Shown piece after piece: positions 1 through 64,000 of a stretch of DNA of 64,000 nucleotides. Source of the stretch: Geothrix sp. Lineage in GTDB: Bacteria > Acidobacteriota > Holophagae > Holophagales > Holophagaceae. The first letter of the stretch is position 1; each line of letters opens with the position of its first letter. Where the stretch lies: positions 1,550,001 through 1,614,000 of the forward strand of contig NZ_JAHRYQ010000001.1 in NCBI RefSeq assembly GCF_020622065.1, read 5' to 3'. The notes under the pieces were generated by a model. The model was not told where the DNA came from. It did not search any database and saw nothing but the letters and a program-made list of their open reading frames with translations. Position numbers and translations under genes: made by a program.

Positions 1-233
1 TCCTGGCCCTTGTGCTTGCCCTGGTCGTGGCGCTCCCGCTTGGGCTTCCGCTCCACCCGGCGGCCTTCCCGGCCTTCCCTCGGGGCGCGTGGCGCCGTGG
101 GCGCCGGGGCCGGCTTCTTGGAGAGGCCCAGGGGATCCGGAAGGTTCAGCGGATTGGGGATCTGGGCCAGGAGCAGGGAACTGCCGAACATCAGGGCCAT
201 CAGCGTGCGCGTCATGCGGGTCAAGCAGGTCAT
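1..233 (-). CDS. Secreted basic proline-rich protein, C-terminus cut by window edge
   Basis: This gene starts at 233 and runs off the left edge of the window, so about 77 residues are visible. A GGAGG ribosome site lies about 7 bases before the ATG. The first 24 residues form a typical signal peptide (MTRTLMALMFGSSLLLAQ core). The mature part is rich in Pro, Lys, Arg and Glu, with a basic tail. I do not recognise a family. The protein is probably exported, and no function is assigned. Confidence 0.55.
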   Translation of the reverse strand, partial: MTCLTRMTRTLMALMFGSSLLLAQIPNPLNLPDPLGLSKKPAPAPTAPRAPREGREGRRVERKPKRERHDQGKHKGQ

Positions 234-335
234 GGGGTTCCTCCCGGGACGGGGTCTGCAAGAGGCAGCGTTCCCGCCGTGCCGAAGTCCCATGCTACTC
301 CCTTGCGGAGCACGACCCCGGTCCGGCGGTTCCCG

Positions 336-1445
336 CTACACGAAGGCCACCGCATGCACGGGCGGCAGGTGCTCGGCGAGGGTGAGCCAGCTGTCGCCGC
401 CATCCTCGCTGATCCATACCGACCCGGTGGTGGAGCCGAAGGCCAGGCGCTCGCCGCTGGCATCCAGGTCCAGCGCGTGGCGATAGACCAGATCGTAGGC
501 CCAGGCCTGCGGCAGGCCCTTGTGCAGGGTCTCGAAGGTGCGGCCGCCGTCGCGGGTGCGGTTCACCACCACGCGCCCCTCGGCGGGAATGCGGCGCTCG
601 TCCTTGATGGCCGGCACGAACCAGGCCGTGTCCGGATCCTTCGGATGCACCATCACGGGGAAGCCGAAGACCGAGGGCTTCACCTCCGTGATCTCCGCCC
701 AGCTCATGGCGTTGTCGGTGCTGCGGAAGATGCCGTTGTGGTGCTGCACCCAGTAGGTGTCCGGGGCCGCGGGGCACTGCACCATGCGATGGGGATCCTG
801 GGATTCGGGCGCGTAGACCAGCTCGGGTGGCGCATAGTCCGCGCGCATGCCCGCGGTGTGGGCGGTCCAGGTCCGGCCGCAGTCGAGGGTGATCCACACG
901 CCGCCGCTGGAGACGGCCACCGCCACGCGGTGGCCGTCCCGGGGATCCACACAGATGGAATGGATCCCTGGCACATCGGCGCCACCGCCAGCCCACTTGC
1001 GGCGGTCGGGAAGGTTCCAGAGGGATTCGACCATCTGCCAGGTGTCCCCGTGGTCCTCGCTCCAGAAGAGGCCCCCGGGGAGCGTCCCCGCCCAGAGCAG
1101 ACCCGGCTGCGAAGCGAGGCCCGGGGCCAGGCACCAGAAGCGGATGAGCCGCCAGGGGATTTCGCGGCCCAGGAAATCCTTTTCGACATGGCCCTCGGGC
1201 GGCGTGGGATAGGCGGGCACGCCGATCTCCTCCCAGCTGACGCCGCGGTCCCTGGAGCGGTGCAGCTTCGCGCCGAAGTGGCCGTGATCCAGGGCCGCAT
1301 ACCAGGCGCCGTCCCGCGGGTCCTGCTGGGTCAGCGACACATTGTCGCCCAGGAAGGACACGCCCTCGAGGGCCCAGCCCCCCTTCCCCTGCCGCCGGGC
1401 GGCGAAGAGTCCCTTGCGCGTCGAGATCAGCAGCTGGTCGGACAT
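336..1445 (-). CDS. BNR/WD40-type beta-propeller protein (sialidase-like fold)
   Basis: This 369-residue protein has repeated Asp-box/BNR-like motifs: SRDRGVSWEE, SEDHGDTWQM, TLDCGRTWTA, STDNAMSWAE, TRDGGRTFET and SEDGGDSWLT. Such motifs mark the blades of a six- or seven-bladed propeller, as in sialidases and VPS10-like proteins. No signal peptide is visible, so it is likely cytoplasmic. It begins 1 bp after the stop of a MoaD/ThiS-like gene, so the two are probably one transcript and translationally coupled. Many proteins of this type are automatically labelled exo-alpha-sialidase, but nothing here shows glycosidase activity. Confidence 0.75.
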   Translation of the reverse strand: MSDQLLISTRKGLFAARRQGKGGWALEGVSFLGDNVSLTQQDPRDGAWYAALDHGHFGAKLHRSRDRGVSWEEIGVPAYPTPPEGHVEKDFLGREIPWRLIRFWCLAPGLASQPGLLWAGTLPGGLFWSEDHGDTWQMVESLWNLPDRRKWAGGGADVPGIHSICVDPRDGHRVAVAVSSGGVWITLDCGRTWTAHTAGMRADYAPPELVYAPESQDPHRMVQCPAAPDTYWVQHHNGIFRSTDNAMSWAEITEVKPSVFGFPVMVHPKDPDTAWFVPAIKDERRIPAEGRVVVNRTRDGGRTFETLHKGLPQAWAYDLVYRHALDLDASGERLAFGSTTGSVWISEDGGDSWLTLAEHLPPVHAVAFV

Positions 1446-1446
1446 G

Positions 1447-1716
1447 TCAGCCTCCGGAAAGGGCCTGCATGACGAAGATCTCGCCGGCCGCGGGCACGGG
1501 GTCCCTCAGCCCCCTCCGGTCGGAGATGGGCTCGCCATCCACGAAGATCGCCATATGGAAGCGCAGGGCACCGTGCTCATCCAGCACATAGCCGCGGGCC
1601 CGGGGATAGAGCGCGAAGGCCGCCTCCAGGCTCTCCTTCACCGTGGCGCCGCCCACGGCGCAGGGCGGGCACGGCACATGGCGCTGGAGGTTGCCGGTGA
1701 AGGTGACGCGGGGCAT
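1447..1716 (-). CDS. MoaD/ThiS-family ubiquitin-like small protein
   Basis: About 89 residues long, starting MPRVTFTGNLQRHV. It has a beta-grasp pattern and ends in Gly-Gly (MQALSGG), the C-terminal tail that MoaD/ThiS sulfur carriers use for thiocarboxylation. A longer reading starts at 1752, but the ATG at 1716 fits the family better. It lies directly upstream of, and is coupled to, the propeller gene. No molybdopterin or thiamine genes are nearby, so it may be a dedicated carrier or modifier for the propeller protein. That role is inference. Confidence 0.7.
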   Translation of the reverse strand: MPRVTFTGNLQRHVPCPPCAVGGATVKESLEAAFALYPRARGYVLDEHGALRFHMAIFVDGEPISDRRGLRDPVPAAGEIFVMQALSGG

Positions 1717-1822
1717 GGAGATCCCTGGGACCCGCCAATCTCCGCCCTTCACGGCCGGGTGTCAAGCTGTGGGGACAATTACTTTTCGGGCAACCGGCGC
1801 GACCTTCCATGGGGGGCCGGCG

Positions 1823-2035
1823 CTACCTCCCGAGCGGCCGATGCCACCGCTCCCGGTGGGCCTCGGCCTTCAGCCGCTCCTCCTCCCTCCGGACCCGGGC
1901 CTCGATGAATTCCTCATCCTCGAGGCGCGTGGGATCCGGGAGGGGCCGCCCCTCCAGATCATGCAGGGGCGCGGAGCGGCGTTCCACGCCGATGATCCTG
2001 CTCCACGCCTGACGCCGTTCGATCGGTACGACCAT
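1823..2035 (-). CDS. Small hypothetical protein
   Basis: 70 residues starting MVVPIERRQAWSRIIGVERR. A GGAGGT ribosome site sits five bases before the ATG at 2035, which selects this start over the one at 2053. The second half is charged and helical (EDEEFIEARVRREEERLKAE), possibly a short coiled coil. No family recognised. It follows malate dehydrogenase on the same strand but is separated from it by a strong terminator, so it probably has its own promoter. Confidence 0.6.
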   Translation of the reverse strand: MVVPIERRQAWSRIIGVERRSAPLHDLEGRPLPDPTRLEDEEFIEARVRREEERLKAEAHRERWHRPLGR

Positions 2036-2090
2036 GGTCCACCTCCGGCTCAAGGCAAGAATAGGTCCCGGGGATCGTCACGCCATTGTC

Positions 2091-2126
2091 AAAAAAAACG
2101 CAGGGGACCAAGTCCCCTGCGTTTTC
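2091..2126 (-). terminator. Rho-independent terminator of malate dehydrogenase
   Basis: An 11-bp perfect stem (AACGCAGGGGA paired with TCCCCTGCGTT) is followed on the minus strand by eight T residues. It lies 20 bp after the mdh stop codon. Confidence 0.9.
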
Positions 2127-2145
2127 AGAAAAAACCGATGACCGT

Positions 2146-3132
2146 CTAGATCAGGCCCAGCTGCTTCACGGCCTGGCGCTCCTCGTCGAGCTCCTTGGCG
2201 GTGGCGTCCATCTTGGCGCGGCTGAAGGCGTTGATCTCCAGGCCCTTCACGATCTCCACCTGGCCGTTCTTCACGGTGACGGGGAAGCCGTAGACCAGAC
2301 CCTCGGGCACGCCGTAGCTGCCGTCGGACACGAAGGCCATGCTGGTCCAGTCGCCCTCGGGGGTACCCAGCGCCCAGGAGCGCATGTGCGCGATGGCGGC
2401 GTTGGCGGCGCTGGCGGCGCTGCTGAGGCCGCGAGCCTCGATGATGGCCGCGCCGCGCTTGGCCACGGTGGGGATGTACGAGGTCTCATACCAGGCGTGA
2501 TCATTGACCAGGTCGTACGCGTTCTTGCCGTCCACGGTGGCGTGGTAGAGGTCCGGGAACTGGGTGACGCTGTGGTTGCCCCAGATGGTCATCTTCTTGA
2601 TGGCGGTGACAGGCTTGCCGGTCTTCTCGGCCAGCTGGGAGATGGCGCGGTTGTGATCCAGGCGCACCATGGCGTGGAACTGGGTGGGCTTGAGCTTGGG
2701 CGCGTTGGAGAGCGCGATGAAGGCGTTCGTGTTGGCGGGGTTGCCCACCACCAGCACCTTCACATTGCGGCTGGCCACTTCGCTCAGCGCGTTGCCCTGG
2801 GGCTTGAAGATGCCGCCGTTGGCGTTCAACAGGTCGGCGCGCTCCATGCCGGCCTTGCGCGGCAGGGCGCCCACCAGCAGGGCGTAGTCCGCATCCTTGA
2901 AGGCCACCATGGGGTCGTCGGAGGTGACCACACCCGCCAGCAGGGGGAAGGCGCAGTCATTGAGTTCCATGACGACGCCGTTCAGCGCCTTCAGGGCCGG
3001 GGTGATCTCCAGCAGCTGGAGGATGACCGGCTGGTCCTCGCCCAGCATCGCGCCGCTGGCGATGCGGAAAAGCAGGCTGTATCCGATCTGACCGGCAGCG
3101 CCGGTGACGGCAACGCGAACGGGGGGCTTCAT
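2146..3132 (-). CDS. mdh: Malate dehydrogenase
   Basis: 328 residues, the usual length for the cytosolic-type malate dehydrogenase family. It interconverts malate and oxaloacetate with NAD(H) in the TCA cycle. Visible features are the Rossmann dinucleotide site [11 protein letters not shown] near residue 9, the motif VGNPANTNA, the substrate loop with [15 protein letters not shown], and the active-site region [11 protein letters not shown] containing the catalytic His. The ATG at 3132 follows a CAGGAGGATC ribosome site, which excludes the longer upstream reading. It is transcribed away from the GGDEF gene. Confidence 0.95.
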
Positions 3133-3283
3133 GCTGGATCCTCCTGGGAGATGGCTCATTCTATACCTCACCTCGGACTCATCGAACCGTGGGGCTGGGA
3201 ATCCGTGACGCATGTCCGCACACGGGCCAGCCATCTGGAAAGTTCCGCGATCCACCAGCCGATAGGATGGATTCGGCCCCACC

Positions 3284-6200
3284 ATGCGCGTAACCCTCTC
3301 CCGAATCCTGCAAATCCTCCTTCTCACCAGCCTGGCCCTGGTTGCCCAGGCCGTGGGCATTCCCGCCTCCGGGCGCATGGTCTTCCGCGCCTATGGCCCC
3401 TCCGAAGGCCTGGAGCACACCAGCCTCACGACCCTGGCCCAGGACTCGACGGGCTTCCTCTGGATGGGCACCGAAGGGGGCGCCTACCGATTCGACGGCA
3501 CCAGCTTCCGTCTCTGGAGCCTGCCCGAGGGCCTGCCCTCGGCCTGGGTGCGCACCTTCGGGCCCGCCCCTGACGGCAGCCTGTGGATCGGCACGCGCGC
3601 CGGGCTGTGCGTGCTGCGTGAGGGACGCATCCACACTCTGGAACCGGGCGACCCGCTGGCCTCCGCCCGGATCCACCACATCCTCCACGATGCCAAGGGC
3701 CAGATCTGGGTCGCCGCCGAATCGGGCCTGTTCCGCAGCATCGGCCGCGGCCAGCGCTTCGCCCCCGTCCAGGGGTGGCCCGGTGGCCCGGCCTATTCGC
3801 TGGCCCTGGGCACCCACGGCCTCTGGGTGGGCGGAGCCTCGATCCTCCGGTACCGCGACGAGGACGGCGCCTGGCGGGCCTACGGCGCCCCGGAAGGCGT
3901 ACCTGCCGAACCTGTGAAAGCCCTCCTGGTGGGGTCCTCCGGCACCCTCTGGGCCCGGACGCCCAGCCAGCTGCGGGTGCTTCGCCCCGGCGCCGCCCGC
4001 CTGCTTCCGCCCTCCAGGGGCCTACCGCCCCTGGCCGTCAGCTTCTACGAGGAGACCCTCAGCCCGGACGGTCAGGGCGGCGTGTTCGTGCCGACGGCCA
4101 AGGGCCTCCTGCTCTTCCAGGAATCGGGGATCTGGAAGCTCCTGGACGAAACCCGGGGCCTGCCGTCGGGATGGGCCAACCAGGCCCTGGTAGACCGGAC
4201 GGGAAACCTCTGGGTGGCGAGCTTGGGCCTGCACCGGCTTCAGGGCAGCGGGACCTGGGAGAACTTCACACGGCTGGACGGGCTCCCGGCCGACAACACC
4301 TGGGGCCTGGTCCGCGACCGCGCCGGTGTGCTCTGGATCGGGACCAGCAGCGGCCTCGCGCGCATGAGGCCCCGCGGGCCTGAGAATCGGGGCCCTCGCG
4401 GGCCTGAGGCCTACGCCCCGGGCACAGGGCTCGTCCTCTATGCCCTCAAGGAAGCCCCCGACGGGGCCATCTGGGGCGCCGGGGAACATCCCTTCCTGGT
4501 GCGCGTCAGCCCGGACCGTGCGCGGCTGACGCGCATCCCCCTGCCTCCTTCCCCGAGCCTCGCGGTGCCGGTGGCCCTGGCCTTCGATCGGACAGGTTCC
4601 CTGTGGATCGGCACCTCGAACGACGGGCTCTGGCAGCTGAGCGACCCTTCCGGCCGCGCCACCTACCAGCGGGCGGAGATTCCCGGCGCGGGCGACCTCG
4701 GGCAGATCACGGCCCTGCACCTGGATGCGCGGGGCCGCCTCTGGGTGGCCACGGGCCGCGGCCTGGCCTGCCTCGACCAGGGCCGCTGGCGCCTCTGGGG
4801 CCGGGACATCGGCCTGCGGAACGCGCCCCTGTGGGCTCTGGCCCCGCTATCAGACGGCACGGCCTGGATCGGCTACCTCGAGCCCATGGGCCTCACCCGC
4901 GTGGACCTCAAGGGCGATGCCCCCCGCGTGATGGAGCAGAGGACGCGGCGGGACGGCCTGGCCAGCGACTCGGTGTACAGCCTGGCGGCGGATGCCTCCG
5001 ACCACCTGTGGGTGGGTGGCCCCCGAGGCGTGCAGCGGCTCGATGAGCGGGGAGGGCGGCTCTTCCGGCGGGAGGACGGTCTGGCGGGCACGGACTGCAA
5101 TCCCTTCGCCACCTGGGTGGATGCGGATGGCGGCGTCTGGTTCGGCTCCACGGCGGGCCTCCTCCATCACCACGACGCCGAAGGACCGCCCCCGGGGACA
5201 TGGCCTGCGACGATCCTGGTCTCCCTCACCCTGGGTTCCCGCCAGTGGGACCGGCCGATGACCGGCGAGGGCCTGCTCGGCACGGTCCCGTACGGGGAGC
5301 GCACGCTGTCCGCGCGGTTCAGCTCCCTGGCCTTCGAACATGAAGGGCGGCTGCGGTTCCAGGGCCGCCTGGTGGGCCTGGAGGACAGCTGGGTCGACCT
5401 GCCCGGCCGGGAGCTCCGCTACCCCGCCCTGCCCCCGGGCACCTACCGCCTGGAGGTGCGCGCCCTGCTCGAGGACGGCGGTCCGGGGCCGGTGACCTCC
5501 GCAGCCTTCCAGGTGCTGCCGCCCTGGTGGCTCCGCTGGTGGGCCTGGCTCATCTGGGGCGGGCTCGCCCTCTCCCTGGGCCTGGCCGGCCTCGGCTGGC
5601 GCGTCCGCTGGCTCCGGCGCCGCAACGAAGAACTGAAGGTCCTCGTCCATCAGCGCACCGAGGCGCTGGAACTGAGCAACCTCGCCCTCACCACCATCTC
5701 CACCACCGACCACCTCACGGGCCTCCGCAACCGCCGCTATCTCGCGGAGGAGCTTCCGTCCGTGCTGGCCCTCGCGCTGCGGACCCGGCGCGAACGCGCC
5801 GGGTCCGAGCCCGCTACCGACGCCTGCATCGTCTTCGCCATGCTGGATCTCGATCACTTCAAGCGCGTGAACGACACCTGGAGCCACGCCGCCGGCGACC
5901 TGGCCCTGAAGCAGGTGGCGGATGTGCTGAAGCACGAGGCCCGCGAATCCGACTTCCTCGTCCGCTGGGGCGGCGAGGAGATTCTGTTCGTGGGGCACAC
6001 CAGCGACCTCGAAGGCGCCGCGGCCGTGGTGTCCCGCCTGCACCAGGCCATCCGCAATCATCCCTTCGACCTGGGCCTTCCCACGCCGGTCTCCCTCACC
6101 TGTTCGATCGGGTATTCCCTCTTCCCCTTCCAGCCCGATCACCTGGAGGGCGCCTCCTGGGAGGACCAGGTCCGCGTGGCCGACCGCTGCCTCTATGCCG

Positions 6201-6364
6201 CGAAGCGCTCCGGCCGGGACGGCTGGGTGGGCGTGGCGGGACGGCCCGGATCGGCCCCGGGCCTGGCCCAGCGCTTCGACCAGGCTCCCTCCCTGTGCGT
6301 CCAGGGCGGCACCGTCGATCTGCTCAGCGGTCCCTGGAAGGTGATGAGCCTTCACTGGGACTAG
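3284..6364 (+). CDS. Membrane diguanylate cyclase with two-component-type beta-propeller sensor
   Basis: 1026 residues. A signal segment (about 1-25) is followed by a long periplasmic region of Reg_prop-type blades with repeated LWIGT and LWVG motifs (about 30-640). Next come a Y_Y_Y-like domain (about 655-745), one membrane helix (about 747-770) and a short coiled region leading to a GGDEF domain (about 810-1000). The signature reads GGEEI at about 895, an active variant in many diguanylate cyclases. An RESD inhibitory site sits exactly five residues before it, so c-di-GMP feedback is likely. It should make c-di-GMP in response to a periplasmic ligand, which is unknown. Confidence 0.9.
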
Positions 6365-7086
6365 AGTTTGGCCTCGAGGTCCTTCACCACCTGCTCGCCG
6401 CCCAGGTGCCGCATCTGATTGAGGATCCAGCTCTGGCGGCCCCGGATGTACTCGCTGGGGGCGTTCGCGCGGAACTTGCGGGGGTTGGGCAGCACGGCCG
6501 CCAGCAGGGCGGCCTCACTGGCGGTGAGGCGCCGGGCGGACTTGCCGAAGAAGGTGCGCGCCGCGGCCTCGGCGCCGTAGACGCCGTCGCCGAACTCCAC
6601 GATGTTCAAGTAGACCTCCAGGATCCGCTTCTTCGACCAGCCCACCTCGATCAGCAGCGTGAACCAGGCCTCCAGGCCCTTGCGGGTCCAGGAGCGGCTG
6701 TTCCATAGGAAGAGGTTCTTCGCCGTCTGCTGGGAGACCGTGGAGGCGCCCCGCTTCCGGCGGCTGTGCTCGTTGTGCTGCACGGCCTTCTCGATGGCCT
6801 GCCAGTCGAAGCCGAAATGATCCGTGAAGTTCTGATCCTCCGCCGCGATCACCGCCGCGCCCAGGCTGGGCGAGATCTCCTCCAGAGGGGCCCAGCGGTG
6901 GTGCGAGACATAGGGCTTGTCGCTGGACCAGGATTCGATGCGCCGCTGCACCATCAGGCCCGAGACCGGCACCGGCACGAACCGGAAGACCAGCACCAGG
7001 ACGAGGTTGAAGGCCAGGAACACGCCCACCGCCCAGCCCAGCCCCACCAGGAGCCGTCGCATCCAACCACGCTTCGTCTTCGCCAT
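6361..7086 (-). CDS. mtgA: Monofunctional biosynthetic peptidoglycan transglycosylase
   Basis: 241 residues, the normal MtgA length. A basic N-terminus precedes one membrane anchor (about 11-36), followed by a GT51 domain. The catalytic motif [14 protein letters not shown] contains the essential Glu. [28 protein letters not shown] and [20 protein letters not shown] are the other conserved GT51 blocks. It polymerises lipid II into glycan strands on the outer face of the inner membrane. The stop codon overlaps the stop of the convergent GGDEF gene by four bases. The ATG at 7086 gives the expected short cytoplasmic tail. Confidence 0.93.
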
Positions 7087-7195
7087 CGTGTGCTTCCCGG
7101 CCAAAACAACAGTCTGCCATCCTCGGCGCCGATGAATGGGAATCGGCTCCGGAATGTCCGCCTCCAGCGGCGCCCGGGCCCGGAGAGCCCCGCGG

Positions 7196-7570
7196 ATGTC
7201 CATCGAACACGAGCAGCGGAAATACCCCCGCCTGAGCACCACCAGCCGCGTGTACGGACTCCGCTTCCAGGTCAAGGGCGTCGACATCCACGACTGCCGC
7301 CTGGTGAATCTCAGTGCGGGAGGCTGCGGCGTGGAGATCCAGATGGCCGATGCCCGGAATCTGGAGGTGGGCGATGTCCTGGAGTCGCTCTACCTGGATC
7401 ACCCCGACATGCCCCTGGTGCCCCTCTCCGCCGTCATCCTGCGGATGCTTGGCAAGGTGCCCGGCAAGACCCTCGGCTATGTCCTCGTCGGCATGGAGTT
7501 CCGGGGCATCACGCCCTTCGTGCGCGGCCTCATCGCCGACCATGTGGCCGCCCAGCTCGCCCGCGCATGA
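7196..7570 (+). CDS. PilZ-domain c-di-GMP binding protein
   Basis: About 124 residues starting [14 protein letters not shown]. The QRKYPR segment matches the PilZ RxxxR c-di-GMP site, and [11 protein letters not shown] matches the second D/NxSxxG box with Asn in first place. I chose the ATG at 7196 because a GGAGAG site lies eight bases before it; an upstream start at 7136 would add 20 low-complexity residues. It is close to a diguanylate cyclase gene, so it could be a receptor for that signal. That link is inference. Confidence 0.8.
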
Positions 7571-7661
7571 GCCGCGGATGGATCCAGGCCCCGAGGGTCA
7601 TGGCCGGCCCTGCGGGTGCCGATGAGAAGCGCCATGAGAAGCCTGAGGCCGTGACGGATCC

Positions 7662-9593
7662 ATGAGGCAAGCATCCCTCGACATCTTCCTGGACCGGCTC
7701 GATCCGGCCTCGCGGGCCGATCAGCTCGCCTTCTTCCGGACCGTCGCCGCGGCGGGTCCTGCGGCCGTGGAGGAACTGGCCGGCCGCGTCCGCCGGGTCT
7801 CCTGCCCGGCCGGCCTGAAGCAGCTCACCCTCGAGTTCGCCTACTACTACCCTTGGGAGGACTGGCTCCCCGTGCTGGACCGCCTGCTCCGGCACGAGAA
7901 CGACCTGGCGCGCTTCGAGTCGGGTGTGCGCGCGCTCGGGCGCATGGGGACGCCCCCCGCCATCGGCCTCCTGAAGGAGCTGGCCCAGGGCCGCGCGACA
8001 CCGGGCTTCCGCGAAGCCGTCGAGGCCGTGCTCGGCGAATGCGATCCCGCCGAGGCCTTTCAGCACCACTTCTCCCGGCTTCTGCAGGGCAGCGCCCAGC
8101 CCGCCGATGCCAACGAGGGCGCCCACCAGCTCGAGAATCTCCTCACCCCCGATAGCCTGGAGGCTCTCAAGGAGGCCGTGAACCACCCGGACCTCCTGGT
8201 GTTCCGCCATGCGCTCCGCCTCGTGGGTCTGGTGCCCTCCGAAGCGGCCGCGGTCTTCCTGCTGGACTACCTGCAGGAGACCCACCTGGATGCCCTGGAG
8301 GACCGCGAGGCCCGGGCCCTCCTCGCCACCTTCCGCAACCTTCCGCGGGCCGAGGTCCAGGAACATGCAGGCCAGGCCCTCGCCGCACGCTGGGGGGAAC
8401 GCCAGCCCGAGGCCGCGGCGGACCTGGCTTCCGGCCAGGCCCATCGCATCCGGGCCGGGGCCGCCGCGCTCCGCGAAGGTCAGCCGGGGATCTTGGATGC
8501 CTTCCTCCTGGACGCACTCCTCGCCGCCACCGAGGAGAAGCCCACCCACCTGGCGCGCTTCCTGGGCCAGGCTGGCGACGCGGCCCAGCAGCGGATCCGG
8601 CGCCTCGACTTCGCCATCGACGCCGCGGCCCAGGGGCTCGCGGCCCTCGCCGGCCAGGGTTTCATCGAGACCGCCCGCCTGCTGCCCGGCCTCGCGGAAT
8701 CCCTGCGTCAGAACACGGGCCACGCCGGCGTGGCCGGGGCCTTGGCCCAGGTGGTGCCCCCCGAGGCCCAGGACCTGCTCGACCTGCTGCTGGACGCACC
8801 CGACGGCGCCCTTCGTGCCGCCGCCGTGGAGCTCCTGGGCGCGCGGAAGGACCCGGCCCTGCGGCCCGCGCTCCTCAAGGCCCAGCGGGACGCCATCGCC
8901 GACATCGCCGACCGGAGCCTCTGGCACCTGGGCCAGCTGTCGGATCCCGCCGGAACGGCGCGGGCCTTTCTCGCCGACCCCGATCCCGAGCAGGTCCAGG
9001 TGGGCCTCCGTTTCGCCGCCATGCACCGGCTGCAGGAGCTGGTGCCGGATCTCCTCACCCTCGTGGAGGCGGAAAGCCGCGAAGCCGTGCTCATCGCCGC
9101 CCTGGAGGCCCTGGGCGCCATCGGGGCTCTCCAGGCGGTGGAGCCCCTCCTGGCGCTGCTGCATTCCGGCCAGTCGCCTCGCCTCCAGATCGCCCTCGCG
9201 GAGGCCCTCCGCGACCTGGGCAGCGCCGAGGGGGCCCTCGGCCTCTGCGCCAAGGCCCGCGAATTGAATGTCCCAGTGCTGCACGCGGTGGCCGTGGAGG
9301 CCCTCGCCCGCATCCATGGCGATCCGGAGCGGCCCCTGTCCGCTCCCGCCACGGCGGCCCTCATCAGGGCCGTCCAGGGCGGCTGGTCCGACCGGAATCC
9401 CTGGCCCCTGCGCCGCCGCATGGCCGACGCCCTGCTGACCATCCACGCGGAGGATCCGGACCTCTGGACCGAACTGTCGGACCTCTTCCAGGGGGCCCTC
9501 GCCGAAAAGCGGCCGCCCGGCGAGGTCTCCCCCGATGACCTGGCCCGCCTCCAGGCCTGCGCCCGGTCGCTGGCGCTGCTGGCGACGCTCTGA
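7662..9593 (+). CDS. HEAT-repeat protein
   Basis: 643 residues, almost all alpha-helical, with repeated HEAT/armadillo-like helical pairs (for example FESGVRALGRMGTPPAIGLL and VLIAALEALGAIGALQAVEPLL). No signal peptide or membrane helix is evident. Such solenoids are protein-binding scaffolds, and no enzymatic motif is visible. It lies downstream of the PilZ gene and 54 bp before the M29-like peptidase on the same strand. The very long open frame on the opposite strand here is a shadow caused by G+C-rich codon use. Confidence 0.75.
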   Translation: MRQASLDIFLDRLDPASRADQLAFFRTVAAAGPAAVEELAGRVRRVSCPAGLKQLTLEFAYYYPWEDWLPVLDRLLRHENDLARFESGVRALGRMGTPPAIGLLKELAQGRATPGFREAVEAVLGECDPAEAFQHHFSRLLQGSAQPADANEGAHQLENLLTPDSLEALKEAVNHPDLLVFRHALRLVGLVPSEAAAVFLLDYLQETHLDALEDREARALLATFRNLPRAEVQEHAGQALAARWGERQPEAAADLASGQAHRIRAGAAALREGQPGILDAFLLDALLAATEEKPTHLARFLGQAGDAAQQRIRRLDFAIDAAAQGLAALAGQGFIETARLLPGLAESLRQNTGHAGVAGALAQVVPPEAQDLLDLLLDAPDGALRAAAVELLGARKDPALRPALLKAQRDAIADIADRSLWHLGQLSDPAGTARAFLADPDPEQVQVGLRFAAMHRLQELVPDLLTLVEAESREAVLIAALEALGAIGALQAVEPLLALLHSGQSPRLQIALAEALRDLGSAEGALGLCAKARELNVPVLHAVAVEALARIHGDPERPLSAPATAALIRAVQGGWSDRNPWPLRRRMADALLTIHAEDPDLWTELSDLFQGALAEKRPPGEVSPDDLARLQACARSLALLATL

Positions 9594-9647
9594 GCCGGCC
9601 TCGACAGGACGGCACCACCCGGGGCATCCTCCCAAGCGGAGGACGGC

Positions 9648-10796
9648 ATGAGCGAGAACCTGACGGGACCTGAACTGGTGGCCCTGGTGCAGCGGGTGTT
9701 CCAGCCCCGGGCGGGCGAAGGCGCCGTGGCCATCCTCGTGGACCTGCCGGATGCCAAGGTGCCGGATGACGCGAATTGGGCCGCCCGGCGCGACATCGCC
9801 GCCGCCTGGGCCCGCGAGCTGGCCGCGCACCGCGCCGAGCTGGGCCTGGACACGCACCTGGTGGTCTACCCCAATGTCCACACCAACAACGGCGACCTGC
9901 CGGAACGGGCCTGGCTCCACGCCGGCGGCCCCCTGCCCTCGGCCGACTCGCTGGATCCCGCGGCCTCCGTGAGCTTCGCCGACCTCTATGCCGGTCATCC
10001 CATCCTCATCGCCCTCACCAAGTTCTCGGCCACCGCGCCCCTGAAGATGGCGGCCAAGAAGCACCCCATCCGCGCCGCCACCATGCCCGGCTTCCGGGCC
10101 GACATGATCCCCGCCCTGCGCCTGGACTACGCCGAGGTGAACCGCCGCGTGAACCTCCTGAAGGACCTGCTGGACCGGGCCGAGGGCGCGGCCTTCCGCT
10201 TCGCCACGCCCGGCGGCCCCTGCGACCTGCAGGTGGACCTGCGCCACCGCACGGGCCACGCCTCCGGCGGCCTGCTGCCCCAGCCCGGCGTAGCGGGCAA
10301 CCTGCCTTCGGGCGAGGCCTACATCGTGCCCTACGAGGGCGAGCGCGACGGCGATCCCAGCCGCACGGCGGGCGTGATGCCGGTGCAGTTCGGGGCCGAG
10401 ATCGTGCGCTACCGCATCGAGCAGAACAAGGCCCTGGAAGTGATCAGCGAGGGGCCCAAGTCCCGCGAAGAGGCCGCCCTGCTGGCCCGGGAGCCCGCCT
10501 ACGGCAACCTCGCCGAGCTGGGCCTGGGCGTGCTGGCCGCCTTCGGCGTGAAGCCCATCGGCGAGATCCTGCTGGACGAGAAGCTGGGCCTGCATCTGGC
10601 TTTCGGCCGCAGCGACCACTTCGGCGGCCAGGTGGGCCCCAAGGACTTCAGCGGCCCCGAAGCCGTCATCCACATCGACCGCGTGTATGTTCCCGAAACC
10701 CAGCCCGAGGTGAAGGTCGTGAGCGTGGACCTGGCCATGGCCGACGGATCACGCGTCGCGCTCATGCGCGATGGGGCGTACTCCGTGGGGTTCTGA
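9648..10796 (+). CDS. M29-like aminopeptidase family protein
   Basis: 382 residues. The blocks NLPSGEAYIVPYEGE, GEILLDEKLGLHLAFGRSDHFGG and HIDRVYV resemble the metal-binding Glu, Glu, His, Tyr, His, Asp set of M29 (AMP-type) metallo-aminopeptidases. The protein would remove N-terminal residues from peptides in the cytoplasm using two divalent metals. The N-terminal half is less conserved, so substrate range is unknown. A GGAGG-like site (AGCGGAGGACGGC) precedes the ATG. It ends directly against the convergent thioesterase gene. Confidence 0.7.
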   Translation: MSENLTGPELVALVQRVFQPRAGEGAVAILVDLPDAKVPDDANWAARRDIAAAWARELAAHRAELGLDTHLVVYPNVHTNNGDLPERAWLHAGGPLPSADSLDPAASVSFADLYAGHPILIALTKFSATAPLKMAAKKHPIRAATMPGFRADMIPALRLDYAEVNRRVNLLKDLLDRAEGAAFRFATPGGPCDLQVDLRHRTGHASGGLLPQPGVAGNLPSGEAYIVPYEGERDGDPSRTAGVMPVQFGAEIVRYRIEQNKALEVISEGPKSREEAALLAREPAYGNLAELGLGVLAAFGVKPIGEILLDEKLGLHLAFGRSDHFGGQVGPKDFSGPEAVIHIDRVYVPETQPEVKVVSVDLAMADGSRVALMRDGAYSVGF

Positions 10797-11231
10797 TCAG
10801 GCAGAGGATCGCAGGTTGGCGATGGTGGCCTGCATGAGCGCCACCACCTTGGGGGCGGATCCGTCCCCGGAAATGGCCAGCACCTCGCCTGTGCAGACCG
10901 TGAGCGACCGGCCCGCGTTCTGCACCTTGCCGATGGCCAGGAAGCGGTCCCCGAGGGCGGGCCGCAGGAGGTTGATCTTGAACTCGGCGGTGACGACCTC
11001 GCAGCCCGGTGGCGCCTTCGTCAGCGCGGCATACCCGCAGGCGCTGTCGAGGATGCTGGTGATGGCGCCCGCGTGGAGGAAGCCGTGCTGCTGGGACAGC
11101 CGCTCCGAAAAGGGCAGCGCGATGTGCACCTCGCCCTCCGCCACCCGGACCAGCTCGGCCCCGAGCGTGGTCATCAGGCCCTGGGCCTGGAAGCTGGTGG
11201 TGATCCGTTCCTGAAGGTCGGTCATCGACAT
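10797..11231 (-). CDS. PaaI-type hotdog thioesterase
   Basis: 144 residues starting MSMTDLQERITTSF. The motif QHGFLHAGAITSILDSACGYAA is the hotdog-fold HGG-type active site, here with HAG, plus the central helix. FKINLLRP and KVQNAGRSLTVCTGEV are further family blocks. It probably hydrolyses acyl-CoA thioesters. The upstream in-frame extension to 11426 is basic and low in complexity and overlaps the next gene, so I reject it. The start could be the ATG at 11231 or the one two codons on. Confidence 0.8.
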   Translation of the reverse strand: MSMTDLQERITTSFQAQGLMTTLGAELVRVAEGEVHIALPFSERLSQQHGFLHAGAITSILDSACGYAALTKAPPGCEVVTAEFKINLLRPALGDRFLAIGKVQNAGRSLTVCTGEVLAISGDGSAPKVVALMQATIANLRSSA

Positions 11232-11244
11232 GGGGTCAGTCCGA

Positions 11245-11643
11245 TCATGGTTCCCGCCGATACACACCAGTGCCATTGCAGGTCTTGCAATCAATGACGA
11301 CCTTGAGGCTTCCATGGCATTTCTTGCAGGGAAGCTGGACGGACCCACTGCCAGCGCACTTCGCACAGGCAGAGGCGAATGCCTTCTGGGTTTTGAGGCC
11401 CTTGCAGCGGGGGCATGGCATGCCATCCCGGAGCACCCCCTTGGCGTCGCAACGGGCGCACGGCCCCGAGGCTTGGGAATAGGTGCCGGTCCCCGAACAT
11501 TTTCGACAGCTCAAGGCCACGGCGCCCTTTCCACCGCAGAGGTCGCACGCCACGGATAGGTGGCCGCTGCCCTCACATCTCAGGCACAGGACGCCAAGGC
11601 CTGCGGGGGAGAAACGCTTGGAGGAGGGTTTGGGATCACTCAT
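11245..11643 (-). CDS. DnaJ-type cysteine-rich zinc-binding protein
   Basis: About 132 residues containing eight CxxC motifs, most in the CxxCxGxG pattern of the DnaJ/Hsp40 zinc-binding region (CLRCEGSGH, CDLCGGKG, CRKCSGTG, CAKCAGSG, CKTCNGTG). It lacks a J domain, so it is a free-standing zinc-ribbon array that may bind unfolded protein or partners. It sits 13 bp upstream of the thioesterase on the same strand. The start at 11643 (MSDPKPSSKRF) removes an unlikely N-terminal extension. The role is unknown. Confidence 0.65.
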   Translation of the reverse strand: MSDPKPSSKRFSPAGLGVLCLRCEGSGHLSVACDLCGGKGAVALSCRKCSGTGTYSQASGPCARCDAKGVLRDGMPCPRCKGLKTQKAFASACAKCAGSGSVQLPCKKCHGSLKVVIDCKTCNGTGVYRREP

Positions 11644-11732
11644 CCGTGAAGAATGGTTCAAAGCCCCTCCCCGGGGAAGGTCCAATGGTCGTGAGGCGAG
11701 GCCCGACTTCAAATCGGGCCTGCCTCTGCCCG

Positions 11733-12422
11733 TCATGCGCCGAGGTTCGCCAAATCAGACTTGGCATCCTCCGGTTCGGCCATGAGAAGCCTGTTCTTGG
11801 GCGTGATGTCTCCCGGGATCACCTGCGTGAACACCCGGTACCCCTGGAAGCGCAGCCGTGCGGCGCGGGTGGCATCGATGGCCAGCGGGCCATCCAGCCA
11901 GCCCTCCAGGCCCCCGAGATCGGCCTTCTGCAGATTGTGGCAGCAGGGCAACACCGCCACGCAGGCCCGGGCCGCGGCCGCCCGTTCCAGGATCAGATCG
12001 GTGAGCCCGCCGCAGGCGTGCGCAGAGACGATCAGATCATCTCGACCCAGTGGCACCGCCCGCAGATCGGACTCGAGGTACCTGACCCGGCCCTGCAGCC
12101 GTGGCCAGTCCCTGCACAGCGATGCCTCCAGCGTGGCGGCACTCTTCGGGATCCGCTGATCCACGGCCAAGGCCGACGGAGAGGTGTCATCCAGCAGGAG
12201 GAGGATCTGGGCCACCAGACCATGCCCACAGGCCAGATCCACCACCCGCCTCCCCCGGAATCGGCGCCGCACCCTTCGAGCCACTTCCCAGGCCTCGTAA
12301 AGCTCCTTGCGCGGCAGGCAACCCGCACGGCAGACAGCCCTGGCAATGGCCTCGAAGAGGGTGTCCCCTGCAAATTGAGGAAGCAGTTTTTCCGTCAGCC
12401 GATTGCGAGAAGAGCGATCCAT
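11733..12422 (-). CDS. SAM-dependent methyltransferase (METTL25/GSTCD-like)
   Basis: 229 residues. VVDLACGHGLVAQILL is motif I of a Rossmann-fold methyltransferase. YLESDLRAVPL, then SAHACGGLTDLILE and VLPCCHN, resemble the Methyltransf_32 group, in which HACG and PCCH-type motifs are typical. The methyl acceptor (RNA or protein) cannot be read from sequence. It is the last normal chromosomal gene before the isolated reversed cassette at 12.5-13.2 kb. Confidence 0.7.
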   Translation of the reverse strand: MDRSSRNRLTEKLLPQFAGDTLFEAIARAVCRAGCLPRKELYEAWEVARRVRRRFRGRRVVDLACGHGLVAQILLLLDDTSPSALAVDQRIPKSAATLEASLCRDWPRLQGRVRYLESDLRAVPLGRDDLIVSAHACGGLTDLILERAAAARACVAVLPCCHNLQKADLGGLEGWLDGPLAIDATRAARLRFQGYRVFTQVIPGDITPKNRLLMAEPEDAKSDLANLGA

Positions 12423-12474
12423 GGAATCAGAAGATCCTAAGAGAAGAATTGGAAGGATGAAAAAGTTAGGCCCC

Positions 12475-12600
12475 GCCTAATGAAGGAAGCGAACCGAACC
12501 CGCCTGTGCCAAGACGATGAGTGTCGCCGGGAGAGCGAAACGATGATTGAGCCCGAGAGGCCATGCAAGAGGGAGGTCAATTTGAGCGGGGGGGTATGCA
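12475..12600 (-). repeat. Solitary decayed attC site, reversed orientation
   Basis: Read on the minus strand, this 126-bp stretch aligns along its length with the long attC sites of the main array. It keeps the ATTAGGC end box, the GGTTCGCTTCCTTC arm and the GGCGGGTTCGG stem. The other core box has decayed to TGCATAC-like sequence. A second GTTAGGC lies at 12465-12471, three bases beyond the end box, as if another cassette junction once followed. It lies directly after the stop codon of the gene at 12601-13209, the normal place for attC. Confidence 0.75.
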
Positions 12601-13209
12601 CTATCGGCGCAAATGTGGTTTCAGGTGGCTTTCGATTGCGGTGATGGCCGAAGTGAGTTCTCGCGCATATTCATCTGGTTCATCTTCGGAAATTTCATAG
12701 AGAACATCTCGTTTCTTATTCTTGATATCAATGTAAGCCTTCTTGGTTTCGGGTTCTGTCACTGGGTTAATGATTGTGATGTAGTTAAGTACAGCAAGAA
12801 ACAACTCTCGTTCTAGCTTATGTATTGGCTCAATTAGAGCGTTGAGTGCTTTTCCCCAAAGAATCTCTGCTTCGAGGAGTTCTGCTTGGAGATCAATTCG
12901 AACCTCTATGACACGATCCCAGCGTTTTTGGTAGGCACCTGATATTCCATAAAAATGAAGTTGCTCAGAATTCATTTTCTTCGCCTCTTCTTCGGGAGGG
13001 TGAGGTTGTTCATTCACCCACACTGCGGGATTCCTAACGTTTTTGAGAGCATCGCGATGACGGTACACGGCCCGCAGTACTCGTCGCGCTAGATCGTATT
13101 CACTTGTCCCGCGAAGTTGGCGATTCCATGTGTTCAGCCCTCGAATAGCGACATAGATGCCGACTAGTGCCCCGCAGGTAAGAACAATGTCCTTGATTAC
13201 TGTGAGCAT
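12601..13209 (-). CDS. Membrane-anchored hypothetical protein in isolated reversed cassette
   Basis: About 202 residues starting MLTVIKDIVLTCGALVGIYV; a GAGG site lies eight bases upstream. One N-terminal membrane helix (about 5-25) precedes a long helical cytoplasmic domain with many Glu, Lys and Arg residues (WDRVIEVRIDLQAELLEAEI). Codon use is clearly more A+T-rich than the neighbours. The stop codon abuts a decayed attC. I take it as a captured cassette gene. No family recognised. Confidence 0.7.
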   Translation of the reverse strand: MLTVIKDIVLTCGALVGIYVAIRGLNTWNRQLRGTSEYDLARRVLRAVYRHRDALKNVRNPAVWVNEQPHPPEEEAKKMNSEQLHFYGISGAYQKRWDRVIEVRIDLQAELLEAEILWGKALNALIEPIHKLERELFLAVLNYITIINPVTEPETKKAYIDIKNKKRDVLYEISEDEPDEYARELTSAITAIESHLKPHLRR

Positions 13210-13232
13210 CAGACTGGCCTCGCACATTAGAT

Positions 13233-13251
13233 GCCTAATTAACTGTTAGAC
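13233..13251 (-). repeat. attC core-box remnant upstream of reversed cassette
   Basis: On the minus strand this reads GTCTAAC, five bases, then ATTAGGC: two opposed core-type boxes with almost no arm between them. It marks the expected upstream boundary of the reversed cassette. It may be a collapsed attC. The rest of the 13252-13423 gap shows nothing I can assign. Confidence 0.4.
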
Positions 13252-13423
13252 AGCGATGAACAATGAGGACGGTAATGGGATCACTCTCCCACCACCGCTC
13301 CTCCTCGTCCATCACCGGCTTGCTTGGCTTTTCTTCGTGTCCTGGTCTCTTCTCGGTATCGCCTGCGCCGATACGCGAGACGAACCGAACTATCGTGGTG
13401 AATCCGTTTTCACTACGAACGGC

Positions 13424-16400
13424 TCACCGCTTCGGATACGCCGGCACCGGCGGGAAGCTCGGTGTGGGGTTCTCCTTGAGCTGCTTGAGCAGGGTCTCAA
13501 TGCCCACTTCGAGCTGGCGGTCGTGGCCCTGGAGCAGGCTGGCAGGATCGTTCTCCACGGTGAGGTCGGGGTCGGCGCCGTGGTTCTCCACCCACCACTT
13601 TCCTTCGCGGCCGTAGAAGCCGTTGTTGCTCTGCTCCACGGTGCCGCCATCCAGGGTGAACTGGGTGTTGATGATGCCCACCAGGCCGCCCCAGCTGGGC
13701 ACGCCCACGATGGTGCCCAGGTTGCGGGCCTTCACATGCATGAGGAAGGCTTCGCCGTCGCTGCCGTTCTGCTCATTGCTGAGGAAGACATAGCGGCCGT
13801 CGGAGGCCGTGTTGGGGTAGCGGAAGGGGGCCACGCCGCGCATGACATTGAAGCCCACCTGCTTGCGCTCCAGCTTGTCGATCATGAAGTACTCGGTCCA
13901 GCCGCCGCCGTTGCCGCGCACATCGACGACGAGGCCCTTCTTGTAGCGGAAGGCGCGCCAGTACTTGTCGAACTGGCCGATGTTCTGGTCGCCCATGGCC
14001 GTGATGTGCATGTAGCCCAGCTGGCCGTTGGAGGCCTTGTCCACCGCGGCGATGTTGCCCGCGATCCAGCGCTCGTAGCGCAGGGTCCAGTCGCTGGCGA
14101 CGGGTTCCACCTCGATGGTGCGGGCGCCTTCCAGCGAGGGCTTGCCGTTCACGGTGAGGGTCACCTTCTGGCCCTTGATGACCTGCAGGCGGGCCTGGAT
14201 GGCCTCGGGGGCCCGCAGGGCCTTGCCGTCGATGGCCAGCAGGTACTCGCCCTCCTTCACCTTGGGCGCGGGGTCGGCCAGGGGGGCCTTGAGGGTCATG
14301 GCATAGGGCGTGGGGCCATAGACCTTGGCGAACTTGTAGAAGCCATGGTCGGCGGTGAAGTCGGCGCCCAGGTAGCCGGGGGCCACCAGGCTGGGCGCGG
14401 GCCGCGCGGGGCCGAGGTCGCCGCCGCCCACATAGGTGTGGCTGACATTCAACTCGCCCACCATCTGGCTTAGGAGCCAGTTCAGCTCCTGCCGGGAGTT
14501 CAGCTCCGGCAGCCAGGCGCGGAACTTGGCCCCGATGGCGTTCCAGTCGTTGCCGTTCATGTCCTTGTCGTAGAAGAAGTCCCGGTACCAGCGCCAGGTG
14601 TCCTCGAAGATCTGCTTCCACTCCTCGCGGGGGGCCGCGGTCATGGTCATGCGCTCCAGGTCGAGCTTTTCGGGCAGGGCCTTGGTGGCGAACAGGGCCG
14701 CGGCCTCGCCCGCATGGTAGTTGGCGCCCTTGCGGATGAGCACCCGCTTGCCCTCGGCGTCGAAGGTCCAGTTGCTGACCGGATCCGTCAGCACCACTTC
14801 CTTGTCCTTCTTGGCGGCGGGATCGTAGAGGTGCAACTTCCACTTGTCCGCGCCCCGGGGCCCGTAGAGCTCTTCCACGACGCTGTCATCCCAGCCTTCG
14901 ACCTCGTCCCAGCCCACGAGACCCTTACCGGCCTGCAGGTGGAAGAGGTTGCCGGGCTTCACTGGCAGGGGCGCGATGCGCTCCGACAGGCCCGCCACAT
15001 CGATGCGGAAAGCGCCGGGGGCGGAGGAGGAAGCTGCCGGCTTCTCGTCGCCGGCCTTCAGCTTCACGGCCATGACCTGCACCGGCGCGGACTGGATGTG
15101 GTTGTCCTGGCTGGGGTCGAGCCGCGTCTGGAAGTTGTTGTAGCTGAGAAAGTAGAGGGTGCTGCCATCCTGGTCGAACCGGGGGTTCAGGCAGTCGTAG
15201 AAGCCATCGGTCAGCGTGACCTTCTGCTTGGTCGACAGGTTGTAGAGGTGGATGCGGCTGTTCCGGTTGGGCTCGACAAAGGCGTAGGCGACCCACTGCG
15301 AATCCGGTGCCCAGGCGTAGTCGCTCACCTCCCAGGTGAACTGGTCGTTCTTCAGCTCGTGGGACTCGTCGACCTTCGTCAGCTTCCGGCTGGCGACATC
15401 CATCACATACAGCGCGAAGCTCTTGTCGCCGAACAGCACCTTTGTCCCGTCCGGGCTCCACTCCAGGTGGTAGAGGGCGGTCTTCAGGCCCGTGGGGATC
15501 CGCTCCGGGGCGCCATCCACCGCCTGCACATAGAGGTCGTAGTCGCCGCTGGCGTCGCTGAAATAGGCCACGCGCTTGCCGTCGGGCGAGAGGCGCGGCA
15601 TGCGCTCGCGCACGCCCGGCGTCTGGGTGAGGTTCTTCGCGGGCTTCGCGGCGTCCGTGGGCACGAGGAACACCTCACCCCGGGCCTCGAAGACCGCCGT
15701 GCCGCCCACCAGGCTCATGGCCTGGATCCAGTCCTTGGGGTTCACGGGCCGCGGCGCGGCCTTCCAGCCATCGCTGCTGGTGGTGACCGCCACGGGATGC
15801 ACGGCCCTGGTGGCCAGGTCGAGGGCCTGCAGGTGGCCCCCCTGCACGAAGACCACGGTGCGGCCATCGCTGCTGGGCTGCTGCACATCGAAATCCTTGA
15901 GGTCCGTGAGCTGTTCCACGGCCTTGGTGGCCGGGTCCACGGCATAGAGGTTCGTGATGCCGTTGCTGCCGCGGTCGGACTCGAAGACCACCTTCCCGCC
16001 GGCCCAGATGGGCGCGCCGTTCCGGCCCACATAATCCGTGAGCTTCTCGAACCGGCCGGTCTTCAGGTCCGCCAGCCACAGGTCCTGATGGCGACCGCCC
16101 TTGTAGCGCTTCCAGTAGTACTCCACCACGCCCTTGGTGCTGTAGGCCAGGCGTCCGCCGTCCGGCGAGACCGTGCCCTGCACCCCGCGCGGCACCGGCA
16201 GCGCCTCGGGCTCGTGGCCCTTGAGGTCCACGGTGAGGAGCCGCTCCACGGGCCGGAAGTCGTGATCGGCGACGGTCTTGTAGACGACCTTCCGGCCATC
16301 CGGCGTCCAGCCCTGCACGGTGGCCGCGCCCGCCCAGGTGAGGCGCCTGGGCGCACCGCCCTCCGCGGGCATCACATAGACCTGGCTGGCGCCGTCGTAC

Positions 16401-16642
16401 TGGGCACTGAACGCGATCCACCGGCCGTCAGGGCTGAAGCGGGCCGCCGTCTCCAGACCGGGATGCGTCGTGAGCCGCCGGGCGGCGCCGCCCTTGAGAG
16501 AGCCGAGCCAGAGGTCATCCTCCCAGGTGAACACCACGCGGTCGCCCTTCACATCGGGCGCGCTGACGAAGCGGGGGGCGCGATCCTGGGCCACCAGGGC
16601 AAAGGCCACGAGCGCGAGGGCGGAAACGCGGAAGCTCAGCAT
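13424..16642 (-). CDS. Tricorn-type S41 protease with beta-propellers and PDZ domain
   Basis: About 1072 residues starting MLSFRVSALALVAFALVAQ, a signal peptide, so it is probably periplasmic. PD40-type propeller blades (FSPDGRWIAFSAQYDG, LSPDGKRVAYFSDASG, WSPDGTKVLFGD) fill the first half. A linker domain and a PDZ segment (KEGEYLLAIDGKAL) follow. The C-terminal S41 core contains VDVRGNGGGWTEYF and the nucleophile Ser in NEQNGSDGEAF (about residue 961). Tricorn proteases cut peptides into small fragments. A GGAG site precedes the ATG at 16642. It could be the last gene of the TfoX-GNAT-RsmE transcript, 64 bp after RsmE. Confidence 0.9.
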   Translation of the reverse strand: MLSFRVSALALVAFALVAQDRAPRFVSAPDVKGDRVVFTWEDDLWLGSLKGGAARRLTTHPGLETAARFSPDGRWIAFSAQYDGASQVYVMPAEGGAPRRLTWAGAATVQGWTPDGRKVVYKTVADHDFRPVERLLTVDLKGHEPEALPVPRGVQGTVSPDGGRLAYSTKGVVEYYWKRYKGGRHQDLWLADLKTGRFEKLTDYVGRNGAPIWAGGKVVFESDRGSNGITNLYAVDPATKAVEQLTDLKDFDVQQPSSDGRTVVFVQGGHLQALDLATRAVHPVAVTTSSDGWKAAPRPVNPKDWIQAMSLVGGTAVFEARGEVFLVPTDAAKPAKNLTQTPGVRERMPRLSPDGKRVAYFSDASGDYDLYVQAVDGAPERIPTGLKTALYHLEWSPDGTKVLFGDKSFALYVMDVASRKLTKVDESHELKNDQFTWEVSDYAWAPDSQWVAYAFVEPNRNSRIHLYNLSTKQKVTLTDGFYDCLNPRFDQDGSTLYFLSYNNFQTRLDPSQDNHIQSAPVQVMAVKLKAGDEKPAASSSAPGAFRIDVAGLSERIAPLPVKPGNLFHLQAGKGLVGWDEVEGWDDSVVEELYGPRGADKWKLHLYDPAAKKDKEVVLTDPVSNWTFDAEGKRVLIRKGANYHAGEAAALFATKALPEKLDLERMTMTAAPREEWKQIFEDTWRWYRDFFYDKDMNGNDWNAIGAKFRAWLPELNSRQELNWLLSQMVGELNVSHTYVGGGDLGPARPAPSLVAPGYLGADFTADHGFYKFAKVYGPTPYAMTLKAPLADPAPKVKEGEYLLAIDGKALRAPEAIQARLQVIKGQKVTLTVNGKPSLEGARTIEVEPVASDWTLRYERWIAGNIAAVDKASNGQLGYMHITAMGDQNIGQFDKYWRAFRYKKGLVVDVRGNGGGWTEYFMIDKLERKQVGFNVMRGVAPFRYPNTASDGRYVFLSNEQNGSDGEAFLMHVKARNLGTIVGVPSWGGLVGIINTQFTLDGGTVEQSNNGFYGREGKWWVENHGADPDLTVENDPASLLQGHDRQLEVGIETLLKQLKENPTPSFPPVPAYPKR

Positions 16643-16706
16643 CAAAGACTCCGGGAACGGGTTCGCCATCATACATCGTGAAACGATGAATGTGGAACCG
16701 CAGCTT

Positions 16707-17414
16707 CTAGAAGAGCTTCCCCACCAGCGCCGCGAGGGCCGTCTCGGTGCGGAGGATGCGGGGGCCCAGGTCCAGGGGCCGCATCCCCGCCTTCAGCAGG
16801 CTCTGGGTTTCCGCCTCGATCCACCCGCCCTCGGGGCCGATGGCCAGGGTGACCGGCGCCGCCAGCACCTTCGGCGCCGGCCCGCCGGTGCCGGGATGGG
16901 CCAGGAGCCCGGTGCCGCCCTCCAGCAGCCCCGGCAGCTCGTCCTCCACGAAGGGCCGGAAGAGCCGCGCCAGGCGCAGTTCCGGCAGCGCCGTGTCCTT
17001 GGCCTGCTCCAGCCCCAGGATCAGCTGGTCGCGCAGGTGCTCGGGCTTCAGGCGGGGGCTGCCCCAGTAGGCCTTCTCCACCTTCCAGGCGTTGAGCAGC
17101 ACGAGGCGCGCGGCACCCAGGCTGGCGGCGGCGGCCACCACGCGGTTCAGGACCTTGGGGCGCGGCAGAGCGATCAGCAAGGTGAGCGGCAGCTTGGGTG
17201 GCGGCGCCTGGTCCAGCGTCAGGGCCAATTCCAGGACCTCGTCATCCAGGCGCAGCACCCTGCCCCGGCCCATCATCCCGCCCAGCAGGCCCACGCTGAG
17301 GTCGGCTCCGATTCCGGCCCGGTGCACCTCGCGCACATGGGCCAGCCGCCGCCCGGTGAGGCAGGCGCGGCCCGGGGCCACCAAGTCCTCCGGGAACAGC
17401 AGCACCAAGTTCAA
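16707..17414 (-). CDS. rsmE: 16S rRNA (uracil-1498-N3)-methyltransferase
   Basis: 235 residues from a TTG start (MNLVLLFPEDLV), which overlaps the TGA stop of the GNAT gene. This matches the usual RsmE N-terminus. The SPOUT-fold methyltransferase signature is present: LAIGPEGGWIEAE, then LGPRILRTETA at the C-terminus. It methylates U1498 of 16S rRNA using SAM. The overlapping starts and stops show one operon with the two genes upstream. Confidence 0.88.
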   Translation of the reverse strand: MNLVLLFPEDLVAPGRACLTGRRLAHVREVHRAGIGADLSVGLLGGMMGRGRVLRLDDEVLELALTLDQAPPPKLPLTLLIALPRPKVLNRVVAAAASLGAARLVLLNAWKVEKAYWGSPRLKPEHLRDQLILGLEQAKDTALPELRLARLFRPFVEDELPGLLEGGTGLLAHPGTGGPAPKVLAAPVTLAIGPEGGWIEAETQSLLKAGMRPLDLGPRILRTETALAALVGKLF

Positions 17415-17932
17415 GCCAGGTCCTTCACCAGGATCAGGTCGCGGTCGACCTGCTGCCCGATCTGGAAGATGTGGTCGCCGGCTTCGCGGAAGCCGCAGCG
17501 GCCGTAGAAGGCCAGGGCCTTGTCGTTGTGCTCCCACACGCCGAGCCAGAGCACATCCGCGCCCCAGGCCCGGGCCAGATCAAGACAGGCCGCCATCAGG
17601 GCCGCGCCCCGGCCCCCGCCCTGCGCGGATCTCAGGAGGTAGATGCGCTGCAGTTCCGCCGGCCTCGCTCCCCCGACACAGGGCTCCCGGTGCCCCAGGC
17701 GGAGCTGCGCGAAGCCGACGGGAACGCCTTCCAGCTCCAGCACCAGGCCCGGCCGGGATGGATCGGCCAGTTCGGCCCGCTGGAGCGCCTCGCCGTAGGT
17801 CGCCTGGAGAAACGCCGCCAGGTCCTGCGGCGAACAGATCGCCTCGAAGGTCTCGGTGAAGGTGCGGGCGCCCAAGTCCGCCAGGAGCGGGGCGTCCGCC
17901 ACGGTGGCGGGTCGGAGGGTCACGGCGGTCAT
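17411..17932 (-). CDS. GNAT-family N-acetyltransferase
   Basis: 173 residues. The acetyl-CoA site is visible as LQRIYLLRSAQGGGRGAALM (a variant of the Q/RxxGxG/A loop), followed by GVWEHNDKALAFYGRCGFREAG, the usual C-terminal GNAT block. Substrate unknown. Its ATG overlaps the upstream TfoX-like stop as ATGA, and its stop overlaps the RsmE start, so translation of all three is coupled. Confidence 0.85.
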   Translation of the reverse strand: MTAVTLRPATVADAPLLADLGARTFTETFEAICSPQDLAAFLQATYGEALQRAELADPSRPGLVLELEGVPVGFAQLRLGHREPCVGGARPAELQRIYLLRSAQGGGRGAALMAACLDLARAWGADVLWLGVWEHNDKALAFYGRCGFREAGDHIFQIGQQVDRDLILVKDLA

Positions 17933-18339
17933 GGGCGCGACCTCCCCCCGGTCCCGGGCTTCGCGGGCCCTTTGGGCGCCGCTGGGGCTTTGGACTTGGC
18001 TTTGGCTTTCGCCCGCTCTGCCACGGCGATGGCCTTGGCCATCCAGAGGGCCAGTTCGTCCGTATCCTCCAGCACATCTTCAGGCAGCTCGTAGTAGCCC
18101 ATGGGCTTGCCGGGGTCGCCGAAGGGCAGGAAGGGGCCCATGCCCGCGGCCTCGAAATCGGGGCGGTTGGTGGCGTCCACCTTGAAATACAGCACGCCGT
18201 CGTCCGCCAGGGCGAAGGCGCGGCCCTCGGCGAAGAAGCAGAGACCGCCGAACATCGCCCGCGCGGTGACGGGGCGGATCCGCCCCAGTTGTTCCAGGAG
18301 GTATGTGCGGAAGCTCACAGAGACGGCCATGGCGACCAT
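17929..18339 (-). CDS. TfoX/Sxy N-terminal domain protein
   Basis: 136 residues. The block RPVTARAMFGGLCFFAEGRAFALADDGVLYFKVD is typical of the TfoX N-terminal domain (MFGG motif). The C-terminal tail is an Ala/Lys/Pro-rich extension. In gamma-proteobacteria TfoX controls competence together with CRP; here only the N-terminal domain is present, so that role is not shown. A GAAGG site favours the ATG at 18339. First gene of an overlapping three-gene operon. Confidence 0.75.
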   Translation of the reverse strand: MVAMAVSVSFRTYLLEQLGRIRPVTARAMFGGLCFFAEGRAFALADDGVLYFKVDATNRPDFEAAGMGPFLPFGDPGKPMGYYELPEDVLEDTDELALWMAKAIAVAERAKAKAKSKAPAAPKGPAKPGTGGRSRP

Positions 18340-18391
18340 GCTACCTTCCCCAGGGCCCGCCGGTACGACCGGCCTTTCGACAGGATCCCCC

Positions 18392-19294
18392 ATGCGGATC
18401 AACACCCTCGACGACCTGCTCCTTGCCGTGAAGAACCGTCCCCACAAGCGGCTGGTGGTGGCCTGGGCCAACGACGCCCACACCCTGGAGGCCGTGAACG
18501 CCGCCGTGGCGGCGGGCCTGGTGGAGGCCATCCTCGTGGGGGACGAACCCGTCATGGTGAAGGTCTGCCAGGAACAGGGCCTGCCGAAGGAGCGCTTCCG
18601 CATGGTCCACGCGCCCACGGATACCGAGGCCGCCGCCAAGGCCGTGGCCATGGTCCGCTTCGGCGAGGCCGATCTGCTCATGAAGGGCCTGCTCAGCACG
18701 GACAAGTACATGCGGGCCATCCTCAACAAGGAGCAGGGCCTGCTCGATCCCGGCGCCATCCTGAGCCATGTGACCGTGATGGAGCATCCGGGCCACCCCA
18801 AGCTCCTCATCGCCGGCGATGTGGCCGTGATCCCCGAGCCCGAGTTCAAGGAGAAGGTCGCCATCCTGGGCTACCTGGTGAAGGTGGCCAGGGCCCTGGG
18901 AATCGACCTCCCCAAGGTGGCCGTGCTGTCGGCCTCGGAGCAGGTCATGCCGAAGATCGCGTCCAGCGCCGAGGCGGCCATGCTGTCGAAGATGGCGGAC
19001 CGCGGCCAGATCAAGGGCGCCCTCGTGGACGGCCCCATGGCCCTGGACGGGGCCATCGACCCCGAGTCGGCCCGCATCAAGGGCATGGGCGGCCCCGTGG
19101 CCGGGGATGCCGACTGCCTGCTCTTCCCCAACCTCGAGGCGGGCAACACCTTCTACAAGGCCGGCACCAAGCTGGGCGGCGCCGAGATCGCGGCCGTCGT
19201 CACGGGTGCCCGCGTTCCCTGTGTCCTCAGCAGCCGTGGCGACAGCGCCAAGACCAAGCTGAGCTCCATCGCGCTGGCGGCCCTGCTGGCCTGA
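18392..19294 (+). CDS. ptb: Phosphate butyryl/acetyltransferase family enzyme
   Basis: 300 residues, the Ptb length. It swaps CoA for phosphate on a short acyl-CoA (butyryl- or branched acyl-CoA). Supporting blocks are EAILVGDEPVMV, GEADLLMKGLLSTDKYMRAIL, DVAVIPEPEFKEK, LVDGPMALDGAID, CLLFPNLEAGNTFYKAGTKLGGAE and the C-terminal SRGDSAKTK. The usual partner is butyrate kinase, found 1.7 kb downstream as part of a fusion protein on the other strand. The choice of butyryl over acetyl substrate is by family resemblance. Confidence 0.85.
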   Translation: MRINTLDDLLLAVKNRPHKRLVVAWANDAHTLEAVNAAVAAGLVEAILVGDEPVMVKVCQEQGLPKERFRMVHAPTDTEAAAKAVAMVRFGEADLLMKGLLSTDKYMRAILNKEQGLLDPGAILSHVTVMEHPGHPKLLIAGDVAVIPEPEFKEKVAILGYLVKVARALGIDLPKVAVLSASEQVMPKIASSAEAAMLSKMADRGQIKGALVDGPMALDGAIDPESARIKGMGGPVAGDADCLLFPNLEAGNTFYKAGTKLGGAEIAAVVTGARVPCVLSSRGDSAKTKLSSIALAALLA

Positions 19295-19346
19295 GCCGAG
19301 TCCGCGGCAGAATAAGGGCCGACCCGTCCCTGGGAGGAGTGCGCCC

Positions 19347-20069
19347 GTGAATCCGACCCATCCGACCGACCTGCCCACCGCCGCCGAAACGGCCCTCGTC
19401 GATGCCGCGATCATGGGCCGCCGCTCCATCCGGGCCTTCCAGCCCACCCCCGTGCCCCGGGCCGTGGTGGAGGACATCCTGCGGGTGGCCTCGCGGGCGC
19501 CTTCGGGCACGAACCTCCAGCCCTGGCAGGTGCATGTGCTGACCGGCGCCGCGCTGACGCGGCTCTCCGACAGGATCCTCGCGATCTACGCCGACCCCGC
19601 GGAGCTGGCCCGCCACGAGCGGGAGTACGACTACTACCCCAAGGAATGGACTTCGCCCTACCTCGAGCGGCGCCGGAAGGTGGGCTGGGATCTCTACGGC
19701 CTCCTGGGCATCGCGAAGTCGGACCGGGCCGGCATGCACGCGCAGCACGGCCGCAACTACCGGTTCTTCGACGCGCCCGTGGGCCTCATCTTCACCATGG
19801 ACCGCGTTCTGCAGGTGGGCAGCTGGCTGGACTACGGCATGTTCCTCCAGAACATCATGGTGGCGGCCCGGGCCCGGGGCCTGGACACCTGCCCCCAGGC
19901 CGCCTTCACCCAGTTCCACCGCGTCATCGCCCAGGAGCTGGGCCTGGGCCCGGAGCAGATGGTGATCTGCGGCATGGCCCTCGGGCACGCCGATCCCTCG
20001 GCCCCCGAGAACGCCCTCGTCACCGAGCGGGCGCCCGTCTCCGAGTTCGCCAGGTTCTACGAGAAGTAG
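19347..20069 (+). CDS. Nitroreductase-family FMN oxidoreductase
   Basis: 240 residues with a GTG start after a GGGAGGAG site. GRRSIRAFQPTPVPRAVVEDILRVASRAPSGTNLQPWQ is the N-terminal nitroreductase signature, with Arg and Ser contacts to FMN. LDYGMFLQNIMVAARARGLDTCPQ is the second conserved block. It should use FMN and NAD(P)H to reduce nitro compounds or quinones. It sits between two acyl-phosphate genes without an obvious metabolic link. Confidence 0.88.
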   Translation: MNPTHPTDLPTAAETALVDAAIMGRRSIRAFQPTPVPRAVVEDILRVASRAPSGTNLQPWQVHVLTGAALTRLSDRILAIYADPAELARHEREYDYYPKEWTSPYLERRRKVGWDLYGLLGIAKSDRAGMHAQHGRNYRFFDAPVGLIFTMDRVLQVGSWLDYGMFLQNIMVAARARGLDTCPQAAFTQFHRVIAQELGLGPEQMVICGMALGHADPSAPENALVTERAPVSEFARFYEK

Positions 20070-20084
20070 GACCCCTTTTGTCCA

Positions 20085-22295
20085 TTAGGCCTGGGGCGGA
20101 TAGTCCTTGGCCGTCTCCCGTCCGGACAGCACGCGCAGGGCGCCCTTGGCGAGGGCGGCCATCTCGTTCTCGCCGGGGTAGACCTTCACGGGGCAGCCCA
20201 GGGCCGCGGTGAGGCGGTTCAGCTCGCCCACCAGCTTCGGCGAGCGCGCCATGCCGCCCGTGAGCAGGACGGCGTCGATGCGGTCGCCGCCGAAGGCCGG
20301 CACGAGGGCCGTGATGGCCTTGGCGATCTGGTAGGCCAGCGCGTCATAGACCGCCTTCGCCTCGGCATCGCCCGCGTCCACGCGGCGCTCCACCTCGCGC
20401 ATGTCGGAGGTGCCCAGCAGGTCGATGAGGCCGCCCCGCCCCTTGTTCAGGAGCTTCAGTTCCGCCTTGGTGTACTTGCCGGAGAAACAGAGGTCGATGA
20501 GCTGCCCCACCGGCAGGGTGCCCGTGCGCTGGGGGGAGAACGGCCCTTCGCCGTCCAGCCCGTTGTTCACATCGATGTAGCGGCCCCGGCGATGGGCCCC
20601 CACGGTGATGCCGCCGCCCATGTGGGCCACGATCACATTGATGCGCTCGTAGAAGGTCTCGTGCTCCTCGGCGTAGCGGCGGGCCGTGGCGATCTGGTTG
20701 AGGGCGTGGCTGATCACGCGGCGCGGCAGCTCCTTCAGGCCCGTGATCTTCACCTTGGGATCGGCCTCGTCCACCACCACGGGGTCCACGATGTAGGCAG
20801 GCTTGCCCGTGCCGGCCACCAGCTCAGAGGCGATCAGCGCCCCCAGGTTGGAAGCGTGCTCGCCGCGCTGGCCGGCCTTCAGGTCCTCCAGCATGGCGGG
20901 CCCCACGGTCCAGGTGCCGTGGGGGATGGGACGCAGCAGGCCGCCGCGGCCGGCCACGGCATCGAGATCCCCCAGGGACAGCCCCTTGTCGGCGAGGAAG
21001 CGCAGCACGGACTGCTTGCGGAAGGCGAATTGCTCGGTGATGGGCCGGCCCTCGAAGGCCTTCAGCTCCTCGGCCGGGTGCTGGAGCTCCTCGGTGAAGC
21101 GCTCCTCGTCGCCCTCGAAGATCGAGGTCTTGGTGGAGGTCGAGCCCGGGTTCAGCACCAGCACACGATGGCGCCGGAAGAAGGTGTCCTTGGGGGTGCG
21201 CTTCCACTCGCCGTAGGCGTGCAGACGCAGGACCGAGGCCTTCACCGCGAGGCGGATGTCCTCGGGCGTGCAGTCCATGGGCAGGTCCACGCCCTGGAAC
21301 CAGAGGCCGAACATGACCGGGAACTTCCGCGCCTCGGGGAACCGCGTGGCGTAGAGGTGGTAGAGCAGGTTGCCCATGTCGAGGTTGGGGCAGACGATCA
21401 CATTGGGTCCGCCCTCCCAGGGCAGGCCGTCCGGGTGGTAGAGGTCCGCGGACCGGCGGGACAGCGCCACGCTCACCTTCACCTCGCCGCGGATGTGGAT
21501 GCTGGCATAGCGGGTGCTGTGGGCGATGCGCTCGGCCAGGATGTCCGGCACCAGGTCGGCCGCCTGCCGCACCAGCTCGGGCGAGGGGCCCTCGTCGCTG
21601 CCACGGTTCGAGTAGGACACCATGGCGCAGCGGATCTCCGGCAGCACCTCCTCAGGGAAGAGGTCCCGGGCCACGGCGCAGGTGCCCACGGCCACCTCGG
21701 CCAGGGTGCGCGGCGTCATGGTCGCGTTCACGCCCACATCGCCGAACACCACGATGTTGTGGGGATAGACATCACTGGGATGGGAGTCCGGCAGGACGAA
21801 CACGCCCGCCTCGCAGGCGACGCTCCGGTGGGCCAGCAGCTCCACCATGGGCCGGAAGAAGGCCTTGGGCTCATGGATGGCCCCGCCCACGACCATGTCG
21901 GCATGGCCCTGCTTCACGGCCCAGATGCCGAACCGCCCGGGCTCGGACACCAGCAGGCGGGCTTCGTCCAGGGTCAGGGGCCGGCCATGGGTCCGGCCGA
22001 AGTCCACGCAGGCGGCGGCGAAGGCCTCCACCAGGTCGGGCCGGGTGGCGGGCACCACGAAGGCGCTCTCCGACAGCGTGTACGCCACGCGGTCGGCGCC
22101 GAGATGGGCCAGGTGCTGGGCGGCCACGGCGCGCACCTCGGCCTCGGGTGCCAGGAACACGGGCCGGATGAACCGGCTCAGGAAGCAGGCGGCTTCGAGG
22201 GTGCGGGGATCCAGGGCCTCCGGAAACATCACCGTGGGGCGGTTCCGGGGTTCGGCCAGCAGTCGGCTGTCGAGGGACGCTTCGATGTCAAACAT
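20085..22295 (-). CDS. Fused phosphotransacylase-butyrate kinase
   Basis: 736 residues in one unbroken frame. Residues about 1-370 resemble a phosphate acetyl/butyryltransferase (VVGGAIHEPKAFFRP, IVVFGDVGVNATMTP, SRRSADLYHPDG, VIVCPNLDMGNLLYHLY). Residues about 377-736 are a full butyrate kinase of the ASKHA fold (VLVLNPGSTSTKTSIFEG, VDPVVVDE, VAHMGGGITVGAH, AVLLTGGMARS). The usual two-enzyme route acyl-CoA to acyl-phosphate to acid plus ATP would thus be in one chain. Butyrate or a branched short acid is the likely product. The kinase part is at the C-terminus. Confidence 0.88.
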   Translation of the reverse strand: MFDIEASLDSRLLAEPRNRPTVMFPEALDPRTLEAACFLSRFIRPVFLAPEAEVRAVAAQHLAHLGADRVAYTLSESAFVVPATRPDLVEAFAAACVDFGRTHGRPLTLDEARLLVSEPGRFGIWAVKQGHADMVVGGAIHEPKAFFRPMVELLAHRSVACEAGVFVLPDSHPSDVYPHNIVVFGDVGVNATMTPRTLAEVAVGTCAVARDLFPEEVLPEIRCAMVSYSNRGSDEGPSPELVRQAADLVPDILAERIAHSTRYASIHIRGEVKVSVALSRRSADLYHPDGLPWEGGPNVIVCPNLDMGNLLYHLYATRFPEARKFPVMFGLWFQGVDLPMDCTPEDIRLAVKASVLRLHAYGEWKRTPKDTFFRRHRVLVLNPGSTSTKTSIFEGDEERFTEELQHPAEELKAFEGRPITEQFAFRKQSVLRFLADKGLSLGDLDAVAGRGGLLRPIPHGTWTVGPAMLEDLKAGQRGEHASNLGALIASELVAGTGKPAYIVDPVVVDEADPKVKITGLKELPRRVISHALNQIATARRYAEEHETFYERINVIVAHMGGGITVGAHRRGRYIDVNNGLDGEGPFSPQRTGTLPVGQLIDLCFSGKYTKAELKLLNKGRGGLIDLLGTSDMREVERRVDAGDAEAKAVYDALAYQIAKAITALVPAFGGDRIDAVLLTGGMARSPKLVGELNRLTAALGCPVKVYPGENEMAALAKGALRVLSGRETAKDYPPQA

Positions 22296-22371
22296 GGGAC
22301 TCCAAGACCACTGGGGGCCTTCAACCTGCCGAGTCTATCAGGCGGAAGATTCTATGTTGTCTACCCGGAAG

Positions 22372-23007
22372 TCACATTTGATCCTGGCGGTCTGTCACCC
22401 GCACGGACTCCACCCAGATCACCTCGCAGGAGCCGTCGCCGGTATCCGTCCGGGTGAGGCTGCTCACCCAGTGCCAGCCGTCCTTCCCGTCCGCCCGCAC
22501 GAGCTGGCCCCGGAGCGCCACCACCTGCCCCGGCTTCACGGCCAGCAGGCGCCTCTCCACGAGGGGCGTGGCCGGGATCAGGTGCATGTTCGCGCTGTGG
22601 GCGATGACTTCAGCCTCGGGAATGGGCATCCGGGGGGTGCTCCAGAAGTACCAGCGGTCCCGCTGCTGGATGCTGAAGGCGCCAAGGATCCGGGAATCCG
22701 ACATGGGCCCCCAGCCCAGGGCGAAGTCCACCGGAGACAGCTCGGCGGGCCGGTCGAAGCGGTACCGCTCCACGCCCAGCACCCGCGCCCGCAGCTCGAA
22801 CCGGGCGAGGGCCGTGAGCGTGTGGTTCCGGAAGGTCCAGGGGGCCGGGGCCTCCGGCGGCGTCTGGAGCGGGTCCTCCGGCGCGAGCACCCCCGGCGGC
22901 TGGGTCACGGGGCGTCCCTGCCACCACCCGAGCCCGGCCAGGGCCGCCAGGACCGCCACCACCACGGCCCCTCGCCGCTCCCGAAGCCACTCCAGCCATC
23001 CGCTCAT
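22372..23007 (-). CDS. Membrane-anchored hypothetical protein
   Basis: 211 residues. One N-terminal membrane helix (about 13-29) is followed by an outside domain. The blocks RFDRPAELSPVDFALGWG, IAHSANMHLIPAT and WHWVSSLTRTDTGDGSCE are reminiscent of a widespread conserved hypothetical family of diderm bacteria. The function is unknown to me. It is divergent from the SPFH gene, with a 220-bp gap that must carry both promoters; I see no clear motif there. Confidence 0.6.
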   Translation of the reverse strand: MSGWLEWLRERRGAVVVAVLAALAGLGWWQGRPVTQPPGVLAPEDPLQTPPEAPAPWTFRNHTLTALARFELRARVLGVERYRFDRPAELSPVDFALGWGPMSDSRILGAFSIQQRDRWYFWSTPRMPIPEAEVIAHSANMHLIPATPLVERRLLAVKPGQVVALRGQLVRADGKDGWHWVSSLTRTDTGDGSCEVIWVESVRVTDRQDQM

Positions 23008-23227
23008 GCGACCAGACTACCCGCCCCCCGGGAAAGGGTGATGTCCGTCACGGCGCGGAAGGCCGGTTCGCCTATGTTCACAGCCTTCATATGGTTCTTT
23101 CCGCGTTGGATCCCAGGTGCCCGCTCGAAGCCGAGCCGGGGCACCGGACCGCGAGAGGGCCCCGGAATCTGGGCGGGACGGCGCCCCGGACTGGACAGCG
23201 CCATTTAACCCGTCCCTTGGAGTCCTC

Positions 23228-25264
23228 ATGGACCTCTCCTGGCTTTCCGCCAACCCCGGCCTGAGCTTGCTGGCTCTCCTCGGCGCCGCCTTCGCGGCGC
23301 TCCTCCTCAGCAAGTGGATCCGCTACATTCCCAACAACCGCGTGGGCATCGTCGAGAAGCTCATCAGCCGGAAGGGCTCGGTCAAAACCGGCCTCATCGC
23401 CCTCGACGGCGAGGCCGGCTATCAGCCTCAGCTCCTGCGCGGCGGCTGGCACCTGCTCACGCCCTTCCAGTACCGCATCCACAAGATGCCCCTGGTGACC
23501 ATCCCCCAGGGCAAGATCGGCTACATCTTCGCCCGCGACGGCAAAGATCTGCCCCCCTCCCAGGCCCTGGCCAGCAATGCCCACGGTGCCGACTTCCAGG
23601 ATGTGGTGGCCTTCATCCAGGGTGGTGGCGAGAAGGGCCCCCAGCGCCAGATCCTGCGTGAGGGCATCTACGCCATCAACCTGGTGCAGTTCGTGGTGCT
23701 CACCGAGGACCGGCTCTTCTACCTCCCCCTGGATCCGGGTGAGCTCGAGACCTTCCAGAAGATGAGCGCCATCATCACCGAGCGGGCCGGCTGGCGGCCC
23801 GTGATCATCAAGGGCACGGACGACGCCGTGGGCATCGTGACCGTCCACGACGGACCCAGCCTGGCCAGCGGCGAGATCATCGCCTCTACCGTGGGCGAAG
23901 ATCCCCACCAGGTCACGACCTACCACAACAACTTCCAGGACGCCGACAAGTTCCTGGTGGCAGGCGGCCAGCGCGGGCGCCAGTACCAGGTGCTGGTGGA
24001 AGGCACCTACTACATCAACCGCCTGTTCGCGACGGTGGAGCTCATCCCCAAGACCGTCGTGGAGGTGGGCACCGTGGGCGTGGTGGTGAGCTATACCGGC
24101 GCCATTGGCGCCGACATCAGCGGCCAGGAGTACCGCCATGGCGAGCTGGTGGCCAAGGGCAGCCGCGGCGTGTGGAGCGAGCCTCTGCTGCCCGGCAAGT
24201 ACGCCTTCAACACCTACGCCGGCAAGGTGCTCATGGTCCCCACCACCAACTTCATCCTGAAGTGGTCCAAGGGCGAGGTGGGCAGCCACAAGTTCGACGA
24301 GAACCTGGCCGAAGTGAGCCTCATCACCAAGGATGCCTTCGAACCCAGCCTGCCCCTCTCCGTGGTGGTGCACATCGACTACCGCAAGGCGCCCCTCGTC
24401 ATCCAGCGCTTCGGCGACATCAAGAAGCTGGTGGAGCAGACGCTGGATCCCATGGTGAGCGCCTACTTCAAGAACATCGGCCAGACCCGCACCCTCATCC
24501 AGCTCATCCAGGACCGCAGCGCCATCCAGGAGCAGAGCGGCACCCAGATGAAGGAGAAGTTCGCCCAGTACAACCTCGAGCTGCAGGAGGTTCTCATCGG
24601 CACACCCACCAGCGGTGCGCCCGGCGGGCAGATCGAGCAGATCCTCGTCCAGCTCCGCAGCCGCCAGATCGCCGACGAACAGGTGGAGACCTATGGTCGC
24701 CAGCAGAGCGCCGCGGTGAAGGAACGCGAGCTTCGCGAAGCCGAAGCCACGGCCAAACAGCAGACGGCGCTCACGGAATCGGCCATCAGCATCCAGGTCC
24801 AGAGCAACCAGGGCAAGGCCGAGTACGCCAAGGCCCAGCAGCAGGCAGCGCAGATCCAGACGCTGGCCGGCGCCGAAGCCGAGAAGGTGCGCCTCATGGG
24901 CGAAGGCGAGGCCAAACGCATCAAGGTCATGGCCGAAGCCCAGGCCGAGCAGGCCGCCCGCGTGGGCATCGCCCAGGCCATGGCCATCGAGGAGCAGGTC
25001 CGCGCCTACGGCGGCCCGCAGTTCCAGCTGGTGCAGCAGGTCATGAACCGCTTCGCCGAGGCCATCGAGAAATCCCAGGTGGATGTGGTCCCCAAGATCC
25101 ACATGGGTGGGGGCGACAAGGGCGGCGGCAGCCTCATCGAGAGCCTGCTGGGGCTCCTGCTCAGCGAGAAGGCCGGGCAGCTGGCGGGCGTGGCGACACC
25201 AACCGCCGCGAACCCGGAGGCCGAGGCCCTGAAGGCGCTCCTGCGGCAGAACCTGACCAAGTAG
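23228..25264 (+). CDS. SPFH/band 7 flotillin-like membrane protein
   Basis: 678 residues. One N-terminal membrane helix (about 9-27) precedes an unusually long SPFH-type region (about 30-430). A charged helical coiled-coil segment follows (VKERELREAEATAKQQ, AGAEAEKVRLMGEGEAKR), the flotillin-like zone with Glu-Ala repeats. The C-terminus carries a Gly-rich link and a hydrophobic LIESLLGLLLS segment. Such proteins scaffold membrane microdomains. A GGAG site precedes the ATG. A strong hairpin follows the stop, so it is probably monocistronic. Confidence 0.85.
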   Translation: MDLSWLSANPGLSLLALLGAAFAALLLSKWIRYIPNNRVGIVEKLISRKGSVKTGLIALDGEAGYQPQLLRGGWHLLTPFQYRIHKMPLVTIPQGKIGYIFARDGKDLPPSQALASNAHGADFQDVVAFIQGGGEKGPQRQILREGIYAINLVQFVVLTEDRLFYLPLDPGELETFQKMSAIITERAGWRPVIIKGTDDAVGIVTVHDGPSLASGEIIASTVGEDPHQVTTYHNNFQDADKFLVAGGQRGRQYQVLVEGTYYINRLFATVELIPKTVVEVGTVGVVVSYTGAIGADISGQEYRHGELVAKGSRGVWSEPLLPGKYAFNTYAGKVLMVPTTNFILKWSKGEVGSHKFDENLAEVSLITKDAFEPSLPLSVVVHIDYRKAPLVIQRFGDIKKLVEQTLDPMVSAYFKNIGQTRTLIQLIQDRSAIQEQSGTQMKEKFAQYNLELQEVLIGTPTSGAPGGQIEQILVQLRSRQIADEQVETYGRQQSAAVKERELREAEATAKQQTALTESAISIQVQSNQGKAEYAKAQQQAAQIQTLAGAEAEKVRLMGEGEAKRIKVMAEAQAEQAARVGIAQAMAIEEQVRAYGGPQFQLVQQVMNRFAEAIEKSQVDVVPKIHMGGGDKGGGSLIESLLGLLLSEKAGQLAGVATPTAANPEAEALKALLRQNLTK

Positions 25265-25278
25265 CCCGACTTCGACGA

Positions 25279-25315
25279 CCCGAGAAAGGGGCGGCGATGC
25301 CGCCCCTTTCTCGGG
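25279..25315 (+). terminator. Strong hairpin terminator after SPFH gene
   Basis: A 17-bp perfect stem (CCCGAGAAAGGGGCGGC and its complement) with a three-base GAT loop lies 14 bp after the SPFH stop. Only a weak T run follows. Confidence 0.8.
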
Positions 25316-25354
25316 TAGGTTTGGAGCATTCTCTCCCGCTAATTAGGACGCCCC

Positions 25355-26206
25355 ATGATCCTTCTGCTCCTCCTGTCCCCGGCCGCCCAGGTCCAGTCCC
25401 AGATCCAATCCCAGGGCCTGGCCGCCCCCCTGCCCGCCCCGGCGGAAGCCCTGGTCCGGACCAAGGACTGGGCCGGCCTCGCGGACTGGTTCGAGACGGT
25501 ACCGCCCGCCACCCGGGGCGCCCACTACGAGATGTGGATCCAGGCCCTCAACCGAAGCCGGCGCTGGGAGCGGCTCGCGGCAGTCTGCGAGGCGCTGCAG
25601 CCCCAGCTGGAAGCCAAATCCGGCCCCCGCCTGGCCACCTACCGCCTCTACCGCGCCCAGGCCCTGAGCCAGCTGGGGCGCCATGGGGACGCTGCGGCCG
25701 CCCATGCCGAGAACGGCCGCCTCGGCTACCCCGATGGCTTTCCCAACGCCTGTGCCGAGGCCCGCCTGGCGCAGGACTGGAGCACCCTCCAGACCTGCGC
25801 CGACGCACTGCTCGAGGCGCGGCCGGGGGATGCCATGGGCCAGGCCTGGAAGGGCGAGGCCCTGGCGCGCCAGGGGCGCCTGGCCGAGGCCGAGCCGATC
25901 CTCCGGGAGGCCGTGGCGAAGGAGCCAGGGATCGCCCACGCCTGGAACAACCTGGGCCGCTGCCTCAACGAGAAGAAGGCCTGGACCGAGGCCTGCGAGG
26001 CCCTGGACCGAGCCCTGACCCTGGAGCCCGGCCAACTCGAGGCCCTCTTCAACCGCGGCCGCGCCCGCTTCGAGCTGAAGCGCTACCGGGAGAGCCGCGA
26101 CGATTTCCGCGCCGCCCTCGCCCTGCGCCCCGACGACCCCGTCCTCACCGAAAACCTGCGCCAAGCCGAGCGCTACGCCGCCCTGCCCGCCCCCAAGCGG
26201 CCTTAG
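25355..26206 (+). CDS. TPR-repeat secreted or periplasmic protein
   Basis: 283 residues. A hydrophobic start (MILLLLLSPAAQVQS) suggests export. At least three tetratricopeptide repeats are visible in the second half, including AQAWKGEALARQGRLAEAEPIL-like, HAWNNLGRCLNEKKAWTEA and EALFNRGRARFELKRYRES. TPR solenoids bind other proteins; the partner is unknown. It is the last chromosomal gene before the cassette array, about 210 bp from the first GTTAGGC box. Confidence 0.8.
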   Translation: MILLLLLSPAAQVQSQIQSQGLAAPLPAPAEALVRTKDWAGLADWFETVPPATRGAHYEMWIQALNRSRRWERLAAVCEALQPQLEAKSGPRLATYRLYRAQALSQLGRHGDAAAAHAENGRLGYPDGFPNACAEARLAQDWSTLQTCADALLEARPGDAMGQAWKGEALARQGRLAEAEPILREAVAKEPGIAHAWNNLGRCLNEKKAWTEACEALDRALTLEPGQLEALFNRGRARFELKRYRESRDDFRAALALRPDDPVLTENLRQAERYAALPAPKRP

Positions 26207-26417
26207 ACTGCCTCACGAACAGCGTTCGCGTCCCCCATTCGGTTTGCATCGGAGCGACCCGTTTCAGCTGCAGAAAACCCGACACCATCCGCCCATTTCC
26301 GGTCTGCCCATTCAAATCGCCCCGTTCAATGGCCCCACGGTAAAATCAACACTTACACCCCTCTCAAACCGGATTAGGCGAACTCCGAACACCTTCGTCC
26401 CCACCGTCCAATTTAAA
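26207..26417. other. Array-edge intergenic region without gene
   Basis: No credible coding frame or integrase-like sequence. An ATTAGGC box lies at 26373-26379, 45 bp before the first perfect GTTAGGC. The region might hold a decayed attI or attC, but I cannot show a folded site. Confidence 0.4.
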
Positions 26418-26424
26418 GTTAGGC
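26418..26424 (+). repeat. First GTTAGGC core box (left end of array)
   Basis: A perfect R'-type box without a recognisable attC arm to its left. It marks the left boundary of cassette 1 and is the position an attI would occupy. Confidence 0.6.
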
Positions 26425-26662
26425 TTACCCAGGATTTCTCTCGGTTGGGCTGCTGATACCGTTCGCCCGCCAAACCAACACTGTTCGGCGTGGCCCACCC
26501 AGAAACATCAGAACTCTTGTCATCATCATCCATCCTGGTCGGTACCCTGGGTCCACGCCCAGCATTTCAAGCCTTCTGTTCACCGAACTCTCTTCGTTCT
26601 TTCCACCTTCAAGAACGCTTGGAATCGCAGTTCGGGGCGCTCTCAATCAACAACCTCGAAGT
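26425..26662 (+). mobile_element. Cassette 1: non-coding family A, copy 1
   Basis: No convincing gene. It shares with five other cassettes the core ACCGTTCGCCCGCC, CACCCAGAAAC, a CTGGG-TCCACG-CCCAG hairpin and CGTTCTTTCCA-type sequence. This copy is the most divergent at its left end. The GTG-started frame of 78 codons here is not kept in other copies. Confidence 0.75.
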
Positions 26663-26728
26663 GCCTAACCAATCGTTCAAGCGGACCCCGGCGCAAGCGC
26701 CTGGTCCGCTTAACTCAAATCGTTAGGC
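26663..26728 (+). repeat. attC 1 (short, 66 bp)
   Basis: GCCTAAC to GTTAGGC, with arms AAGCGGACC and GGTCCGCTT pairing perfectly. Short type, found only with family A cassettes. Confidence 0.9.
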
Positions 26729-26743
26729 GCTTCCGAGTCTCCG

Positions 26744-27109
26744 ATGACCAATTCTCAAATCATCATGCTCCTTCTCATCGCGGTCCTATTCCTCGTCATT
26801 TCGATATATAGCGTGATTCGTTTCGATAGGCTTTTAAGAATTGAATACGAAACAAATCGAGAGACTTGGATAGCTGATGGCAAGCCAAAGGGCTCGTTTT
26901 GGTGGGCACCGGGGGAGGATTCATATCAGAACGCCATGGCCGCCCGGTATTTTATGTTTAAGGTCATTTTTAAAACACCTGATTGGATAAATCAAAATGA
27001 GACCGCGAAAGATTATTTACGGCAACTGCGAATTGCCGCTCTAATCTGGAGCATAGCCTACCTTCTGTTTTTCATACTCTTTCTATACAGTGCTGCAACC
27101 AGCGCCTAA
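26744..27109 (+). CDS. Cassette 2: small two-helix membrane protein
   Basis: 121 residues starting MTNSQIIMLLLIAVLFLVIS. Membrane helices lie at about 5-25 and 95-117, with a polar loop rich in aromatic residues between (GSFWWAPGEDSYQNAM). The stop codon TAA lies inside the attC core box GCCTAAC, so gene and site overlap. The same gene appears again as cassette 27 with no visible change in protein or attC. Base composition is A+T-rich. No family recognised. Confidence 0.75.
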   Translation: MTNSQIIMLLLIAVLFLVISIYSVIRFDRLLRIEYETNRETWIADGKPKGSFWWAPGEDSYQNAMAARYFMFKVIFKTPDWINQNETAKDYLRQLRIAALIWSIAYLLFFILFLYSAATSA

Positions 27110-27227
27110 CCCTCAGCTCAACTCGGACCCCGCCTGCATTGCCTTCCGCTCTTTCTCTTCATTCGTCTTCCTCGGCTCCGCTCAGCGCCTCGGCGCAGGC
27201 GGGGCCGGTTAGCCACATTCGTTAGGC
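27104..27227 (+). repeat. attC 2 (long, 124 bp)
   Basis: GCCTAAC to GTTAGGC; AAC/GTT arm type. It has the variant CTTCATTCGTCTTCC loop that is also found in attC 27, its duplicate. Confidence 0.92.
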
Positions 27228-27232
27228 CGCTG

Positions 27233-27724
27233 ATGAAACGCCTTCTCCCAATTGCATGCGCCCTGGTACTCGGCTGTCAGCCAAGCAAGGTTGATGTGTC
27301 CTCAGCTAATCACCCATTGCTGGCGGATTATAAATCCTCCCAGAGCTTCACTCCATCATGGAGTACCATTTATCATCCATCTGTTCATCAATGGAATCAG
27401 TCCATCAATCTGGGCAATGGCCTGACTCTACTGGTTACCGCCACTGGTTGGATTAGTGGTGAATTTCAGGGGCAGTTCTCTGATGAATCCACACCACGAA
27501 CAATCGGCCATCCAGGCGACTACGTCTATCCTTGCGATTTAAGATATAACGCCTCGAAGAAACTCCTTTTTGCCAAAGCAAGTGGCCTCGCTGGTGGTAT
27601 CGAGAGGGTCACAGTGGTCTTCGAATACGATGTCCAACAGAGGCGGCTGCTTCATACCTATCACGTTGCCGAGAACCTTCTCCCACCAGATCCAACGCCT
27701 ATAACTCAGCGGCCTAACCCTTAG
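27233..27724 (+). CDS. Cassette 3: lipoprotein of unknown function
   Basis: 163 residues. The N-terminus MKRLLPIACALVLGCQPS is a lipoprotein signal with lipobox LVLGC, so the mature protein should be lipid-anchored at Cys15. The rest is beta-rich with two Gly-Asn and Trp-rich segments (SINLGNGLTLLVTATGWISGEF). The stop TAG is six bases beyond the attC core box, so the last residues RPNP are encoded by attC. It is duplicated without visible change as cassette 26. Function unknown. Confidence 0.8.
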   Translation: MKRLLPIACALVLGCQPSKVDVSSANHPLLADYKSSQSFTPSWSTIYHPSVHQWNQSINLGNGLTLLVTATGWISGEFQGQFSDESTPRTIGHPGDYVYPCDLRYNASKKLLFAKASGLAGGIERVTVVFEYDVQQRRLLHTYHVAENLLPPDPTPITQRPNP

Positions 27725-27835
27725 CTCAACTCGGACCCCGCCTGCATTGTCTTCCGCTCTTTCTCTTCGTCTCGCTTCCTCGGCTTCGTTCATCGCCTCA
27801 GCGCAGGCGGGGCCGGTTAGCTTCATTCGTTAGGC
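27712..27835 (+). repeat. attC 3 (long, 124 bp)
   Basis: GCCTAAC to GTTAGGC; AAC/GTT arm type. It matches attC 26. Confidence 0.92.
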
Positions 27836-28074
27836 CTCACCAACTCTCTTCCCCTGCTGGTCCGCAGTTACCGTTCGCCCGCCGAACCAACACTGTTCGC
27901 GGTGGCCCACCCAGAAACACTAAGACTCTTGTCATCATCATCCATCCTGGTCGGTAACCTGGGTCCACGCCCAGCATTTCAAGCCTTCTGTTCACCGCGT
28001 TCTCTTCGTTCTTTCCACTTTCAAGAACGCTTGGTATCGCAACTCGGGTCGCTCGTTAACATCAGCCTCGAAAT
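27836..28074 (+). mobile_element. Cassette 4: non-coding family A, copy 2
   Basis: Base for base the same as cassette 18 (34948-35186), including the attC. It starts CTCACCAACTCTCTTCCCC. It has no ribosome site before any frame. The CTGGG-TCCACG-CCCAG hairpin lies at about 27959-27974. Confidence 0.8.
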
Positions 28075-28140
28075 GCCTAACCATTCGTTCAAGCGGACCC
28101 AAGCGCAAGCGCCTGGTCCGCTTAACTTCTTCCGTTAGGC
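28075..28140 (+). repeat. attC 4 (short, 66 bp)
   Basis: GCCTAAC to GTTAGGC; AAGCGGACC/GGTCCGCTT arms. Same as attC 18. Confidence 0.9.
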
Positions 28141-28149
28141 GCCAACCTC

Positions 28150-28641
28150 ATGCTCCCTCAACTCGCCACCATACTAAACTCCCAAAAACCCGGCGCCGCA
28201 CTGATCAACGCTATCGACAAATTGCTTTCTGAAGATCGGTATCTTTTTTCATGCGACGCAAATGAGCGCTCATTGACTCACCGTCTTGCTTGCCACATTC
28301 AATGTGAATTTACAGATTGGCACGTCGACTGCGAATACAACCGCGATATCAACTCAAGTGATGAGGTCCATTTTAGGAAAAGGCTAATCGGCTTGGCGTT
28401 GGACCCCAATTCTGATGACACCGAGGGAAAGACTGTGTTCCCCGACATCATCGTGCATAAACGAGGTAGTGCTAATAACCACCTCGTCATTGAGGTTAAA
28501 AAGTCGAATAGCTCCGTTTCACGAAATATCGATCTCGACAAACTCCAAGCCTACAAATCCGAATTAGGCTATTCGCACGCCTTGTTTCTTGTATTCAACA
28601 CAGGCCAAGCCCCATCCTTGGAGCACGCCGAATGGAGGTGA
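28150..28641 (+). CDS. Cassette 5, gene 1: PD-(D/E)XK nuclease-like protein
   Basis: 163 residues. FPDIIVHKRG followed by LVIEVKKS gives a clear PD-(D/E)XK layout with Asp99, Glu115 and Lys117; Glu39 in NERSLTHRLA could be the helical acidic residue. This fold is used by restriction and repair endonucleases and by other DNA-handling enzymes. No DNA-binding or specificity domain is present, so the target is unknown. Its stop codon overlaps the ribosome site of the next gene, so the two genes share one cassette and are probably co-translated. Confidence 0.7.
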   Translation: MLPQLATILNSQKPGAALINAIDKLLSEDRYLFSCDANERSLTHRLACHIQCEFTDWHVDCEYNRDINSSDEVHFRKRLIGLALDPNSDDTEGKTVFPDIIVHKRGSANNHLVIEVKKSNSSVSRNIDLDKLQAYKSELGYSHALFLVFNTGQAPSLEHAEWR

Positions 28642-28642
28642 C

Positions 28643-28945
28643 ATGAAAAATAGGATGAGAATCGCGATTCAAGTGGCTGGCGCGCTTCTTCTCTTGGCCT
28701 TCATTCGTCCTGCGTGGAAGACGGAAGGTTACACTTGGAATCAACGAGGGCACTTTATCTCTATGCCTGACTGTGGCACTGAGTGGTCCTTTTTGTGGGT
28801 ATCCAAAGGAGTATTCGAGAATACTGGCGGCAACTATACTCATTGGACCGTGACGCGCATTGACTGGGCAAGGATGGCTCCCATTCTCGTAATTATTTTC
28901 GTCGTATCAGGTCTGGTCTTTGTTTCCATGAAAGACAAGGCGTAG
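28643..28945 (+). CDS. Cassette 5, gene 2: small membrane protein, paralog of cassette 16
   Basis: 100 residues from the ATG at 28643, preceded by GGAGGT (28634-28639). Two membrane helices (about 5-22 and 75-95) flank a loop with GYTWNQRGHF and DCGTEWSFLWVSKG. It aligns over its full length with the gene at 34200-34505 (shared LLAFIRPAWKT, DCGT.W.FLW, IDW and VKDK/MKDK end). It is the only clear two-gene cassette with two full-size genes. Function unknown. Confidence 0.75.
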   Translation: MKNRMRIAIQVAGALLLLAFIRPAWKTEGYTWNQRGHFISMPDCGTEWSFLWVSKGVFENTGGNYTHWTVTRIDWARMAPILVIIFVVSGLVFVSMKDKA

Positions 28946-28953
28946 GTAGAGGC

Positions 28954-29077
28954 GCCTAACCCTCCGCTCAAGTCGGACCCCGCCTGCATTGCCTTCCGCT
29001 CTCTTTCAACATCTTGCTATCCCGGCTCCGCTCATCGCCTCGGTGCAGGCGTGGCCGCTTAGCTGCTTTCGTTAGGC
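28954..29077 (+). repeat. attC 5 (long, 124 bp)
   Basis: AAG/CTT arm type (GCTCAAGTCGG with CCGCTTAGC). Confidence 0.92.
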
Positions 29078-29089
29078 GCCAGGAGATCC

Positions 29090-29641
29090 ATGGTCGATCT
29101 ACAAAAAAACCATCCATTTGAGCCAGAGCACACCCAAGAAGTGCCTGAAGAGCTCTTTGCGGAAATAGGGTGTCGACTTGTCCTGCTCCAAGATCTAGAA
29201 ATGTTCATCGCATATGTCTCAAAGGTCGTTTTTGCAGAGAATGCTCAAAAAGCGAAAGAAGCCATATTGAATGCCGACACCATGACACTCGGCCAGCTAA
29301 TGGGGCTTCTGAGAAAGAACGTTGAGATAGAAGAATCATTCGACGAATGCCTAAAAAGGACTTTGGGCGCTCGAAATTTGTTCGTCCATGAGTTTTCGCA
29401 TGAGTTCAATATCCATACTGAAGCCGGGGCTAAAGAGGCAATTAAATTTCTCGTGGACACCATGGATGACCTCGAAGAATCCATGCAGGTAATGAAAGCC
29501 GTCATTGTATCGTTCGGCCGTAGCAGATCCGTTGAAGACAAGGAACTTGAAGATTACTGGCGAAAGCATGGGGATTTGAGTCAGCTTGAATTAAAGTATA
29601 TTCCTCGAGCATCAAAATCACTTAAAAAGAAAACGCCTTAA
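29090..29641 (+). CDS. Cassette 6: helical protein with HEPN-type RNxxxH motif
   Basis: 183 residues, AGGAG ribosome site four bases before the ATG. Entirely helical by composition. ARNLFVHEF places Arg95, Asn96 and His100 in the R-N-x3-H pattern that marks the RNase centre of HEPN proteins. HEPN domains are common in toxin-antitoxin and defence systems, where they cut RNA. No antitoxin-like partner (MNT or similar) is in this cassette. The C-terminal tail is Lys-rich. HEPN assignment rests on one motif and helical content only. Confidence 0.55.
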   Translation: MVDLQKNHPFEPEHTQEVPEELFAEIGCRLVLLQDLEMFIAYVSKVVFAENAQKAKEAILNADTMTLGQLMGLLRKNVEIEESFDECLKRTLGARNLFVHEFSHEFNIHTEAGAKEAIKFLVDTMDDLEESMQVMKAVIVSFGRSRSVEDKELEDYWRKHGDLSQLELKYIPRASKSLKKKTP

Positions 29642-29690
29642 GTGTGCATATACCTTTCGTGCTGCTCGATCATAAATTCCCAGGTCAGCC

Positions 29691-29814
29691 GCCTAACCCT
29701 CAGCTCAACTCGGACCCCGCCTGCATTACCCTCCGCTCTCTCTCATCGTTCCGCTTCCTCGGCTTCGTTCATCGCCTCGGTGCAGGCGCGGCCGGTTAGC
29801 CACATTCGTTAGGC
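29691..29814 (+). repeat. attC 6 (long, 124 bp)
   Basis: GCCTAAC to GTTAGGC; AAC/GTT arm type. Confidence 0.92.
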
Positions 29815-29872
29815 CGCAAGTTGCGGAATATTCGGACGGCTACATTCCGTAACAATCAAATGGAAAGCTTCG

Positions 29873-30289
29873 ATGACCGCACAACATGTAACTCAGGGCA
29901 AAGCTGCTTTGCTGTTTCGGCGAGGAATCATCCTATTACTTGCCGGACTTCTGATTTTTTACCATACTTATACCCTCTTTGATTTGTATTTGGGTACAGG
30001 TACGAGTGTCCATACGAAATATGAGTATGTACAGTCGACTCTTCGCGTGGGTATCACTCTAAGCTTGCTTCTCGTCGTCTTTGGCAGCCGTCGAGCCTTG
30101 TGGGGAATGTGGACCGCGATTACCGGTTTGATTGTTACTCACTATTGGGCCCATTTTGGAAATCTGCCCGTTGATTTCACTCAGGGCAGGCACCCCCTCT
30201 CCTACTTAAAGGGATTTATTATTCCGACCATCATTACGCTGGCATTCTATTCTTCAAACCATTCCACCGATTCAAAAACGAAAGCTTAA
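29873..30289 (+). CDS. Cassette 7: four-helix membrane protein, paralog of cassette 31
   Basis: 138 residues. Hydrophobic segments at about 17-33, 56-72, 77-95 and 110-126. The blocks YHTYTLFDLYLGTGTS, HYWAHFGNLPVDFTQGRHPLSYLKGF and IPTIITLAF are nearly the same in the gene at 42689-43105, which also has 138 residues. Function unknown; the conserved His, Trp and Asp in the loop could bind a ligand. A 58-bp leader lies between the preceding attC and the ATG. Confidence 0.75.
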   Translation: MTAQHVTQGKAALLFRRGIILLLAGLLIFYHTYTLFDLYLGTGTSVHTKYEYVQSTLRVGITLSLLLVVFGSRRALWGMWTAITGLIVTHYWAHFGNLPVDFTQGRHPLSYLKGFIIPTIITLAFYSSNHSTDSKTKA

Positions 30290-30316
30290 AATCATTCAAT
30301 TTGATGCGCGATCACG

Positions 30317-30440
30317 GCCTAACCTTTCGCTCAACTCGGACCCAACCGCACCTGCCTTTCGCTCTCCTTCGTTCTTTCCGATTTCCGTTCTCCACCCTGC
30401 GTCCGGCTGCGGTTGGTCCGGTTAGCTTCTTTCGTTAGGC
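30317..30440 (+). repeat. attC 7 (long, 124 bp, variant stem)
   Basis: AAC/GTT arm, but the inner stem is CCAACCGCA with TGCGGTTGG instead of CCCGCCTGCA with TGCAGGCGGG, a paired change on both arms. Confidence 0.92.
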
Positions 30441-30668
30441 GTAACCATCACTATTGCGCCTCTGGTCCGCAGTTACCGTTCGCGCCGCATTTCAGTACCG
30501 TTCGCGGTGGCCCACCCAGAAACGGCTGAGCATCTGCCATCGTCGAGGTAACCTGGGTCCACGCCCAGCAGTTCAAGCCTTCTTCCTGCCTCACTCGTTC
30601 TTTGCTCTTCAATTCTCAGAACTGTCGGCGCGGCAATTCGGATCGTTCTCGCACCCATTTCACGCCGC
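30441..30668 (+). mobile_element. Cassette 8: non-coding family A, copy 3
   Basis: Shorter copy with internal deletions. It keeps GTTACCGTTCGC, CACCCAGAAAC and the CTGGG-TCCACG-CCCAG hairpin. The GTG frame open in copies 1, 2 and 5 is stopped early here by a TAA. Confidence 0.75.
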
Positions 30669-30734
30669 GCCTAACCTCTCGCTGCAGCGGACCCAGGCGC
30701 CAGCGCCTGGTCCGCTGAGCTTCATTCGTTAGGC
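30669..30734 (+). repeat. attC 8 (short, 66 bp)
   Basis: Arms GCAGCGGACC and GGTCCGCTGAGC pair; loop GCGCCAGCGC. Confidence 0.9.
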
Positions 30735-30757
30735 GCCATATCCCCCCTGGGAATCCC

Positions 30758-31174
30758 ATGGATACTGAAGCTGCTTTCGTTACCTATGTCCCTCCAGCGG
30801 CGATCCTGGTGCTTATGGTGACCTTCGCTTGGTCCCCATGGGATTTATGGCGAATCCTGGGTGCCATCATCGTCATCGTTTTCCTAGCCCTCCTTACAGT
30901 CGCCCGCCGGCAGCTAGGGAATTCCTTCTCCATAACTGCCGAAGCTCGCAATCTCGTAACGACAGGCATTTATTCGCGGCTCCGCCATCCTGTGTACGTT
31001 TTTTCTTCCGTATTAGTCCTTGGCTTAGCTCTGTACTTCAAAATGCCTTGGCTGGCAGTCATTCTAATCATCATCCTTCCCATGCAGTTCCTTCGGGCAC
31101 GCCAAGAAGAGAAAATTCTGACTCAGGCATTTGGTGAGGCCTATCTCGCCTATCGAAAGACAACATGGTTCTAA
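30758..31174 (+). CDS. Cassette 9: isoprenylcysteine methyltransferase-like membrane protein
   Basis: 138 residues, about four membrane helices. LVTTGIYSRLRHPVYVFSSVLVLGLAL, then RARQEEKILTQAFGEAYLAYRKTTWF, matches the C-terminal catalytic block of the ICMT/PEMT-like methyltransferase family (RHPxY motif and E-E...F...Y..Y). These enzymes use SAM to methylate lipids or lipid-linked groups. The substrate is unknown. Clear family match, unlike most cassette genes here. Confidence 0.8.
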   Translation: MDTEAAFVTYVPPAAILVLMVTFAWSPWDLWRILGAIIVIVFLALLTVARRQLGNSFSITAEARNLVTTGIYSRLRHPVYVFSSVLVLGLALYFKMPWLAVILIIILPMQFLRARQEEKILTQAFGEAYLAYRKTTWF

Positions 31175-31187
31175 AGCCTTTCCCGGC

Positions 31188-31311
31188 GCCTAACCTCTCG
31201 CTCAAGTCGGACCCCGCCTGCATTGCCTTTTGTTCTCTCTCAGCATTTCGCTATCCCGGCTCCGCTCGTCGCCTCGGTACAGGCGTGGCCGCTTAGCTTC
31301 ATTCGTTAGGG
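31188..31311 (+). repeat. attC 9 (long, 124 bp)
   Basis: GCCTAAC to GTTAGGG; AAG/CTT arm type. Confidence 0.9.
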
Positions 31312-31318
31312 CTCCTCA

Positions 31319-31651
31319 ATGACAGAAGTTCCCATCGAACAACTGCAAGCCCAGACCAAGAAGCAATGTAAGCACATTCTCATATATTGGGCAGGGCTCG
31401 CGGTCTTCACGCTCGTGATGGCCATTCTTGGGTATGCCGGCGGTGAGGGCTTTCTCGTCGCATTCGTTGATTTCTTTGTATTCATTTTCGTCTTCATTTC
31501 ATACTCGATTACAGCCTTGCCTCTTGTCTTCTCGAAATCGATCGAAATCCGGAATCTCGGCTTCATGCTGCTCGGTTCACTATTGATCTTTCCAATTCTG
31601 ATAATGCTCGCGGTCATGGCTACCAATCTCTTTTCGCACCCGTCGCCCTAA
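31319..31651 (+). CDS. Cassette 10: three-helix membrane protein
   Basis: 110 residues. A polar start (MTEVPIEQLQAQTKKQCK) precedes three hydrophobic segments (about 19-38, 43-65 and 77-102). The TAA stop lies inside the attC core box CCCTAAC. No family recognised. Confidence 0.7.
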   Translation: MTEVPIEQLQAQTKKQCKHILIYWAGLAVFTLVMAILGYAGGEGFLVAFVDFFVFIFVFISYSITALPLVFSKSIEIRNLGFMLLGSLLIFPILIMLAVMATNLFSHPSP

Positions 31652-31769
31652 CCTCTCGCTCAAGTCGGACCCCGCCTGCATTGCCTCCCGTTCTCTCTCA
31701 ACATTTCGCTATCTCGGCTCCGCTCAAAGCCTCGGTGCAGGCGTGGCCGCTTAGCTCCATTCGTTAGCC
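31646..31769 (+). repeat. attC 10 (long, 124 bp)
   Basis: CCCTAAC to GTTAGCC; AAG/CTT arm type. Confidence 0.88.
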
Positions 31770-31776
31770 GTCCAAT

Positions 31777-32223
31777 ATGCCCAACCATCCCATCTCAGTC
31801 CTAGCTCATGCGCTAAGAGGGGCGATTGAATCCGTTCCACCAGATGAACGTCCTATCACTCTCTCCGCATTCCCTCGTGGTTCGTGTGGAGATGCGTCAT
31901 TACTTCTCGGAGCTTATCTCGCAGATTCCGGAATCGATGGATTCATGTACATCTGCGGAGAGCGTGGTTCTAGAGAGCGAAACACCTGGACTTCCCATGC
32001 ATGGCTGGCAAAAGGTAGCTGCGTAGTGGACATTACTGCCGATCAGTTCGAAGATTCCCCGGCGCCAATCATCATCGCTGACCCATCCCATTGGCATAGC
32101 CAGTTCACTACCGAACCACCTCAGCCCTCCGATTTACGTTCGTGGCATGGTAATGGAGTTGATTCACTCCGGGCTTTCTATATCAAACTGTGTTCAGGTT
32201 TCTTGGGCGCCAATACCCAATGA
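31777..32223 (+). CDS. Cassette 11: transglutaminase-like cysteine-protease-fold protein
   Basis: 148 residues. Cys37 in FPRGSCGDASLLLGAYL, His74 in WTSHAWLAKG and Asp85 in CVVDITADQF follow the Cys-His-Asp order of transglutaminase/papain-fold enzymes, including the Cys at a helix start and the His-Ala-Trp strand. Such proteins act as proteases, amidases or peptide-maturation enzymes. No signal peptide, so cytoplasmic. Substrate unknown; catalytic activity is inferred from motif order only. Confidence 0.6.
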   Translation: MPNHPISVLAHALRGAIESVPPDERPITLSAFPRGSCGDASLLLGAYLADSGIDGFMYICGERGSRERNTWTSHAWLAKGSCVVDITADQFEDSPAPIIIADPSHWHSQFTTEPPQPSDLRSWHGNGVDSLRAFYIKLCSGFLGANTQ

Positions 32224-32233
32224 CACGGCCCAC

Positions 32234-32356
32234 GGCTAACCCTCCGCTCAACTCGGACCCCGCCTGCATTGCCTTTCGCTCTCTCTCAACTTCTCGCTTC
32301 CTCGGCTCCGTTCAGCGCCTCGGTGCAGGCGGGTCCGGTTAGCTTCATCGTTAGGC
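32234..32356 (+). repeat. attC 11 (long, 123 bp)
   Basis: GGCTAAC to GTTAGGC; AAC/GTT arm type. Confidence 0.9.
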
Positions 32357-32490
32357 CTCGAAAAGCCACACCTCACATTGCTTTCAGGCACTTCGCATTT
32401 CCCACTCGTCTCGCAATTCTTTCGTTCTTTCAATCGTCCGCTCGGTTTCCTCGTCGTCTCGGTCCATGCCGCGGCAAACCTGGCGTCTCG
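32357..32490 (+). mobile_element. Cassette 12: non-coding family B, copy 1
   Basis: About 134 bp with no gene before the attC. Starts CTCGAAAAGC and ends with GGTCCATGCCGCGGCAAACC and TGGCGTCTCG. The start and the last ~65 bp recur in cassette 15. Confidence 0.7.
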
Positions 32491-32614
32491 GCCTAACCTT
32501 CAGCTCAACTCGGACCCCGCCGGCATTGCCTCCCGCTCTCTCTCAGCTTCTCGCTTCCTCGGCTCCGCTAAGCGCCTCGGTGCAGGCGGGTCCGGTTAGC
32601 TCCATTCGTTAGGC
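32491..32614 (+). repeat. attC 12 (long, 124 bp)
   Basis: AAC/GTT arm type. Confidence 0.92.
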
Positions 32615-32621
32615 AGGTCTC

Positions 32622-33167
32622 ATGAGATTGGTAATCGTGCCAGCCGTGCTTGCTACATTCAGCCCGACCGTCTGTAGTGCTCACCAAGACATGGTCATCG
32701 AAATCCGAAAAGATGGCACATTCGTTGGGCTGCCAAAAGATTTCACCCCTGCCTCAATTCAGGTCGAATTTTCAAGCTCACCAACCGATCAACCAATCAG
32801 ATCACTGGCTATCACCCTAAGTGGTCACACAATTCAGATCCCGGCCATCCTTCTAAAAACAATGAACTGCCAATCTATTGATGCAGTGTTTGCATCTGCA
32901 TCTTGGTATCACGATGAAAAGCTTTTGCCCTTTTACATGCAGATTGAATTCCTTGAACCAGGTTTTGATAAATTACGTCCTGATAATCCTGGAATTGTAA
33001 TGCTCCTCAACCTTCGAACCGGAATGGTGATGGAAGTAAGAAGGATTGTAATCACCAAGCCTAGGGAATCATGGGAGGGGCGGCTCATCGACATTGAAAA
33101 ACTTTGTTCTCCCCGTGAATTGAAGGAGTTCTATTCCCCACTACTTATCAATAAGCGGCGCAGATAG
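32622..33167 (+). CDS. Cassette 13: secreted protein of unknown function
   Basis: 181 residues. MRLVIVPAVLATFSPTVCSAHQ is a signal peptide with likely cleavage after CSA. The mature part is beta-rich with no Cys-rich or catalytic motif I recognise (VEFSSSPTDQPIRSLAITLSG, VRRIVITKP). Likely periplasmic. Function unknown. Confidence 0.7.
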   Translation: MRLVIVPAVLATFSPTVCSAHQDMVIEIRKDGTFVGLPKDFTPASIQVEFSSSPTDQPIRSLAITLSGHTIQIPAILLKTMNCQSIDAVFASASWYHDEKLLPFYMQIEFLEPGFDKLRPDNPGIVMLLNLRTGMVMEVRRIVITKPRESWEGRLIDIEKLCSPRELKEFYSPLLINKRRR

Positions 33168-33179
33168 GAGCTCACACCT

Positions 33180-33303
33180 GCCTAACCCTCCGCTCAACTC
33201 GGACCCCGCCTGCAATGCCTTCCGCTCTCTCTCATCATCTCGCTTCCGCGGCTTCGCTCAGCGCCTCGGCGCAGGCGGGTCCGGTTAGCTTCTTTCGTTA
33301 GGC
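33180..33303 (+). repeat. attC 13 (long, 124 bp)
   Basis: AAC/GTT arm type. Confidence 0.92.
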
Positions 33304-33308
33304 CGCTC

Positions 33309-33731
33309 ATGAAGAGGTTGGTTGTTCCGATCCTGTTTCTTTCAGCTGGGCTGCTATCCGGGCAGTCCCAATTCGCGACAGGAACTTGGTCCTGGTCTGG
33401 GTCGTATGAATCTGGCGGGCATCTCCTCACCAAGCAGACGGGCAATCGAGTCCGTTTTCAGCTCGAAATCCAGCGAGGTGGTCCTTCTTACAATTCTGGA
33501 TTCATCGAGGGTGAGTTTATTTTGAAAGGGCACAAGGGCACATTCCGAACCGACGAATTTGGCCCGTGTGAGATCGTCTTCGATTTTCGAAATGGAGAAG
33601 TCTTTCTATCTCAGCCAGAGTCGAAGCAAGCCTGTGGATTTGGGTTTGGAGTCTATGCCCAAGGCTCGTATACATGTCGTAGCCACAAGCCCCCTAAATT
33701 TTCTAAAGGCGACCCTAGAGTATCTGAGTAA
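33309..33731 (+). CDS. Cassette 14: secreted protein of unknown function
   Basis: 140 residues. MKRLVVPILFLSAGLLSGQSQ is a signal peptide. The mature domain is small and beta-rich (TGTWSWSGSYESGG, KGHKGTFRTDEFG, CEIVFDFRNGEVFLS), reminiscent of small secreted beta-barrel or lipocalin-like folds. No family named. Cys at three places could form disulfides. Confidence 0.7.
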   Translation: MKRLVVPILFLSAGLLSGQSQFATGTWSWSGSYESGGHLLTKQTGNRVRFQLEIQRGGPSYNSGFIEGEFILKGHKGTFRTDEFGPCEIVFDFRNGEVFLSQPESKQACGFGFGVYAQGSYTCRSHKPPKFSKGDPRVSE

Positions 33732-33743
33732 TGAAACTAGCCG

Positions 33744-33867
33744 GCCTAACCTCTCGCTCAACCCGGACCCCGCCTCCATTGCCTTCCGTTCTCTCTCAAC
33801 ATCTCGCTACCTCGGCTCCGCTAAGCGCCTCGGTGCAGGCGGGTCCGGTTAGCTTCTTTCGTTAGGC
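33744..33867 (+). repeat. attC 14 (long, 124 bp)
   Basis: AAC/GTT arm type (GCTCAACCCGG variant). Confidence 0.92.
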
Positions 33868-34044
33868 CTCGAAAAGCAGGCTCGTCAGAACTCCGTTCGG
33901 CTGGTCAATTCGCCTGTTCGGCCGTTCTGCTTGGGGTTTCGAGGCGGGCGTGCGTTCATGGTGGCAAGCCCCAGGTCGCTCTTTCCAATCCCCGCGTGGT
34001 TTCCCCTTCGCCTCGGTTCATGCCACGGCAGAGCTGGCGTCTCG
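33868..34044 (+). mobile_element. Cassette 15: non-coding family B, copy 2
   Basis: About 177 bp. Starts CTCGAAAAGC and ends CATGCCACGGCAGAGC-TGGCGTCTCG, related to cassette 12. No gene supported. Confidence 0.65.
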
Positions 34045-34167
34045 GCCTAACCTTGCGCTCAACTCGGACCCAACCGCCCTTGTCTTCCGCTCTCCCGTCC
34101 TGGTTGGGATTCCGCTCCCCTCCCATCGTCCGGCTGCGGTTGGGCCGGTTACCTTCGTTCGTTAGGC
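34045..34167 (+). repeat. attC 15 (long, 123 bp, variant stem)
   Basis: CCAACCGCC with GCGGTTGG inner stem, like attC 7. Confidence 0.9.
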
Positions 34168-34199
34168 TTCAGAGCACTCTTCGCTTGCATGGAGAAAAA

Positions 34200-34505
34200 A
34201 TGAAAAGAAGAACAGTAATTGCAAGCCAGGTGGCTGGAATTCTTCTTATTTTGGCGTTTATACGTCCAGCTTGGAAGACAGATGGAATCACCTGGAGCGA
34301 CGAGTATCGGCGAGAGGTCTATATAAATGATTGTGGAACACAATGGACCTTCCTATGGAAACCCAAAGGAAGTTACACAAATAGAAAAAATAACGAGGTT
34401 CGCTGGGAAACAACTCATATTGATTGGGAAAAAATGCTTCCTGTTTTAGTTTTGATTGCTGCAGTCGCAAGCCTCGTGCTGGTGTCTGTAAAAGATAAAT
34501 ATTGA
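34200..34505 (+). CDS. Cassette 16: small membrane protein, paralog of cassette 5 gene 2
   Basis: 101 residues from the ATG at 34200 (GGAG a few bases upstream); a longer frame from 33996 would run through the preceding attC and is rejected. Two membrane helices with LILAFIRPAWKTDG at the first and DCGTQWTFLWKPKGSY in the loop. It aligns end to end with the gene at 28643. Here it stands alone without the nuclease-like partner. Codon use is strongly A+T-rich. Confidence 0.75.
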   Translation: MKRRTVIASQVAGILLILAFIRPAWKTDGITWSDEYRREVYINDCGTQWTFLWKPKGSYTNRKNNEVRWETTHIDWEKMLPVLVLIAAVASLVLVSVKDKY

Positions 34506-34516
34506 ACCATAAATGC

Positions 34517-34640
34517 GCCTAACCTTTCGCTCAACTCGGACCCCGCCTGCATTGCCTTCCGTTCTTTCTCAGCATCTCACTTCCTCGGCTCCGCTCAGCA
34601 CCTCGGTGCAGGCGGGGCCGGTTACCTTCATTCGTTAGGC
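34517..34640 (+). repeat. attC 16 (long, 124 bp)
   Basis: AAC/GTT arm type with GGTTACC end. Confidence 0.92.
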
Positions 34641-34881
34641 ATCACCAAGTTTCTTCCCCTGTTGGTCCGCTGTAACCGTTCGCCCGTCGAACCAACACTG
34701 TTCAGCCTGGCCCACCCAGAAACACCAAGACCCTTGTCATCATCATCCATCTTGGTCGGCAACCTGGGTCCACGCCCAGCTTTTCTAACCTTCGGATTTG
34801 CACTTCCTGAAATCCTGTTCTTTCCCCTTTCAATACTAGGTGCCGCGTATTCGGGTCGTTCTCTTACTCAAATCGCGCCGT
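34641..34881 (+). mobile_element. Cassette 17: non-coding family A, copy 4
   Basis: Tandem with copy 5. Conserved 5' half and hairpin; the 3' half (CGGATTTGCACTTCCTGAA) matches copy 6 better than copies 2 and 5. Confidence 0.75.
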
Positions 34882-34947
34882 GCCTAACCCCTCGCTCAAG
34901 CGGACCCCGGCGCAAGCGCCTGGTCCGCTTAGCTGCTTTCGTTAGGC
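34882..34947 (+). repeat. attC 17 (short, 66 bp)
   Basis: AAGCGGACC/GGTCCGCTT arms. Confidence 0.9.
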
Positions 34948-35186
34948 CTCACCAACTCTCTTCCCCTGCTGGTCCGCAGTTACCGTTCGCCCGCCGAACC
35001 AACACTGTTCGCGGTGGCCCACCCAGAAACACTAAGACTCTTGTCATCATCATCCATCCTGGTCGGTAACCTGGGTCCACGCCCAGCATTTCAAGCCTTC
35101 TGTTCACCGCGTTCTCTTCGTTCTTTCCACTTTCAAGAACGCTTGGTATCGCAACTCGGGTCGCTCGTTAACATCAGCCTCGAAAT
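34948..35186 (+). mobile_element. Cassette 18: non-coding family A, copy 5
   Basis: Same 305-bp unit (with attC) as cassette 4, 7.1 kb away, with no difference that I can see. Confidence 0.8.
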
Positions 35187-35252
35187 GCCTAACCATTCGT
35201 TCAAGCGGACCCAAGCGCAAGCGCCTGGTCCGCTTAACTTCTTCCGTTAGGC
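35187..35252 (+). repeat. attC 18 (short, 66 bp)
   Basis: Same as attC 4. Confidence 0.9.
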
Positions 35253-35265
35253 ATTTGAGGAATCC

Positions 35266-35631
35266 ATGAGACCAATAGTCGGATTGCTCAGTCTTGGGCT
35301 CACATTCGGGTCAATTTGCTGCAATGCACCCTCAAATTCACCCCTAGTCCCCGCTCCCGGAAATTCGGATTGGGATAAGGGGTTTCGTCGACCTATCAGC
35401 ATCGAAGAGGCAGAGCGAAAGCATTCGGTCACAGATCCAAGGTTGGGGAAAGAACCTGTCGCATTCGGTTTCAATCATGCGGAGTGGTTGAAGTTCAAAT
35501 CCCAGATCCAACCTACGGACATTCTTATTGAGTTCTATGCGCCGCCTCCACCTGGGGCTATCCATGGAACTGGAGGTCTTGAACTCCTTCGAAATGGTAA
35601 AATCATTGATACGCTCATTACCCTTACCTAA
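35266..35631 (+). CDS. Cassette 19: probable lipoprotein
   Basis: 121 residues. MRPIVGLLSLGLTFGSICCNAPS is a signal with a Cys pair (GSICC) that could serve as lipobox. The mature part is short, polar and Pro-rich (FYAPPPPGAIHGTGG). Function unknown. Confidence 0.65.
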   Translation: MRPIVGLLSLGLTFGSICCNAPSNSPLVPAPGNSDWDKGFRRPISIEEAERKHSVTDPRLGKEPVAFGFNHAEWLKFKSQIQPTDILIEFYAPPPPGAIHGTGGLELLRNGKIIDTLITLT

Positions 35632-35653
35632 GGACCTGGTGGTCTTGGCACAT

Positions 35654-35777
35654 GCCTAACCCTCAGCTCAACTCGGACCCCGCCTGCATTGCCTCCTGCC
35701 CTCTATCTGCTTCCCGCTTCCTCGGCTCCGCTCGTCGCCTCGGTGCAGGCGGGTCCGGTTAGCTTCATTCGTTAGGC
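35654..35777 (+). repeat. attC 19 (long, 124 bp)
   Basis: AAC/GTT arm type. Confidence 0.92.
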
Positions 35778-35787
35778 CCTCTACCAA

Positions 35788-36171
35788 ATGAACCCCTCAA
35801 TCCAAATCGCCGAGTGCCCTGGTTGCCACAAGGCGATATACAAGGGGCACCGATACCCCTGGTGTGTTGAGTGCGGGGAGCGTTTTAGCAGGCGTTTCTT
35901 ATCGGCGTACCCTGAGGTGTATACCTCAAAGCCCTATACAGGTCCGAGAGTCGAGGGACCAAGTGAAGCGACCTCCTCATTGTTCGTTGGGTATGGCCTA
36001 CTGGTCGTTGGCTTGGGCATGCTTATTACACCTTTCTTCTGGCATCCCAACTACTCAGCAGAAGATACCTTCCTCAATATGGCCCCGTACGCTGTCATCT
36101 GCTTGGGGGCCGGGTGGAAGTACCTTCATTACAAAAAGTCAAAGCAGCGGAACAGTACGCCCTTGGCCTAA
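35788..36171 (+). CDS. Cassette 20: zinc-ribbon membrane protein
   Basis: 127 residues. Two CxxC pairs near the N-terminus (ECPGCHKA and WCVECGERF) form a zinc ribbon. Two membrane helices follow (about 68-86 and 97-113). TAA stop lies in the attC core box. No family named. Confidence 0.7.
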   Translation: MNPSIQIAECPGCHKAIYKGHRYPWCVECGERFSRRFLSAYPEVYTSKPYTGPRVEGPSEATSSLFVGYGLLVVGLGMLITPFFWHPNYSAEDTFLNMAPYAVICLGAGWKYLHYKKSKQRNSTPLA

Positions 36172-36289
36172 CCCTCAGCTCAACTCGGACCCCGCCTGCA
36201 TTGCCTCCCGTTCTCTCTCATCGTTTCGCTTCCTCGGCTCCGTTCAGCACCTCAGTGCAGGCGGGTCCGGTTAGCTTCTTTCGTTAGGC
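36166..36289 (+). repeat. attC 20 (long, 124 bp)
   Basis: AAC/GTT arm type. Confidence 0.92.
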
Positions 36290-36530
36290 CTCACCAACTT
36301 TCTACCCCTGCTTGTCCGCAGTTACCGTTCGCCCGTCGAACCAACACCGTTCGCAGTGGCCCACCCAGAAACACTAAGACTCTTGTCATCATCATCCATC
36401 CTGGTCGGCAACCTGGGTCCACGCCCAGCTTTTAAAGCCTTTGGGTCCACAGTTTCTGAAGGTCTGTTCTTTCCCTTTCAAATCTAGGAGCCGCGAATTC
36501 GGGCGTTCTCTCTCCCTCGCATCTCGCCGT
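36290..36530 (+). mobile_element. Cassette 21: non-coding family A, copy 6
   Basis: Starts CTCACCAACTTTCTACCCC. Keeps GTTACCGTTCGCCCG and the CTGGG/CCCAG hairpin; the 3' half resembles copy 4. Confidence 0.75.
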
Positions 36531-36596
36531 GCCTAACCTCTCGCTCAAGCGGACCCAGGCGCAAGCGCCTGGTCCGCTTAGCTTCATTCGTTAGGC
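36531..36596 (+). repeat. attC 21 (short, 66 bp)
   Basis: AAGCGGACC/GGTCCGCTT arms. Confidence 0.9.
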
Positions 36597-36618
36597 GTCA
36601 CCATGGAGATGCCGAATC

Positions 36619-37131
36619 ATGTCTAACAACCATCTGGAACAACTAGTTTGTGAATGGTACGAGGTCCAGGGCTACTTCGTGCGAAGGAATGTACTGGTTG
36701 GAAAGCGAAGCGCTGGGGGCCATGAAACCGAACTTGATGTTGTCGCCTTCCACCCAGAACGAAAACATCTAGTTCATATTGAACCCTCACTCGATACAGA
36801 TTCTTGGGCTCAACGAGAATCCAGATACACGAAGAAATTTTTAGCGGGGAAAAAGTACATTCCCTCTATGTTTCCGAATCTAGGAATCCCAAAGGATATA
36901 GAACAGATCGCACTTTTCCTCTACGGCAGCGGTACAACTCATCCAACCCTGGGTGGTGGGCGCCTTATGCTCGTTTCCGATCTTATGGCTGATATCATGA
37001 AATATCTACTCGATCACAGCGTCAAAAAAAATATGGTGTCAGAGCAATTCCCTCTTATTCGCACTCTTTTATACGCCTCCGAATTCCGAAAGAATATTGC
37101 TCCTATTTGGTTCCCGGCCAGTAACGCCTAA
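36619..37131 (+). CDS. Cassette 22: restriction-endonuclease-like fold protein
   Basis: 170 residues. HETELDVVAFHPERKHLVHIEPS has Asp40 and Glu55 in the spacing of a PD-(D/E)XK core (ELDVVAF strand, then HIEPS), but Ser57 replaces the usual Lys. The N-terminal helix (LEQLVCEWYEVQGYFVRRN) also fits the family. It may be an active variant or a dead nuclease fold. Ends with the TAA of the attC core box. Confidence 0.6.
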   Translation: MSNNHLEQLVCEWYEVQGYFVRRNVLVGKRSAGGHETELDVVAFHPERKHLVHIEPSLDTDSWAQRESRYTKKFLAGKKYIPSMFPNLGIPKDIEQIALFLYGSGTTHPTLGGGRLMLVSDLMADIMKYLLDHSVKKNMVSEQFPLIRTLLYASEFRKNIAPIWFPASNA

Positions 37132-37249
37132 CCCTCCGCTCAAGTCGGACCCCGCCTGCATTGCCTTCCGCTCTCTCTCAACATCTCGCTACCTCGGCTC
37201 CGCTCATCGTCTCGGTGCAGGCGCGGCCGCTTAGCTTCATTCGTTAGAG
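37126..37249 (+). repeat. attC 22 (long, 124 bp)
   Basis: GCCTAAC to GTTAGAG; AAG/CTT arm type. Confidence 0.88.
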
Positions 37250-37261
37250 CCGCCAACAATC

Positions 37262-37753
37262 ATGCCTTCACACAAAGTTCTAAAAAGCGTCGCTCACAAT
37301 ACAGCGCACTCCTTCACGAGCGCCATGAATTATTGGGGCAATGACTATGTAATGGGCCACCTGCTTCTGGCTGCCCGCAATTCCGGGAAATTCATTCTTC
37401 ATGTTGATCTTCTGAGAGCCACGGCAGAACCACCTGAACTCCTCCCAGCCCCTGTCCTCGGTTCTGTAATGGGTTACTGCACTCAATTCCCAGCACTGTT
37501 GCAACGCAGTGGTTCTGACCTAAGTTTGGTCACCGCAGCGCAAATGTCAGTCACCTACGATCTCGCTCAGACCCGTCCCTATTCGTCTGATCCGCGTTTG
37601 ATTGAGTCACCTTACCTCTGTGAAGTACAGATCATCGATGACAATGGGAAACCCCATACCGGCCAAGTTTCTGGTTGGTGGTGTCCCGAGACTACTTCTC
37701 CCTCAAAGCCTTCACTATGGGCTAAGTTCCAAGAATGGTTCCGGCGGCCCTAA
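37262..37753 (+). CDS. Cassette 23: hypothetical protein
   Basis: 163 residues, soluble, mixed alpha/beta (AHSFTSAMNYWGNDYVMGHLLLAARNSG; VQIIDDNGKPHTGQVSGWWCPE). No signal peptide or known motif. TAA stop in the attC core box. Function unknown. Confidence 0.65.
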   Translation: MPSHKVLKSVAHNTAHSFTSAMNYWGNDYVMGHLLLAARNSGKFILHVDLLRATAEPPELLPAPVLGSVMGYCTQFPALLQRSGSDLSLVTAAQMSVTYDLAQTRPYSSDPRLIESPYLCEVQIIDDNGKPHTGQVSGWWCPETTSPSKPSLWAKFQEWFRRP

Positions 37754-37871
37754 CCCTCCGCTCAAGTCGGACCCCGCCTGCATTGCCTTCCACTCTCTCT
37801 CAACATTTTGCTATCCCGGCTCCGCTCGTCGCCTCGGTGCAGGCGTGGCCGCTTAGCTTCATTCGTTAGGC
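37748..37871 (+). repeat. attC 23 (long, 124 bp)
   Basis: CCCTAAC to GTTAGGC; AAG/CTT arm type. Confidence 0.9.
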
Positions 37872-37874
37872 GCC

Positions 37875-38267
37875 ATGAATTCAGCCTATTTTGAGAACCG
37901 TATTACATCGAGCGAATCGCTCGAGGATATAGCCATGGTGCTCGAAATCCTCCTCAGTGGCGGGTACGCAGTCGGGTACGAAGGCCAGATTGGCAGTATT
38001 CGAAAGCTGGTAGATAGTTTCAACGGGTTGCGAATCGAAATATTCTCTCGCGAACACGCTCCGCCTCACTTCCATGTTTCGAAAGGTAGTATCGATGCCA
38101 CCTTCTCAATATCAGATGGGCGTTATCTCAACGGAACCATAGGAACCAGAGAGAAGGCACTCATCGAATGGTGGTTCGCTCGTTCTCATGCCAAATTGGT
38201 TAGGATCTGGAATGAAACCCGTCCAAGTGGCTGCCAAGTAGGTCCCATCCATATCTCCGGCGCCTAA
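37875..38267 (+). CDS. Cassette 24: DUF4160-family protein
   Basis: 130 residues. FNGLRIEIFSREHAPPHFHVSKGSIDATFSISDGRYLNG, then ALIEWWFARSHAKLVRIWNE, is the DUF4160 pattern (HxPPHFHV). DUF4160 proteins often sit beside a DUF2442 or HTH partner in toxin-antitoxin-like pairs. No partner is in this cassette. The ATG is only three bases after the previous attC end, so no room for a normal ribosome site except within attC. Confidence 0.8.
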   Translation: MNSAYFENRITSSESLEDIAMVLEILLSGGYAVGYEGQIGSIRKLVDSFNGLRIEIFSREHAPPHFHVSKGSIDATFSISDGRYLNGTIGTREKALIEWWFARSHAKLVRIWNETRPSGCQVGPIHISGA

Positions 38268-38385
38268 CCCCTAGCTCAACTCAGACCCCGCCTGCATTGC
38301 CTTCCGTTCCTTCTCTTCTTCCCGCTTCCTCGGCTCCGCTCAGCGCCTCGGTGCAGGCGTGGCCGGTTAGCTTCATTCGTTAGGC
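38262..38385 (+). repeat. attC 24 (long, 124 bp)
   Basis: AAC/GTT arm type. Confidence 0.92.
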
Positions 38386-38390
38386 CGCTC

Positions 38391-39023
38391 ATGAACAAGG
38401 CAATAACTCTTGTGCTTGCCCAAGCCACACAGTCGTTGCTGGCTCAAGGTGCCTCTGCCGAGATTATTGTTCTAGAAGTAGACAGACAAACTATTACCTT
38501 AGACTTCCATAAAACCAAGGTCGGTGAGGTCAAGGATGTAACTGATTGCGTATACATCTCCTGGAGAAAGGGCGGTATATCACACCGTCAGGCGATCCAA
38601 GCACTTTCGAGACTGGCTTGCGTGGATAACGATCGCTTGAAGGGCCGCCCCCCATCATTCCACGGCGATAGTTGGGTCTCTACGGGGCATTGGTCCAAAG
38701 TCATTAACGATGTAATTTACATTTACACCAAAGGAACCAAGGAGCCTCTGGATTCTGGTCGAATTAAGTTGTTATTTCTCCAACACGGATTGGCAACACG
38801 AATCGTCACAAAATCCGGGGAACGCATTGAATTTGAAAAGAAGCCACTATCCAACAACCAGAAAGCCCAGTTAATTGCCTGCGTGCAACAGCTTGAGGAA
38901 CTGATTGCTCAAGATGATCGATTTTCTGAGAAAGAGCCTTTCGATGCATCTCTTAAATCTGGAGATTGCGAAAGTACCGTTGTGGTTAATACCCTAAAGC
39001 CAGCCCAGCGGCCTAACCCTTAG
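38391..39023 (+). CDS. Cassette 25: hypothetical protein
   Basis: 210 residues, soluble. N-terminal helix (MNKAITLVLAQATQSLLAQG), then beta strands. SHRQAIQALSRLACVDNDRLKGR and the C-terminal helix NQKAQLIACVQQLEELIAQ are notable. Stop TAG is inside attC, giving the same RPNP tail as cassettes 3 and 26. Function unknown. Confidence 0.7.
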   Translation: MNKAITLVLAQATQSLLAQGASAEIIVLEVDRQTITLDFHKTKVGEVKDVTDCVYISWRKGGISHRQAIQALSRLACVDNDRLKGRPPSFHGDSWVSTGHWSKVINDVIYIYTKGTKEPLDSGRIKLLFLQHGLATRIVTKSGERIEFEKKPLSNNQKAQLIACVQQLEELIAQDDRFSEKEPFDASLKSGDCESTVVVNTLKPAQRPNP

Positions 39024-39135
39024 CTCAACTCGGACCCCGCCTGCACGGCCTCCCGTTCTCTCTCAGCATCACGCTTCCTCGGCTTCGTTCAGCGCCTCGG
39101 TGCAGGCGGGGCCCGGTTAGCTTCATTCGTTAGGC
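39011..39135 (+). repeat. attC 25 (long, 125 bp)
   Basis: AAC/GTT arm type. Confidence 0.92.
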
Positions 39136-39140
39136 CGCTG

Positions 39141-39632
39141 ATGAAACGCCTTCTCCCAATTGCATGCGCCCTGGTACTCGGCTGTCAGCCAAGCAAGGTT
39201 GATGTGTCCTCAGCTAATCACCCATTGCTGGCGGATTATAAATCCTCCCAGAGCTTCACTCCATCATGGAGTACCATTTATCATCCATCTGTTCATCAAT
39301 GGAATCAGTCCATCAATCTGGGCAATGGCCTGACTCTACTGGTTACCGCCACTGGTTGGATTAGTGGTGAATTTCAGGGGCAGTTCTCTGATGAATCCAC
39401 ACCACGAACAATCGGCCATCCAGGCGACTACGTCTATCCTTGCGATTTAAGATATAACGCCTCGAAGAAACTCCTTTTTGCCAAAGCAAGTGGCCTCGCT
39501 GGTGGTATCGAGAGGGTCACAGTGGTCTTCGAATACGATGTCCAACAGAGGCGGCTGCTTCATACCTATCACGTTGCCGAGAACCTTCTCCCACCAGATC
39601 CAACGCCTATAACTCAGCGGCCTAACCCTTAG
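39141..39632 (+). CDS. Cassette 26: lipoprotein, duplicate of cassette 3
   Basis: The 163-residue protein is the same as that at 27233-27724, including the LVLGC lipobox and attC-encoded RPNP tail. The attC that follows is also the same. Only the neighbouring cassette order differs: here it precedes the MTNSQ cassette, whereas at 27 kb it follows it. Confidence 0.8.
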   Translation: MKRLLPIACALVLGCQPSKVDVSSANHPLLADYKSSQSFTPSWSTIYHPSVHQWNQSINLGNGLTLLVTATGWISGEFQGQFSDESTPRTIGHPGDYVYPCDLRYNASKKLLFAKASGLAGGIERVTVVFEYDVQQRRLLHTYHVAENLLPPDPTPITQRPNP

Positions 39633-39743
39633 CTCAACTCGGACCCCGCCTGCATTGTCTTCCGCTCTTTCTCTTCGTCTCGCTTCCTCGGCTTCGTTCA
39701 TCGCCTCAGCGCAGGCGGGGCCGGTTAGCTTCATTCGTTAGGC
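39620..39743 (+). repeat. attC 26 (long, 124 bp)
   Basis: Same sequence as attC 3. Confidence 0.92.
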
Positions 39744-39758
39744 GCTTCCGAGTCTCCG

Positions 39759-40124
39759 ATGACCAATTCTCAAATCATCATGCTCCTTCTCATCGCGGTC
39801 CTATTCCTCGTCATTTCGATATATAGCGTGATTCGTTTCGATAGGCTTTTAAGAATTGAATACGAAACAAATCGAGAGACTTGGATAGCTGATGGCAAGC
39901 CAAAGGGCTCGTTTTGGTGGGCACCGGGGGAGGATTCATATCAGAACGCCATGGCCGCCCGGTATTTTATGTTTAAGGTCATTTTTAAAACACCTGATTG
40001 GATAAATCAAAATGAGACCGCGAAAGATTATTTACGGCAACTGCGAATTGCCGCTCTAATCTGGAGCATAGCCTACCTTCTGTTTTTCATACTCTTTCTA
40101 TACAGTGCTGCAACCAGCGCCTAA
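39759..40124 (+). CDS. Cassette 27: small membrane protein, duplicate of cassette 2
   Basis: The 121-residue protein and its attC match those at 26744-27227 throughout. Two membrane helices; stop TAA inside the core box. The 5' leader from the GTTAGGC box (GCTTCCGAGTCTCCG) is also the same, so the whole cassette was copied as a unit. Confidence 0.75.
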   Translation: MTNSQIIMLLLIAVLFLVISIYSVIRFDRLLRIEYETNRETWIADGKPKGSFWWAPGEDSYQNAMAARYFMFKVIFKTPDWINQNETAKDYLRQLRIAALIWSIAYLLFFILFLYSAATSA

Positions 40125-40242
40125 CCCTCAGCTCAACTCGGACCCCGCCTGCATTGCCTTCCGCTCTTTCTCTTCATTCGTCTTCCTCGGCTCCGCTCAG
40201 CGCCTCGGCGCAGGCGGGGCCGGTTAGCCACATTCGTTAGGC
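40119..40242 (+). repeat. attC 27 (long, 124 bp)
   Basis: Same sequence as attC 2. Confidence 0.92.
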
Positions 40243-40277
40243 TTCCCGTTTCACACTCAAATTGCCTGGAGGTTCCA

Positions 40278-40826
40278 ATGAGATCGCCTCGGCCGTTGGC
40301 TGTGTCGGTAGTCGCTCTTTGCTGTTACAGCGCCTTATTCACTGCTCAGGAACTCCGAACAGTCAACCCGCTAGCTAATTCAATTTCTTGGGTCTACTCC
40401 CGTGGCGATGGCAACCTTAATTCCCGCGATGTCCAACCAGAGCAGGCAAGGGCCCTTATCAAAACCGTTCGTGGAGAATTCCTCTGGTACCAAGAGGATG
40501 GTAAAGGCTATTTGATTATTGAACCTGAACTTCTAGCTACCGTTAAGGCGATGAGCCTAGAGAGAGCGCTATATCATAAGCCTCAATTTCACCAGGGGAA
40601 TGTACGCCTCACAAAGAGCCAGGAAGCCCAACAAATAGAATTGTCGCGGCAATTTAATGAATTGATCATGGCAGCAGCGAAACGCGCTATCCAAGAAGGA
40701 GCTTTTTGGCCGATGCCCCATCCAAACGGTGTTCGGGTCGGGAAACTTGTATGTGCCGATGGGCACGAATACTACCCATCACCGGACTATAAATTCTGCT
40801 ACCGCGATGGAAGGCCGCTAAATTAG
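40278..40826 (+). CDS. Cassette 28: secreted hypothetical protein
   Basis: 182 residues, GGAGG site six bases before the ATG. MRSPRPLAVSVVALCCYSALFTAQ is a signal-like segment. The mature protein is helical in the middle (RLTKSQEAQQIELSRQFNEL) and ends with two Cys in a zinc-ribbon-like order (KLVCADGHEYYPSPDYKFCYRDG). Function unknown. Confidence 0.65.
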   Translation: MRSPRPLAVSVVALCCYSALFTAQELRTVNPLANSISWVYSRGDGNLNSRDVQPEQARALIKTVRGEFLWYQEDGKGYLIIEPELLATVKAMSLERALYHKPQFHQGNVRLTKSQEAQQIELSRQFNELIMAAAKRAIQEGAFWPMPHPNGVRVGKLVCADGHEYYPSPDYKFCYRDGRPLN

Positions 40827-40855
40827 CTCATTCATAGATTGGGAGCTGAGGCCCA

Positions 40856-40979
40856 GCCTAACCTTCCGCTCAACTCGGACCCCGCCGGCATTGTCTTCCG
40901 CTCTCTCTCAACTTCTCGCTTCCTCGGCTCCGCTCAGCGCCTCGGGGCAGGCGGGGCCGGTTACCTTCATTCGTTAGGC
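40856..40979 (+). repeat. attC 28 (long, 124 bp)
   Basis: AAC/GTT arm type with GGTTACC end. Confidence 0.92.
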
Positions 40980-40984
40980 CGCCC

Positions 40985-41572
40985 ATGAATGTTCGAATGA
41001 TCCTCATGTTGGCCCTGTCCTGCCTTGCATCTATGCTCCAGGCGCAGCCACCGGCCCGCCCGAAGGTTATTGCCTCTAATTTGTTGATCTACCCAGTTCC
41101 TGCTCGGTCACTCGGGATTTCAGGTGTTGTTTTGGTCTCGGTAGTTACTGATGGGTCCAAGCCGGTGGCTGTGGATTGCCTGTCGGGACCGCCCACATTA
41201 GTTGAATCCTCGTTGGCATTCGTTAAATCGTGGCGGTTTGTTCCCCACAAACGCACTGAGTTCACGGTCGAGCTTACATACAAGCTGGTTGAGCCACCCT
41301 CAGAAGAAGAAAACCCAGAGAGCGCTCCCACTCAAGAGACCCTTACCTTATTCCTGCCTGCAAGGGCTACCATTCAATCAACGATCATTCCGAATGGCTG
41401 CGCGGGTCTTGAAGTGATAGTGCCCCCAAGAAATAGCTTTGCCGTTCTAGGGCGGTCTAACCCTCCGCTCAACTCGGACCCCGCCTGCATTGCCTTTCGC
41501 TCTCTCTCAGCTCCCCGCTTCCTCGACTCCGCTCATCGCCCCGGTGCAGGCGGGACCGCTTGGCTTTTTTAG
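40985..41572 (+). CDS. Cassette 29: secreted protein with TonB C-terminal-like domain
   Basis: 195 residues as read. Signal peptide (MNVRMILMLALSCLASMLQAQ), then a TonB-C-like domain (LGISGVVLVSVVTDGSKPVAV and LAFVKSWRFVPHKR, about 45-100). The frame is not stopped before the attC, so about 38 residues (from SNPPLNSDP on) are attC-encoded, with TAG ending at the first base of the final core box. TonB-C domains usually contact outer-membrane receptors; without a membrane anchor this may be a periplasmic adaptor. Confidence 0.65.
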   Translation: MNVRMILMLALSCLASMLQAQPPARPKVIASNLLIYPVPARSLGISGVVLVSVVTDGSKPVAVDCLSGPPTLVESSLAFVKSWRFVPHKRTEFTVELTYKLVEPPSEEENPESAPTQETLTLFLPARATIQSTIIPNGCAGLEVIVPPRNSFAVLGRSNPPLNSDPACIAFRSLSAPRFLDSAHRPGAGGTAWLF

Positions 41573-41578
41573 TTAGGC
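41455..41578 (+). repeat. attC 29 (long, 124 bp, mixed arms)
   Basis: GTCTAAC to GTTAGGC. The left arm is AAC type but the right is CCGCTTGG, so pairing is broken; probably a weak or drifting site. Confidence 0.85.
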
Positions 41579-41583
41579 AGCCC

Positions 41584-42387
41584 ATGAACAGTGTTCTAAA
41601 GACGCTATTCGCCCTTCTCATCATGCCTCTCACCCTTCTAGCCGGGGGGTTCAAGCCATTTGAAGGGCCCAAACCAATAGTCGTCATCCTCGTTTCCGAT
41701 CCCTGGCGAATGGTTATCGGTTCTGATACTCCCAATCTTGTTCTTTACGAGGACGGTCAACTGATTCGCCTGAAGGTACTGCCTGAAGATCGATCAGTCT
41801 ATTTCTGGAAACAGCTCACAGATAAAGAATTCAACGAAATCAAAGCCCAGATCCATGCCTGTGGTCCATTCCCTTCAAAACCAAGCCGACTTTCTTTGAC
41901 AGAAGCTACTGATCAGCCGGAAACCAGCGTGATGATTGATTTTGGTGAAGATCGTTTCCTCTGTTCGGTCTACGGGCTCTCATGGCCAAAGGAGCGATCC
42001 GTACCTGGTGTAAAGGGAAAGTCGAGGTTGTCAAAGGAGACACGGTCTCTGCTCACTCTTCTGGCCAAATTTACTCCTACCCAAATGCAGGAGTGGAAGC
42101 CTCGGTATATCGAAGCCATGGTTTGGCCGTATGAATACGCACCCGAGGAGTCCATCCATTGGCCCAAGGACTGGCCGGGGCTGTCATCGGAATCGACAGT
42201 TAAACGCAGGGATGATTCGTTTTCCATTTTTATCCCAGGGTCACAACTGCAACGGCTCACAGCATTTCTTGCTACCAGGAAAGAAAAGGGGGCAGTAGAA
42301 ATCGATGGCAAGAAATGGGCGGTTTCCGTTCGCTCAACTTTCCCAAGTGAACCGATTTGGCGAAAAGCATTCCGAGCAATCGAATAG
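41584..42387 (+). CDS. Cassette 30: secreted hypothetical protein
   Basis: 267 residues from the ATG at 41584; the in-frame codon at 41560 lies in the attC. MNSVLKTLFALLIMPLTLLAGG is a signal peptide. The remainder is soluble with Trp- and Pro-rich parts (HWPKDWPGLSS). It is the largest cassette protein. No family recognised. Confidence 0.7.
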   Translation: MNSVLKTLFALLIMPLTLLAGGFKPFEGPKPIVVILVSDPWRMVIGSDTPNLVLYEDGQLIRLKVLPEDRSVYFWKQLTDKEFNEIKAQIHACGPFPSKPSRLSLTEATDQPETSVMIDFGEDRFLCSVYGLSWPKERSVPGVKGKSRLSKETRSLLTLLAKFTPTQMQEWKPRYIEAMVWPYEYAPEESIHWPKDWPGLSSESTVKRRDDSFSIFIPGSQLQRLTAFLATRKEKGAVEIDGKKWAVSVRSTFPSEPIWRKAFRAIE

Positions 42388-42422
42388 AATCATTGACACA
42401 AGCCCATTCCCCGTAATCGTCT

Positions 42423-42547
42423 GCCTAACCCTCCGCTCAACTCGGACCCCGCCTGCATTGTCTTCCGCTCTCTCTCGACTTCTCGCTTCCTCGCCTCCGC
42501 TCAGCGCCTCGGTGCAGGCGGGGCCCGGTTAGCTTCATTCGTTAGGC
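42423..42547 (+). repeat. attC 30 (long, 125 bp)
   Basis: AAC/GTT arm type. Confidence 0.92.
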
Positions 42548-42569
42548 GTCTGTAGAAGGGAGATACGCC

Positions 42570-42692
42570 TTGAGCCTCGAATCATCTGAATCGCTCAAAA
42601 TCATCGAAGAAGTAAGGTATCGACCAATGCGAATCGAGGAGTATGTGGCTTGTCCTCTTTTATATACGCAATTGAATGGAAGGCCGAGGTGA
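42570..42692 (+). CDS. Cassette 31, gene 1: 40-residue peptide coupled to next gene
   Basis: TTG start seven bases after GGGAGA; 40 residues (MSLESSESLKIIEEVRYRP start, ACPLLYTQLNGRPR end). Its TGA overlaps the GTG of the next gene as GTGA, which suggests translational coupling. It could be a leader peptide or the remains of a longer gene. No similarity recognised. Confidence 0.4.
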   Translation: MSLESSESLKIIEEVRYRPMRIEEYVACPLLYTQLNGRPR

Positions 42693-43105
42693 CTACACTA
42701 CCTGGAATGCAGACGAGCCGATTTCTGGTATTCCGGCGCCTGATCATCTTTGCTCTCGCCGGACTGCTGATCTATTACCACACCTTTACCCTGTGCGATC
42801 TGTATCTAGGCGCCGGCACCAGTACTCATACGACGTTCGAATACATACAATCGGTCCTTCGAGCGGTGATTGCTCTCAGTTTGCTACTCGTGGTCTTTGG
42901 CAAACGCTGGGCTTTGTGCGGGATGTGGGCCGGTATCACCGGGCTTATTGCAACGCACTATTGGGCGCATTTCGGGAACCTGCCCGTCGATTTCACTCTG
43001 GGTAGGCATCCACTCTCCTATCTCAAGGGCTTTATTTTTCCCACAATTATCACCCTGGCATTCCACACTTCACGCCAGGTTGGCGATTCAAATGCAGACG
43101 CCTAA
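42689..43105 (+). CDS. Cassette 31, gene 2: four-helix membrane protein, paralog of cassette 7
   Basis: 138 residues from GTG at 42689. This start gives exactly the length and N-terminus layout of the paralog at 29873 (arginine pair at positions 16-17), so I prefer it to the TTG at 42650 or the ATG at 42707. GGAAGG lies five bases upstream. HYWAHFGNLPVDFTLGRHPLSYLKGF is shared with the paralog. TAA stop in the core box. Confidence 0.72.
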   Translation: MTTLPGMQTSRFLVFRRLIIFALAGLLIYYHTFTLCDLYLGAGTSTHTTFEYIQSVLRAVIALSLLLVVFGKRWALCGMWAGITGLIATHYWAHFGNLPVDFTLGRHPLSYLKGFIFPTIITLAFHTSRQVGDSNADA

Positions 43106-43226
43106 CCTCTCGCTCAAGTCGGACCTCGCCTGCATTGCCTTCCGCTCTTCGTCTCGGCAGTTCGCTATTTCGGCTCCGCTCATCGCCTCGGCGCAGGCGG
43201 GGCCCGGTTAGCTTCATTCGTTAGGC
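43100..43226 (+). repeat. attC 31 (long, 127 bp, mixed arms)
   Basis: Left arm AAG type, right arm GTT type: a hybrid of the two arm classes. Confidence 0.87.
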
Positions 43227-43239
43227 CTCCAGGTTCCCA

Positions 43240-43773
43240 ATGAAACCAGTTCTGAATCTATTCGCTTCCCTCGCGGCCATCGGATTGGTCGTCAGCCTTG
43301 TTTCCCATATATTCGCCCTTTTTGGTCTGGCCGGCCCTCTGGGTGATTTCTCCTGGATCTTACATATTGGAATTTTTGTTGTTTGGATTCCAGCGGTCAT
43401 CGCAAGCCAGTCTTTAAGCCGCAATGTACCTTCCAAAGATTTCTGGAAGGCAGCACTGCGTGGGTGCCCACCCTGGATGAAGTACCTCACCTACTTCTTC
43501 TTCGGGTACGCCATCTTCAATTTCGCTCTATTCATCATTTCTGCTCCTGCGCACCCTGCTTCTGGGCCAATGCCACCAGCTGTAGTAAGGGGCTTCTCGG
43601 GCCACTGGATGGCCTTCTACTGTGCTGCCCTTTCAATTCTGTATTCCAGAATGAGCACCCAGGAACAACTTAGGCCGACACACTGCCCAAATGGGCATCC
43701 CATCAGCCCCCTCGCCAAATTCTGCGAGGCGTGTGGTTCCTCTGTCGGTCCAGGTTCAGTCGGCCCAAAATAG
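43240..43773 (+). CDS. Cassette 32: membrane protein with C-terminal zinc ribbon
   Basis: 177 residues. Four hydrophobic segments (about 5-27, 33-53, 79-99 and 117-135) precede a C-terminal zinc ribbon (HCPNGHPISPLAKFCEACGSSV). Such zinc-ribbon tails are common in small bacterial membrane proteins of unknown role. Confidence 0.7.
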   Translation: MKPVLNLFASLAAIGLVVSLVSHIFALFGLAGPLGDFSWILHIGIFVVWIPAVIASQSLSRNVPSKDFWKAALRGCPPWMKYLTYFFFGYAIFNFALFIISAPAHPASGPMPPAVVRGFSGHWMAFYCAALSILYSRMSTQEQLRPTHCPNGHPISPLAKFCEACGSSVGPGSVGPK

Positions 43774-43782
43774 TGAGCCTCG

Positions 43783-43906
43783 GCCTAACCCTCAGCTCAA
43801 CTCGGACCCAGCCTGCATTGCCTTCCGCTCTCTCTCAGTTTCTCTCTTCCCCGGCTCCGTTCAGCGCCTAGGTGCAGACGGTGCCGCTTAGCTCCATTCG
43901 TTAGGC
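43783..43906 (+). repeat. attC 32 (long, 124 bp, mixed arms)
   Basis: Left AAC, right CTT: hybrid arms, inner stem also altered (CCCAGCC with GACGGTGCC). Confidence 0.87.
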
Positions 43907-43914
43907 GCCAACAC

Positions 43915-44145
43915 ATGTCTATCCTGAGATCCATCCTGTCAAATCGCTGGACAAAGGTCGGGCTGATTCTAGTGGCGCTGGGTTGGGGTCCCCTCTTCGC
44001 GATCATCCTTCTTTCAAAATTAAGCATGTTGTCAGATCCAAACCCCAATCCGATTGGTTGTGGATTGCTTTTCGCCATCACATTCTTTCCTGCCGTTATT
44101 TGCCTTACTATCGGTTCCTTCCAATCCTTACGGCGACGATTCTGA
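43915..44145 (+). CDS. Cassette 33: small two-helix membrane protein
   Basis: 76 residues. Two hydrophobic segments (about 15-33 and 48-68) joined by a Pro/Asn loop (SDPNPNPIGCG). Basic C-terminus (LRRRF). No family recognised. Confidence 0.65.
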   Translation: MSILRSILSNRWTKVGLILVALGWGPLFAIILLSKLSMLSDPNPNPIGCGLLFAITFFPAVICLTIGSFQSLRRRF

Positions 44146-44155
44146 GTGAGCCTGT

Positions 44156-44279
44156 GCCTAACCCTCCGCTCAACTCAGGCCCCGCCTGCATTGCCTTCCA
44201 TTCTTTCTCTTCGTCTCGCGGTCCCGACTCCGTTCAGCGCCTCGGTGCAGACGGGGCCGGCTAGCTTCCTTCGTTAGGC
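44156..44279 (+). repeat. attC 33 (long, 124 bp)
   Basis: GCCTAAC to GTTAGGC; arms GCTCAACTCAGGCC and GGCCGGCTAGC. Confidence 0.9.
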
Positions 44280-44355
44280 AGACAGAACGGAGGCGCACCT
44301 CTGGATGGATATGCGACCACCGGTTACCATCGCCCGCGATGAAGGAGAATCCCCA

Positions 44356-44817
44356 ATGACCAAAATCACCCCGTTCCTGATGTTCAACGATCAGCTCGAG
44401 GCGGCCATGGAGTTCTACACCGCCACCTTCCCGGCCTCCGAAATCAGGAATGTCGCCCGCACCGGCAAGGATGGTCCGATCACTTCCGCCGAATTCGTCG
44501 TCGGTGGTCAAGTCTTCATGGGCTACAACGGAGGGGCCTACTTTACATTCTCCGAAGGCTTCTCGCTCTATGTTGACTGCGAGAGCCAGGCTGAAGTCGA
44601 CGGGTATTGGGACAAACTGGTCAAGGCTGGGGCGACACCTACCGCGTGCGGCTGGATCAAGGATCCCTTCGGTCTCTCATGGCAAATTGTCCCGCGGCGA
44701 TTCATGGAACTCATTGCCGATAAGAATCCCAAAAAGGTACAGGCGGTGATGGAAGCCATGATGACAATGGTGAAGCTCGATGTGGCGGCACTGGAGAAAG
44801 CCTATGATGAGGCGTAA
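44356..44817 (+). CDS. Cassette 34: VOC/PhnB-like protein
   Basis: 153 residues from MTKITPFLMFNDQ (GGAG site upstream). The block MFNDQLEAAMEFYTATFPASEI, then GGQVFMGYNGGAYFTFSEGFSLYVDCESQAEVDGYWDKL and DPFGLSWQIVPRRF, is the PhnB-like VOC fold of the 3-demethylubiquinone 3-methyltransferase domain family. Base composition is G+C-rich, close to the chromosome, so it may be a recent capture. Function of the family is mostly unknown. Confidence 0.85.
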   Translation: MTKITPFLMFNDQLEAAMEFYTATFPASEIRNVARTGKDGPITSAEFVVGGQVFMGYNGGAYFTFSEGFSLYVDCESQAEVDGYWDKLVKAGATPTACGWIKDPFGLSWQIVPRRFMELIADKNPKKVQAVMEAMMTMVKLDVAALEKAYDEA

Positions 44818-44853
44818 ACGCGGAGCGCCCACACCCCGGGCGTTGGAAGTGCT

Positions 44854-44977
44854 GCCCAACTCTCCGCTCAAGTCGGGCCGCGCCCGAACGGCCTTCCGTT
44901 CTCTCTCAGCATTTCGCTAACTCGGCTCTGCTCGTCGCCTCGGCGGCGGCTTGGCCGCTTAGCTTCATTTGTTAGGG
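44854..44977 (+). repeat. attC 34 (long, 124 bp)
   Basis: GCCCAAC to GTTAGGG; AAG/CTT arm type with GCGCCCGAACGG inner stem variant. Confidence 0.85.
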
Positions 44978-44983
44978 CTTACG

Positions 44984-45568
44984 ATGTTGCTCGCAGCCAC
45001 TCTTGAACCCAAACATCGCAAAGCATGGCGCGACTGGCTTGAGCATCACCACGCCATTGAGAAAGAAATTTGGCTGGTTTTTAAAAAGGCACATTCTGGC
45101 CAACTCACATTTACATACAGGGATGCTCTATCAGAAGCCATTTGCTTTGGCTGGATTGACGGTGTGCGCCAGCGAATCGACGACGAAAAGTATGCACAGC
45201 GATTTTCTCCACGCACCAAAACATCTAGATGGTCTTCGATTAATATTGCACTAGCAAAAGAATTGGAGGCCGAAGGCCTCCTTTCGCCATCAGGGATTGC
45301 CTCACTCAATCAGGCAAGGTCCGCCCAAACTGACTCAAGTAAGCCACCCGAACCATTCCCGCCTGTTTGGTTTATGACCGCCGTCCAGGCAGATATGGTC
45401 GCATTGAGCAACTTTCAGAACTTGCCTCCATCACATCAGCGTCGATATGTCGGCTGGGTGTCATCCGCCAAGCGCGAAGATACGCGTGAAAAGCGAATCG
45501 CTGAAGCAGTCATTCTTCTTAAAGAGAACAAGCGTATCGGCCTGGGTCCAGGGGAAGTGCGAAAATGA
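44984..45568 (+). CDS. Cassette 35: YdeI-like (bacteriocin-protection family) protein
   Basis: 194 residues from the ATG at 44984. WRDWLEHHHAIEKEIWLVFKK, then YRDALSEAICFGWIDGVRQRIDDEKYAQRFSPRTKTSRWSSIN, is the YdeI/OmpD-associated family signature. The C-terminal half (SAKREDTREKRIAEAVILLKENKRIGLG) matches the typical tail. Members have been linked to stress and peptide resistance. A DUF1801 gene, another member of this kind of small-protein set, follows 520 bp on outside the array. Confidence 0.82.
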   Translation: MLLAATLEPKHRKAWRDWLEHHHAIEKEIWLVFKKAHSGQLTFTYRDALSEAICFGWIDGVRQRIDDEKYAQRFSPRTKTSRWSSINIALAKELEAEGLLSPSGIASLNQARSAQTDSSKPPEPFPPVWFMTAVQADMVALSNFQNLPPSHQRRYVGWVSSAKREDTREKRIAEAVILLKENKRIGLGPGEVRK

Positions 45569-45586
45569 TTTGTAACCTCCTCGTAA

Positions 45587-45710
45587 GCCTAACCCTCAGC
45601 CCAACTCGGACCCCGCCTGCATTGCCCTCCGCTCTCTCTCGGCTACCCGCTTCCTCACCTCCGTTAGGCGCCCTGGGGCCGGCGGGGCCGGTTAGCGTCC
45701 TTCGTTAGGC
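45587..45710 (+). repeat. attC 35 (long, 124 bp)
   Basis: AAC/GTT arm type; it carries an extra internal GTTAGGC at 45663 that is part of the drifted loop. Confidence 0.88.
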
Positions 45711-45750
45711 CACTCGCCTCCCCGCACGAACTCATTGGAGTGCCACTTCC

Positions 45751-45921
45751 ATGCAAAACAAAATTTCCTTTGTCCTCGAAAGCCTTGGCCTGATCGGCCT
45801 CATCTATGGCTACACCAAGAAGAATCGAAACATCATGCTCATCTCGGCATTGGTTCTCTGGTTTGGTGGTTCATTGAATGACTTTGTGAAGGGATTCATT
45901 GACGGAATGCATGCCCATTAG
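45751..45921 (+). CDS. Cassette 36: 56-residue membrane protein
   Basis: Short gene with GGAG ten bases before its ATG. MQNKISFVLESLGLIGLIYG has one helix, and a second hydrophobic stretch (IMLISALVLWFGGSL) follows a Lys-Lys-Asn-Arg turn. Last gene of the array. No family recognised. Confidence 0.6.
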   Translation: MQNKISFVLESLGLIGLIYGYTKKNRNIMLISALVLWFGGSLNDFVKGFIDGMHAH

Positions 45922-45925
45922 ATTG

Positions 45926-46022
45926 GCCTGACCCTCGACTCAACTCGACCCCGCCACCGTGACCTTCCGCACTCTCTCGGCCTTTCGCGATCTCGGCTCC
46001 GCTTGTCAACTCGCCGTTAGCG
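45926..46022 (+). repeat. attC 36 (degenerate, 97 bp, right end of array)
   Basis: GCCTGAC to GTTAGCG. It keeps CTCAACTCG-ACCCCGCC and GCTCCGCTTGT fragments but has lost most of the right arm. It marks the decayed right boundary. Confidence 0.7.
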
Positions 46023-46090
46023 ACATCGAACCAAGAAAGCCACTCCCACCCCCTTGTTCATAAAATCTCCCCTGCTCCTAGGAGGAGGCC

Positions 46091-46510
46091 ATGAAAAAAC
46101 AAAGCGTGAGTCAAGGTCCCTCGGCGTCGGAACTCATCTCGGAACGAATCGCCGAGCTTGGGGACTGGCGCGGGGAAACCCTCAGCCGAGTCCGCAAGCT
46201 CATCCAGGAGGCCGATCCAGAGGTCGTCGAAGAGTGGAAGTGGATGGGCACGCCGGTCTGGTCGCACGACGGCATCCTCTGCACCGGGGAGTCCTACAAG
46301 AAGGCCGTGAAGCTGACCTTCATCAAGGGTGCCTCGCTGGAGGATCCGGACCATCTCTTCAACGCGAGCCTCGATGGAAACGCGCGGCGCGCCATCGACA
46401 TCCGCGAAGGGGAAGAAGTCGACGCGTCGGCTTTCAAGGCGCTCATCCGCCGAGCGGTCGACCTCAACCGATCCGGCCAGTCGAAGCCCCCGAAGAAAGC
46501 GAAGTCCTAG
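46091..46510 (+). CDS. DUF1801-family protein
   Basis: 139 residues, strong AGGAGGAGG ribosome site. EEWKWMGTPVWSHDGILCTGESYKKAVKLTFIKGASLEDP is the DUF1801 core. The Lys-rich C-terminal tail is typical. Function unknown. It lies just outside the last attC and is G+C-rich, so I take it as a chromosomal gene. Confidence 0.8.
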   Translation: MKKQSVSQGPSASELISERIAELGDWRGETLSRVRKLIQEADPEVVEEWKWMGTPVWSHDGILCTGESYKKAVKLTFIKGASLEDPDHLFNASLDGNARRAIDIREGEEVDASAFKALIRRAVDLNRSGQSKPPKKAKS

Positions 46511-46547
46511 GAGATCCCGCCCAGCCAGCTTCCTTGATGAGCGCCCC

Positions 46548-46946
46548 ATGCCCAAGCCCCCTCCGTTTTCTCGACCCGTGACCGCCCTCCGGAAAGCGGC
46601 CCTGGCCTTCCCCGAGACCACGGAGGACCACCCCTGGGGCGAGTGCGCCTTCAAGGTGAAGGGGAAGGTGTTCCTCTTCCTGTCCACGGGCGACGCCAGG
46701 CTCTCCCTTTCCATGAAGCTGCCCCAGTCGAACGGCTTCGCCCTCCTTCTGCCCTTCACCAAGCCCACGGGCTACGGCCTCGGCAAAAGCGGATGGATCA
46801 CGGCCACCTTCCCGCTGGGAGAAACGATCCCCCTGCCCTTGTTGCTGGACTGGCTCGAGGAGAGCTTCTTCGCCGTGGCGCCCAAGCGCGTATCGGCAAT
46901 CCTGGCGGCGAAGGCCCGCCCCGCGGCGCTCCGGAGCAGGCGATAA
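46548..46946 (+). CDS. MmcQ/YjbR-family protein
   Basis: 132 residues from MPKPPPFSRPVTALRKAAL. LAFPETTEDHPWGECAFKVKGKVFLFLS, then SMKLPQSNGFALL and KSGWITATFP, is the MmcQ/YjbR fold. These small double-wing proteins may bind DNA, but the role is not established. It follows DUF1801 by 37 bp and is probably co-transcribed. Confidence 0.8.
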   Translation: MPKPPPFSRPVTALRKAALAFPETTEDHPWGECAFKVKGKVFLFLSTGDARLSLSMKLPQSNGFALLLPFTKPTGYGLGKSGWITATFPLGETIPLPLLLDWLEESFFAVAPKRVSAILAAKARPAALRSRR

Positions 46947-46953
46947 TCGCTCC

Positions 46954-47616
46954 ATGGATGCTTCCGGCCCCCTTCGCGATCTCCCCCACGACCTCCTCGA
47001 GGCCTGCCGCCGCCTCCACGCAGGCCGCCTGCTGGCGGCTTCCGACGGCAACCTGTCCCTGCGGCTGGCCGACGGCCGCATCGCCATGACACCCAGTGGC
47101 GTGCCCAAGGCGAAGGTGAGGCTGGAGGACCTGGCCTACCTGGCCCTCGACGGCACCATCCTCTCGGGCCGCCCCAGCAGCGAGCGCGCCATGCACCTGG
47201 CCATCTACCGCGCCGTGCCGGAAGCCAGGGCCATCGTCCACGCCCACCCGCCCACCGCCATCGCCTGGTCGCTGGCGCGGCCCGAGCTGAGGGAGCTGCC
47301 TTCGGATGGCTTGCCGGAAGTCATCCTCGCCGCGGGCCGCATCCCCATCGTGTCCATGGCCATCCCCGGCACCGAGGCCATGGGCTCGAACCTCCTGCCC
47401 TTCCTGCCCGACCATCGCCTGATGATCCTGGCCCGCCACGGCGGCCTGTGCTGGGGCGAGCAGCTGGACGAGGCCGTGGGCGGCATCGAGCGGCTGGAAC
47501 AGGTGGCCGAGATCCTCTGGAAGGCCGAAGCCCTGGGCGGCGCCAAGCGCCTGGAACCCGCCGACCTGGACGAACTCCGAGCGCTTCGGGCCAAGCTGGG
47601 GCCTAGGATCATCTAA
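46954..47616 (+). CDS. Class II aldolase/adducin-family protein (methylthio-ribulose-P aldolase or dehydratase-like)
   Basis: 220 residues. The zinc-binding HAHPPTAI block and a C-terminal His in ARHGGLCWGEQLDEA fit class II aldolases (fuculose-phosphate aldolase/MtnB type). SDGNLSLRLADGRIAMTPSGVPK is the phosphate-binding region. The next gene is MtnA, so the substrate is probably 5-methylthioribulose-1-phosphate. It would then be cleaved (DHAP shunt aldolase) or dehydrated (MtnB); sequence alone does not decide. Confidence 0.8.
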   Translation: MDASGPLRDLPHDLLEACRRLHAGRLLAASDGNLSLRLADGRIAMTPSGVPKAKVRLEDLAYLALDGTILSGRPSSERAMHLAIYRAVPEARAIVHAHPPTAIAWSLARPELRELPSDGLPEVILAAGRIPIVSMAIPGTEAMGSNLLPFLPDHRLMILARHGGLCWGEQLDEAVGGIERLEQVAEILWKAEALGGAKRLEPADLDELRALRAKLGPRII

Positions 47617-47627
47617 ACGGATGAAAC

Positions 47628-47676
47628 AACCATAACTATATATAATGCATAATTTACAGATAATAAGAAACGAATG
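47628..47676 (+). promoter_or_regulatory. A+T-rich patch with TATAAT, candidate mtnA promoter
   Basis: A run of nearly pure A/T with TATAAT at 47641-47646 in an otherwise G+C-rich gap, 95 bp before the mtnA ATG. No good -35 box is seen. Confidence 0.35.
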
Positions 47677-47740
47677 ATCTCTGCGCTTCCCACGATGAAT
47701 CCACCCTTCGTCCAGCTCCCCCCATGACTGAGAATCAACC

Positions 47741-48736
47741 ATGAACCCCTTTGAATCCCTTGGCCTGAAACATGACGGACGCACGCTCTGGGTGCTGGAC
47801 CAGACGCAGCTCCCGGACGCCGAAGTCTGGCTGGATGGCAGCGCTCCTGAGGACATGATTGCGCTCATCAAGCGCCTGGCCGTGCGGGGGGCGCCTCTCA
47901 TTGGTGTGGCCGCGGCGGCCAGCCTGGCCACCTGCGCGGAGCGCGGGGCCACCGCGGCCGAGTACGCCGCCGCCTGCGCGACCCTGCGCGCGGCCCGGCC
48001 CACGGCCGTGAACCTCATGTGGGCCATGGACCGCATGAAGGCGGCGACTGATCCCGGGGTGGAAGCCCGGGCCATCTTCGAGGAGGATGTGCGACTGTGC
48101 GAGGGCATGGCCCAGCACGGCGCCGCCCTCATCCAGGACGGCGAAGGCATCCTCACCCACTGCAACACCGGGGGTCTCGCCACGGCGGGCATCGGCACAG
48201 CGCTGGGCGTCATCCGCCGCGCCCACGAGCTGGGCAAGCGCATTCATGTCTTCGCCGACGAGACGCGGCCCCTGCTCCAGGGTGGCCGCCTCACGGCCTG
48301 GGAACTGAGCAAGCTGGGCATCCCGTCCACCCTCATCACCGACAGCATGGCGGCCCTGCTCCTGCGCGACGGCAAGGTCCAGCGCGTGCTGGTCGGCTCG
48401 GATCGCGTGGCCGCCAACGGCGACTTCGCCAACAAGGTGGGTACCTACGGCCTGGCCGTGCAGGCCCGCTTCCACGGCGTGCCCTTCCATCCCGTGGCCC
48501 CCTTCTCCACGGTGGACCTCGCCTGCCCCAACGGCGCCGCCATTCCCATCGAGGAACGCGACCCCGCCGAGGTGCGCGGTCATGGCCGCCTGCGCTGGGC
48601 CCCCGAAGGAATGGCCGCGTGGAACCCCAGCTTCGATGTCACCCCGGTGGACCTCGTCACCAGTCTGGTGCTGGATCGCGGCGTCTACAGCGCCGGCCAG
48701 CTTCGATCCGGAGTCCTGGCCAGGGTGTGCGGGTAA
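47741..48736 (+). CDS. mtnA: S-methyl-5-thioribose-1-phosphate isomerase
   Basis: 331 residues. RGAPLIGVAAAASLA, THCNTGGLATAGIGTALGVI, HVFADETRPLLQGGRLTAWEL and VGSDRVAANGDFANKVGTYG are the MtnA/eIF2B-like hallmarks, including the catalytic Cys and Asp. It turns methylthioribose-1-phosphate into methylthioribulose-1-phosphate, the step before the class II aldolase encoded upstream. The pair gives a short route for recycling methylthioadenosine waste. Confidence 0.93.
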   Translation: MNPFESLGLKHDGRTLWVLDQTQLPDAEVWLDGSAPEDMIALIKRLAVRGAPLIGVAAAASLATCAERGATAAEYAAACATLRAARPTAVNLMWAMDRMKAATDPGVEARAIFEEDVRLCEGMAQHGAALIQDGEGILTHCNTGGLATAGIGTALGVIRRAHELGKRIHVFADETRPLLQGGRLTAWELSKLGIPSTLITDSMAALLLRDGKVQRVLVGSDRVAANGDFANKVGTYGLAVQARFHGVPFHPVAPFSTVDLACPNGAAIPIEERDPAEVRGHGRLRWAPEGMAAWNPSFDVTPVDLVTSLVLDRGVYSAGQLRSGVLARVCG

Positions 48737-48768
48737 AGACGAATGCGCCCTCTGTGGTTAATGGTTTC

Positions 48769-49146
48769 TCACTGCCCCCGTCCGCTCCAGGCCTGCAATC
48801 CCACGCCGATGACGATGATGAGCAGCGCCACCCACCGCATGGGCGTCATGGCCTCGCCGAGGAAGGCCCGGGCCATGAGGGCGTTGGCGATGAAGCCCAG
48901 CGCCAGGAAGGGGTAGGCGTAGTTCACCTGCACCATGGACAGGGCGCCCAGCCAGACGACGACGCTCACGGCGTAGCAGGCCAGCCCCGCGATGACCCAG
49001 GGCTCGAGCATGAGGCGGAACAGCGGGCCCGCGGCCAGCTGCATGCCCCCAGCCGCCTGCAGGCCCTTCTTCAGGCAGATCTGCGCGGCGGCATTGAGCA
49101 GCACGCCCAGCACGATGAGGGGGATGGCCTTCAGGTTGGGGCTCAT
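48769..49146 (-). CDS. EamA/SMR-type four-helix transporter (ArnE/ArnF-like)
   Basis: 125 residues with four membrane helices (about 7-24, 45-66, 73-92 and 97-118). AAAQICLKKGLQ and VNYAYPFLALGFI fit the small ArnE/ArnF-like flippase subunits and the SMR fold. Its ATG overlaps the stop of the GT9 gene (ATGA). The neighbouring ArnT-like transferases suggest it moves an undecaprenyl-linked sugar across the inner membrane. Confidence 0.75.
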   Translation of the reverse strand: MSPNLKAIPLIVLGVLLNAAAQICLKKGLQAAGGMQLAAGPLFRLMLEPWVIAGLACYAVSVVVWLGALSMVQVNYAYPFLALGFIANALMARAFLGEAMTPMRWVALLIIVIGVGLQAWSGRGQ

Positions 49147-50186
49147 GGGGCCTCCGGGGCGGGCAGGACTTGGCGTGGGACCTGGCGGGTGGCTGCATGG
49201 GCTTCAAGGGCGGCCCAGATGTGTTCTGCGGGCAGTTGGGTCATGCAGGGGTGATCCGGCAGCGGGCAGTGCCACTGCTGGCATTCGAGGCAGGCGAGAT
49301 CCTCCTTGCGCAGCACCGTCACCTGGGGCCCCCGGGGGGCCGTGTGGCGGGGGATGGTGGGCCCGAAGACGGCCACCACGGGCACGCCACAGGCCGCCGC
49401 GAGGTGGGCCAGGCCCGAATCGTTGGCCAGCACGGCGGTGGCGCCCGCGAGCCAGGCGGCGCTCTGGGACCAGGGGAGCTGCGCCGTGAGGTTCAGCACC
49501 TCGGGCACCTGCTCCTTCAGCCTGGCGCCCCAGATCACATCGTCGCCGGGCCCGCCTAGCACCACGATGCGGTACCCAGCTCCCAGGGCCCGCCGCGCCA
49601 GATCCACCAGCAGATCGAGCCCCAGCCGCTTGGCGCCCGCCGCCGCCCCGATGGCGAACGCGAGATAGGGCGCGACTTCGAATCCCTGGCGGCGGCGCTG
49701 CTCAACCACCGCCTCCACGCTGGCCTGCCGCGGGTGGAAGGGCAGGAAAGCCGCCGGCCCCAACTCGGGATAGCCGCACTTCACGATGTCCCGGTAGCGG
49801 TCGAGCGAGTGGTCATCCCGGTCCCAGTATTTCAAGCTGGCGGTCAGCAGGAGCGAGGCGCCGCCATCGCCGCAGCCCACGCGGCGCGGCACGCGGGCAA
49901 GGAAGGCCGCGGCCGGGGCGCGCAGGCTCTTCGCCAGAGCCAGCACGGAGGCTGGGCGATGGGCGCGGAGCAGCCGGACCCCCTCCCGCAGCCCGGTCTT
50001 TCCCGGGGGATCGGCCACGGCACCCGCATAGCCCTCGGCGCCCTCGAAGAGTTCCACCGTGGCCGCCGGGCCCCAGGCCACCAGGGGCAGACCCGCGGCG
50101 ATCAGCGGGGCGGCGGCCTGGTGCATCAGCACCGCGTCGCCGACGAAGCGGGGCAGACGGAGCCAGTGGGCGCCGGAGGGAATCAT
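49143..50186 (-). CDS. GT9-family (heptosyltransferase-like) glycosyltransferase
   Basis: 347 residues from MIPSGAHWLRLPRFVGDAVLMHQA. The N-terminal R-(F/I)-GD motif and C-terminal VLANDSGLAHLAAACGVPVVAVFGPTIPRHTAP are characteristic of the LPS heptosyltransferase family (GT9). It probably adds a sugar to the lipopolysaccharide core. A Cys-rich C-terminal segment (CLECQQWHCPLPDHPC) is an extra feature. It overlaps both neighbouring genes by ATGA, so the three are one operon. Confidence 0.82.
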   Translation of the reverse strand: MIPSGAHWLRLPRFVGDAVLMHQAAAPLIAAGLPLVAWGPAATVELFEGAEGYAGAVADPPGKTGLREGVRLLRAHRPASVLALAKSLRAPAAAFLARVPRRVGCGDGGASLLLTASLKYWDRDDHSLDRYRDIVKCGYPELGPAAFLPFHPRQASVEAVVEQRRRQGFEVAPYLAFAIGAAAGAKRLGLDLLVDLARRALGAGYRIVVLGGPGDDVIWGARLKEQVPEVLNLTAQLPWSQSAAWLAGATAVLANDSGLAHLAAACGVPVVAVFGPTIPRHTAPRGPQVTVLRKEDLACLECQQWHCPLPDHPCMTQLPAEHIWAALEAHAATRQVPRQVLPAPEAP

Positions 50187-51880
50187 GGTTTCTTCTTCAG
50201 CAGCAGGATCTCGCCGCCACCCGTGGGCACGGCCAGCAGCACCTCGAAGCGGTCCCGCAGGGCCGGCGTCATGCCCCAGGCATCCAGCTCCCACTCGCCG
50301 CGCTGCGCCACCAGCCGCGCCTCGGGATCCAGCCGCTCCAGGGCCCCGGCGCTGCGCAACTCAGGCATGAGGTGATCCGTATAGACCATGACGCCGCTGC
50401 GGATGGTCTGCCAGTAGTAGACCTGCCGCCCGGCGATCAGGGGCTGCACGGCGGCCGTCCAGCGGCGGTAGGACTTCGCTGGATCCAGCAGCCGGAAGCC
50501 CCAGGTCCCCCCCACCAGGTAGAGCAGGCCGAGGGCCAGCGCCGCGACGGGAATCAGGCCCTGGGCCCGCTGGCGCCAGGCCTGGACGGCCGTCCCGAGC
50601 GTCCCCGCCACCATCACCAGAGCCATGAGGCGGATCGGACCGAGGAAGGGCGCCACCTGCCCTCGCATCTTCGGCCCGCCGGCCCCCAGGGCCACGGCGG
50701 CCAGCACGAGCGCGGGCACGGCGAGGCCCGCCGCGAGCAGCAGACCCAGGCGCCGGGTGCGGGCACCCTCCATCCGCCAGAACAGATCGGCCAGCAGCAG
50801 GGCCAGGAAGGGATAGCCCATGAGCAGGTACTTGCCCTGCTTGCTCTGCACGGCGCTGAGGAAGAGGAACGGCACAAGAAAGGCCAGCAGCAGGAAGCGC
50901 CGGGCCGGATCGCCCAGGCTCCGCTCCCGCCGCAGATGCAGCCCCAGCGCCGGCAGCAGCAGGACCCAGGGGTAGAAGTCCCCGAGGAGGTACTCGCCGT
51001 ACTTCCACCAGGGATGGATGTGGTCCCAGGCCTTCGTGGCCCGCTCGAAGTTCTGGAAGATGATCAGTTCGTAGGCGTAGTGCGCCCCGCCCTTCAGTCC
51101 GGCGGCCACATACCAGGGCGCCACGAGCAGCAGCGTGAGGCCCAGGCCCGCGAAGATGCCCGCGCGGCGGAGCACGGCGAAATCCCGCTGCCAGAGGAGG
51201 AAGGCCGCCAGCAGCAGCAGCGACAGCACCGGCGCCAGGGGCCCCTTGGCGAGGAAGGCCAGGGCCAGCCAGAAGTAGGCCTTCAGGAACCAGCGGCGGT
51301 GCTCATCAGACGAGGCCTCCTGCTGCTGGCCGCGCAAGAGCAGGTAGCCGCCCAGCCAGCAGAACCAGCTCCAGGCCAGCAGGGCCGCGAACAGCAGGTC
51401 GATCTGGATGAACTGGCTCTGCCAGAACCAGAGGGGCGTGGTGGCGAGGATCAGCGCGGCCGGCATGGCGATCCCCCGTTCCAGGAAACGCGCGGCCCAG
51501 CGGCGGAAAGCCGCCAGGAAGGCCACGGCGGCGAGCACCGACGGCAGGCGCAAGGCCCAGGCCGCCACACCCTGGGTGAAGCCCAGACCGCCCGTGAGCG
51601 CGTCCAGCAGCCCCGCAGAGGCCTTCATCACCCAGTAGTAGAGGATCGGCTTTTCGCTGTAGGGCACGCCGTTCAGGTAGGGCAGGATCCAGTCGCCGCG
51701 AAGGCGCATCTCCTTCACGCACTGGGCGAAGTCGGGCTCGTCCGGCGCCCACAGGTCGCGCATGGGCAGCACGGCCAGGAGGAGCAGGGCGAAGAGCAGC
51801 TCGGGTGCATGGGCACGCAGCCAGTCCGCCAGGCGGGCTCTGGACCTCAAGGGAGGCGGCGGGGGCAGGTGTCCGTCCAT
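50183..51880 (-). CDS. ArnT/PMT-like membrane glycosyltransferase (GT83-like)
   Basis: 565 residues with about 11-12 membrane helices. The N-terminal periplasmic-loop motif LWAPDEPDFAQCVKEMRLRGDWILPYLNGVPYSEKPILYYW is the GT-C signature of ArnT-type transferases (DE and EKP motifs). They move a sugar from undecaprenyl phosphate to lipid A. The acceptor and sugar are not shown here. First gene of a three-gene overlapping operon with GT9 and the exporter. Confidence 0.87.
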   Translation of the reverse strand: MDGHLPPPPPLRSRARLADWLRAHAPELLFALLLLAVLPMRDLWAPDEPDFAQCVKEMRLRGDWILPYLNGVPYSEKPILYYWVMKASAGLLDALTGGLGFTQGVAAWALRLPSVLAAVAFLAAFRRWAARFLERGIAMPAALILATTPLWFWQSQFIQIDLLFAALLAWSWFCWLGGYLLLRGQQQEASSDEHRRWFLKAYFWLALAFLAKGPLAPVLSLLLLAAFLLWQRDFAVLRRAGIFAGLGLTLLLVAPWYVAAGLKGGAHYAYELIIFQNFERATKAWDHIHPWWKYGEYLLGDFYPWVLLLPALGLHLRRERSLGDPARRFLLLAFLVPFLFLSAVQSKQGKYLLMGYPFLALLLADLFWRMEGARTRRLGLLLAAGLAVPALVLAAVALGAGGPKMRGQVAPFLGPIRLMALVMVAGTLGTAVQAWRQRAQGLIPVAALALGLLYLVGGTWGFRLLDPAKSYRRWTAAVQPLIAGRQVYYWQTIRSGVMVYTDHLMPELRSAGALERLDPEARLVAQRGEWELDAWGMTPALRDRFEVLLAVPTGGGEILLLKKKP

Positions 51881-51933
51881 CCCTCCATCTTCGCCCGGAA
51901 AGCCGCCTTCCGCCCAGGCGTTAGAATGGGAAC

Positions 51934-52209
51934 ATGGGTCCCCTCCTGTTCAGCCTCCTGCTTCTGGCCACGCCTGCGACTCCTTCGGCCACTCCTTCGG
52001 CTGCTCCCTCGGCGGACGGCGTGAAGGAGGACATCAAGCAGGCGGGCAAGGAGATCGGCCAGGGCTTCAAGAAAGGCGGCAAAGCCATTGGCCATGCGGC
52101 GAAGGAAGGCGGAAAAGCCGTGGGACGCGGGGCGAAAACCGCGGGCAAGGGCGTTGCCAAGGGCGCTAAGGAAGCTGGCAAGGGGATCAAAGAGGCCGTG
52201 AAGAAGTAA
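51934..52209 (+). CDS. Secreted Lys/Gly/Ala repeat protein
   Basis: 91 residues. The first 20 form a signal peptide followed by an Ala/Pro/Thr/Ser linker. Residues about 29-91 contain many KxxGKxxG units (KKGGKAIGHAAKEGG, then similar to the end) that would form a basic amphipathic helix. It recalls LEA-like or histone-H1-like low-complexity proteins. Possible roles are binding LPS, nucleic acid or stress protection. It is divergent from the ArnT-like gene, 53 bp between starts. Confidence 0.65.
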   Translation: MGPLLFSLLLLATPATPSATPSAAPSADGVKEDIKQAGKEIGQGFKKGGKAIGHAAKEGGKAVGRGAKTAGKGVAKGAKEAGKGIKEAVKK

Positions 52210-52224
52210 AGACGACCGGTTTCC

Positions 52225-53892
52225 TCAGCGCCGCCGGGCCACCACAGCCGCGGGATTGCGCGCCACTTCCTCCCAGCGGGCCTTTTCGTCGGCGCCCAGC
52301 TGCTTCCAGCTGGCGGCCTTGGCCATCACCAGGACGGGGCGTGAAGGATCAGCCTGCTTCAGGCGGTCGGCCATGGGACCCAGGGTGGCGGGGTCTTCGT
52401 CGAACCAGCGCGCCACCTCGGCGCCCAGCTTGTCCCGGCCGTAGGCCAGCTCGCCCGTGCCCGCCACCACCACGACCCGGGTCCGGGCGTAGAAAGGCAG
52501 CCCCTGGAAGTAGGTCCCGTAGCTGATCCACTGGGCATTCGCCGGCGCGGCGCGAAGGAGATCGGCCACGGATTTGCCCGGCCCCGCCGCCGTCTGGGCG
52601 GTCCAGACCAGCAGCCACAGGGCTGCCCCCATGGCCGCCCTGAGGCGGGAAGCCGTCAGCCCCTTGGGCCGGTGGGCCCAGAGGCCGAGGCCCGCGAAGC
52701 CGGCGCCGAGGGCCAGCATCCAGGCGAATCCGCCCAGATCCTTGCGGAAGATGGCCGCGGCCAGGAGGAAGATCCCGCCGAGCAGCACCAGCTCCTTGCC
52801 CATGCGGCGCAGGGCGGCGGTTTCTTCGCCCTCGCGCTCGAAAGTGCAGGCCAGCGCCGCGAGCGGCACGATGGCCGGCAGGATGTAGGGGGCCAGCTTG
52901 GAGCCGGAGGCGCTGAAGAAGACCAGGGGCCAGCAGAAGGCCAGTGCGGTGATGCCGACAGTCCAGCGGGCCAGGTGGTCCTGGCCCTGCGGCCCCCGGC
53001 CCTTGAGGAAGGTCCAGCCGCGCTTCAGCCCCACGGCCGTGGCCGATAGCCAGGGCAGCAGGCCCACGGCCAGGACGCCCACGAAGTAGAGCTTGTCCAG
53101 CAGCCAGTTGTTCGAGCCCTGGCGGGCGTGTTCATGGGTGAGGAAGCGCGTGAAGTGTTCGTGGATGAAGAAGAACTGGGCATGGCCCGGGTTCGCGCGA
53201 TTGACAGCCCAGAACCAGGGCACCACCAGGCCGAGGTAGAGCAGCCAGCCCAGGGGATCGAGGGCCGTGCGCAGCACGGCCCGGCGGAGCGCGGCATCCT
53301 TCCAGGCGAAGGGTAGCGAGAACACCAGGATGCCGCCCATGAGGATCACCTGGGCCAACCCCTTGGTCAGCATGGCACCGGCCATGAAGGTGAAGGCGGT
53401 CAGCGTCCACCCCAGACCACCCTGCCCTTCTTTGCGCTGGGCTGCCGCCTCCACGAAGGCGGCCAGGGCCGCCACCAGGAAGGCGCTGAAGAGGGCGTCG
53501 AGGGTGAGGACCTGGCCCACGAGGAAGGCCAGCAGGCCCGTGGCCGCCATGAAGGGCGCCCACAGGGGATCCCGGGCGCCCAGGCGCTTCGCCAGCCGCC
53601 AGGCGGCCCAGATCATGAGGCCTGAAGCCAGGGCCAGGGGCAGCCTCGCCGCAGCGCCGTTCAACCCGAAGAGCTTCATGCTGAGGGCTGATAGCCAGTA
53701 TTGAAGGGGCGGTTTCTCGAAGTAGAGCACTCCGTTGAGGCGCGGGGTCAGCCAGTCGCCGGCCGCGAGCATCTCCCGCGGGATCTCCGCATAGCGGCCC
53801 TCATCCGGCTCCCAGAGCGGCCGTACCAGAAGGGGCAGCAGGCCGAGGAAGAACCAGAGTGCGATGAGGGTGGAGCGTTCGCGGCGCGTCAT
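52225..53892 (-). CDS. ArnT/PMT-like membrane glycosyltransferase, second copy
   Basis: 555 residues, about 11-12 membrane helices. LWEPDEGRYAEIPREMLAAGDWLTPRLNGVLYFEKPPLQYW is the ArnT catalytic loop, closer to classical ArnT than the other copy. It probably transfers a (4-amino-)arabinose-like sugar to lipid A. It lies 19 bp after the ArnA-type decarboxylase on the same strand, which supports this. Confidence 0.88.
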   Translation of the reverse strand: MTRRERSTLIALWFFLGLLPLLVRPLWEPDEGRYAEIPREMLAAGDWLTPRLNGVLYFEKPPLQYWLSALSMKLFGLNGAAARLPLALASGLMIWAAWRLAKRLGARDPLWAPFMAATGLLAFLVGQVLTLDALFSAFLVAALAAFVEAAAQRKEGQGGLGWTLTAFTFMAGAMLTKGLAQVILMGGILVFSLPFAWKDAALRRAVLRTALDPLGWLLYLGLVVPWFWAVNRANPGHAQFFFIHEHFTRFLTHEHARQGSNNWLLDKLYFVGVLAVGLLPWLSATAVGLKRGWTFLKGRGPQGQDHLARWTVGITALAFCWPLVFFSASGSKLAPYILPAIVPLAALACTFEREGEETAALRRMGKELVLLGGIFLLAAAIFRKDLGGFAWMLALGAGFAGLGLWAHRPKGLTASRLRAAMGAALWLLVWTAQTAAGPGKSVADLLRAAPANAQWISYGTYFQGLPFYARTRVVVVAGTGELAYGRDKLGAEVARWFDEDPATLGPMADRLKQADPSRPVLVMAKAASWKQLGADEKARWEEVARNPAAVVARRR

Positions 53893-53911
53893 GGGCGCGG
53901 GGCTCAGAGGG

Positions 53912-54964
53912 CTAGTTCTCGGTCTCGACGACCTTCTCCAGTGCCTTGTGCTCCTCGACGAAGAAGTCCATGGCCTTCTTCAGCGAATCCTTCATGGACA
54001 CCTTGGGATCGAATCCGAAGGTGCTCTGCATGCGCTTGATGCTGGGGGTGCGGCGGGCCACATCCTGGTAGCCCTTGCCGTAGAACTCGCCGCTGCTGGT
54101 CTCCACCGTGCGGCCTTCGGGAATGCCGCGCTCGATGCGGAAGGGATGGTCCTTCCAGATGGCGATCATCATCTCGGCGATCTCGCGCACGCTGTAGTCG
54201 TTGGCCGGGTTCCCGATGTTGAAGATGCCGCCGTCGGCCTTGCCACCTTCGTTGCGCAGGATGGACATGAGGCCGTCCATGGCGTCGCTGACATCGCAGA
54301 AGCAGCGGTGCGCGTGGCCGCCGTCCACCAGATTCAGGGGCTCACCGTTGAAGAGGTTCCAGCTGAACTGAGTCACCAGGCGGCTGCTGCCCTCCTTGGC
54401 GGTGTTCAGGCTGTCGAGCTTGGGGCCCATCCAGTTGAAGGGGCGGAAGAGCGTGAACTTCAGGCCCTGCTGGAAACCGTAGGCCCAGATCACGCGGTCG
54501 AGGAGCTGCTTGCTGGTGCTGTAGATCCAGCGGTTCATGGGAATGGGACCCGTCACCAGGGGCGACTCATGCTCGTCGAACTCCGCGTCGGGGCACATGC
54601 CGTAGACCTCGGAGGTGCTGGGGAACACCACGCGCTTCTTGTATTTCACGCACTGGCGGACCACGCGGAGGTTCTCCTCGAAGTCCAACTCGAACACGCG
54701 CAGGGGATCGGTCACATAGACCTTGGGGGTGGCGATGGCCACCAGGGGCAGCACCACATCGCACTTCTTGATGTGGTACTCGATCCACTCCTTGGAGATG
54801 GTCACATCGCCCTCCACGAAGTGGAAGCGCGGGTTGGGCAGATGCTCAGCCACCTTATGGGCGCTGAGATCCAGGCCATAGACCTCCCAGTCCGTGTCCT
54901 GCATGATGCGGTCCACCAAATGGGACCCGATGAAACCATTGACGCCGAGAATCAGGACTTTCAC
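53912..54964 (-). CDS. ArnA C-terminal-type UDP-glucuronate decarboxylase/NAD epimerase
   Basis: 350 residues. The Rossmann motif ILGVNGFIGSHLVDRI, the PSTSEVYG strand with Ser, the YxxxK pair in WIYSTSKQLLDRV and the late RRTPSIKRMQSTFGFDP block match the dehydrogenase part of ArnA. That enzyme oxidises and decarboxylates UDP-glucuronate to the 4-keto-pentose used for aminoarabinose. The ArnA formyltransferase domain is absent. The next gene is an ArnT-like transferase. Confidence 0.87.
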   Translation of the reverse strand: MKVLILGVNGFIGSHLVDRIMQDTDWEVYGLDLSAHKVAEHLPNPRFHFVEGDVTISKEWIEYHIKKCDVVLPLVAIATPKVYVTDPLRVFELDFEENLRVVRQCVKYKKRVVFPSTSEVYGMCPDAEFDEHESPLVTGPIPMNRWIYSTSKQLLDRVIWAYGFQQGLKFTLFRPFNWMGPKLDSLNTAKEGSSRLVTQFSWNLFNGEPLNLVDGGHAHRCFCDVSDAMDGLMSILRNEGGKADGGIFNIGNPANDYSVREIAEMMIAIWKDHPFRIERGIPEGRTVETSSGEFYGKGYQDVARRTPSIKRMQSTFGFDPKVSMKDSLKKAMDFFVEEHKALEKVVETEN

Positions 54965-55039
54965 GAAAGCTCCTCACGCAAACATTTCAGCTTAGAGCCT
55001 GGGCAGGCCGATGAACATCCCGTTTTGCCCGGGGAGGGG

Positions 55040-55070
55040 CAGGGTGCGTGGCGAATCGCCACGCACCCTG
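55040..55070. promoter_or_regulatory. 31-bp perfect palindrome in divergent promoter region
   Basis: Two 15-bp perfectly inverted halves (CAGGGTGCGTGGCGA and complement) around one central base. It sits between the divergent starts at 54964 and 55190. Could be an operator or a structured leader. No T run follows. Confidence 0.5.
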
Positions 55071-55189
55071 TGGAAGATTGCCGCAAGAAGGGATCGCTTA
55101 TGGGCTATTAATCCGCGTCCAATCTCACCTTTTTCAATAGGTATAAATATTGCTTTGTCTTTTACCACCACCCACCCCCAGGAGGTTCC

Positions 55190-55627
55190 ATGAATGCCTC
55201 GACCCTGCTCGTCGGCCTGCTGTTGACGACTTCCGTGGCCTGCCTCGCCCCCAAGAGGAAGGCCGACTTCGAGACGAACCTCAACCGCTGGGTTGGTCGC
55301 CCCGCCGCCGAATTCATCCAGGCCAACGGCGATCCCTCCACCACTTCCGCCCGGCCCGATGGCGGCAAGACCTATGTCTTCGCGGCCTATCGCCAGAAGG
55401 AGGACAAGATCGTCTACCAAGAATTCCGCAACACCACCACCCACGAGCGCGTGCAGCAGGCGCCGGGAGCCACCCCCCCCGAATGGGCGAACAACGGCAC
55501 CGACGGCATCCTGACCCGGAAGGTCTCCGTGCCTTTGAACAGCAACCTCTATTGCCGAGTGGTCCTCGAGGCCGATGCCCGCGGCACCATCCTGTCCACG
55601 AAATACGAAGGGAACGATTGCTGGTAG
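55190..55627 (+). CDS. Lipoprotein or secreted protein of unknown function
   Basis: 145 residues, AGGAGG site before the ATG. MNASTLLVGLLLTTSVACLAPK has a possible lipobox (SVAC). FETNLNRWVGRPAAEFIQANGDPS, then GGKTYVFAAYRQ, resembles the small domain of SmpA/OmlA-type envelope proteins. Two further Cys near the end (LYCRVV, NDCW). The upstream gap is A+T-rich with TATAAAT at about 55141. Confidence 0.65.
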   Translation: MNASTLLVGLLLTTSVACLAPKRKADFETNLNRWVGRPAAEFIQANGDPSTTSARPDGGKTYVFAAYRQKEDKIVYQEFRNTTTHERVQQAPGATPPEWANNGTDGILTRKVSVPLNSNLYCRVVLEADARGTILSTKYEGNDCW

Positions 55628-55643
55628 GCCGGGAACCCCGCGC

Positions 55644-56549
55644 CTATTTCAGCCAGCCCTTCCGCCGGAACCAGCCCCAGATGGCCAAGGCCGTCAGGAC
55701 CATGGCGGCGATCACGAGCGGATACCCGAGCCGGTGCTCCAGCTCGGGCATCCGCTTGAAGTTCATGCCGTAGACCCCCGCGATGAAGGTGAGCGGCAGG
55801 AAGAAGGCGCTGAAGATCGTGAGCACCCGCATGACCTCGTTGGTGCGTTGGCTGGCGAGATTGATCTCTAGGTTCATGAGATGGGTGGCGCTCTCCAGGA
55901 GTTCGTCCGCCCAGGTGTGCAGCCGATCCGCCTCCTCCACCACATCCGCCAGCAGCCCCTGGTCGTCTCTGGCCTGCTCTTTCAGATGGCCCAGGGAGGT
56001 CATGATGCGGCCCAGGGTGCGCTTGATGACCGCGCAGCGGCGCTTGAGGCCGTAGATCTGCTTGATGCCCTGGTGCGGGGTCTTCCGGCTGAAGAGGGCC
56101 GCCTCGATCTGATCCAGCTTGTCCTCGCTCTCCTTCAGGGGATCATCGAAGGATTTCACCGCGCCCGCGCAGAGGGCCAGCGCCAGCTGCTCCGGCCGGA
56201 GCGCCGTCCCCCCCGCGGCCGCCTGCTGCGCCGCCGTGGTGAAGAAGGGCTGCTCGCGCCGGTGGACGGTGATGACGGCGCCCTCCATCATCAGCACCAC
56301 GAGCCGCCGGGTCATGGCCTGGATGGTGTCGCCCCGCTTGGCCACCTCATCGTAGGCCCGCAGGATCAGCAGCTGCTGCCCCGGCAGGCGCTCGAACTTC
56401 GGCAGGTGGGGCTGGTTGAGGAAGTCGCGCACCGCCGCCGGGTGCAGGCCGTAGCGGTCCGCCACCTCGGCCATCTCCTCGGCTGTGGGATCCACCAGGT
56501 CCACCCACGCAAAGGAGGACCCCTCGGGAAGCGGCAGGTTGCGCAGCAT
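55644..56549 (-). CDS. corA: CorA-family divalent cation transporter
   Basis: 301 residues. The hallmark GVYGMNF follows the first of two C-terminal membrane helices (about 240-262 and 276-293). The long cytoplasmic N-terminal region with a helical bundle is as in CorA. It carries Mg2+ (or Co2+/Ni2+) across the inner membrane as a pentamer. The ATG overlaps the stop of the upstream alcohol dehydrogenase (TGATG), so the two are coupled. Confidence 0.92.
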   Translation of the reverse strand: MLRNLPLPEGSSFAWVDLVDPTAEEMAEVADRYGLHPAAVRDFLNQPHLPKFERLPGQQLLILRAYDEVAKRGDTIQAMTRRLVVLMMEGAVITVHRREQPFFTTAAQQAAAGGTALRPEQLALALCAGAVKSFDDPLKESEDKLDQIEAALFSRKTPHQGIKQIYGLKRRCAVIKRTLGRIMTSLGHLKEQARDDQGLLADVVEEADRLHTWADELLESATHLMNLEINLASQRTNEVMRVLTIFSAFFLPLTFIAGVYGMNFKRMPELEHRLGYPLVIAAMVLTALAIWGWFRRKGWLK

Positions 56550-57613
56550 CAAGGCACCCGGCAGACCACCTTGCCGAAGCCCTGTCCGGCTTCGAGGTGG
56601 CGCTGGGCTGCGGGATAGTCGACCAGATCGAAGACGCGATCGATGACGGGGCGGAAGGGCGGGTTCGTGGGATTGCGCCGCAGCAGGGACAGCAACGACC
56701 AGAGGTGCTCCCGGCGGCCCATGTACGAGCCCCGGATCTGGATCTGCTTGGCGAAGAGGGCGCGCAGGTCGAAGGTCGTCTCGCGGCCCGTGGTCGCGCC
56801 GCAGGTGACGATGCGGCCCCCCCGGGTGCAGACGGAGAGGCTGGTGCCCCAGGTGGCCGCGCCCGTGTGCTCGAACACCACATCCACACCGCGCCTGCCC
56901 GTCAGATCACGCACCTTGGCGGCCAGGGCCTTCAGATCGCCGCGGACGAGTGCGTGCTCGGCCCCCAGCTCCCAGCACTTCATGGCCTTGGCTTCGCTGC
57001 CCACCACGGCGATGGCCGTGCCGCCCAGGACCTTCACCAGCTGGATGGCCGCGCTGCCCACGCCGCTGCCGCCACCCCAGACCAGCACCGTCTCGCCGGG
57101 CCGGAGGGCCGCCTTGTGGACGAGCATCTCCCAGGCCGTGAGGAAGACCAGGGGAAAGGCCGCCGCCTGCTCGAAGTCCCAGTTCGGCGGGATCGGCAGC
57201 AGGTTCGCCGCGGGCACCAGCACATGGGTGGCGGCCGTGCCGTCGCAGACATGGCCCAGCACGCCGTAGGAGGGACAGAGCATGTCATCGCCGCGCAGGC
57301 AGGCCGGACAGACGCCGCAGCTGAGGCCCGGCGCGATCATCACGCTGCCGCCCGGCTCCACGCCCGGCGGCAGGACCGTGCCCTCGCCCATGGCCTCGAC
57401 CACGCCCGCGCCATCGCAGCCGGGCGTGAGCGGCAGGGGCAGCGGGAAGCCCGGCAGGCCTTCGGTGGTCCAGAGGTCGAGGCGGTTCAGGGCCATGGCC
57501 TTCAGCTCGAGCCGCACCCACCCCGGCTTCGGATCCCCGGGCACGAAGGCCTCGTGCACTGGCGAGCCCGCCGGGCCGTGCTGGTTCACTCGGAAACGGA
57601 ACGGATCGGCCAA
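56549..57613 (-). CDS. Zinc-binding alcohol dehydrogenase-family (MDR) oxidoreductase
   Basis: 354 residues. GCDGAGVVEAMGEG is the MDR entry motif. SCGVCPACLRGDDMLC carries the structural zinc Cys set. VLVWGGGSGVGSAAIQLVKVLGG is the NAD(P)-binding Rossmann motif. The substrate is not clear. It is 13 bp after gpsA, and its stop overlaps corA. Confidence 0.85.
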   Translation of the reverse strand: MADPFRFRVNQHGPAGSPVHEAFVPGDPKPGWVRLELKAMALNRLDLWTTEGLPGFPLPLPLTPGCDGAGVVEAMGEGTVLPPGVEPGGSVMIAPGLSCGVCPACLRGDDMLCPSYGVLGHVCDGTAATHVLVPAANLLPIPPNWDFEQAAAFPLVFLTAWEMLVHKAALRPGETVLVWGGGSGVGSAAIQLVKVLGGTAIAVVGSEAKAMKCWELGAEHALVRGDLKALAAKVRDLTGRRGVDVVFEHTGAATWGTSLSVCTRGGRIVTCGATTGRETTFDLRALFAKQIQIRGSYMGRREHLWSLLSLLRRNPTNPPFRPVIDRVFDLVDYPAAQRHLEAGQGFGKVVCRVP

Positions 57614-57626
57614 GGCGGCCTCCAGG

Positions 57627-58625
57627 TCACTCGGACTTCAACGAGCGGGTCATCAGTCGCCGCACGGCTTCTTCGGGCCGTTCACCATTCAGCAGGCGCT
57701 GCACTTCAGTGGCGATGGGCAGGTCGAGGCCGTGCTCCTGCGCCAGGGCCAGGGCGGCCTCGCAGGTGAACATGCCCTCGATGACCTGGCCGCCCAGGGC
57801 GTCCCGGGCCGCGTCCACGCTCTGCCCCTTGCCCACCATCTCGCCGAAGGTGCGGTTGCGGCTCTGGGGCCCCGTGGCCGTGAGGAGCAGGTCGCCCATG
57901 CCGGCCAGGCCCATCACCGTGGACGGCTGGCCGCCCAGGACTTCCACCAGCCGGGCCATCTCGGCCAGACCCCGCGTGATGAGCGCCGCCCGGGCGTTGT
58001 AGCCCAGCTTCAGACCGTCCACCAGGCCCGCCGCGATGGCGAGGACATTCTTCAAGGCGCCGCAGAGCTCTGTGCCCACCACATCGCGGCTGAGGTAGAT
58101 GCGCAGTTTCTCCGAGGACAGCTGGGCCTGCAGGGCCTTCGCCCGCTCATCGGACACGGCGGACGGCAGCGCCAGCACGATGGCGGAAGGCACGCCCCGG
58201 CTCACCTCGTCGGCGAAGGTCGGGCCGGACAGGGCGCCCACGGGCACATCCAACACGCCCGTGAGGGCCTGGGACAGGGTCTGGTGCGTGCTCTGGAGGA
58301 TGCCCTTGCTCACATGGATCACCAGCTCAGGGGCCTGCCCCGCTCGGGGCCGAAGGCGTCGCCAGGCCCCGGGCGTGGCCTGGGTGGGCATGGCGGAGAT
58401 CCACAGAGGGGCCTCGAAGGCCGCAGCCGGGTCGTCCGAAGTCTGCAGGTTGTCGGGGAACACCACATCCTTCAGGCGCAGGTGGCGCCGCGTGGCGGCC
58501 ATCTGGGCCATCTCATCGGGAAAGTTGCCCCACAGGGCCACCTTGGCGCCCGCCCGGGCCCAGGTGATGGCCAGGGCCGTGCCCCAGGCGCCGGAACCGA
58601 AGACGCCGATGTCAGCCCTGGACAT
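57627..58625 (-). CDS. gpsA: Glycerol-3-phosphate dehydrogenase [NAD(P)+]
   Basis: 332 residues from MSRADIGVFGSGAWGTALA. The Rossmann motif GSGAWGTALA, the VSKGI strand, SGPTFADEV and ELCGALKNVLAIAAGLVDGL with the catalytic Lys are all visible. It makes sn-glycerol-3-phosphate for phospholipids. It overlaps the PlsY gene by 14 bp, the classic phospholipid pair. Confidence 0.95.
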   Translation of the reverse strand: MSRADIGVFGSGAWGTALAITWARAGAKVALWGNFPDEMAQMAATRRHLRLKDVVFPDNLQTSDDPAAAFEAPLWISAMPTQATPGAWRRLRPRAGQAPELVIHVSKGILQSTHQTLSQALTGVLDVPVGALSGPTFADEVSRGVPSAIVLALPSAVSDERAKALQAQLSSEKLRIYLSRDVVGTELCGALKNVLAIAAGLVDGLKLGYNARAALITRGLAEMARLVEVLGGQPSTVMGLAGMGDLLLTATGPQSRNRTFGEMVGKGQSVDAARDALGGQVIEGMFTCEAALALAQEHGLDLPIATEVQRLLNGERPEEAVRRLMTRSLKSE

Positions 58626-59277
58626 CGCTGTCCTCCTTCTTGGCGCCCCAGAGCTTGGATTCCGTGCCCTCCTGCAGGCGTTTGATGTTCTCACGGTGCT
58701 TCCAGATCACCAGGATGGCCAGGGCCAGCCAGGGAAGGACGGGCCACAGGTCCCTCCGAGCAGAAAATCCGAAAGCCGAGAAACAGTACATTCCGATAAA
58801 CAGTTGTACCGGCACCATGGCCGCGGCCAGGATGCTGCCCAGGCTCACCTGGCGCGTGAGCCACAGCACGAAGATGAAGGTGACCATGGGGAGGACCATC
58901 AGGGTGGGCTCCGCGGCGAGAATCACGCCCAGGGCCGTGGCCACGCCCTTGCCGCCCTGGAACTTCAGCCAGGGCGTATAGATGTGTCCCAGCACCGCGG
59001 CCAGGGCCAGCAGGGCGAGCATGTCGGTACCCAGGCCGGCCCGCTTCGCCAGGAAGACCGGCAGGAAGCCCTTCAGGATGTCCAGCAGCAGGGTGACGAC
59101 GCCCAAGGCCTTGCCCCCCACCCGACTGACATTGGTGGCGCCGATGTTGCCGCTGCCGTGGGCGCGCACATCCCCCTTCCCCGCCAGCTTCACCAGCAGG
59201 AGACCGAAGGGGATGCTGCCGCAGAAGAAGGCCGCGAGGCACCAGAGGACCAGGGATTTCGGATCGAATGACGGCAT
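58612..59277 (-). CDS. plsY: Glycerol-3-phosphate acyltransferase PlsY
   Basis: 221 residues, about five membrane helices. HGSGNIGATNVSRVGGKALG, LGHIYTPWLKFQGGKGVATALG and the WLTRQVSLGSI block are the three PlsY motifs. It uses acyl-phosphate to acylate glycerol-3-phosphate at the inner membrane. It directly precedes gpsA. Confidence 0.95.
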   Translation of the reverse strand: MPSFDPKSLVLWCLAAFFCGSIPFGLLLVKLAGKGDVRAHGSGNIGATNVSRVGGKALGVVTLLLDILKGFLPVFLAKRAGLGTDMLALLALAAVLGHIYTPWLKFQGGKGVATALGVILAAEPTLMVLPMVTFIFVLWLTRQVSLGSILAAAMVPVQLFIGMYCFSAFGFSARRDLWPVLPWLALAILVIWKHRENIKRLQEGTESKLWGAKKEDSDVQG

Positions 59278-59315
59278 GAACGCAGTGTATCAGCGGCCGT
59301 GCGCCGGCAGGAAGG

Positions 59316-60539
59316 CTACGCGGACAGCGCCCGGCGCAGCAGATCCAGCGCCCAGGCCGTGCTGCGGAGCTGGATGTCCGTGCGGTCACCTGGCTGGTTG
59401 AACGCCTTCGAGACAGTGCCTCCCGGTCCAGCCAGGGCGATGAACACGGCGCCCAGAGGCGCTCCTCCTTCCGCCGCGGGGCCCGCATTGCCCGTGAGGC
59501 CGAGGCCCCAGGTGGCGCCGAGTTTCGTGCGGACCGCCTCCGCCAGGGCCCGGCTGGTGGCTTCGGAGACGGTGCCTTCGACCGCGAGGAAGGGCTTGGG
59601 AAGCCCCAGCAGGGCGGTCTTGGCGGCGGCGGTGTAGACCGTGGCGCCCCCGAGGAAGGCCTCGCTCGCCCCGGGGATGGCCGTGAGACGCGCGGCCAGG
59701 AGGCCGCCGGTCACGCTTTCCGCCACGACCAGGGTCTCGCCCCGGACCTTCAAGCGGTCCAGCACGGCATCCTCCAGGTTGCCGTCCCCGACGCCGACCA
59801 GGTCCCCGCCCAACAAGGCTTCGAATTCGACGCGGGCGGCCTCGAGGGCGGCCTGATCGCTTCCCCGGGCCAGCAGCTCCACCTGGGTGAGGCTGGCGAG
59901 GATGGTCCATTCGAGGTGGGCGTGGCGTTCGCGGGCCTCCCGGGTGCGCTCGTCCAGGTTGCTCTCAGGCACGCCCCCCACCACCAGGCGCAGCGTATGC
60001 ACCCGCCGGCCGGCCAGGGCCTGGAGGCGCGGCTCCACCTGCTCCTCCCACATGCGTTTCATCTCGCGGGGCACGCCTGGCAGCATCACGAGGCGCGTCC
60101 CGGGGTGTCCTGGGGGACCCGACCACCACACGCCCGGCGCCGTGCCCACGGGGTTCGCGAGGGCCTCCGCACCGGCGGGGATGAGCGCCTGCTTGAAGTT
60201 GGCCTGGGGCGGGACCCGTTTCCGGGCCGCGTAGAAGGCCAGCATGTCCTCGCGGCTCTTCGCATCTTCACGCAGCTCAGCGCCGAGGATGTCCGCGAAG
60301 CACTCCTTCGTGAAATCGTCGAAAGTGGGGCCCAGCCCGCCGGTGGTGATGATGAGATCCGACCGCGTCAGGGCCTCACGGAAGAGCTGGGCCAGGTCCT
60401 CCCGGCTGTCGCCGACCGCGGTCTTGCGGTGGAAGCCAAGACCCAAGGCTGCCAGGCGCTCGCCCAGCCATACGGAGTTGGTGTCGAGACGCCGCGTGGT
60501 GAGCAGTTCCGTTCCGATGGCGATGCATTCGATGCGCAT
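59316..60539 (-). CDS. cinA: CinA-family nicotinamide-nucleotide amidohydrolase
   Basis: 407 residues. The N-terminal MoCF-like domain has AIGTELLTTRRLDTNS and IITTGGLGPTFDDFTKE. The C-terminal CinA deamidase domain has VVAESVTGGLLAARLTAIPGASEAFLGG and GLTGNAGPA. It recycles nicotinamide mononucleotide in the pyridine nucleotide cycle. The start at 60539 (MRIECIAIGTELL) is preferred to the TTG at 60575. Confidence 0.92.
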   Translation of the reverse strand: MRIECIAIGTELLTTRRLDTNSVWLGERLAALGLGFHRKTAVGDSREDLAQLFREALTRSDLIITTGGLGPTFDDFTKECFADILGAELREDAKSREDMLAFYAARKRVPPQANFKQALIPAGAEALANPVGTAPGVWWSGPPGHPGTRLVMLPGVPREMKRMWEEQVEPRLQALAGRRVHTLRLVVGGVPESNLDERTREARERHAHLEWTILASLTQVELLARGSDQAALEAARVEFEALLGGDLVGVGDGNLEDAVLDRLKVRGETLVVAESVTGGLLAARLTAIPGASEAFLGGATVYTAAAKTALLGLPKPFLAVEGTVSEATSRALAEAVRTKLGATWGLGLTGNAGPAAEGGAPLGAVFIALAGPGGTVSKAFNQPGDRTDIQLRSTAWALDLLRRALSA

Positions 60540-60581
60540 GAAGGGAATGGAACCACGGGGATCGCGAAAGCTCAATGCGGG

Positions 60582-60746
60582 TCAGGACTCCAGCCACTCC
60601 CGCGCGGCCCAGCGCCCCAGCCAGATCCCAGCGCCCGTGCCCACCATGCTGAGAACGACCCCGGTGGTCACGCCGATGAGGGCGCCGAGGTACCACCCCG
60701 CCAGGCTGCCCAGGGTGGCTCCGACGAAACCCATGAGCTTTTCCAC
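60582..60746 (-). CDS. 54-residue glycine-zipper membrane protein
   Basis: A GTG start after GGAGGCGCCTCC gives a 54-residue protein. Glycines recur every three to four residues (GFVGATLGSLAGWYLGALIG), then VVLSMVGTGAGIWLGRW. This is one or two glycine-zipper helices. It is co-directional with cinA, 42 bp upstream. Function unknown. Confidence 0.6.
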   Translation of the reverse strand: MEKLMGFVGATLGSLAGWYLGALIGVTTGVVLSMVGTGAGIWLGRWAAREWLES

Positions 60747-60795
60747 GGAGGCGCCTCCTGGGCTTTAGGATGATGGAATTGGAAGAGGTGTTCCC

Positions 60796-61092
60796 ATGAT
60801 CATCCCGGATTTGGACGACCTGGTCCTGGAATCCGACGAGGAGTCCGGCATCCAGGAGCTGGGCCGGCGCGTCCTGGCCCGGGGGCCCTGGACCACCGTG
60901 GCCTTCCTGGTGAAGACGAAGACGGATCCCGAAGGCGACTGGGAGGGCCCCTTCCTCTGGCTGCACCGCTACCAGAAGGTGGCCCAGGGCTGGAAGCTCG
61001 TGAGCCGCTTCCGCACCACGGAATCCACCCAGCTCGAGAAGCTGGCGGATTCTCTGGAGGCGTGGAAGGGCTACTTCAGCCCGGGCAGGTAG
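60796..61092 (+). CDS. Small hypothetical protein
   Basis: 98 residues, soluble, mixed strand and helix (WTTVAFLVKTKTDPEGDWEGPFLWLHRYQK). No motif. The last 22 bp overlap the convergent DinB gene. GGAAGAGGTG precedes the ATG. Confidence 0.65.
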   Translation: MIIPDLDDLVLESDEESGIQELGRRVLARGPWTTVAFLVKTKTDPEGDWEGPFLWLHRYQKVAQGWKLVSRFRTTESTQLEKLADSLEAWKGYFSPGR

Positions 61093-61598
61093 CGCTCGCG
61101 GATCACCGCCAGGTGGTGGGCCGTGTGACCCGCGCAGATGAAGGGGAGGCAGCGCACGATGATCGCCCGGCCGTTGGTGGTGCCCTGGTGATCCCAGGCC
61201 GCCTCGGGCAGGCTGCGGAACAGCGTGAGGCTGGCGCTGCGGGCGGCGCGCCAGTCGGCCAGCAGGTCCGCCACGGAGTGGGCGTCCGCCCGGGCCGCGA
61301 CGGCGTAGGTCTCCTCGTCGAAGCCCGGCAGCGGCGTGGCATCGCCCCGGCCGATGCGCAGGCAGCGATAGGCGAAGATGCGCTCGGCGTCGCTGAGGTG
61401 CTGCAGGAGGTCCTTGAGGCTCCACTTGCCCGGGGCGTAGCGGAAGCCACCCTGGGCCTCGGAGAGCCCCGCGAACAGGGCCGTCACTTCACCCATCTGG
61501 CTCTGGAGGCTGCTGGCAATCTCCCCCTCACCCGCCGCGGCGATGTAGGGGGCGTAGGCTTCGGGGTATTCACCCGGGAGAGGTCGCGTGAGGGCCAT
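61071..61598 (-). CDS. DinB-family protein
   Basis: 175 residues, four-helix bundle. The three metal-binding His are seen in LQHLSDAERIFAYRCL (first) and CAGHTAHHLAVIRERYLPG (other two). DinB/YfiT-like proteins are metal-dependent hydrolases or thiol-S-transferases. The substrate is unknown. Confidence 0.85.
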   Translation of the reverse strand: MALTRPLPGEYPEAYAPYIAAAGEGEIASSLQSQMGEVTALFAGLSEAQGGFRYAPGKWSLKDLLQHLSDAERIFAYRCLRIGRGDATPLPGFDEETYAVAARADAHSVADLLADWRAARSASLTLFRSLPEAAWDHQGTTNGRAIIVRCLPFICAGHTAHHLAVIRERYLPGLK

Positions 61599-61610
61599 GG
61601 GTTCTCCTCT

Positions 61611-63044
61611 TCAGAAGGTCATCACCTTCATGGTGTTCGTGCTTCCAGTCTTCCACAGGGGCAGGCCCATGGTCATCACCACCCGATCCATGCTGCCCAG
61701 CTGATGCTTCGCCACCAGCAGCTCCCGCACCACCGTCACCATCTCGTCCGTGTTGCTCACGCGGGGGATCAGCAGGGAGGTGACACCCCGGAGCAGGCCC
61801 ATGCGGCGGGCCGTGACCTCGTCCACCGTGGCCCCCAGGACGGGCGTGCGCCCCGCCAGGCGGCTCACCATGCGGGCCGTACCGCCCCCTTCGGTGAAGG
61901 CCACGATCCAGCGGGCGTTGATCTCGTCGGCCGTGCGGCAGGCCGCGAAGGCCACGGAGATGTCCGTGCGGGCCAGCACCTTCTCGGCCAGTTCGTCCGG
62001 CAGGGTGGGTGTGCGCTGCTTCACATTGGCGTCGGCCTCCGCCGCGATGCGGGCCAGCCACTGGACGGCCTCCACGGGATGGGCGCCGGTGGCGCTCTCG
62101 GCGCTGAGCATCACGGCATCGGTGCCGTCCCAGATGGCGTTGGCCACATCGCTGGCCTCGGCCCGGGTGGGCTGGGAGTGTTCGATCATGCTCTCCAACA
62201 TCTGGGTGGCGGTGATCACGGGCTTCAGGGCCCGGCGGGCGGTCTTGATGATCTGCTTCTGGAGGCCGGGAACCCGCTCCACGCCGAGTTCCACCCCCAG
62301 GTCGCCGCGGGCCACCATCACCCCCCAGGAGACCTCCAGGATCTCGCCGAGATTGGCGAGGGCTGCCGGGTGCTCGATCTTGGCGATGATGGGCTGGGTG
62401 CCCCCCAGGTGCTGGATGATGGCCTGGAGCTGCTGCACATCTGAGGCCCGGCGGACGAAGCTCTGGGCGAAGAGGTCCACCTCGTGCTCCACGCCCCACC
62501 GGATGTCGACATGGTCCTTCTCGGTGAGGGGATCCATGTTGATGTCCATGCCGATGGGATGGATGCCCTTCCTGGCCTTCAGCGGCCCGCCGATGATCAC
62601 CCGGGCCTTCAGGAAATCCGCACGCTTGGCCAGGATCTCCACCGTGATGGCGCCGTCGTCCAGGAGCCAGTGCTGGCCGGCCTCGGCCCCCTCGAACAGC
62701 TCGGGGTGCGGCAGGGGTGCGGCCCAGGCGGCGTCGGCGGGAACCGTCGCCCCTGCAGCGAAGAAGTAGCCTTCGCTGCCTTCGGCCAGGTCGATGGGCG
62801 CCTCGAGCAGGCCCACCCGCCACTTCGGTCCTTGCAGATCGAGGAAGACGGGAATCGACCGCCCGAGTTCCTGAGCCAGGGTCCGGACCTTCTGGAGGGC
62901 CTCGGCCCGGCTCTCGGGATCCCCGTGGCTCGCATTTAATCGCACCGCATCGGCTTCGCGGAGGGATTCCCGCAACCGATCGCCCTGCATCAGGGCCGGA
63001 CCCAAGGTCATCACGAGTTTGGTCTTGCGCACATCAACCCCCAT
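61611..63044 (-). CDS. pyk: Pyruvate kinase
   Basis: 477 residues if started at MGVDVRKTKLVMTLGPA. VRLNASHGDPE, FLDLQGPKWRVG, the active-site Lys segment PIIAKIEHPAALANL, VMVARGDLGVELG, ITATQMLESMIEHSQPTRAEASDVANAIWDGTDAVMLSAESATG are the pyruvate kinase hallmarks. It makes pyruvate and ATP from PEP in glycolysis. Starts at 63059 or 63068 are possible. Confidence 0.95.
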   Translation of the reverse strand: MGVDVRKTKLVMTLGPALMQGDRLRESLREADAVRLNASHGDPESRAEALQKVRTLAQELGRSIPVFLDLQGPKWRVGLLEAPIDLAEGSEGYFFAAGATVPADAAWAAPLPHPELFEGAEAGQHWLLDDGAITVEILAKRADFLKARVIIGGPLKARKGIHPIGMDINMDPLTEKDHVDIRWGVEHEVDLFAQSFVRRASDVQQLQAIIQHLGGTQPIIAKIEHPAALANLGEILEVSWGVMVARGDLGVELGVERVPGLQKQIIKTARRALKPVITATQMLESMIEHSQPTRAEASDVANAIWDGTDAVMLSAESATGAHPVEAVQWLARIAAEADANVKQRTPTLPDELAEKVLARTDISVAFAACRTADEINARWIVAFTEGGGTARMVSRLAGRTPVLGATVDEVTARRMGLLRGVTSLLIPRVSNTDEMVTVVRELLVAKHQLGSMDRVVMTMGLPLWKTGSTNTMKVMTF

Positions 63045-63172
63045 GGCCTGCACAGGCATTCCACACACTTTTCCACAGTCTGCGCCTGCGTTTCCAAGTT
63101 GTCACGGGGCTTTCCCTCTTGTCATCGCGGTGCTACCTTCTTGGTCCCGATACGGTTGTTGGAGAAGACGGA

Positions 63173-63397
63173 ATGCGCGAAAAGCTGCGAGTCCTCGTGG
63201 CCGAAATGGTGCGTGGAGGCGTCCCTCTGGAGATGGCCCGCCGCGAATTCGAGCGGCTCTACCTGGAAGAGGTGCTGGCCACCCACGAGGGCAACCACAG
63301 CGCCGCTGCCCGGGAGCTGGGCATCCACCGGAACACCCTCGCCAAGAAGCTGGAGACGCCCCCCAGCCGGATCCGCCAGGTGAGCCTGGCCAGCTGA
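63173..63397 (+). CDS. Fis-type helix-turn-helix small regulator
   Basis: 74 residues from MREKLRVLVAEMVRGGVPLE, GGAG site upstream. YLEEVLATHEGNHSAAARELGIHRNTLAKKLE is the HTH_8 (Fis C-terminal) DNA-binding motif. It is a free-standing Fis-like protein, divergent from pyruvate kinase and 127 bp upstream of GAPDH. Confidence 0.82.
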   Translation: MREKLRVLVAEMVRGGVPLEMARREFERLYLEEVLATHEGNHSAAARELGIHRNTLAKKLETPPSRIRQVSLAS

Positions 63398-63425
63398 AGC
63401 CCCCATCCCCGGCTCCGTTTCATCC

Positions 63426-63449
63426 AAAGCCCGGCCCCGCCGGGCTTTT
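63426..63449 (+). terminator. Rho-independent terminator after Fis-like gene
   Basis: Stem AAGCCCGGC with GCCGGGCTT, followed by TTCATTTT. Confidence 0.85.
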
Positions 63450-63524
63450 CATTTTGTCGGCGCGACAGCCTTTTCCTTCGACAGGATGGGACGGGGCCGA
63501 TACAACAAGGATTCGGAGGACGCC

Positions 63525-64000
63525 ATGAAGAAGGTGGCCATCAATGGACTCGGACGGATCGGAAGGCTGGTGCTGCGCCACTTGATGAAGGTCCCGCATG
63601 TCCAGGTGGTGGCCGTGAACGACCTCACCGATGCGGCCACCCTGGCCCACCTGATGAAGTACGACTCGGTCCACGGCCAGGCGGATTTCCCCGTGGCCTC
63701 CGACGGGAACTACCTCGTGCTCGGCGGGCGGCGCATCCGCGTCTACGCCGAGAAGGATCCCCAGCTCATCCCCTTCGGGGCCCAGGGGGCCCAGGTGGTC
63801 CTCGAATGCACGGGCAAGTTCACCAAGCGCGCCCAGGCCGCTGTCCACCTCCAGGGCAGCGTCACCCATGTGGTGATCAGCGCCCCGGCGGGCGACGCGG
63901 ACCGCACCGTGGTCATGGGCGTGAACGAGGCGGCCCTGGATCCCACCGCGGACCACATCATCTCCAACGCCAGCTGCACCACCAATTGCCTGGCCCCGGT
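63525..64000 (+). CDS. gap: Glyceraldehyde-3-phosphate dehydrogenase, C-terminus cut by window edge
   Basis: 158 residues visible. MKKVAINGLGRIGRLVLRH is the NAD-binding start, and SNASCTTNCLAP holds the catalytic Cys at the end of the window. CGGAGGA site before the ATG. It catalyses the oxidative phosphorylation step of glycolysis. Confidence 0.95.
   Translation, partial: MKKVAINGLGRIGRLVLRHLMKVPHVQVVAVNDLTDAATLAHLMKYDSVHGQADFPVASDGNYLVLGGRRIRVYAEKDPQLIPFGAQGAQVVLECTGKFTKRAQAAVHLQGSVTHVVISAPAGDADRTVVMGVNEAALDPTADHIISNASCTTNCLAP

Follow-up and report, generated by a model that had tools for sequence, protein, structure and literature searches.

A Geothrix integron cassette with a PD-Lambda-3_A-family nuclease gene and an orphan membrane protein gene

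A 937-bp integron cassette in Geothrix sp. DNA carries a nuclease gene of the PD-Lambda-3_A family (gene A) followed by a gene for an orphan membrane protein (gene B), and on balance we take the two genes to be of separate origin, a free-standing nuclease and an unrelated membrane protein that accompanies it as a passenger. Most likely two cassettes have been fused here, one with a probable anti-phage DNase and the other with the passenger. The window (the whole 64,000-bp stretch of DNA that was analyzed) is C1:1550001–1614000 of a 3.35-Mb genome in two contigs, C1 and C2; the features on which the argument turns are as follows (window positions):

28141–29077, + strand: the 937-bp gene cassette, running from just behind the preceding attC through its own attC (attC map)
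28075–28140, + strand: 66-nt attC belonging to the upstream cassette, in which no gene is evident; the R' end of this attC is the left boundary
28954–29077, + strand: the cassette's own attC, 124 nt
28150–28641, + strand: gene A, putative PD-(D/E)XK nuclease of the PD-Lambda-3_A family, 163 aa (homology, motif, predicted fold)
28634–28641, + strand: ribosome-binding-site-like GGAGGTGA for gene B, within the final codons and the stop codon of gene A (read from the sequence)
28643–28945, + strand: gene B, orphan membrane protein, 100 aa, with a hydrophobic helix at each end
34168–34640, + strand: single-gene cassette with a gene B paralogue
34200–34505, + strand: the gene B paralogue, 101 aa, 54–55% identical

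The cassette lies in an array of 29 attC-like sites between 26663 and 45710 of the window, all in the same orientation, of which 23 are 123–127 nt and six are 66 nt long; their arms are GCCTAAC/GTTAGGC, with the single exception of one site with GTCTAAC. Hairpin folding on the bottom strand gave z −4.2 for the 66-nt site at 28075–28140 (0 of 200 shuffled sequences were equally good) and z −2.3 for the 124-nt site at 28954–29077 (4 of 200). Between the two attC recombination points, 28141–29077 contains genes A and B and one attC, so the two genes belong to a single cassette, as a previous reading of the sequence without database searches (the sequence-only reading) had proposed in placing both in one mobile unit. 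A complete integron integrase gene (TIGR02249, 463 bits against a cut-off of 265) is present at C2:619549–620493, elsewhere than the array. Among the matches listed, for which 40 of 92 candidates were scored, similar attC DNA forms further clusters at C1:846348–858833, C2:621436–628891, C2:1005769 and C2:1195781–1196865, and among these listed clusters only the one from C2:621436 neighbors the integrase.

The nuclease half of the sequence-only reading stands. PADLOC matches residues 6–162 of gene A to PD-Lambda-3_A (PDLC03986; E 5.5e-53, 177 bits), tblastn finds relatives with 33–50% identity at 26 loci in bacterial and archaeal genomes, and the Asp99/Glu115-x-Lys117 core that had been pointed out is all present in the 163-aa frame at 28150–28641 on the + strand. 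In an alignment of 22 rows (gene A with its relatives from 21 genome loci; of the 26 found, L022, L023, L025, L028 and L032 were left out) D99 and E115 are kept in every row and K117 in 21, the remaining row having A. E39, R40, E62, Y63, N64, P98, D99, I100, H103, E115, K118 and Y141 are invariant; the reading frame of gene A is intact and carries every one of these residues. Pfam gave only sub-threshold matches (NOV_C, VRR_NUC and AHJR-like; E 0.12–0.17) and NCBIfam none; two PHROGs matches (E 0.21 and 0.31) are at chance level, and a second PADLOC match, Cas7_IIId (E 0.0044, 14 bits), was also judged to be chance.

Structure prediction gave gene A a PD-(D/E)XK-type, restriction-endonuclease-like alpha-beta fold. 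The AlphaFold model (pLDDT 84.8, pTM 0.81, with residues 65–93 mostly below 50) has, in order, helix 39–53, strands 58–61, 100–103 and 110–118, helix 125–139 and strands 141–150 and 156–162; E115 and K117 lie on strand 110–118 and D99 at the start of strand 100–103, so that the core sheet carries the D ... (D/E)-x-K motif. Its best VIA-align neighbors are mostly restriction-endonuclease-like proteins, with 3ijm at the top (Z 8.0, 2.7 Å over 103 residues), then EcoRV (Z 7.8) and, lower down, DUF820-type nucleases (Z 7.1) and Hjc-type nucleases/resolvases (Z 6.0–6.4), where Z below 8 can reflect a common arrangement. It counts against our preferred reading that Foldseek returned nothing at E ≤ 0.001 for this model and that an unrelated-looking chain, that of the Rep15:Rab3B complex, scores Z 6.5 in the same VIA-align list; a search of solved structures with gene A also gave no match. 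Gene A most likely encodes a metal-dependent DNase; DNA cleavage is what we infer, a PD-(D/E)XK fold alone being no proof of it.

Gene B is best started at the ATG at 28643, one base past the stop of gene A. The earlier claim that the second gene starts inside the end of the first needs a TTG start at 28589 with a coding overlap, and the ATG is preferred over that TTG because GGAGGTGA lies upstream of it and the paralogue has a homologous ATG; since gene A ends at 28641, the coding regions are separate and only the ribosome-binding-site-like run overlaps gene A. Two hydrophobic helices were found in gene B as previously noted (19-residue means of 1.78 and 2.62), and the segment between them is possibly beta-rich (modelled as strands, in a low-confidence model with pLDDT 55.6). 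The paralogue claimed elsewhere in the array is the 34200–34505 gene, and over 100 codons it differs from gene B at 34, 29 and 61 first, second and third codon positions, respectively, a pattern as would be expected under purifying selection. Its cassette has no other evident gene, which means that the membrane protein has no fixed link to the nuclease.

No match to gene B was found in Pfam, PADLOC, NCBIfam or PHROGs, nor in plasmids, phages or viral contigs, and among 47 genomes of the genus only the source genome matches. The partial matches that did appear were judged to be chance: one in the source genome (E 0.335, interrupted by a stop), two in 396 phylum genomes (E ~0.009 and 0.010, over 45 and 55 of 101 positions), and part of catalase-peroxidases among solved structures (E 0.5 and above).

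The E. coli abortive-infection system PD-λ-3 is reportedly due to Vassallo et al. (2022; PMC9519451). In excerpts of PMC13190303 it is classed as abortive infection, with lysis of the infected cells but no second round, and a table in a review gives a PD(D/E)XK nuclease for it (PMC10952713). Gene A is homologous to component A over nearly its full length, with 49% identity to enterobacterial A and the same catalytic motif. In E. coli, however, A is followed by PD-Lambda-3_B, a HEPN-type protein (TIGR02391/Hypoth_Ymh, also matching a HEPN model), whereas here the following gene, gene B, encodes a membrane protein without detected similarity and without a PADLOC match, and no component B stands next to A. 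The A then PD-Lambda-3_B order occurs on some enterobacterial plasmids and E. coli chromosomes; DNA of the pair was matched in 44 of 5,426 E. coli genomes, and 41 of these matches cover at least 80% in one place (10 of 46 records were listed). The PD-Lambda-3_B profile (PDLC03987) was not found in the source genome in a search whose positive control scored E 4e-180, nor was TIGR02391, in a profile run without a positive control. Membership of the cassette in a complete PD-λ-3 system was rejected because component B was not found in the genome.

A tblastn search with the HEPN-type protein placed PD-Lambda-3_B beside A in only two of 37 loci, both on enterobacterial plasmids, so A often stands without it; across 30 genomes or records that carry A, the profile matches somewhere in four, three times outside the examined flank. 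Since the profile search finds no such partner in this genome, gene A would work in this host without a counterpart of the E. coli HEPN protein. The 183-aa protein of the next cassette (29090–29641) has an R-N-L-F-V-H motif that looks HEPN-like by eye (PD-Lambda-3_B has R-N-P-L-A-H), and it was considered as the partner in a hidden, split PD-λ-3; it was dropped because it has no Pfam or PADLOC match and only weak relatives among Pseudomonas plasmid proteins (28–32% identity over 46% of its length).

Outside the source genome, tblastn matches gene A in 48 plasmid records (best 49% identity, in Enterobacteriaceae; query coverage is 80% or more in 36) and in one phage record (28% identity), and viral contigs gave one match (54%) with the alignment as query and none with the single gene A sequence. 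The family is present in seven of 396 phylum genomes, the source genome included and two of the matches being only ~50 aa long, so its distribution is patchy. Neighbors were examined at 37 loci, of which 36 match gene A at E ≤ 0.01. In two archaeal type I loci a gene A relative lies between a methylase gene and hsdS (L016:3935–4477 and L027:3911–4366), and in a candidate-phylum bacterium one follows a D12 methyltransferase and precedes hsdS (L031:3962–4618); in all three loci hsdS is the gene directly after the relative. Other relatives are near a TIR-TPR gene (L020), a caspase fragment (L022), HicA (L007) or RES (L029); brxL is ~3.6 kb upstream of the relative on plasmid L033, and Qat genes are close to the relative in L037 and also to the E. 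coli pair in L055. Scans covered 20 neighbor proteins, chosen by eye with no background count, and six of these had no Pfam match or only sub-cut-off ones. A strict search for attC-like sites with exactly complementary arms found none around the 37 loci. In Anoxybacillus gene A is present as a tandem duplicate (L024:3974–4453 and L024:4600–5184).

By analogy with PD-λ-3, and from the genes beside some of its relatives, gene A probably has a defence role, and its product would cut DNA during phage infection or the entry of foreign DNA. The choice of the 20 neighbor proteins by eye, with no background count, weakens this view, as does the position of some relatives beside ordinary genes, a glycosyltransferase-like gene in L009 and an apparent serC in L011, both by eye. 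Those two loci favor the idea that A is a nuclease outside phage defence (for example in DNA repair or selfish cassette maintenance) with B as a passenger. We consider that quite unlikely: PD-λ-3, which of the systems with data is the closest, is assigned to abortive infection in the excerpts of PMC13190303, and the spread over seven of 396 phylum genomes together with carriage in 48 plasmid records suits an accessory mobile trait.

How gene B came to stand behind gene A can be pictured from the junction. Gene B would once have had a cassette of its own, as its paralogue still does; deletion of the attC between two cassettes would have joined them at the end of gene A, linking gene A's final W codon to gene B's leader and leaving gene B's ribosome-binding site in the last codons of gene A. 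The paralogue's leader and the A/B junction have in common ATGGAG, five positions, and then ATGAAAA, and gene A ends E-W-R, with R in that column in none of the 21 other rows. This fusion step is plausible, as read from few bases, although the common motif is short and could be due to chance, and although a spacing of one nucleotide combined with a good ribosome-binding site is typical of selected, translationally coupled pairs. The two genes would now be moved, and perhaps translated, together, on the simplest view with no joint action, and we infer that A and B do not interact.

That spacing, the shared cassette and the gene B ribosome-binding site inside A are the main support for a different explanation, in which A and B form a genuine defence system of two genes, with B in place of the HEPN partner of PD-λ-3, serving as infection sensor, as membrane holder of the nuclease or as an antidote that keeps it inactive. 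Gene B is intact and its changes relative to the paralogue are mostly at third codon positions, which also agrees with this explanation, as does the variety of A-family neighbors, a few of which are of membrane type: in L035 the relative is followed, after 201 bp, by a 125-aa protein containing three hydrophobic stretches, and ORFs directly upstream of the relative, hydrophobic by eye, are present in L016 (107 aa, between hsdM and A), L013 and L015. Nonetheless, no gene B homologue stands beside A in any of the 37 loci, those four included, the gene B profile (200–205 bits in its own genome, by construction) was not found in the 30 A-bearing genomes or records, and the paralogue's cassette has no nuclease. 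The sequence-only reading had compared the two genes to a phage-defence or toxin pair; its nuclease does belong to a published anti-phage family, but the pairing fails because no co-occurrence was found and the gene B paralogue travels alone. A lineage-specific A–B pair is possible, since gene B is an orphan and some of the loci have little flank (L006, L019, L025, L029 and L048–L052), and overall we regard a functional two-gene system as a lesser possibility than the fusion of a free-standing nuclease with a passenger.

Gene A could instead be a relic kept in the array, silent or inactive. In 27700–29700 no promoter-like site was found where 1.8 are expected, so the cassette may be silent at its present place, and the nine bases between the attC end and the gene A ATG contain no ribosome-binding-site-like run. 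With no promoter-like site nearby and the integrase on the other contig, not adjoining the array, native expression of the cassette is doubtful. Passages of a review state that integron cassettes store anti-phage genes, which away from the first position may be weakly expressed, with exceptions (PMC12409362). The family can also decay: in L034 (Klebsiella plasmid NZ_CP143509.1), near an IS5-like element, the A frame is interrupted and the HEPN-type gene truncated, and at least 18 listed plasmid records fall in the 47.5% identity class of this lineage, with no gene annotated there. Against a relic stand the intact frame of gene A and its full set of alignment-invariant residues, and we think this explanation very improbable.

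Kiwa combines a nucleic-acid-acting protein with the membrane. PADLOC, whose library should include Kiwa models, assigns neither A nor B to a SNIPE or Kiwa (KwaA/KwaB) family. Kiwa occurs in Xanthomonas integrons according to portions of PMC12444791, where a reference title calls it membrane-embedded. SNIPE (PD-λ-1), as outlined in excerpts of PMC13190303, joins a GIY-YIG nuclease and DUF4041 to a membrane anchor and so likewise combines a nucleic-acid-acting protein with the membrane, whereas gene A encodes a PD-(D/E)XK protein.

Anti-phage genes in integrons are already in print, and passages of the review PMC12409362 credit Darracq 2025, Getz 2025 and Kieffer 2025 with anti-phage integron cassettes that have experimental protection. 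The present cassette resembles these as a small defence-like gene between attC sites in a chromosomal array; it differs in that their protection is experimental and a defence role here is a prediction, and in that the integrase is on a different contig from this array. The excerpts of the PD-lambda-3 literature returned by our search make no link to integrons. The novelty lies in a nuclease of the A family carried as an integron cassette, next to an orphan membrane protein and lacking the partner known for it.

The A family has many different neighbors: archaeal type I loci, the HEPN-type protein of E. coli and this integron cassette. If A protects alone, the role of the HEPN partner in PD-λ-3 needs rethinking, and a protein of 163 aa, a size that fits into integron cassettes, would be the minimal unit; if gene B is necessary, it would be a new type of partner for a known defence nuclease. 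An unlikely but more novel variant is that the cassette is a compact mobile form of PD-λ-3 in which the HEPN partner has been exchanged for a membrane protein, with B holding or gating the nuclease at the inner membrane. The nuclease would then act on incoming DNA or after membrane damage, and the A family would be a nuclease module with interchangeable partners (HEPN, type I restriction subunits or a membrane protein).

The array contains further cassettes of note. A family of ~300-bp cassettes without an evident gene, each ending in a 66-nt attC, is found at:

26409–26728 (left bound not set)
27836–28140
30441–30734
34641–34947
34948–35252
36290–36596

The longest ATG/GTG frame in the five bounded members is 14–78 aa, and the member directly upstream of the nuclease cassette (27836–28140) is 100% identical to that at 34948–35252. 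Two neighboring cassettes occur twice, at 26729–27835 and, in the opposite order, at 39136–40242 (100% and 97.6% identical), which points to copying or shuffling of cassettes in the recent past. A TonB C-terminal domain is present in the cassette protein at 40985–41572 (E 4.5e-06; 27.4 bits, cut-off 24.6).
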